DNA from: a virus
Strand: one strand, 5' to 3'
DNA length: 23,230 nucleotides
Virus record (IMG/VR): IMGVR_UViG_3300025130_000009
Span: 1-23,230 of that record
Positions 1 to 23,230 of this stretch are shown here, piece by piece (position 1 is the first letter of the stretch; each line of letters opens with the position of its first letter). The translations under genes and the position numbers were made by a program. A model generated the notes under the pieces. That model was not told the origin of the DNA. It worked only from the letters and a program-made list of their open reading frames with translations, and ran no database searches.

Positions 1-63
1 AGCGCCCCAGTTTGGGGCGCCTTGCATCGTGCCCTGATACCACTTGACCGGAATCGTCGCCAT
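1..63 (-). CDS. Tail protein, 5' end only (partial)
   Basis: Only the first 21 codons lie in the window; the gene runs off the low-coordinate end. ATG is at 63-61, one codon after the TAA of the upstream gene (TAA GAC ATG). The visible peptide starts MATIPVKWYQGTMQGAP. From memory, a similar N-terminus (VKxYxSTMxGAPxLxG) occurs in phage tail-module proteins encoded downstream of the tape measure, which would make this another tail-tip component. That is recall, not a search result. Codons 14-20 form a 7-bp GC inverted repeat (positions 2-20), probably a coincidence of Gly/Ala/Pro codons. Confidence 0.6.
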   Translation of the reverse strand, partial: MATIPVKWYQGTMQGAPNWGA

Positions 64-66
64 GTC

Positions 67-1875
67 TTAGACCCTGTCGATATCGCCGCGAATCTGGATG
101 CAGAACGAGTCTGAATCTTCCGTCGCTGGCCCCTGCTGAATCGTTCTCGCGATCCAAACCGGGAAGTTCGAGGCGATCGTGTTGAACCGAAGGACGTTGC
201 CGGTCGCCCAGCCCGTGCCCCATCCGCCGGGGTTGAGCGTGAAGTAGGGGCGCCCCGTCGCCGGGTTGTTCGGCGCGATGATGTTCGCGATGGACTGCGC
301 CTCCGCGATCTGCCCGACCGTCTCGCCGACGACGCGCACCTGAGTGGTCGAAGTGAAGATCAACGCCCACCGCTCCTGAATGGCGCCAGCGTTGTCAACT
401 TCAATCGGAAATACCGCATCGTTGTAGCTGGCAGTCGGCTGCGACCCAATCAAGGAGTCGCTCCAAACGCCAGTCCACGAGCCCTGCTCGAACAGGCCGG
501 TGTAGCGCGACTGCATGTCACCGATGATGAGCGCCGAAGAAACGTGCGACCCCGGAACCGGGAAGGCATGAGTCAGCGGGCGAGTAACCGTGAGCTGGCC
601 GTTGATCTGTGCATCGGAGCACAGACCCATGTTTTCAATGCGGTGTTCAATGTCGATGGGTTGCGCTATCCCTGACATGTTGCCGATCTGCACTGTCCCG
701 GCGTCTAGGTCAGCCGTCCACAGCGACTCGCTCACCGGGTCGCCGTTGGCGTCGAACACGCGCACCCGAGCCACGCGGGTGCGGCCAAGATTGACGCTCT
801 GATTGTTGTAGGTGCCGACGATGTGCTGAGTGTTGTGCACCACGAGTACGTCGCCCGGCTTGAAGATCACCACGCGCCCATCAGACGGCAAGCGCACCGG
901 GTTAAGCCCGAGTATGTCCTCGTCCAGCGGCAAGTAGCTGTAGCTGACGCAGGCATAGCGCAGCGTGTCAGCCATCACCATGTCAGGCTTAAATGCCTTG
1001 CCATTGATAATCCCTTCACTGGTAGATGGATACCACCACTCCAACTCGTTGCCCGCCGCCGTGACCCATGACCCGAACCGCAGCTTGACGATGCCGGTGT
1101 CGTAGTCAATGGATCCGTAGACGCCTGCGCCAGTGATTTCACCGTTTGGCGCTGCCTGTACTGTTGAGATGCCGGTGACGCCGATCCGCGTGAATTGGAA
1201 CACGAACGAGCCTGGGCGCACCGGCGCGGCAGGGACGCGGAAAGTCAGCGAGTCCACCGGCTGTGCTCCAAGATTTGTCAGCATGGCAACCACTGATCCG
1301 GAGTTGGAAGCTCCGGGTGCCCACGTCGTAAGCACCATCAACCCGCCACCATAGTCCACCTCGCCAACTGCCGTGGCCGCCCCGGTGGCGTGATCTAGGT
1401 CGGTGACGATAGTACCAAGACGGTCTAGCAGCACTTTGCCGCCGAATGTCACGCGCACGGAGCCTGGGACGATGTTCTCCCTGTAGTTCGGCGTCAGGTC
1501 AAGCGTGATGTCGTCGAATGTCTCCAGGTGAGACCGTGCAGTTAGCGTCGTGTCGATGTCGTACCGCACCGTTACTGCACCGCCAGATGTCGGAAACACG
1601 CAGAACACGGGCTGGTAGACAAGACTTTCGAGTTGCGCCCGATATTCTTTGTAGGTCGCTGCCGGATCGGCGGACACGCCAGCAACGATTAGGTCGGTGC
1701 CTTTCTCTTTGCCGAGGTACTGAGCCTTGTACTCCGGTATCGGCAAAGACAGCGTAACGTCCGGATTGAAGGCAATCGACCCGGACGTGTAGTTAACGAC
1801 CGAGCCTGCGTGAACCGTGCCGAAGGCATCGGTTAGCACCCCGCTGCCGTTGTCTTTTCGCCAGATGTTAGCCAT
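67..1875 (-). CDS. Tail-tip structural protein with beta repeats (602 aa)
   Basis: A 602-residue, beta-rich phage protein without TM segments or recognisable catalytic motifs. It carries at least two units of the repeat also seen in its upstream neighbour: PGS followed by alternating beta residues, a Gly/Asp turn, then G-x-I/V-D-Y-x-x-G and another beta strand (about residues 137-200 and 221-283). The first 45 residues resemble the second half of such a unit (DNGSGVL ... NYTSGSIAF). Residues 330-370 (VVIFKPGDVLVVHNTQ) and the C-terminal third look like separate beta domains. It lies in the tail module after the tape measure and is probably a tail-tip or baseplate component. ATG at 1875 lies one codon after the TGA of the upstream gene in the same frame, with a GGGGTGA ribosome-binding candidate. 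Exact function unknown. Confidence 0.8.
   Translation of the reverse strand: MANIWRKDNGSGVLTDAFGTVHAGSVVNYTSGSIAFNPDVTLSLPIPEYKAQYLGKEKGTDLIVAGVSADPAATYKEYRAQLESLVYQPVFCVFPTSGGAVTVRYDIDTTLTARSHLETFDDITLDLTPNYRENIVPGSVRVTFGGKVLLDRLGTIVTDLDHATGAATAVGEVDYGGGLMVLTTWAPGASNSGSVVAMLTNLGAQPVDSLTFRVPAAPVRPGSFVFQFTRIGVTGISTVQAAPNGEITGAGVYGSIDYDTGIVKLRFGSWVTAAGNELEWWYPSTSEGIINGKAFKPDMVMADTLRYACVSYSYLPLDEDILGLNPVRLPSDGRVVIFKPGDVLVVHNTQHIVGTYNNQSVNLGRTRVARVRVFDANGDPVSESLWTADLDAGTVQIGNMSGIAQPIDIEHRIENMGLCSDAQINGQLTVTRPLTHAFPVPGSHVSSALIIGDMQSRYTGLFEQGSWTGVWSDSLIGSQPTASYNDAVFPIEVDNAGAIQERWALIFTSTTQVRVVGETVGQIAEAQSIANIIAPNNPATGRPYFTLNPGGWGTGWATGNVLRFNTIASNFPVWIARTIQQGPATEDSDSFCIQIRGDIDRV
1027..1467 (-). repeat. 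Two protein-level beta repeat units in the 602-aa protein
   Basis: Units at about residues 137-200 and 221-283. Each starts PGS[VF], has a central turn, then GEVDY or GSIDYDTG, and ends in a beta strand. They match the units in the neighbouring gene at protein level only; no DNA-level repeat is obvious. Boundaries are by eye. Confidence 0.55.
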
Positions 1876-1878
1876 GCG

Positions 1879-3783
1879 TCACCCCGAGGTGTAGACCTGA
1901 CCGATGTTGCTGAGATACCAACCGGTAGACGACCACATCACCACTGAAGAGGCATAGTCGATGAAGTGGCTGTCAAGAAGCGTCTCGTCAACGTCAACTG
2001 TCCACGTCACGGTGATTGACCCCGGAACGATGCCATTGTCCGGCAAGATCAGATTGATCTTGCCAGTGCCGTCACGCGCCGGATCGTTGAACACCGCCTG
2101 CACAGTGTTGATGTCGGCATTAGTAGAGTAATCAACGTCGATCTCTGCGCCGATAGGTGGCAGTACGCTGGGGATGAGCACGACTACGCCCGTGTCATAC
2201 TCAATGTAGCCTGTCCCCGAGCCAGTTAGCAGGCCGCTGCCATTGTCCGTCACCGTGTAGTTACCGCCGGAGCCGTTCGGCCACGTCAGCGTTACCGTGT
2301 TCTTGGCGATGTCGGTGTGAGGCAGTGTGAATCGCTTCTCGGCTTGCAACGCGATGCCCGCCCGCACCATGTCAGTCGTGGCAAGGCCGTAAGTCATAAT
2401 GACAGCAGAGCCTACGTCGGGCAGCACACCCAGCGTGACCACCACAGAGCCGGTGGTGTAGGACACCGTGCCCGAACCAAAGGTCACGTCGGCTCCGTTG
2501 ATCTTGCCGCCGCCGCGATCCATCAGGACGTACCACTTGCCCTGCGCCATGTACGACACCCGCAGCGTCCCCGGCTGCGGGATCGGATCAAGGTAAGCGA
2601 CCACGGTCTGCGAGCGCGACTCTGTAGTGACCGGGAATGACGCCGACTGCAATGAGCGAGCAGGCGCAACAGACGGGCGAAAAGTGATGTTCTTGCTCGC
2701 GCCGCCGTAGTCCGGCCCGCCTGGGATGATTGACAGAACGCCGTTAGCGTAGTCCACCAGACCAACCTGCGTTGCACCGCTCATCAGCGTGCCGTTGTCG
2801 TCCGTCAATGTAGCCCCGGTGCCGGTGGTCATCGTCAGCGTGCCGGGAAGGATGGCCTGCCCAGCGAAAATGGCGTGCGTGCTGTCAAAGTCTGCTGCGG
2901 TCGTAACTGTAACTGTTTCCGAGGCCGCTGCTGTGACCTGGGCCGCATCGCCATGCGGCTTTGCATCGGTGACAGGAATCTCTGTCTGCGCGGACGGGAC
3001 AAGCTGATGGTAAATCGTGTCGGCCTGGAACGTCAGGTCGCCTTGGCTTGCGGCCACGGTGAGTGGGCGAATGCCGAAATATCGCGCCGCGTCCGCCACC
3101 ACCGTGTCGTAGATGCGTGATGTGATCAGATTGGCGTCGTCATCGGGCCGCGCCGCGCCTCCCATGATGTCGAATGTCAGCGGGTCGCTGATGCCGAGGG
3201 TAAGCGCCAGACGGGTAAAGTCCACGAACCCACCCGAATAGGCGTAGCTGAACTGCCTCTCTTGCCCGGCGACGCTGGTGATGCGGACAAACTGCTCGGC
3301 CTCGGTGCTCAGGCCGGGGTTTTTGACCAGCACGATGGTGCTGCCGATACTAGGGAGCTCCGTGCCCACCCGAGCGAGAGCCTGAATCGCCATTTGTCCC
3401 GTGATGTGCTGCTCCCAAAGGTAGTAGGGGGTTTTTGCACCCCTCGCCAAATAGGACTCCAAACGGCTGACAGCGTTTGTCCGCTCGTCTACCCAATCCT
3501 CGGTGCTGAACAAAGACGCGCTGACCAGGGGATCATCCGGCGCGTCTTCGATAATGCAGTGCGCCCCGTAATAGGAATCGGTGTCGGAGGTCTGGACGCT
3601 GGGGAAAACCTTCCGCAAGTTGACGCGCCCGTAGGTGCGATCCAATTCGCTGATGTCGGGGAAAATGGCATTGCTCACGCCGTCAGCGATGACGACGTTG
3701 CCGCGCACCATCCCGCCGCCATCCTCGTTATCGGTCATGCGCTCGCTGGCGAGCAACTTTACATCTGCGGTGGTGATGGGCAC
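1879..3783 (-). CDS. Conserved phage tail protein, beta-repeat type (634 aa)
   Basis: The N-terminal 260 residues (MPITTADVKLLASERMTD..., YGRVNLRKVFPSVQT, YYGAHCIIEDAPDDP, YLARGAKTPYYLWEQHITGQ) match my memory of a conserved phage tail-module protein of unknown biochemical role. From about residue 310 the protein carries three repeat units (312-368, 403-466, 494-552) of the form PGTL/NTV + strand, turn, G-x-V/I-x-Y-x-x-G + strand, and the beginning of a fourth (PGSITVTW, 587-594). Start is GTG at 3783, preceded by GGAGGT and one codon after the TAA of the 138-residue gene. The gene ends TGA-C, and the same frame stays open into the next gene. Probably a tail-tip or baseplate protein. Confidence 0.8.
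   Translation of the reverse strand: MPITTADVKLLASERMTDNEDGGGMVRGNVVIADGVSNAIFPDISELDRTYGRVNLRKVFPSVQTSDTDSYYGAHCIIEDAPDDPLVSASLFSTEDWVDERTNAVSRLESYLARGAKTPYYLWEQHITGQMAIQALARVGTELPSIGSTIVLVKNPGLSTEAEQFVRITSVAGQERQFSYAYSGGFVDFTRLALTLGISDPLTFDIMGGAARPDDDANLITSRIYDTVVADAARYFGIRPLTVAASQGDLTFQADTIYHQLVPSAQTEIPVTDAKPHGDAAQVTAAASETVTVTTAADFDSTHAIFAGQAILPGTLTMTTGTGATLTDDNGTLMSGATQVGLVDYANGVLSIIPGGPDYGGASKNITFRPSVAPARSLQSASFPVTTESRSQTVVAYLDPIPQPGTLRVSYMAQGKWYVLMDRGGGKINGADVTFGSGTVSYTTGSVVVTLGVLPDVGSAVIMTYGLATTDMVRAGIALQAEKRFTLPHTDIAKNTVTLTWPNGSGGNYTVTDNGSGLLTGSGTGYIEYDTGVVVLIPSVLPPIGAEIDVDYSTNADINTVQAVFNDPARDGTGKINLILPDNGIVPGSITVTWTVDVDETLLDSHFIDYASSVVMWSSTGWYLSNIGQVYTSG
2128..2850 (-). repeat. Three protein-level beta repeat units in the 634-aa protein
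   Basis: Units at about residues 312-368, 403-466 and 494-552, separated by 25-35 residues. Common features are a first strand after PG or KN, a Gly/Asn turn with DNG, a conserved [LI]-[DE]-Y-x-[NT]-G-V core, and a last strand ending in a hydrophobic-Tyr pair. Similarity is at protein level; boundaries are approximate. Confidence 0.55.
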
Positions 3784-3786
3784 GGG

Positions 3787-4203
3787 TTAGACCTCCATGA
3801 ACTTGAGGGCGATCTGGTAGAAGTCGGACGGCTCCGGCTCCTTCCCCTTGTAGAGGATGATCGAGGACGCCATCGGCTCGCCGTCGTGGTGACGGAATAC
3901 GACGTCGCGGGTGACGCCGCGCAACGTCAACTGATAGATGCCGTCGCCGGTCTGCTGGTCCGGGGCGACGTCCGCCCACGCCTTGAGCGCGTCCACGGTA
4001 GAGCGGACGACCCACGAGTGGTCTTCGCCGCCGATGAGCGTGATCGGTCGGCCGGCGAGCTTCGTCGCGGTATGGACGAGGATCGCGCCGGTCAGCGTGT
4101 AATCGACCTCCTGCGCGACCGGGTGCCAATCGTGCTCGTCCTCCCAGACGAGGTCGGCCGGGAGTTGGAGCGTCGTGACGCCGTCGGAGAGTGTGATAGC
4201 CAT
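3787..4203 (-). CDS. Tail protein downstream of tape measure (138 aa)
   Basis: A 138-residue soluble protein (MAITLSDGVTTLQLPADLVWEDEHDW...). No catalytic motif or membrane segment is visible. The first 55 residues (target-value beta pattern, VAQEVDYTLTGAILVH) and the position directly after the tape measure gene suggest a small tail-tip or distal-tail component; the family name is not certain. Its ATG overlaps the tape measure stop as TAATG, indicating translational coupling. It ends TAA CCC GTG, so the next gene begins one codon later in the same frame. Confidence 0.75.
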   Translation of the reverse strand: MAITLSDGVTTLQLPADLVWEDEHDWHPVAQEVDYTLTGAILVHTATKLAGRPITLIGGEDHSWVVRSTVDALKAWADVAPDQQTGDGIYQLTLRGVTRDVVFRHHDGEPMASSIILYKGKEPEPSDFYQIALKFMEV

Positions 4204-7200
4204 TAGCTCGCCACCATCTGCGCCTTGCGGAGCATATCCACGATGACCTCCTCGCTACCCTCGACCACGGTCGCGGTCCCGGTCTCCTTCCCGACCGTGA
4301 TGTTGAGGTCGACAACCTTCGTGACGACGCGGTCGGCCGCTGCCGCTGCCGCGGTCCCGGTCCCGGAGGCCGTCCCGAGCGCCGCGTTGCGCCGGTCCTC
4401 GGACTCCCGCTGCGCGGCCTCGCGGATGCGGGTCTGACTGATCTGGTTGAGGAGGCCGAGCGCCTGCTGGAGGTCGCGGACGGCGCTCGTGTTGCCGGCC
4501 GACTTCGCGATGGCGAGCTGGGCCTCGATCTCTGCGCGACGGGCCTCGGCGCGTCGGCGCTCGATCTCGTCATAGTTCTTGTTCATCCCGTCCAGCTCGT
4601 CGCGCAGGCTGTTGAGCGTGTCGCGGGCAGAGTCACCGAGGTCGCGGATTCGCTCCTTGGCATCGCGGAGGGCCGCCAGGAGCGGCGCCATCTCCTCGTT
4701 GCCCATGATGCTGCCCATGTAGATGGCTCTCCTGAGCGCCGCGACATAGTCGCCCAGCGCCGCATCACCGCCGGCAGCCGCCTCCTCAACCCTGCTCATC
4801 GCCTTCACGAACCCGGCGGCGCGTTCCGTGGCGGCGTTTATGGCGTCGATGTAGCCGTCCAGCCCGCCGAAGCCGGTGGAGTACATCCGCTGCATTCCGG
4901 CCCACACCTTCGCCTGCGCGGACGCAAGCTCGTCGGCCTTGCCGGCCGCGACGCCGTAGGAGGCCGCGAGAGCGCCCCAATCTATCGAGACGGTCCGCAC
5001 CTCCTCCTTCTTCTCGGTCGCGGCCGTCGCGGCAGCGGAGGCCTTCTCGGCGGCGTTCTGCGCGGCGTCCGCCTGCTGCTGGAGCGCCTCGGCCGCCTTC
5101 TTCGCCTGATCTATGACCCCCTGCTCGGCGGCGGACACATCGCCGTCGGCTGCGGCCTTCTCCTTCATCGCGGCGACGTTGTTCCACGCCGCCGCCGCTT
5201 CGGCTTCGAGCGCGGCAGCGAGATCCTGCGCGGCCTTCGCCTCGGCGTTCCGGACGTTGACCGTCGCCTCCTCAATCGCGAGGAGGTCGCCCTGCGCCTT
5301 CGCATTCTCCAGCGCCTGCTGGGCGGCGGCGACCATCGCGGTCCCGTGCTGGCGGACGGCCTCGGTGTTCCGCTCCGCGACCCGCGCAGCCTTCTCCCAG
5401 CCGTCCTGAAGGGACTCGGCCGCGCGCTGCGCCCCCTCGGTCGAGCCGACGATCTTGTCGAGTTCCTTCCGGAGGCCAAGGACGCTCGCCTGGGCCTTCA
5501 AGCCCGTGGACGCCACCCCGTTATTGGCGGCGACCGCTTTCGCGGCGTAGGCCTCCCACGCGGCCCGCTGATCCTGTATCGAGCCGCCAAGCGAGCGGAC
5601 GGCCTCGTAGGCCGTCTTGGCCTCGGATGCGGCCTTCTGAAGCGACTCCTGACTCTGGATCCCGAGCTTGTCGAACGCCTCCGTGAGGGTCTGGATCCCC
5701 GGCGTGACCTCCGCGATCCGCTCGCCGAGTTCCTTCCGGAGGTCCGCGATCTGCTTCTTGGCGAAGGCCCCCTTGTCGGCGACGGTTTCGAGTTTCTGCC
5801 CGATGGCTTCGAGCGCGGCCGGGGTATCGGCCGTCTTGATGGCGTTCGAGAAGACGTCCTTGAGGACCGTCCCGACGTTCGAGGTCTTGTCCTTGAGCTT
5901 GTCGAAGTTCGCCATCAGGACGTTGATGTTGGCGATGGCGTCCTGCGACTTCTGGCTCATCCCGGTGAACGCCTTGGTGGCGTCCACGCCGGCGCCTTCG
6001 AGCGCCTGCCGGAGGGAGACGTCGATGATCTGGCCGAGCGAGGCGACGTCCCGCTTGGTCTCGCCGAACGCCGCAGCGGCCACGGTCTGGAAGACGACGA
6101 GTTGCTGCCCGTCGAGCCCCTTGAGCGCCGCCTGCCACGCCTCCTCGAACTCCTTCGCGGAGATCCGGTTCGTCAGGAACATCTCGCCGAGCGCCTGCCC
6201 GAAGTCCTTCACCGCCCCGAGGTTCGTCGGATCGAAGGCCTTCATGAGGCCTTTCATCGCGGTCTCGGTATCCTTCCCGGCGGTCTTGAGCGCGTCGAAG
6301 TCGGCGACCAAGCCCTTGGCGTTGGTCGTCATCAGGGCGTCGAGTTGCTCCTTGGTGAACTTCGCCGCCTTCCCGATCTCGTCGTAGCCCTTCTTGATCT
6401 CCGCGAATTTCTTCTGCGCGGCGGCCGTCGCGGCGGCGTCCTCCTTGCCGAGTTGCCGGTTCCACTGCTGGAGTTCGATCACCGCCTGCGAGTACCGCTG
6501 CGCGCCTTCGAGTTGCGCCTGATACTGCTTGAGCGACTCGCCGGTGAGCTTCGCGACGTCGTCGGCCGCCAGAACGGACACGGACGAGTATTGCTGGAGG
6601 GCGGAGACGGTCTCCTGCGCGCCGGAGGCGAGCCCCCGGAAGGTCGCCTCCAGCCGCTTGTTCGCGGATTCGACGTCGTTCCCCGACATCTTCGCGAGCC
6701 AGCCGCCGAGTTCCTTCCCGTAGTTGGCGGCGATCTCAAGCGCCTCTACGAACCCGGCCGTGACGAGCGAGATCGAGACCGTCTTCGGCAACTTGTCGAG
6801 CGCGCCGAGGACACTCGTCGTCGTGTTCTTGAGGACGTTCCCGGCCTTGATGAAGTTGTAGAGACCGTTGACGGCGTAGAGCCCGAGCCCGGTTCCGATG
6901 GCGAGGGAGAGGCGTTCTGCCGCGCCGACGATGCCGTCCATGTTCTGCGAGAGGGACCGGAGCGCCCCGGCGGCCTTCTCGCTCGCGCCGGTGCTGTCGT
7001 CCAACTGCCCGACGAAGTAGGTCCACTCGTTCGAGACGGACTGAACGGCCCGGCCGATGGTCTGCGGGAGTTGGCCGAACTCGGCCTCCAGGGTAGCCCG
7101 CTGACCCTGGATCGCCCGGAGAACCTGCTCGGAGGCGAGCTTGCCCTCCATCCCCATCTTGCGGAGTTCGCTGCGGGCGATGCCCATCCCGTCGGCGATG

Positions 7201-8246
7201 GCCTGCGCGAGGCGCGGCGCCTGTTCGAGGACGGAGTTCAGTTCCTCGCCGCGCAGCACGCCGGACGCGAACGCCTGCGACAACTGGATCATGGCGGCGC
7301 TCGCCTCCTGCGCCGTCGCGCCGGAGACCGCGAAGCCCTTCGTGATCGTGTCCGTCAGTTGGGATACCTCGTCCTGCGTCAGTCCGAGGTTCTTCGTAGA
7401 CGTCGCGAGGCGGGCGTAGAGGGAGGCGACCGATTCGAGCGCCGTCCCCGTCGAGTTCGAGGTCGCCCGTACCGCGTCGAGCGCCTCGTTCATGCCCTGC
7501 TGGCTCCCGGTCGCGATCTTGAGCCGGGCGGCGAGGTTGTTGTAGGCGTCAGCGGTGGCGCCTACCGACTTGGCGGTCTGCACGAGCGCGCCGAGGGAGA
7601 GCGCGGCGCCGGCGAACTGCGCCATCTTCTGGAACGACGCGGCCGTCGCGTCGGCGCCCTGCCGGACGGAGTCGAGCGCCGGCCTACCCTTCGCCCCGAG
7701 TTGGCCGAGCGAGTTCGCTGCGGCCCGGGCGCTGTTCGCGGTCTCGGTCAGGCGGGTATTGAGCGCCTGCTCTGCGCTCTGGACCGCGCGGAGATCCTGG
7801 CTCAGTTGGCGCTGCGTGGCGGCGAGGTTCTGGGTCGAGACCCCGGCGTCCGCCATGCGGTTGCGGAGCGCCTGGAGGGAGACGGCCGAGCGCTGCCACG
7901 CGGCCTCGGTGCTGGTGACCGCCGCGCGAGCCGCCTCGAACTTCGCCTTCATCTGGTCGGTCGGCGAGCCGCTCTGCGCGATCTCCCGGCCGAGTGCGGT
8001 AGCCTTCGCCCGCGCCGCGTCCATCGCGTCCTTCGTGGACACGACCTCGGCCTTGAGCGCCTTGAAGTTGTTGACGAGCGCCTGCTGGTTCGCGATCCGC
8101 GCCAGTTCTTTCTGGAGCGCGGCAGCGTGGGCCTCGGCGGCATCTGAGGCGACGCCGAGCCCCTTGATTTCCTCTATGAGGTTCGCAACGTCCGAAAGGC
8201 CTTCGGTGGCCGCGCGTATGCGAACGCCAACAGTAGTTTCGGCCAT
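4203..8246 (-). CDS. Tail tape measure protein (1347 aa)
   Basis: The longest gene of the window. The protein is largely helical and rich in Ala, Glu, Gln and Lys. Residues about 225-400 match the tape-measure N-terminal domain pattern (ATSNSTGTALESVASLYARL ... GVLRGEELNSVLEQAPRLAQAIADGMG). Residues about 445-480 contain a Gly-rich hydrophobic stretch typical of the membrane-active part of tape measures. Residues about 1000-1110 are an Ala/Glu coiled-coil region. No lysozyme or peptidase domain was recognised. The usual rule of about 0.15 nm of tail per residue would predict a long tail near 200 nm (inference). Start ATG at 8246; 56 bases separate it from the tube gene. Very high G+C creates long false reading frames opposite it. 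Confidence 0.95.
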   Translation of the reverse strand: MAETTVGVRIRAATEGLSDVANLIEEIKGLGVASDAAEAHAAALQKELARIANQQALVNNFKALKAEVVSTKDAMDAARAKATALGREIAQSGSPTDQMKAKFEAARAAVTSTEAAWQRSAVSLQALRNRMADAGVSTQNLAATQRQLSQDLRAVQSAEQALNTRLTETANSARAAANSLGQLGAKGRPALDSVRQGADATAASFQKMAQFAGAALSLGALVQTAKSVGATADAYNNLAARLKIATGSQQGMNEALDAVRATSNSTGTALESVASLYARLATSTKNLGLTQDEVSQLTDTITKGFAVSGATAQEASAAMIQLSQAFASGVLRGEELNSVLEQAPRLAQAIADGMGIARSELRKMGMEGKLASEQVLRAIQGQRATLEAEFGQLPQTIGRAVQSVSNEWTYFVGQLDDSTGASEKAAGALRSLSQNMDGIVGAAERLSLAIGTGLGLYAVNGLYNFIKAGNVLKNTTTSVLGALDKLPKTVSISLVTAGFVEALEIAANYGKELGGWLAKMSGNDVESANKRLEATFRGLASGAQETVSALQQYSSVSVLAADDVAKLTGESLKQYQAQLEGAQRYSQAVIELQQWNRQLGKEDAAATAAAQKKFAEIKKGYDEIGKAAKFTKEQLDALMTTNAKGLVADFDALKTAGKDTETAMKGLMKAFDPTNLGAVKDFGQALGEMFLTNRISAKEFEEAWQAALKGLDGQQLVVFQTVAAAAFGETKRDVASLGQIIDVSLRQALEGAGVDATKAFTGMSQKSQDAIANINVLMANFDKLKDKTSNVGTVLKDVFSNAIKTADTPAALEAIGQKLETVADKGAFAKKQIADLRKELGERIAEVTPGIQTLTEAFDKLGIQSQESLQKAASEAKTAYEAVRSLGGSIQDQRAAWEAYAAKAVAANNGVASTGLKAQASVLGLRKELDKIVGSTEGAQRAAESLQDGWEKAARVAERNTEAVRQHGTAMVAAAQQALENAKAQGDLLAIEEATVNVRNAEAKAAQDLAAALEAEAAAAWNNVAAMKEKAAADGDVSAAEQGVIDQAKKAAEALQQQADAAQNAAEKASAAATAATEKKEEVRTVSIDWGALAASYGVAAGKADELASAQAKVWAGMQRMYSTGFGGLDGYIDAINAATERAAGFVKAMSRVEEAAAGGDAALGDYVAALRRAIYMGSIMGNEEMAPLLAALRDAKERIRDLGDSARDTLNSLRDELDGMNKNYDEIERRRAEARRAEIEAQLAIAKSAGNTSAVRDLQQALGLLNQISQTRIREAAQRESEDRRNAALGTASGTGTAAAAAADRVVTKVVDLNITVGKETGTATVVEGSEEVIVDMLRKAQMVAS

Positions 8247-8264
8247 GACTCACCGAGAAGTGGT

Positions 8265-8280
8265 GCGCCGTCCGTGGCGC
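8265..8280 (-). promoter_or_regulatory. Small hairpin between tail tube and tape measure genes
   Basis: In the 56-base gap, GCGCC / GTCCGT / GGCGC forms a 5-bp GC stem with a 6-base loop. There is no T-tract after it, so it is not a standard intrinsic terminator. It may lower or process the message between the abundant tube protein and the scarce tape measure protein. The stem is short and could be chance in GC-rich DNA. Confidence 0.3.
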
Positions 8281-8302
8281 GGGGAGTCCTGGGAAAGAGC
8301 GA

Positions 8303-9046
8303 TTACCCTGCGAGGGCGCGGTAATACTTCGACTTGCCGGCGCCGGTCTTCGTCGTGTCTGCCTGGAGCTTGCCCTCAATCGAGAGCGCCGCGAAGTCGT
8401 CGCCGATGAGGTCGATCTGCTTCGCCGCGCCGATCTTGACGCGGAACAGTTCGACGTTCATGACCTTGCCGCCGTTCGCCTCGTTCACGCCCTCGAAGTA
8501 CATCTGGAGGGTGACGGCGGACGCGGTAAGCGCCTCGATGACGTTGTAGCCGGCATAGGTGTAGGTGACCTCGATGGTCGATCCCTCGGCGCCAGTGAAC
8601 GTGTCGAGGATGTAGATGCCGCCGGTCCGGACCTCGTAGTCCGTGCCCGCCGTATAGGTGACGGTCGCGCCGTCGTTCTTGACGGAGACGGTCGTCGGGT
8701 TCGGGTGGGCCAGCACCACGAGCGAGTTCTTGTAGGCGACATGCTCCTCCGACGTGACGGTCGCGCCAGCGACGGCCGTCGCCTCGCCGAACACCGCGCG
8801 AGCGAAGTTCGTCGGGTTGAGGTCGGTCATGTCGAAGGAGACCGGGATCGCCTTGACGCGGTTGACCGAGGCGTAGACGCCGCCGCCGGCCTGCGTAAAG
8901 TCCTGCTGCTCCTTCGTCTCCTCATCGAACCCAATCGTGAGCTTGGAGACGTTGCCGACGTGGACGAGGCCCCCGGTCACGCCTTCCTCTTTCGCGTAGA
9001 CCTTGCCGGCGCCAATGTAGGGGTAATAGACAACGGGTGCAGTCAT
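8303..9046 (-). CDS. Major tail tube protein (247 aa)
   Basis: A beta-rich protein directly before the tape measure (TAPVVYYPYIGAGKVYAKEEG..., LTIGFDEETKEQQDFTQAGGGVYASVNRVKAIPVSFDMTDLNPTNFARAVFG), matching the pattern of siphovirus tube subunits that polymerise around the tape measure. Residues about 100-165 look like an added beta domain (VSVKNDGATVTYTAGTDYEV ... GSTIEVTYTYAGY), resembling surface insertions in tube proteins. Two in-frame ATGs exist, at 9052 and 9046. AGGAG at 9060-9056 is 3 bases from the first and 9 from the second, so I prefer 9046. The ATG at 9052 overlaps the upstream stop as ATGA. Confidence 0.88.
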   Translation of the reverse strand: MTAPVVYYPYIGAGKVYAKEEGVTGGLVHVGNVSKLTIGFDEETKEQQDFTQAGGGVYASVNRVKAIPVSFDMTDLNPTNFARAVFGEATAVAGATVTSEEHVAYKNSLVVLAHPNPTTVSVKNDGATVTYTAGTDYEVRTGGIYILDTFTGAEGSTIEVTYTYAGYNVIEALTASAVTLQMYFEGVNEANGGKVMNVELFRVKIGAAKQIDLIGDDFAALSIEGKLQADTTKTGAGKSKYYRALAG

Positions 9047-9048
9047 GG

Positions 9049-9240
9049 TCATTGACTCCTAAGTTGCGGTTGAAAGACGGCCTCGTCGCCAATGACGCGC
9101 CGAAGGATCGCCGGACAGTCCGGCTGACGGGCGATGCTCGCGAGTAGCTCGGGATGGACGCGCGAGACGAGCCAGCGCATCGCGTCCACGACTTCTCCCC
9201 ATGCCTCCACGAGCGTCCTCTCGCGAGTTCCGTTCACCAT
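9049..9240 (-). CDS. Small hypothetical protein before tail tube (63 aa)
   Basis: A 63-residue, mostly helical protein (MVNGTRERTLVEAWGEVVDAMRW...). I do not recognise it. Its ATG overlaps the endolysin stop as TGATG, and its own stop overlaps the first ATG of the tube gene, so it is held by translational coupling on both sides. No membrane segment or Cys pair is present. Tail assembly chaperones usually sit between tube and tape measure, and no such gene is there; this protein is the nearest small candidate, but it lies on the wrong side of the tube gene and shows no slippery site. It could equally be a late lysis accessory. Confidence 0.65.
   Translation of the reverse strand: MVNGTRERTLVEAWGEVVDAMRWLVSRVHPELLASIARQPDCPAILRRVIGDEAVFQPQLRSQ
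9056..9060 (-). promoter_or_regulatory. Ribosome-binding site deciding the tail tube start
   Basis: AGGAG lies 9 bases before ATG 9046 but only 3 before ATG 9052. The spacing favours the second ATG as start of the tube gene. Confidence 0.6.
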
Positions 9241-9824
9241 CACGCGACCTCGCTCCGGGCCTGCTTGACGAGGCCGAGGATCTGATCGAGTAGCTCGGGG
9301 AGAACGGTGGAGCGCGCAGCCGAGACGCTCTGCTCGCTCGCGAGAAGGCAGGCCGGAACCCGGTAGAACCAGTGGTGTCCGAACTTCGAGACGTTCTTGT
9401 TGGCCGCGTAGCGCGTGCAGCGCCGCGAGACGTATTCGGCCACGACCCACGCCTCGCCGCGCGCGTCGAGGGTATCGTGCAGCGCCGCGAGCGTAGCCGG
9501 ACCGATGATCCCGTCCTGGGACGCGTGAACGATCTCTTGAAGCGCCATCGAGGCGAATCCCTTCCCCTGATTGACCGCGCAATCGAGCATGATGAACGCG
9601 AGGCGAGGCGCGAAGTCGGCGACGCGCCCGGCCGTCGGCGCCCAGTATTCGTCGGCGTAGATTTTCGCCGCCTGCGCCTTCGTCAGATTGCGGATGTCGA
9701 GGCTCGGGTGCGCCCGCTTCGAGATCCCGAAGTTGGTCTCGCCGCCCGGGTCGTCCGGGTTGTTCGCATACCCGCCCTCGATGTCCGGGCGGAGGATGAA
9801 GTCGATGGCCGCCTCGCGGATCAT
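9240..9824 (-). CDS. Endolysin, GH108-type N-acetylmuramidase (194 aa)
   Basis: Cleaves the glycan strands of peptidoglycan to release progeny. The N-terminal motif E16-G-G-Y followed by NNPDDPGGETNFGISK is the signature of glycoside hydrolase family 108, with Glu16 as the expected catalytic acid. The middle (AKIYADEYW, FIMLDCAVNQG) and the C-terminal part (DGIIGPATLAAL, KFGHHWFYRV) fit the predicted peptidoglycan-binding region of this family. Length is typical. No signal peptide is seen, so release needs the adjacent holin. ATG at 9824 overlaps the holin stop as ATGA. Confidence 0.93.
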   Translation of the reverse strand: MIREAAIDFILRPDIEGGYANNPDDPGGETNFGISKRAHPSLDIRNLTKAQAAKIYADEYWAPTAGRVADFAPRLAFIMLDCAVNQGKGFASMALQEIVHASQDGIIGPATLAALHDTLDARGEAWVVAEYVSRRCTRYAANKNVSKFGHHWFYRVPACLLASEQSVSAARSTVLPELLDQILGLVKQARSEVA

Positions 9825-10351
9825 CGGAGCGCCTCCGCCTTCGCGAGGAGTTCGGTCTTGCGGGCGCCGCTCGCGGTGCTGCCGACGTAGTAGGTCACGC
9901 AGGCGATCCAACTCGTCGCGAGCGCGCCGAGCATCGTGTAGAGGACGTCGGCGCCTTCCGCCGGGGCGCCCTTGAGCAGCAGGAAGAACAGGACGCCGAA
10001 GAACCCGAGCGTGACGATGAGCGTCAGGGCGCGCGGGGTCCAGATGTCGCCCGTCGCGACCTCGCGTTGGCGGGCGTTCGCCCGGTCCTCGTTCGCGAGC
10101 CGGTCGATGTCGACGCCGAGCGCCGCCATGTCCTTCTGGAACTGGATGCTCGCCTGCTTGAGGGCGATCAACTGGTCGGGGCTCGCCGTCTTGACCGCTC
10201 GCGCGATCTCGTCCTCGGAGACGTCGGTCTGCCCCTCGCCGAGGATCGTGTCCACGATGACCTTGGTCGCCATCCCGGCCAACGGAGTCCCGAAGGCGGA
10301 AGCGAGCGCGGGCGCTATCGTCTTGACGAGGTCTTTCCAATCAACGTCCAC
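9821..10351 (-). CDS. Holin, GTA_holin_3TM-like (176 aa)
   Basis: A membrane protein expected to open the inner membrane for the endolysin. The N-terminal 105 residues are amphipathic and mostly helical (WKDLVKTIAPALASAFGTP..., DEIARAVKTASPDQLIALKQ, ANARQREVATGD). Two hydrophobic segments follow at about 107-127 and 135-157, then a basic tail (GARKTELLAKAEALR). This layout matches my memory of the Pfam family named holin of 3TMs for gene-transfer release. Start is GTG at 10351, immediately after the upstream TGA (TGAGTG), with a GGGGGTGG ribosome-binding candidate. It overlaps the endolysin by four bases. Confidence 0.85.
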   Translation of the reverse strand: MDVDWKDLVKTIAPALASAFGTPLAGMATKVIVDTILGEGQTDVSEDEIARAVKTASPDQLIALKQASIQFQKDMAALGVDIDRLANEDRANARQREVATGDIWTPRALTLIVTLGFFGVLFFLLLKGAPAEGADVLYTMLGALATSWIACVTYYVGSTASGARKTELLAKAEALR

Positions 10352-10450
10352 TCACCACCCCCTGAACCAATCGGCGATCTGTACGACGGCGAGGAGGACG
10401 ACGAGGACCGCGCCGACGATGAAGACCGGATCTGTTCCCGTTACCGCCAT
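10352..10450 (-). CDS. Tiny membrane peptide in lysis cassette (32 aa)
   Basis: A 32-residue peptide with one hydrophobic helix at about residues 9-27 (VFIVGAVLVVLLAVVQIA), a short N-terminus and the end DWFRGW. It sits between the coiled-coil membrane protein and the holin, abutting the holin start with no gap. Position and topology suggest a holin partner, pinholin-like or antiholin peptide, but the ribosome-binding site is weak and no family is recognised. Tight packing argues for a real gene. Confidence 0.6.
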   Translation of the reverse strand: MAVTGTDPVFIVGAVLVVLLAVVQIADWFRGW

Positions 10451-10452
10451 GA

Positions 10453-10875
10453 CTAGCCGCCGTTGTGGAGCCGGTAGAAGAACTGAACGCCGGCGACGAT
10501 CAGCGCCGCGCCGACCCCGATCCCGACGACCCACGCCTTGAGGCCGGCGAGGCGCTCCGCGCATATCTGCTGCGCGTCGGCGAGCTTGCTGACCTTGCGG
10601 CTGATCTCGTCGTCCTTGTCGAAGTCCACGACCTCGTGCGACTTGAAGGCGTCGAGCATCTCCTGATGGTTCTTGTCGATGGAGGCGAGAACGTCGCGCC
10701 GCATGACGTCCATCTTGTCGCGCAGGGAATCTAAGCCCTGCCGGAGGAGGGTGATCTCTTTCTCGTGCCCTTCGAGACGTCCTTCCATCTTCGACATCCG
10801 CTCACGGAGCGGACTGATGTGCTCGTGGATGTCGATGCGAAGGCGCTCGTGTTCCATAGTTTCCTGCTCCAGCAT
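10453..10875 (-). CDS. Coiled-coil, tail-anchored membrane protein, XhlA-like (140 aa)
   Basis: Residues about 1-110 are highly charged and helical (HERLRIDIHEHISPLRERM, GRLEGHEKEITLLRQGLDSL), predicting a coiled coil. Residues about 114-134 (AWVVGIGVGAALIVAGVQFF) form a single C-terminal TM helix. This architecture resembles haemolysin XhlA-type phage proteins, and its place at the head of the lysis cassette fits a role in holin-mediated lysis. I chose ATG 10875 because it overlaps the upstream stop as TAATG and has GGAG about 10 bases before it; a longer reading starting with TTG at 10923 would overlap the upstream gene by 49 bases. Confidence 0.75.
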   Translation of the reverse strand: MLEQETMEHERLRIDIHEHISPLRERMSKMEGRLEGHEKEITLLRQGLDSLRDKMDVMRRDVLASIDKNHQEMLDAFKSHEVVDFDKDDEISRKVSKLADAQQICAERLAGLKAWVVGIGVGAALIVAGVQFFYRLHNGG

Positions 10876-11303
10876 TACGTCCCAACTCCAAGAGGTCTGC
10901 GCGCGGTAAAGGTCTCCTGCCAAATGAGAACTTGATCCGTGTAGCCGACGGGCGCTGCGTCGCTAAACTCGAAGGGGAGGCGCGTCGAATCCGGCCGCCA
11001 GCGCCACAGGGCGCCGCGAACGGAATCCGCGAGGGCGCGGAGTTCCTCAGACGCGGCCTCGCCGCGAGCGTCGCTGACGTTCTGGCACGCGATGACGACG
11101 GCGAACGACTCAACGAGGATCCGGTAGCGTTTGGCGCCGTCCTGAACCTCGATGACTTGCTCCCTCGCCGGCATGACGAACGCGGCGGGGAGGACGGGCG
11201 CCGTCGCATCCTCAAGCCCGGTGTAGTCGGCGATGCCGGCGACACGCGCGAGACTCGGGACGGCCGCTTGGAGGCGCTCGATGATGGGGGAGAGATTCAG
11301 CAC
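10875..11303 (-). CDS. Tail terminator protein (142 aa)
   Basis: A 142-residue alpha/beta protein (MLNLSPIIERLQAAVPSLARV..., PAAFVMPAREQVIEVQDGAKRYRI, VVIACQNVSDARGEAASEELRALADSVRGAL). The N-terminal helix, the central strand pair and the WRPDS...FEFSDA segment match phage tail-terminator/minor tail proteins that cap the tail tube and join it to the head. Start GTG at 11303 lies one codon after the TGA of the gp36-like gene in the same frame. It is normally followed by the tube gene, but here a lysis cassette intervenes. Confidence 0.8.
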   Translation of the reverse strand: MLNLSPIIERLQAAVPSLARVAGIADYTGLEDATAPVLPAAFVMPAREQVIEVQDGAKRYRILVESFAVVIACQNVSDARGEAASEELRALADSVRGALWRWRPDSTRLPFEFSDAAPVGYTDQVLIWQETFTARRPLGVGT

Positions 11304-11306
11304 CGT

Positions 11307-11726
11307 TCACCCCATCCTCGCCAGTAGCTCGTCAGTAAAGATGAGGTCGGAGGAGGAGACCGCTATGCCTCCGCCGGCCTCGCCATCGTTCGCCGGGAGC
11401 GCGCCGGCGATTACCGCGCGCCCCGCCGCGACGTCCTTGAGCCACGCGATAGCCTCCTCGTACCGGGAGCGAACCTCGTCGGTGACGCGGTCGTCGTACA
11501 GCATGAAGCGCGCGATGTCGCTCGCGCGGCGGACGAGATCCGCCGGGGTCGGGTCGGGGATGATGAAGCGCCCACCCAAGCGACTGTCGATCTCCGCCGT
11601 CGCGTCGGCGACGGCCAGATCGACAACCTCCTGGCCTATTTCTCCCGTGCGAGCGCGGTCGGAGAGTTGGATGATCTCCGCCTCTCCGAACCGCGTCGTC
11701 AGGTCTTCCGTTGTGCAGTAGCTCAT
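11307..11726 (-). CDS. Head-completion protein, Mu gp36-like DUF1320 (139 aa)
   Basis: The N-terminus YCTTEDLTTRFGEAEIIQLSD and the following ATAEIDSRLGGRF...RRASDIARFMLYDD are the hallmarks of the Mu gp36-like DUF1320 family. Family members form part of the head-tail connector after DNA packaging. The gene follows the major capsid gene after a 42-base gap that contains a strong GC hairpin. Length is usual for the family. No unusual residues. Confidence 0.9.
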   Translation of the reverse strand: MSYCTTEDLTTRFGEAEIIQLSDRARTGEIGQEVVDLAVADATAEIDSRLGGRFIIPDPTPADLVRRASDIARFMLYDDRVTDEVRSRYEEAIAWLKDVAAGRAVIAGALPANDGEAGGGIAVSSSDLIFTDELLARMG

Positions 11727-11735
11727 CCGGTTCGC

Positions 11736-11759
11736 CCGGGCGGGAGTTACCCCGCCCGG
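11736..11759 (-). promoter_or_regulatory. Strong GC hairpin after the major capsid gene
   Basis: A perfect 9-bp stem (CCGGGCGGG pairing with CCCGCCCGG) around a 6-base loop starts 9 bases after the capsid stop codon. On the transcribed strand it is not followed by a T-run but by GCGAACCGG, so it is not a classical intrinsic terminator. A role as mRNA 3' stabiliser, processing point or partial terminator after the most abundant gene is plausible. Confidence 0.6.
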
Positions 11760-11768
11760 ACCTCTCGG

Positions 11769-12752
11769 TTAGTTGCTCGTCTTGACCTCGACCAGAACGG
11801 CCGGGCGCAGGCAGAGCGGCAGCGGGTGCGACTGCGTGTGGACGATGTAGCCGCGCCCCATCTCCTCCTCCATGACCTTCGCGTAGTACAACTGGCCCAT
11901 CTGGCCGACGGTCTCGTTGAAGTCCGCCGGAGCCGCGAAGGTCTGGAAGGTCTGCGTGGTGCCGACCGGGAACGCCTGACCGTAGTCAGCGGTGATGAAC
12001 CGCGTCCCGTTCACGCTCGCGCGGTACTCCTCGAAGGTGATCGAGCCGAAGGTGAAGCCCTTCCGCATGTCACCGCCCAGCCTGTTCGCCGCCTCCTGAT
12101 AGTTGGCGTAGGCCTCCTTGACCTTCGCGTGGTTGACGAGCTTGTCGAAGAACTCCTGCGAGACGAGGGCGCGGACGCCGGACGCCATCTCGCCGAGGAG
12201 GTTGTCCTCGATATGGCGGACGACCTCCATGCACTTCCCGCGAACGTCGGTCGTAGACGTCCCGAGGACGAAGTCCACGGACTTCTTGACGATCCCGAAG
12301 TCGGTGAACAGGTCAACGATGGTGTTACCGCCACCGTCCACCACGACGCCCTTGAGGGCGCCCATGCGGAGATATTCGAGGGTCTGGTCGTGCTTCGCGC
12401 GGGCGGTCTCCATCCGCTGATTCAGGTACGACGCGACCGCCGCCTGACCGTCGACGCCGAACTGCCGGAGGCCGACGACGTCGTAGGGGGAGACGCGCTC
12501 GTCGTAGACGAACGACGGGACGGTGAACGTCCGGACCTTGCGCTTGCCGATGGTTCCGACCTGACCCGGGGCGCCGTACTCGGTCGCGGTCAGCAGGGAG
12601 AGCGAGCCGCCCTGCTCCTCGACCATGACGGTGTTGTTGATGACGCCCTTGACCGGGAACAGGCCAAGCTCGTTCAGGCGACCGTAGCGGTTCGGGATGA
12701 CGTTGATGGCCGCGCTTATGTCGGCCGTGGTGAAAATGCCGAAGGGGTTCAT
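11769..12752 (-). CDS. Major capsid protein, lambda gpE family (327 aa)
   Basis: HK97-fold capsid subunit of the lambda gpE type. Recognisable parts are the N-terminus (FTTADISAAINVIPNRYGRLNELGLF), the segment VRTFTVPSFVYDERVSPYDV, the central helix with MRMGALKGVV-type spacing (TLEYLRMGALKGVVVDGGGN), and the C-terminal FEEYRASVNGTRFI...YGQAFPVGT followed by VHTQSHPLPLCLRPAVLVEV. Length is close to that of lambda gpE (341). It follows the decoration protein by 11 bases. A strong ribosome-binding site, GAGGAGG, lies 6 bases before ATG 12752, consistent with high expression. A GC hairpin follows the gene. Confidence 0.95.
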   Translation of the reverse strand: MNPFGIFTTADISAAINVIPNRYGRLNELGLFPVKGVINNTVMVEEQGGSLSLLTATEYGAPGQVGTIGKRKVRTFTVPSFVYDERVSPYDVVGLRQFGVDGQAAVASYLNQRMETARAKHDQTLEYLRMGALKGVVVDGGGNTIVDLFTDFGIVKKSVDFVLGTSTTDVRGKCMEVVRHIEDNLLGEMASGVRALVSQEFFDKLVNHAKVKEAYANYQEAANRLGGDMRKGFTFGSITFEEYRASVNGTRFITADYGQAFPVGTTQTFQTFAAPADFNETVGQMGQLYYAKVMEEEMGRGYIVHTQSHPLPLCLRPAVLVEVKTSN

Positions 12753-12763
12753 GGTCGTCCTCC

Positions 12764-13150
12764 TCAGATCGCGCTACGGCAGAGAATGTTGAGCGCCTTG
12801 AGGTCAACCACTGCGGCGTCCTTCTCGCCTTGGGTGGTGACGCCGGCGCCCCATGCGAGGGCTTCGGTCGCGAGAATGGCGGGACCGCGCACGAGCGCGA
12901 CGCCCTTCTTGTCGCCCCCGCTGGCATCGACGGCGAACAGCAGGATGCCGCTCGCGGTCTGCGAGCCATCGACGGCGTCGTTGTCGTAGGCCTTGACCTT
13001 GCCCGACGCGGTCACGGTCCCGAGGACCGTTCCGGCCAGGAGGTTCTGGCCGGACAGGACCGTGACGGTCTCGCGGCAGAACTGAACCTCGGGCGCCTCC
13101 TCGTACTTGAGGAAGTCACTGAGTTGTGCGGCTTCGGTGTAGGTGGTCAT
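12764..13150 (-). CDS. Head decoration protein, lambda gpD family (128 aa)
   Basis: A 128-residue protein of the lambda gpD type, which binds the threefold sites of the expanded capsid. The pattern FCRETVTVLSGQNLLAGTVLG...GKVKAYDNDAVDGSQTASGIL is typical, as is the position between the prohead protease/scaffold and major capsid genes. Compared with lambda gpD (110 residues) it is slightly longer. ATG at 13150 has GAGGAG about 8 bases upstream. Confidence 0.93.
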   Translation of the reverse strand: MTTYTEAAQLSDFLKYEEAPEVQFCRETVTVLSGQNLLAGTVLGTVTASGKVKAYDNDAVDGSQTASGILLFAVDASGGDKKGVALVRGPAILATEALAWGAGVTTQGEKDAAVVDLKALNILCRSAI

Positions 13151-13162
13151 CCTTCAGTCTCC

Positions 13163-13513
13163 TCAAGCGTGGTAGCGAGCCTTCGCGGCCTTCGTCAGCG
13201 GGCCGTCGGAGGCCGGCTGCGCGGAGGTCGTGTCGGTGGCGGTCTGGTGGAACAGGTGCTCGGGGACCGGGGCCGCCAGCGACTTGACGAGGTTGAGGGT
13301 CGCGGCGAACTGCTCGTCGGTCATACCGAACATGACCTCCTTCTCGGCGTCCGCGAGCTTGAAGGTCGACAGCGCGGCCTCGCGCTCCGCCTTTACCTTC
13401 GCGGCGAACTTCGCCCGGAGATCGGCGATCTCGGTAGTCAGTGCCTCGTTCCGCGCTTTCTCCTCAGCGAGTTCGGCGCGGAGCGAGTCGAGTTCCTGGG
13501 TGTTGTCAGGCAT
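13163..13513 (-). CDS. Nested capsid scaffold protein (116 aa, in-frame internal start)
   Basis: Within the protease gene, ATG 13513 begins MPDNTQELDSLRAEL and is preceded at 6 bases by a perfect AGGAG, a better ribosome-binding site than that of the full gene. The product would be a 116-residue, coiled-coil scaffold protein identical to the protease C-terminus. Lambda encodes its scaffold Nu3 inside the protease gene C in the same way. The internal initiation is inferred from the site and from the domain border lying just before it. Confidence 0.65.
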   Translation of the reverse strand: MPDNTQELDSLRAELAEEKARNEALTTEIADLRAKFAAKVKAEREAALSTFKLADAEKEVMFGMTDEQFAATLNLVKSLAAPVPEHLFHQTATDTTSAQPASDGPLTKAAKARYHA

Positions 13514-14014
13514 CGGTGGCTCCTGTGGTTTGAACAAATGCGCGGAGGTGCGCGGGTCGGCGCCGACGGGGACGAACGAAAGCTCGCGCACGGCGGCGTT
13601 CTCGAAGACGGCCTCGACGTTCAGTTCGCGGCCGTTGAGGTGAACCGGCTTGCCGCCGGTCTTGCGGACGTCGGCGTTGATCCCGACGGACAGTTGAATC
13701 GGGTGGCCCGCCTTCATCAGGGCGGTCACCATCTTGCCGGCCTCGGTGACGGCGTTGAGCTTCCCGACCGCGACGAGCTTCCCGTCCTCGACCGCGAGGT
13801 CGGCAAAGCCAGCCGTCGAGCGGATCGAGTTGTCGTGGTCGATGAGGACCGGGGTCGGGTTCGATAGCTTGATCGTCGCGAGGTCGATGGCGACGTCGCC
13901 GTGGAACCCGTAGTCCGTAATGACGTCGCCGGAGTAGGCGACGGCACGGAACCGGCCGGCGGACTCCGGATCGAGGGAGACGTCGGCGGCGAAGCGAAGG
14001 AGGCTAGTGTCCAT
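13163..14014 (-). CDS. Prohead protease fused to scaffold domain (283 aa)
   Basis: Residues 1-160 resemble a caudoviral prohead protease: RFRAVAYSGDVI..., the H60-D61 pair in PVLIDHDNS, and the LSVG motif with Ser109 followed by ELSFVPVGADP. His60 and Ser109 are the likely catalytic residues by family analogy. Residues 170-230 are a coiled coil (LDSLRAELAEEKARNEALTTE) typical of scaffold domains that fill the prohead. Start choice: ATG 14014 (MDTSLL) or the in-frame ATG 14026; neither has a good ribosome-binding site, so confidence in the start is moderate. The scaffold part also has its own internal start at 13513. Confidence 0.85.
   Translation of the reverse strand: MDTSLLRFAADVSLDPESAGRFRAVAYSGDVITDYGFHGDVAIDLATIKLSNPTPVLIDHDNSIRSTAGFADLAVEDGKLVAVGKLNAVTEAGKMVTALMKAGHPIQLSVGINADVRKTGGKPVHLNGRELNVEAVFENAAVRELSFVPVGADPRTSAHLFKPQEPPMPDNTQELDSLRAELAEEKARNEALTTEIADLRAKFAAKVKAEREAALSTFKLADAEKEVMFGMTDEQFAATLNLVKSLAAPVPEHLFHQTATDTTSAQPASDGPLTKAAKARYHA
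13520..13524 (-). promoter_or_regulatory. Internal ribosome-binding site for the scaffold
   Basis: AGGAG followed by CCACCG and ATG at 13513. Spacing is 6 bases. The bases encode Gln-Glu-Pro-Pro of the protease-scaffold linker. Confidence 0.65.
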
Positions 14015-14052
14015 GCCGCGCAGCATGGGAGCCGCGCGGCCCGGCGTAAGAG

Positions 14053-14064
14053 TGACGCTCGTCA
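14053..14064. other. Short inverted repeat in the gap before the protease gene
   Basis: TGACG-CT-CGTCA, a 12-base near-palindrome in the 56-base gap between the gpG-like and protease genes. It could be an operator half-site pair, but it is short and there is no recognisable promoter around it. Confidence 0.2.
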
Positions 14065-14070
14065 GTAGCC

Positions 14071-14646
14071 CTAGACGGGCGTGAGTCGGATCAACCTCTG
14101 GATCATCTGGACGATCTCGCTCTCCATCGACGGCGGAAGGCCTCGGGAGTCGGGCAGGAACGGCCGGGCCGGGATCTTGATCGTGTAGGGGCCGGTCGTG
14201 TAGCGGACCGTCCGCGCCTTCTTGTGCCGGTCCTTCGCGAACACCGAGCGCCCCGCCGCGTTCTTCCGGAGCCGGACCCACGACGAGTAGGGCGCGCGGT
14301 TGATGGTAGCGCCGAACTCGTGAGTGGGGCCATAGACCCGGTCCGTGCCGATCAGGACGGAGTCGCCCTCGACCTTCGCGTGGAGCGAGTTCCGGAGCGC
14401 GCCGGTATCGAGGAGGATCTTGTGGCCGCCGGACCCCTTACCCTTCCGCCGCTTCGCGACAGTCGAGGACTTGAGCGGTTGCCACGGGGCGCCGTAGGGG
14501 TCATGCGAGGTCTCGAACGTCTTCAGCGACGAGTTCAGCACCAAGTCGCCGATGTCCTTGAGGAACCACCGGATGTCCCCGGATAGGCCGGCGAGGCGCC
14601 CGAGCAGGCGCGACGCCTCGGAATCTACGACCTCGACGGTGAACAT
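14071..14646 (-). CDS. Virion morphogenesis protein, Mu gpG / Phage_tail_S-like (191 aa)
   Basis: The protein contains the features of the Mu gpG-like virion morphogenesis family: an N-terminal helical part (LGRLAGLSGDIRWFLKDIG), FETSHDPYGAPWQPLK, a basic KRRKGKG stretch, ILLDTGALRNSLHAKV, YGPTHEFGATI, and a C-terminal IPARPFLP. Such proteins act at the head-tail junction or in tail completion. There is an insertion of about 30 basic residues (SSWVRLRKNAAGRSVFAKDR) before IPARPFLP. Start ATG 14646 is chosen because AGGAGG lies just upstream; a longer reading to 15006 would overlap two other genes. Confidence 0.9.
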   Translation of the reverse strand: MFTVEVVDSEASRLLGRLAGLSGDIRWFLKDIGDLVLNSSLKTFETSHDPYGAPWQPLKSSTVAKRRKGKGSGGHKILLDTGALRNSLHAKVEGDSVLIGTDRVYGPTHEFGATINRAPYSSWVRLRKNAAGRSVFAKDRHKKARTVRYTTGPYTIKIPARPFLPDSRGLPPSMESEIVQMIQRLIRLTPV

Positions 14647-14654
14647 GGCGCCTC

Positions 14655-14969
14655 CTAGTAGACCACTCCGGGGCCGCCGTCGTCGGTGTCGGCGATCTTC
14701 TGGGCGATCAGCGCGGCGTGAGCGGCCTTGAGTTGGTCGGGGACCGTGAAGAACTTGTAGAGGATGACGGCCAACTCGGCCGGGCTTCGGTACGGACGCC
14801 GGACCGGGTAGAAGGCCGGATAGGGGTCCGAGACGAGACCGCCGTCCTCGATGACCTCCTCGATGGCGTCGATGACGCGAGGGGCCATCGGCCCGGTGAT
14901 TTCTCCGGTCTCCGGGTTCCACTCGATGTAGCCGGCGAGCGGGTTGGCTGGGTCTAGGATGAGTTTCAT
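14655..14969 (-). CDS. Hypothetical phage protein (104 aa)
   Basis: A 104-residue acidic protein (MKLILDPANPLAGYIEWNPETGEITG...). Residues 8-28 look like a beta hairpin with an NPETGEI turn, and the rest is helical (VIDAIEEVIEDG, ELAVILYKFFTVPDQLKAAH). No family recognised. It overlaps the MuF-like gene stop as ATGA, and the gpG-like gene starts 8 bases after its stop, so it belongs to the head module. Confidence 0.75.
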   Translation of the reverse strand: MKLILDPANPLAGYIEWNPETGEITGPMAPRVIDAIEEVIEDGGLVSDPYPAFYPVRRPYRSPAELAVILYKFFTVPDQLKAAHAALIAQKIADTDDGGPGVVY

Positions 14970-16465
14970 GGCGCGAAGTAGAAAAGGAACCCGAGGCAGA
15001 GATCAACCATCTCCGGGTCTTTGTTGAGCATGGCGGTCAGGTCGGAGCGGTGGTGCGGCGAGAGGACGCGCTCCATCGACATCGTGATCATTTCGAGCGG
15101 CTTATCCTGCCAAAGCCCGGACCATGTGTACTCCTTGCCCATGTACGGGTGGATGTAGCCGTCCGGCCGGCACTTCTCGTCGGCGCGGTAGCCCTTGCCG
15201 AAGTTCTGGAGCTTTACGAGAGGCTCGCCGGCCGTCCTCCGCTTGTAGAGCGCCTCGAAGGCGTCATCCATCTCCGGGAGGACGTTCTGGAGGCGGTGGA
15301 AATACTCGTGGATCATGGTCGAGACGCCGTCAGACTTGATGACGGACTCGCCCGGCGCGACGTAGTCGATGCGCCCGATCTTCCGGTAGTGGCCGGAGCC
15401 GGCCGGCTGGTAGTTCATATCGTGCCAGCCGCGCCCGCTCGTCCCGGAGACGTAGGTCCGGCCGCGCGCGTTCGACTTCTCGATCCACGACGTCGGGATT
15501 GTCGACATCGCGCTCTCGACCATCGGCTTGGTCTTCGCCGAGAGTTTGGTCGTCGCCATCTTCCCGCCGAGCTTCCGGGTCGCCGCGAGCCGGTCGAGCA
15601 TCCGGGTCCGGAACTCCTTCCCGAGGTCGGAGCCGATGACGTCCGCCCCATAGACGTCGTTCGGGTCGAGCGCGGCCATCGTGTCGCGGAGGATCTCCTC
15701 GCGCATCGTCCTGCCGGCCGCGATCCACTCGTCCAGGGTTTGCGGTTGCTTGGCGAGCGCCGGCGCCGGCTTGGCGAGCGCCTTCGCTGCGGCGGCAGCG
15801 GCGACCTTGGCCGCTGCCATGCTGGCCTTCCGCTCCTCCATGTTCTTGAGCGCCTGCTCCATCTGTTCGAGCGGGTGATAGCCCCAGCCCGGGTCCGGCT
15901 TCGCCTCGGCCGGGATGTCTTCGAGCGGGGTCGCCCCGCCCATCCCCGCGACCTCGTCGGCCGTCAGGGAGCGGAGCGAGCATCGGCAGTTGTGGCCGAG
16001 CGGCGGCGAGTGGGTCGTCCAGAACGGGTCATCGACCGGGCGGACTACGCCGTTGAGCGCGCGGTGCGACGGCCGCGTCCGCGAGTCGTTGATGGCCGAG
16101 TAGCGGAGATAGGGTCTCTCCTTCTTGGCGAGGTCGAACGCCCGCCAGTGGCCCGCCTGATAGGCGTTCTGGAGGTGGTTGCGGAGGATAAGCTCGACCC
16201 GCCACCGGGGGAGCCCCCAGCCCTTCGCCATCGCCTGCCGCTTGAAGTCCTGAAACGTCCCGCCCTTGGAGAGGATCCGGTCGTTGAGGAAGTCGAGGAC
16301 TGCCTGGATCTGGTCGATCTGCCCCATCCGGGCGACGGAGAACGTCCAGGCGCGCATCCGCGCCGACATCTGGGGCATGTAGTAGGTGTCGGGGAGGACG
16401 ACGCCGCGCTCGGTCGCGGCCTTGATGGCGTCCTCGAACGGGAGCGGGAAACCGATTGAGAGCAT
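14966..16465 (-). CDS. MuF-like minor head protein with C-terminal HEXXH domain (499 aa)
   Basis: Residues about 30-170 form a Mu gpF/SPP1 gp7-like head morphogenesis domain: WRVELILRNHLQNAYQAGHW, then N126-D-S-R-T-R-P-SHRALNG and the closing PPLGHNCRCSL. An Ala-rich linker (215-240) follows. The C-terminal half holds H386-E-Y-F-H390, an HEXXH zinc-protease motif, then YRADE, YMGKEY (441-446) and PLEMITMSME, where Glu458 is a candidate third ligand. MuF proteins are minor capsid components, often fused to enzyme or toxin domains. The protease activity is predicted from the motif only. Its ATG overlaps the preceding small gene as TGATG. Confidence 0.88.
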   Translation of the reverse strand: MLSIGFPLPFEDAIKAATERGVVLPDTYYMPQMSARMRAWTFSVARMGQIDQIQAVLDFLNDRILSKGGTFQDFKRQAMAKGWGLPRWRVELILRNHLQNAYQAGHWRAFDLAKKERPYLRYSAINDSRTRPSHRALNGVVRPVDDPFWTTHSPPLGHNCRCSLRSLTADEVAGMGGATPLEDIPAEAKPDPGWGYHPLEQMEQALKNMEERKASMAAAKVAAAAAAKALAKPAPALAKQPQTLDEWIAAGRTMREEILRDTMAALDPNDVYGADVIGSDLGKEFRTRMLDRLAATRKLGGKMATTKLSAKTKPMVESAMSTIPTSWIEKSNARGRTYVSGTSGRGWHDMNYQPAGSGHYRKIGRIDYVAPGESVIKSDGVSTMIHEYFHRLQNVLPEMDDAFEALYKRRTAGEPLVKLQNFGKGYRADEKCRPDGYIHPYMGKEYTWSGLWQDKPLEMITMSMERVLSPHHRSDLTAMLNKDPEMVDLCLGFLFYFAP

Positions 16466-16650
16466 CAGCGCAGCAGGGCGAGCAGGATCGCCTCATCCTC
16501 CTCGACGTTCCGGCGGCGCCGCTTCCCGCGTACCCCGGGAGCGAGGCCCGGCTGCGACGGGGGAGGCGGCTGGGAGCCGGACTCCTTCCACGCGCCGGCC
16601 TTCCACGCCGACTCCTTCCAGGCTCCGCCCATCCACGCGAGGAGCGCCAT
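16465..16650 (-). CDS. Trp-pentapeptide miniprotein (61 aa)
   Basis: A 61-residue protein with W at 6, 11, 16 and 21 in four tandem A-W-x-x-x pentapeptides (AWMGG AWKES AWKAG AWKES), then a Pro-rich stretch PPPPSQPGLAP, a basic KRRRRN patch and an acidic, hydrophobic C-terminus. I recognise no domain. ATG at 16650 overlaps the nuclease stop as TGATG, and its stop overlaps the MuF ATG as TGATG. Both couplings and the preserved frame argue for a real gene. A structural or nucleic-acid-binding role is possible; nothing proves it. Confidence 0.75.
   Translation of the reverse strand: MALLAWMGGAWKESAWKAGAWKESGSQPPPPSQPGLAPGVRGKRRRRNVEEDEAILLALLR
16579..16638 (-). repeat. Four 15-bp units encoding AWxxx pentapeptides
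   Basis: Codons 5-24 of the miniprotein. On the plus strand the 12-base word CGACTCCTTCCA recurs nearly exactly (GACTCCTTCCA twice), showing that the units arose by DNA duplication. Confidence 0.7.
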
Positions 16651-16961
16651 CAGTACGGCTCCGCGTAGCCGTTGAGCAGGAGCCAGTCGGACAGGTTCGG
16701 GCCGCCGACGATCTGAACCTCGGCGATCCAGCGCCCGTACTTGTCGCCCTTGCTCGTGCTGATCGTCACGTCCGGCGAGCCAGCGAACTCCTCGGCCATC
16801 CGTCTCTTTAGTTCCTTGCCGAGATCGGTCGACATCTCCGGCGCATCGACGCGCGCGAGCCGAACGCGGACGCGGTGCGTGATGCGGAACCCGAGGTCAA
16901 CGTCGAGGTCGAGCGTGTCGCCGTTAACTACCTTCGCCACCTTCGCGTGATACGTCCACAT
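16650..16961 (-). CDS. Staphylococcal nuclease-like protein (103 aa)
   Basis: A compact SNase/TNase domain without signal peptide. The core residues are all present: NGDT with Asp15, R34-L-A-R-V-D-A-P-E42, and DKYGR77 followed by WIAEV, equivalent to Arg35, Glu43 and Arg87 of staphylococcal nuclease. The end NLSDWLLLNGYAEPY is typical. The family cleaves DNA and RNA with calcium. It lies in the head gene cluster just before the AW miniprotein and the MuF-like gene. I chose ATG 16961 because it overlaps the upstream stop as TAATG; a GTG at 16976 would add five residues. Confidence 0.9.
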   Translation of the reverse strand: MWTYHAKVAKVVNGDTLDLDVDLGFRITHRVRVRLARVDAPEMSTDLGKELKRRMAEEFAGSPDVTISTSKGDKYGRWIAEVQIVGGPNLSDWLLLNGYAEPY

Positions 16962-17467
16962 TACGCCGGACCCCACTCGTTGCCGGTCACGCCGGCTCCG
17001 CCGACGGTCACGGAGTTGATCTTGCGGAGATCGACGGGAATGGTCGTGGCGGCGAGCCGCGCCATGATCTCGTCAGCGATCTGGCCGACGCTCGGGCCGG
17101 ACGAGCCGGAGGTCGCGATGGCCTGCGCCTGGACCGGGACGGTGTACTGGACGGCGACGTTGAAGTTGCCGAGCGTCTGAACGACGGGCACGCCGCCGCC
17201 CTCCACGAACAGGTTGCCCGTGATGATGAGCGTGTGGTTGCTCTCCATCGGGCGCACGCGCCAGCCGTTGAGCAAGAACAGGTAGGGCGGAATTGACAGC
17301 CCGCCGCCGAGGTCGTCCCCGCCCACCTGACGGAACGCCGGCAGCCACCGACCGTTGTTGGTGTCCGCGTCCAGCCAGTCGCACCATCTCGACCACAGCT
17401 CCGCCGCTGAGACGGAACTGGAGTCGAGGACGATGCGCTTGGTCGGCCCGTCGAAGGTGATGGGCAC
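16961..17467 (-). CDS. Phage virion/tail-fibre-associated protein (168 aa)
   Basis: A 168-residue beta-rich protein: MPITFDGPTKRIVLDSSSVSAAELWSRW, AFRQVGGDDLGGGLSIPPYLFLLNGWRVRP, then HTLIITGNLFVEGGG. I recall this pattern from conserved virion or tail-associated proteins of environmental phages; the biochemical role is unknown. The end is Gly/Ser-rich. Start is GTG at 17467 with AAGGAGG close upstream, 9 bases after the stop of the 464-residue gene. No TM segment. Confidence 0.75.
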   Translation of the reverse strand: MPITFDGPTKRIVLDSSSVSAAELWSRWCDWLDADTNNGRWLPAFRQVGGDDLGGGLSIPPYLFLLNGWRVRPMESNHTLIITGNLFVEGGGVPVVQTLGNFNVAVQYTVPVQAQAIATSGSSGPSVGQIADEIMARLAATTIPVDLRKINSVTVGGAGVTGNEWGPA

Positions 17468-17476
17468 GTCGCCTCC

Positions 17477-18871
17477 TTACGCGGTGTAGGCGCGGTCCTG
17501 CTCGGCCACCAGCGAGATCGTGATGCCCTTGGCACGGGTGATTGTTCCCGTCGCGACCACCGGCTTCGCCACGCCCTTGTTGCCGGCCACGACCACGATG
17601 GGCGCGTCCTCCGCGTCGGAGCCGGCCCCGCGCTGCACGTTGCCGTCGTAGTCGTAGGTGAAACTGATCTGCCCGGACGTGATGGCCCCGGCAATCGGGC
17701 TGCCGTCCTTGTCATTGACGGTAATCGCCGTCGCAGTGCCGTAGTCGTCGCCAGAGTTGTCGCCAGCATCGTCATTGGCAAAGTACATGCGGTAGTAGCC
17801 CGTCGAGCCACTGGACAGGAACGAGTTAAACACCAGCGAGCCGGCCGCCGAGTAGGGGTAGGTGCGCTGAACACTGTTTTGGTCCAGGAACACGACCCGG
17901 TTGAGGTCGTTGTCCTGAATGTTCTCGATAAACACGCCCTGCGTGGTGTACAGCGTGTCACCGACGAAGTAGCAGAGCTGGCTCTCGGTCTTGCCGTTGA
18001 CCGTGCCGCCGCCCTCGTCGATGTCCGCGTCCTGCCGCAGGAGGTACTGGATCTTGGTGTAGATCTGCTCCAGCGTCGCGTTGTTGCCGTCGATGATCTT
18101 GCGGAATGGGTAGCTGCCCGCGCCGATGGTCTTGCTCTGGTCCAAGCCGTAGTAGGTGATGTCGATCCCCGAGTACGGGGCGCCGGTCATGGCGCCGTCC
18201 GCCGCCGTGATCTTGAGGTCGCCGCCTACCGCGACCGGGAGCGACACCTTGAAGGCGCCAGTGCCGGTGGCGCCAACGTCCGTCAGCGCGGCGTCGTCAA
18301 ACGTGTAGCCCTGCTCGCGGCAGAAGATCTTGAAGTAGGTCCGGTTGTCGAAGTCGCCGTTTGCGGCGTCACCGTAGACCTGAATGCCTTGGTTCGGGCT
18401 GTCGGTGAACGTGAAGTTGGCCGCCGCCCCGCCGCTCGCCTTCTGGTAGTAGAACTGCGCTCCTGCGGGGAACCCGGACGCGAGTGCGACGATGCCGACG
18501 TACTGGCGGTTGAGCGCGCCTGCCGCGCTGTACTCAGACCAGCCGCCGTCGCGGAGCATCTGTCGCGTGGTGTCGTTAGCCGGTTTCCAGCCGTTGTAAC
18601 TACCGCCATCCGTGCCAAATTGAAACTGGCCCGAAAGTGCGTCGATAGCGTACATCCCAAACGGGTATTTGTTGTATGACGCCAACTCCCATAGCTTAAT
18701 CAGCTTTGAGTACAGCGCTTGCAGGGTGACGCCGTCTTTGGCAACCAGGTCGCCATAGGCCGCCAGGGAAATCGTTTTTGCCGACGTATCGATCCACAGA
18801 TTGCCGTCAACACCGAGATTGCCGGACGTTGTAGAAACAACCAACTGATCGGGGTCTGTGCACTTAGCCAT
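17477..18871 (-). CDS. Conserved virion structural protein (464 aa)
   Basis: A 464-residue protein of a type I recall from metagenomic siphophages: [15 protein letters not shown]..., [78 protein letters not shown], the middle part [31 protein letters not shown], and the C-terminal beta domain. It is probably a decoration or fibre-type component on the virion. The name is by resemblance only. Start ATG at 18871 has AAGGA 7 bases upstream, which lies inside the end of the HNH gene (8-base overlap). Confidence 0.78.
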
Positions 18872-19445
18872 TGTGATGTCCTTTTACAGAATTAGATTTG
18901 GTTCTGTTTTCATGCTGCGTGACGATGCGCAAATTCCATGGGACGTGTAGCCCGCTTACCGTCTTTCCTCGTAGCGGGACAATGTGGTCAACCTCATGCG
19001 GAATGCCCGTTTCCTTGGTTGCGCTTGCGGCCCGTGCGTAAATTTCGAGAATCTGCTTATTGAACGCTTTACCAAGCGCCCTGCTCGGAAGCAGCATTTC
19101 TCGTTCCCGCGCTCTTCGCTTGTAAGCATCGGGGTTTGCCCTATACCGGCGTCTATCGGCCTCTCTGATTTCGCCCCGCCGTTCCTCAAGCGCAGCTTTT
19201 ACCCTCTCAGGATTTTGTTGCTTCCATGCCGTCGCACGCTCAACAGCCTTGCGTTTCCGCTCATCGCGCTTTTCTGCGTATGTAGGGTCAGCATCAAGTC
19301 GCTTAAGGTACGCCCTGCTTGCAGCGTTACGACGTGCAGTTACGGCAGGATCGTTTTTCGCCAGGTAACGGCGATTGCGTTCACGACTCATAGCCTTCTG
19401 GCGCTCCCATTCTTCTGGCGTGCAATCTACCTTGCGTTTGCCCAT
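18864..19445 (-). CDS. HNH endonuclease, free-standing homing type (193 aa)
   Basis: The C-terminal 45 residues form an HNH nuclease site: H150-E-V-D-H154-[14 protein letters not shown] with Asn171, and HENRTKSN. The long N-terminal part is basic and helical with repeated R-x-Y-x-A-x-(x)DPxx-type units ([46 protein letters not shown]), typical of HNH homing nucleases that bind DNA. Its DNA is visibly less GC-rich than the head genes. It stands between two virion genes, which are otherwise expected to be adjacent, suggesting insertion. Start ATG 19445, with two bases after the upstream stop. Confidence 0.92.
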
Positions 19446-19447
19446 GG

Positions 19448-21730
19448 TTAGCTCACAAAGTTTCGGTCAGCGACCTGCGCGATAGGCAGAGACGCATTGG
19501 TTGAGCCGAGCAGATAACCTCTTACTGTGTACGGGACGTAGCCCTGCTTGTAGACGCAGACATCAACGTAGTCGCTGGCCGCGTAGCTGTAGCTGTACCC
19601 GTAGGACGTGCTGCCGTGCGCGTCCACGTTGACCCGTTCGGTCGTCGTGCCGGCGGTCAGAATCACGATGTCCGATCCAGACACCAGCCCAGTGAGGGTC
19701 AGCGTCACGCTGTTGTTGACGACCACCGTCGCGCCCGCCGTGCGGATGCTCGGGGTCGAGCCGCCGCCTGAGATGTTGATCGTCACCGACCCGCTGGCGA
19801 TGTTGACGTAGATCGCCTCGTTACCGGTGCTGCCGTTGCTGCTGGCGTAGCTGGTGAACGTGTTACCCGTAAAAGTGATCGTGCTCGCGCTGCCGGACAC
19901 CTCGATGGCGTGGCCGGTGCCGCCACTGGTGAAGGCGCAATTCGAGATATTGTCCATGTCCGCCAGCGTGGCCGACGTGATCTTGCAGTTCTTGAACTTG
20001 CTGCCGGTGATCGTCGCGCTGTTCTGCGTAATGGTCAGACAGTCCGTGAACGCCATCTGGTCGTAAGTGATGGCCCGAAGGTTGAGCTGGCCCGCGTTGA
20101 TGACCTGCGCGCCTGCTGTGTAGACCGTGGCGCTGGTGCTCATGCTGGCGTGCCAGTCCCATTTGAACTTGCTCTTGGACGAGAACACCGCATTGCGAAC
20201 GTCGATGGTGTCCGACGCGCCGGGATAGAAGGTCAGCCCGCACACGTTGTCCACAGAGTTGTAGAACACTTGCTTGTCGGTAACGCTGCGTTGCTGCGGG
20301 AACTCGATCGCCGCATTGGACAGATCGAGGTAGACCGCGTTGGTGCCGCCATCCCCAAGCTGGATCGGCTGGAGCACAAGCATCTGCGTCGCGCCTTGCT
20401 GCAAGACGCTCATCCGCTCCTTACCCTGCGCAGTGACCTTCACAATGTCAGGCACCTTCACCGGATAGCTAGCATTGCCGCCTGCGACTGTCGTCGTGTC
20501 TAACGCCCACAACGAACCAAACTGCATGACCGGCGCGGCGAAGGTGCCAGAGACAGCAAGGCCAAAGGCAGAGACCGACGCCGCATTGAACGTGCCTGTC
20601 GTGTCAATGGCCGTTGCGCCGTCGTTGATGATAAGCGGCAAGTGCTGCGCTGTGTCCCATTTTGTGCCTGAGCCATGCACCGCCCAGAATTTGAAATTGC
20701 CTGCCGACGACGCCATGCCGAATGCGACGCCTTTGCTCGTCGCTTTGCCGATGTTGTCGAGGTTCTGGTAGACCTTCGGCGTTGACGGCTTGGTGTGGAT
20801 CAGGACGTTCTTGCCAGTGACATTAGGCTTGTTGCCGGACGACAGCACGGTACATGCACCAGCGTAGGTGCCGTCTGTCGTCACCCCGGTAAGCTGCCCC
20901 ATCGAGTGATAACTGTTTAGGCCAACGTCTGCCGCCGCGGCTGTCGTGCCGTTGCTAAGGGTGCGGCTGTTCAGCGTCGTGCCGAAGTTGGTGGTCACGG
21001 TAGCAGCCCACGCAGTATTACCGTTGTAGGCGGTCGTGCCGTGTACCGGATCGATGTAGAGCGAGGCATCCGCCACGCAGTACGCCGGGATCACCGACGC
21101 ACCGCCTGACGGGGGAGAAATGCCGACAGTAGCGATGACGCCAGCCGCCGTGCCGGATTTGTTGCCGTACACGTCAGAGCCGACTGCGCCAGCGGTGCGC
21201 TTGAAGCCCCATGACCAACCGTGCGAATGCGCGGACCCGTCCATCGCATCCTCCCAGGTACACGGCCCTTCGAGGACGCCTGGGACGACTGCACCAGACT
21301 CGGAGTTGATGAAGATAACGAGGCTGTTGTTAACCGTCGTGGTCAGCACAGGCATCGCGACACGCGCCGCACTGTTGCTTGCTGTTCGGTAGCCCGTGCC
21401 TGCGCCGCCAGTGCCGTTGAACGGCGTTGAAGTGTTCACGTCGCCAATGGCGATCAGGTGGGCGTTGGCCGTCTCCGCAATCGTGTAGGTGAACGTCGGG
21501 TCACTCTCACTCGCCCCGGCGATCTTGTACAAGACGCCGACGTTGCAAGTGTTCGACACTGAGAAGAGCTGTGTCCAGCCGCTCGATGACCACGCCTGTG
21601 TGGTGCCCGTGTCTGTCGTACAGATCGCCAGCAGCAAATCGTTCTGCTGGTACTGCGGCAGCTTGCACGAGATCGTTGTGGCCGTCGTCGTGCTGTGCAG
21701 GTTGAACTGCCAGTCGCGAATGAACGGCAT
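19448..21730 (-). CDS. Large beta-helix virion/tail-spike-like protein (760 aa)
   Basis: A 760-residue, Ser/Thr/Gly-rich protein. Residues 1-200 form a beta domain with surface-protein character ([20 protein letters not shown]..., [22 protein letters not shown]). The region of about residues 540-690 has short alternating strands ([36 protein letters not shown]) as in parallel beta-helix spike or fibre proteins. Probably a receptor-binding or decorating virion protein; no depolymerase motif was identified. ATG 21730 overlaps the upstream stop as TGATG and has GAGGA 7 bases upstream; an upstream GTG at 21736 would be one base from that site and is less likely. Confidence 0.75.
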
Positions 21731-21828
21731 CAGCACATCCTCACGATGACAGCATCAGGCCACCAAGGAACAGGTGGCAGCGGGGGCGGGGGTAGCACCC
21801 ACAGATACGCAAGCATGACGGCAGTCAC
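21730..21828 (-). CDS. Pro-rich small peptide (32 aa)
   Basis: A 32-residue peptide (VTAVMLAYLWVLPPPPLPPVPWWPD...) with a hydrophobic N-terminus and a Pro/Trp stretch. GTG at 21828 overlaps the preceding stop as GTGA and has GGAGGAGGAAAGG upstream. It is kept in frame and its own stop is coupled to the spike gene. No family recognised; probably membrane-associated or a small structural peptide. Confidence 0.5.
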   Translation of the reverse strand: MTAVMLAYLWVLPPPPLPPVPWWPDAVIVRMC

Positions 21829-21983
21829 TGTTGCCTTTCCTCCTCCAAGAGCGACCGATTGAACAGGAACCAGAGCGCCATGATCTGCGCCCGGTCGTCG
21901 GTGTCGGTCAACGGACTCTGCGCGACAGCGTGCGTGAGGCGCATCAGCAGCGCCCGCAGGAATTCCAGTTGCTCCTCTGTCAC
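21825..21983 (-). CDS. Small hypothetical protein (52 aa)
   Basis: A 52-residue helical protein (VTEEQLEFLRALLMRLTHAV..., MALWFLFNRSLLEEERQQ). GTG at 21983 overlaps the upstream stop as GTGA. Upstream readings from 22076 would lie inside the neighbour, so the GTG start is preferred. No recognised domain. Confidence 0.6.
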   Translation of the reverse strand: MTEEQLEFLRALLMRLTHAVAQSPLTDTDDRAQIMALWFLFNRSLLEEERQQ

Positions 21984-22198
21984 GGCAGCGACTCCAGCTC
22001 GCATTCGATCTCGTTCCACAAGGCGTGCGGCATCTGGATTTCGTTGTAGAGCGCGGCACGGAAGTTCACGCGGCACTGCCGCACCTCGGACAGTAGAAGG
22101 CGCAGCCGTTTGATCGTTTGCGCTTGCCGCACCAACGCCTGCCCCTTCGTCTCCTCAAAGACGCGCTCGATGGGGTCGTCCATCGGCCCGAGCGTCAC
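21980..22198 (-). CDS. Small hypothetical protein (72 aa)
   Basis: A 72-residue, mostly helical protein (VTLGPMDDPIERVFEETKGQ..., RLRLLLSEVRQCRVNFRAAL). GTG at 22198 overlaps the preceding stop as GTGA; the ATG at residue 6 is an alternative. Acidic and basic residues alternate, suggesting a coiled or helical hairpin. No family recognised. Confidence 0.62.
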   Translation of the reverse strand: MTLGPMDDPIERVFEETKGQALVRQAQTIKRLRLLLSEVRQCRVNFRAALYNEIQMPHALWNEIECELESLP

Positions 22199-22455
22199 AG
22201 CGCCGCCTCGAACGAGCGGCCGACGAGCTTGCCGTTCACCCACCAACGCATCCACCTCACGCCGAGTGGTTCCAGCTTCTCGCGCAGCAGATCGCAGATG
22301 TGGTCGTTCATCTCGATGCGGGTGCACGGGGTAATGAAGGCGGTCTCCTCTGAGTCGATGTCCGCCCTGATCTCGCCACGGTAGGTCCGCCAACCCAACT
22401 CCCCGGACTCGTCCGGGTCGTGGAGGGCGAAGATGAGGGCTTGTGGCTCAAGCAC
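22195..22455 (-). CDS. Small hypothetical protein (86 aa)
   Basis: An 86-residue alpha/beta protein (VLEPQALIFALHDPDESGEL, TPCTRIEMNDHICDLLREKL, VRWMRWWVNGKLVGRSFEAAL). GTG at 22455 has GAGG 6 bases upstream and starts 8 bases after the stop of the previous gene; a longer reading would overlap that gene. I do not recognise the family. It begins the chain of GTGA-coupled genes. Confidence 0.65.
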   Translation of the reverse strand: MLEPQALIFALHDPDESGELGWRTYRGEIRADIDSEETAFITPCTRIEMNDHICDLLREKLEPLGVRWMRWWVNGKLVGRSFEAAL

Positions 22456-22463
22456 CCCCCACC

Positions 22464-23165
22464 TCAGTGAATGGAAGTGGACGAGGCGGATGGCGGCGGC
22501 TCCTTTACGGCGGGGCACTCGTCGCCGAGCGCCTCGCGCATCTTCTCGTCCATACACGCCCTGCGGACGGCGGCGGCCGGGCGCCCCATCGAGGTCAGCA
22601 ACTTCACCGCCTTGATCGTCTGGCAGTGGTCGTCTACGAGGGTGAACCCGAGCATGGCGCCGAGCCCGGACAGGCCGAGCCCGCCGGACACCGAGCCGAG
22701 GCAGACGTCGTCGCCGCCGGTCGCGAGGCCGGGCGCGTAGACGTCGGGTACGACGTCGCCGAGGTCAGCGGCACGGGGCGCCGCGATGTTCACGCTCGTC
22801 GTCTGGTTGCCGTTGATGGCGTGGGCCGTCGCCTGCCCACCCGTGGCGGTAGCGTTCCCTCCAGTCGCCGACGATGCCGACCGAGAACGGGACGTCGAAA
22901 GAGACTTGGCCGATGAGGTCGCTGCCGCGCTCGACCTCGCTGACGGGGAAGACGTCAGCGTGTTCGTCACGCTCACGCCGCCTGACCCACCATTGCCGGA
23001 ACCGCTTGAGCATGTTGACCCCTGACACGTTTCGACCTTCTCGCCATCCACGAACGTCGTCCCGGCTTGCGCCGCAACGACCGCGAACATCAGCACCCAG
23101 AATACGACGAGCGCCCAGAAGACGGCGCGGGACCAACGGATGGGCTCCGGGATGTGCCGCCTCAA
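22464..23165 (-). CDS. Secreted or anchored Ser-rich phage protein (233 aa)
   Basis: Residues 12-34 are a hydrophobic segment ending VVAAQA, a signal peptide or N-terminal anchor. Residues 50-125 are a Ser/Gly/Thr/Ala-rich linker. The C-terminal part (about 135-215) contains DVCLGSVSGGLGLSGLGAML and DDHCQTIKAVKLLTSMGRP, which I recall from small phage proteins with a Cys-rich helix after a low-complexity linker; function unknown. Cys at 47, 52, 155, 181, 204 and 217 could form disulfides after export. Start is TTG at 23165, overlapping the upstream stop as TTGA, with GGGAGG 8 bases before it. Confidence 0.72.
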   Translation of the reverse strand: MRRHIPEPIRWSRAVFWALVVFWVLMFAVVAAQAGTTFVDGEKVETCQGSTCSSGSGNGGSGGVSVTNTLTSSPSARSSAAATSSAKSLSTSRSRSASSATGGNATATGGQATAHAINGNQTTSVNIAAPRAADLGDVVPDVYAPGLATGGDDVCLGSVSGGLGLSGLGAMLGFTLVDDHCQTIKAVKLLTSMGRPAAAVRRACMDEKMREALGDECPAVKEPPPSASSTSIH

Positions 23166-23230
23166 TTCAGCGTCCTCCCGTCGGTCGCCCCGTCAGCGGG
23201 GCCGTCGGTCTGGACCGCCCGCTTGATGTT
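23162..23230 (-). CDS. Unidentified gene, 3' end only (partial)
   Basis: The last 22 codons (NIKRAVQTDGPADGATDGRT then LN) and a TGA at 23162. The frame is chosen because its stop overlaps the TTG of the next gene as TTGA and because the other two frames stop earlier. The flexible Gly/Asp/Thr-rich tail does not identify the gene; a packaging or portal gene could lie upstream, but that is a guess from gene order. Confidence 0.45.
   Translation of the reverse strand, partial: NIKRAVQTDGPADGATDGRTLN

Follow-up and report, generated by a model that had tools for sequence, protein, structure and literature searches.

A conserved in-frame start at the protease-scaffold border of a virus head gene, very probably that of a nested scaffold gene

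Introduction

Scaffold genes nested within a head protease gene are already known from phages Mu and lambda. Head proteases of the assemblin-type fold process themselves and their scaffolds; lambda gpC is a protease of another fold. In herpesviruses, the scaffold protein of UL26.5 is made from its own internal promoter and transcript.

The annotation of the Mu record (AF083977) presents the I/Z pair as an in-frame nested scaffold with its own ribosome-binding site (RBS) and a common stop, in the order F, G, I/Z, capsid, with no D gene in the record and with a late promoter between G and I. The leader of the Mu gene I transcript is roughly 20-25 nt, as inferred from promoter oligonucleotides (PMC4461284). 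For gene 27 of the Mu-like Pseudomonas phage PaMx73, the published description proposes, as a prediction, an internal start at Val177 with a Shine-Dalgarno (SD) sequence 9 nt before it (PMC4378225). The HK97 scaffold is described as part of the capsid protein (PMC10275583), and two-product in-frame genes have also been described for phage endolysins (PMC9430671).

Here we analyse the IMG/VR virus record IMGVR_UViG_3300025130_000009, a stretch of 23,230 bases hereafter called the window. An earlier note on this DNA had proposed that its prohead protease gene carries a second gene, for a free scaffold protein, in the same frame.

Materials and Methods

Relatives of the protease gene were taken from scans of viral and genome contigs, with the best 80 loci of each scan, together with one phage record. 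A protease open reading frame (ORF) was found in 170 of the 177 loci searched (best 80 per scan) and in none of L008 and L013-L018. The 155 distinct ORFs comprised 108 with a scaffold-sized tail, 37 capsid fusions and 10 short or cut ORFs, and the latter two groups were set aside. Lineages (71) are clusters at 70% identity of the 122 complete scaffold-type ORFs, i.e., those with a stop codon, taken with no prior deduplication.

A border start was scored where an in-frame start codon followed an SD of at least 4 nt at a spacing of 4-10. Outer and inner starts were compared in strength over 69 lineages, as two of the 71 are without an outer candidate. The leaderless test covered the 57 clusters with a usable outer ATG (14 of the 71 are without one), of which 36 are SD-less, meaning that the outer start pairs with the anti-SD more weakly than -4.5 kcal/mol, and 21 have an SD. 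The AlphaFold2 (AF2) model of the window protein was built from 84 rows and has a mean pLDDT of 89.1.

Results

The protease gene of the window lies on the minus strand, as do all the genes named here. Its upstream neighbour is a Mu G-type virion morphogenesis gene (14071..14565; PF05069, E 2.4e-19), preceded by a Mu F-type minor head gene (14966..16465; PF04233, E 9.2e-23). Downstream are a head decoration gene of the lambda D type (12764..13150; PF02924, E 1.3e-35) and a major capsid gene of the lambda E type (11769..12752; PF03864, E 3.4e-97). The order F, G, I/Z-type gene, then the PF02924 and PF03864 genes, matches the Mu order F, G, I/Z, capsid. Beside the F gene, a 61-aa ORF (16465-16650) has short GAWKES-like repeats and no Pfam match. 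Two nuclease-like genes are found upstream of the head genes, an SNase gene (PF00565; 16650-16976) and one of the endonuclease VII-like HNH type (phrog_1035; 18864-19445). For the long ORFs at 17477-18871 (464 aa) and 19448-21736 (762 aa), neither PHROG nor Pfam gave a match at E ≤ 0.01, and an Rfam search of 12700..14400 returned nothing.

The full-length gene (13163..14014, minus strand) encodes 283 aa, a prohead protease domain followed by a coiled-coil scaffold tail. Residues 1-167 (13513..14014, minus strand) form the protease part, with the domain itself at about 17-164 according to DSSP and a structure alignment that spans model residues 13-164. The minus strand reads ...TTCAAACCACAGGAGCCACCG ATG(13513)..., and this ATG belongs to the frame of ATG14014 as codon 168 of 283 (Met168); the TGA stop at 13165-13163 is common to both products. 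The putative nested scaffold gene (13163..13513, minus strand) would therefore encode 116 aa in the same frame; besides its conserved start, it is supported by a 44-residue helix modelled near its beginning and by scaffold-family matches in relatives. Its SD, AGGAG (13520..13524, minus strand), lies 6 nt before ATG13513. The coordinates, the AGGAG, the six-base spacer and the in-frame Met168 of the earlier note all agree with the minus-strand sequence, and its statement that the inner site is stronger than that of the full-length gene is true of anti-SD pairing, which is -6.6 kcal/mol at ATG13513 against -1.7 at ATG14014 and -2.1 at ATG14026.

Equal or better pairing is found, in the window, at 21 of the 276 codon positions of the protease gene, and stronger SD-like letters stand before two other in-frame ATGs, 13333 (-12.4) and 13324 (-10.0). 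These are Met 228 and Met 231 on the minus strand, behind AAGGAGGT with spacers of 1 and 10 nt, respectively. A third start at ATG13324 was considered: L003 shares an SD at the matching Met and L006 has none of at least 4 nt there, and for the latter reason we read ATG13324 as incidental. Judged from the window sequence alone, the inner site is unremarkable; the relatives decide the question.

The 283-aa protein matches PHROG 3244 (head maturation protease) with an E value of 1.6e-18. Its AF2 model has a beta-rich domain with the last strand at 157-160, a stretch of low confidence at 161-170 (block mean pLDDT 64) and a 44-residue helix at 172-215 that begins right after Met168, so that the placing of ATG13513 at the domain border, another claim of the earlier note, holds in the model. 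Structure comparison of the model gave fold matches to T4 gp21 (Z 10.5, rmsd 3.2, 124 aligned) and to the VZV protease (Z 10.0, rmsd 2.7, 110 aligned), and its top Foldseek match was the EBV protease (E 4.4e-4). The protease domain, as modelled, is of the herpesvirus-assemblin/T4 gp21-like fold. H60 and S109, the candidate catalytic His and Ser, are invariant in 85 aligned rows. Profile comparison with HK97 gp4 reached a probability of 31% over 102 aligned columns. PF04586 is matched at E ≤ 0.01 by 15 of 85 relatives and, in the Pfam search, not by the window protein itself, whose TIGR01543 score is 19.8 bits, below the cut-off of 59. PF06810 (Phage_scaffold) is matched at E ≤ 0.01 by 6 of the 85, and PF10123 (Mu-like_Pro) by one, at 2.9e-22. 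Comparison with single sequences gave an hhalign probability of 0.4% for Mu gpI and no profile match for lambda gpC (0.3%).

Low modelling confidence at residues 161-170 is what a flexible linker would give, and a protease of this fold, the kind that self-processes and cuts scaffolds, could release the tail by cutting itself near such a linker, the AGGAG and ATG then being incidental. As the sole source of free scaffold we consider proteolysis highly improbable, because it leaves unexplained that the start codon and the SD letters are kept while the residues change. Proteolysis and internal initiation may operate together.

This conservation is seen at several levels of sampling. Among the 108 scaffold-tail ORFs, an SD with a start lies at codons +10..+26 past the domain in 77 and at -6..+10 in 23, and any other 16-codon bin has one in at most 13. 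By lineage, SD and start occur at +2..+25 past the protease domain in 66 of 71 (among the matches listed), against a mean of 37.5 and a maximum of 45 over 100 rounds of synonymous shuffling within each gene. For SDs of at least 5 nt, the 71 lineages give 47 observed and 25.3 shuffled (maximum 34), and for those of at least 6 nt, 30 and 13.5 (maximum 21); clustering at 50% leaves 40 of 44 clusters with a border SD and start, against 22.2 shuffled (maximum 30). An SD precedes 69 of the 110 border start codons and 56 of the 956 others. Five of the 71 clusters miss the border SD and start (L024, L103, L119, L156 and L164), and the first four of these have AGGTG- or AAAGG-like letters ahead of the border ATG.

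Part of this signal comes from the protein: the shuffle null is itself high, which shows that the amino-acid content at the border accounts for some of it, and KE, QE, ED or EE is encoded at the motif in most lineages. One might then suppose that the motif is kept entirely for its protein sequence, in which a Glu-rich linker and the Met after it happen to spell AGGAG-N6-ATG. All 100 shuffles, which already allow for the residues, nevertheless stay below the observed 66, and the site varies in ways that such a linker would not explain. The border start codon of the 66 lineages is ATG in 55, GTG in 10 and TTG in one, i.e., another codon takes the place of ATG in 11. The SD lies in one codon phase in 56 lineages, where it spells KE, QE, ED and EE among others, and in a different phase in 10, where it spells SGD, QGD and EGV among others; in L012, the letters AGGAG run across the codons TCA GGA GAT, the counterpart of CAG GAG in the window. 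Interchange of start codons, together with an SD in two phases over different residues, indicates that nucleotides are kept rather than protein. Codon choice in the VTELE clade (24 proteins, from 17 Acinetobacter records and 7 virus contigs) speaks in the same direction: the border Val is GTG in 24 of 24 (98 of 403 Val elsewhere) and the Glu within the SD is GAG in 24 of 24 (148 of 550 Glu elsewhere), counts that are not independent since the proteins are related, so that naive p-values would be untrustworthy. Protein constraint as the whole explanation is therefore extremely improbable. The earlier note had offered conservation of AGGAG among homologues as a check, and absence of the RBS or of Met168 from relatives as the sign that it was wrong; the relatives do not show that sign, since 66 of 71 lineages have a border SD with a start codon, the latter interchangeable and the former in two codon phases.

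Pairing of the best inner site with the anti-SD beats that of the best outer site in 61 of 69 lineages and is worse in 8, with medians of -7.4 kcal/mol for the inner and -3.3 for the outer site. An excess of scaffold over protease would require a difference in this direction. When a 105-nt RNA around the site is folded, the GGAG of the inner SD is predicted to pair with a downstream GCUCC in the window, L002, L003 and L006; in the window, the GCUCC lies 26-30 nt after the A of ATG13513 and the hairpin region is 13470-13524 (minus strand). The predicted hairpin may weaken initiation, or it may couple the inner start to ribosomes that are translating the full-length protein. In its strict form, coupling would mean that the inner start is used only when elongating ribosomes open the hairpin, and the pairing in these four sequences speaks for it. 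Over 66 lineages, however, SD accessibility averages 0.449 against 0.441 in synonymous shuffles, with 31 of 66 below their shuffle mean, and the rank of accessibility among each sequence's own shuffles is 0.10 for the window and 0.60 for L006. Since the mean is the same as in shuffles, the hairpin characterizes, at the very most, the group to which the window belongs, and strict coupling seems to us unlikely.

The short protein could also come from an internal promoter and transcript of its own, rather than from internal initiation on the long message; the UL26.5 case is a precedent with a protease of the same fold. We found no sigma-70-like promoter in 13100..14200 on either strand by a simple consensus scan, which may miss phage-specific promoters, and regard this origin as very unlikely.

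A candidate promoter lies before the outer start, which in the window is one of the many without an SD. CATGCT (14022..14027, minus strand), 7 nt before ATG14014, is proposed as a -10-like hexamer, and the dyad TGACGAGCGTCA (14053..14064, minus strand), centred at -44.5 from ATG14014, as an activator site; L003 and L006 have TGAC-N4-GTCA at the same place. Among SD-less outer starts, a YAnnnT hexamer begins at -15..-12 in 21 of 36 (17 control bins hold 0-8), and it does so in only 2 of 21 outer starts with an SD. The base preceding the outer ATG is C in 27 of 36 and 6 of 21, respectively. Dyads centred at -43.5 to -45.5 are present in 16 of the 36 SD-less clusters, 13 of them within the bin -48..-44, for which shuffles give 3.0. 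Clusters with an outer SD have a separate dyad peak at -52..-48 (7 of 21, 2.0 expected), so dyads near the protease gene are not peculiar to SD-less starts; the source of this second peak is likely to be the hairpins and T-runs of the Acinetobacter records. In L085, L088, L097 and other Acinetobacter records, a hairpin with a T-run, terminator-like by eye, ends a few bases before the protease start, which makes the junction between G and the protease gene look like a transcription boundary.

Of the 71 clusters, 15 have the dyad and the -10 hexamer at fixed spacing, where shuffles give 0.87 and at most 4; one of the 15, L164, is outside the SD-less set. The same combination stands before 15 of the 68 candidate protease ATGs; within these loci it is also found before 3 of the 469 remaining ORF starts and 71 of the 6530 remaining ATG triplets. 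The positions of the two elements suggest that transcription would start at or next to the protease AUG and thus give a leaderless message. A coding extension upstream of ATG14014 was also considered, as the frame is open and a string 'LTxVTLT...LRG' is apparently conserved in the closest relatives. The same letters fit the dyad, spacer and -10 hexamer at fixed distance, and in L103, L120 and L149 the frame is closed by a stop 7, 7 and 6 codons, respectively, upstream of the ATG that carries the motif; on these two grounds we read the stretch as a promoter.

The Mor dimer of Mu is described as binding a dyad centred at -43.5 (PMC4390567). Of 28 related records, 12 have a Mor-family match (PF08765) at E ≤ 0.001, and in 11 of these the match exceeds the family cut-off. 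One of these records, L181, is a near-identical sister contig that overlaps the end of the window exactly over 1349 bases; its Mor/C-family gene of 130 aa (L181:3258-3650, minus strand) lies beyond the window's end and may encode the regulator that acts at the dyad upstream of the protease. The window itself contains no Mor-family gene. The Mor gene and the dyad with its -10 hexamer occur together in 9 records, the dyad only in 4, Mor only in 3 and neither in 12 (Fisher p 0.02, from related and unequal fragments); for the Mor gene and absence of an outer SD, p is 0.053. As a repeated site, the window dyad has 10 occurrences at ≤1 mismatch where 6.5 are expected, no sign of a regulon, and G007 and G011 each carry their own long dyad just once. 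We give about even chances to a model, drawn from these sequence patterns, in which a Mor/C-family activator at the dyad near -44, a leaderless and weak protease start and an SD-led scaffold start would together set the ratio of the two proteins on one mRNA. A non-exhaustive search of the open-licence PMC literature found no published description of such a leaderless-protease/SD-scaffold pair.

Among the ORFs set aside, L059 and 36 other distinct loci, mainly Planctomycetes/Phycisphaerales contigs among the matches listed, continue for more than 300 aa past the protease domain. These tails are NF045541-like, i.e., the protease is fused to the major capsid protein, and initiation at the border of such fusions would yield capsid protein free of the protease. 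An SD with a start stands at the border in 34 of the 37 distinct proteins (shuffle mean 14.3, maximum 22) and, after clustering, in 5 of 7 clusters, which is not significant (null 2.5, maximum 6).

Discussion

The inner start of the window is in frame, stands at the domain border, is conserved at the nucleotide level and pairs with the anti-SD more strongly than the outer site. We are highly confident that the one reading frame serves two head-assembly proteins, a protease-scaffold and a free scaffold from the inner start, a view that combines the sequence evidence with analogy. The outer start would give the protease-scaffold of 283 aa and AGGAG-N6-ATG13513 the free scaffold of 116 aa. Through the common coiled-coil tail, a small number of protease molecules would be built into the procapsid together with a large number of scaffold molecules, and proteolysis would afterwards remove both the scaffold and the protease itself. 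The synthesis of both products, the excess of scaffold and this role in assembly we infer from Mu and lambda.

If this reading is right, a scaffold nested in the protease gene would be the usual arrangement in a large and for the most part uncultured set of phages whose protease has the assemblin fold. In one isolate record of this family, that of Psychrobacter phage Y8A, the annotation has just one 'hypothetical protein' and lacks a nested gene. Should the leaderless message also prove true, it would explain in concrete and testable terms how one gene can yield little protease and much scaffold.

Among described systems, Mu I/Z is the closest. The window gene shares with it the nested in-frame scaffold with its own RBS, the common stop and the place after F and G; the window differs in having a D gene, in D and E genes that are lambda-like and in the proposed leaderless protease start, where the Mu gene I transcript has a leader. 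PaMx73 gene 27, likened here by its published description, carries the same proposal of a nested start. The fold of the modelled protease domain is held in common with HK97 gp4, herpesvirus assemblin and T4 gp21, although the window protein itself scores below family cut-offs.

The earlier note had likened the locus to lambda C/Nu3. This stands for the nested in-frame scaffold with its common stop and with D and E next to it; it does not stand for the protease, since gpC gave no profile match and the window model matches assemblin-type folds, nor for the order F, G, protease, which is that of Mu. Resemblance to lambda is limited to the D and E genes that follow. The arrangement is thus of the Mu I/Z type with lambda-like D and E genes downstream and, as a nested scaffold of a kind already described in Mu and lambda, the window gene is a well-supported new example that, judging by its sequence, is very probably functional.
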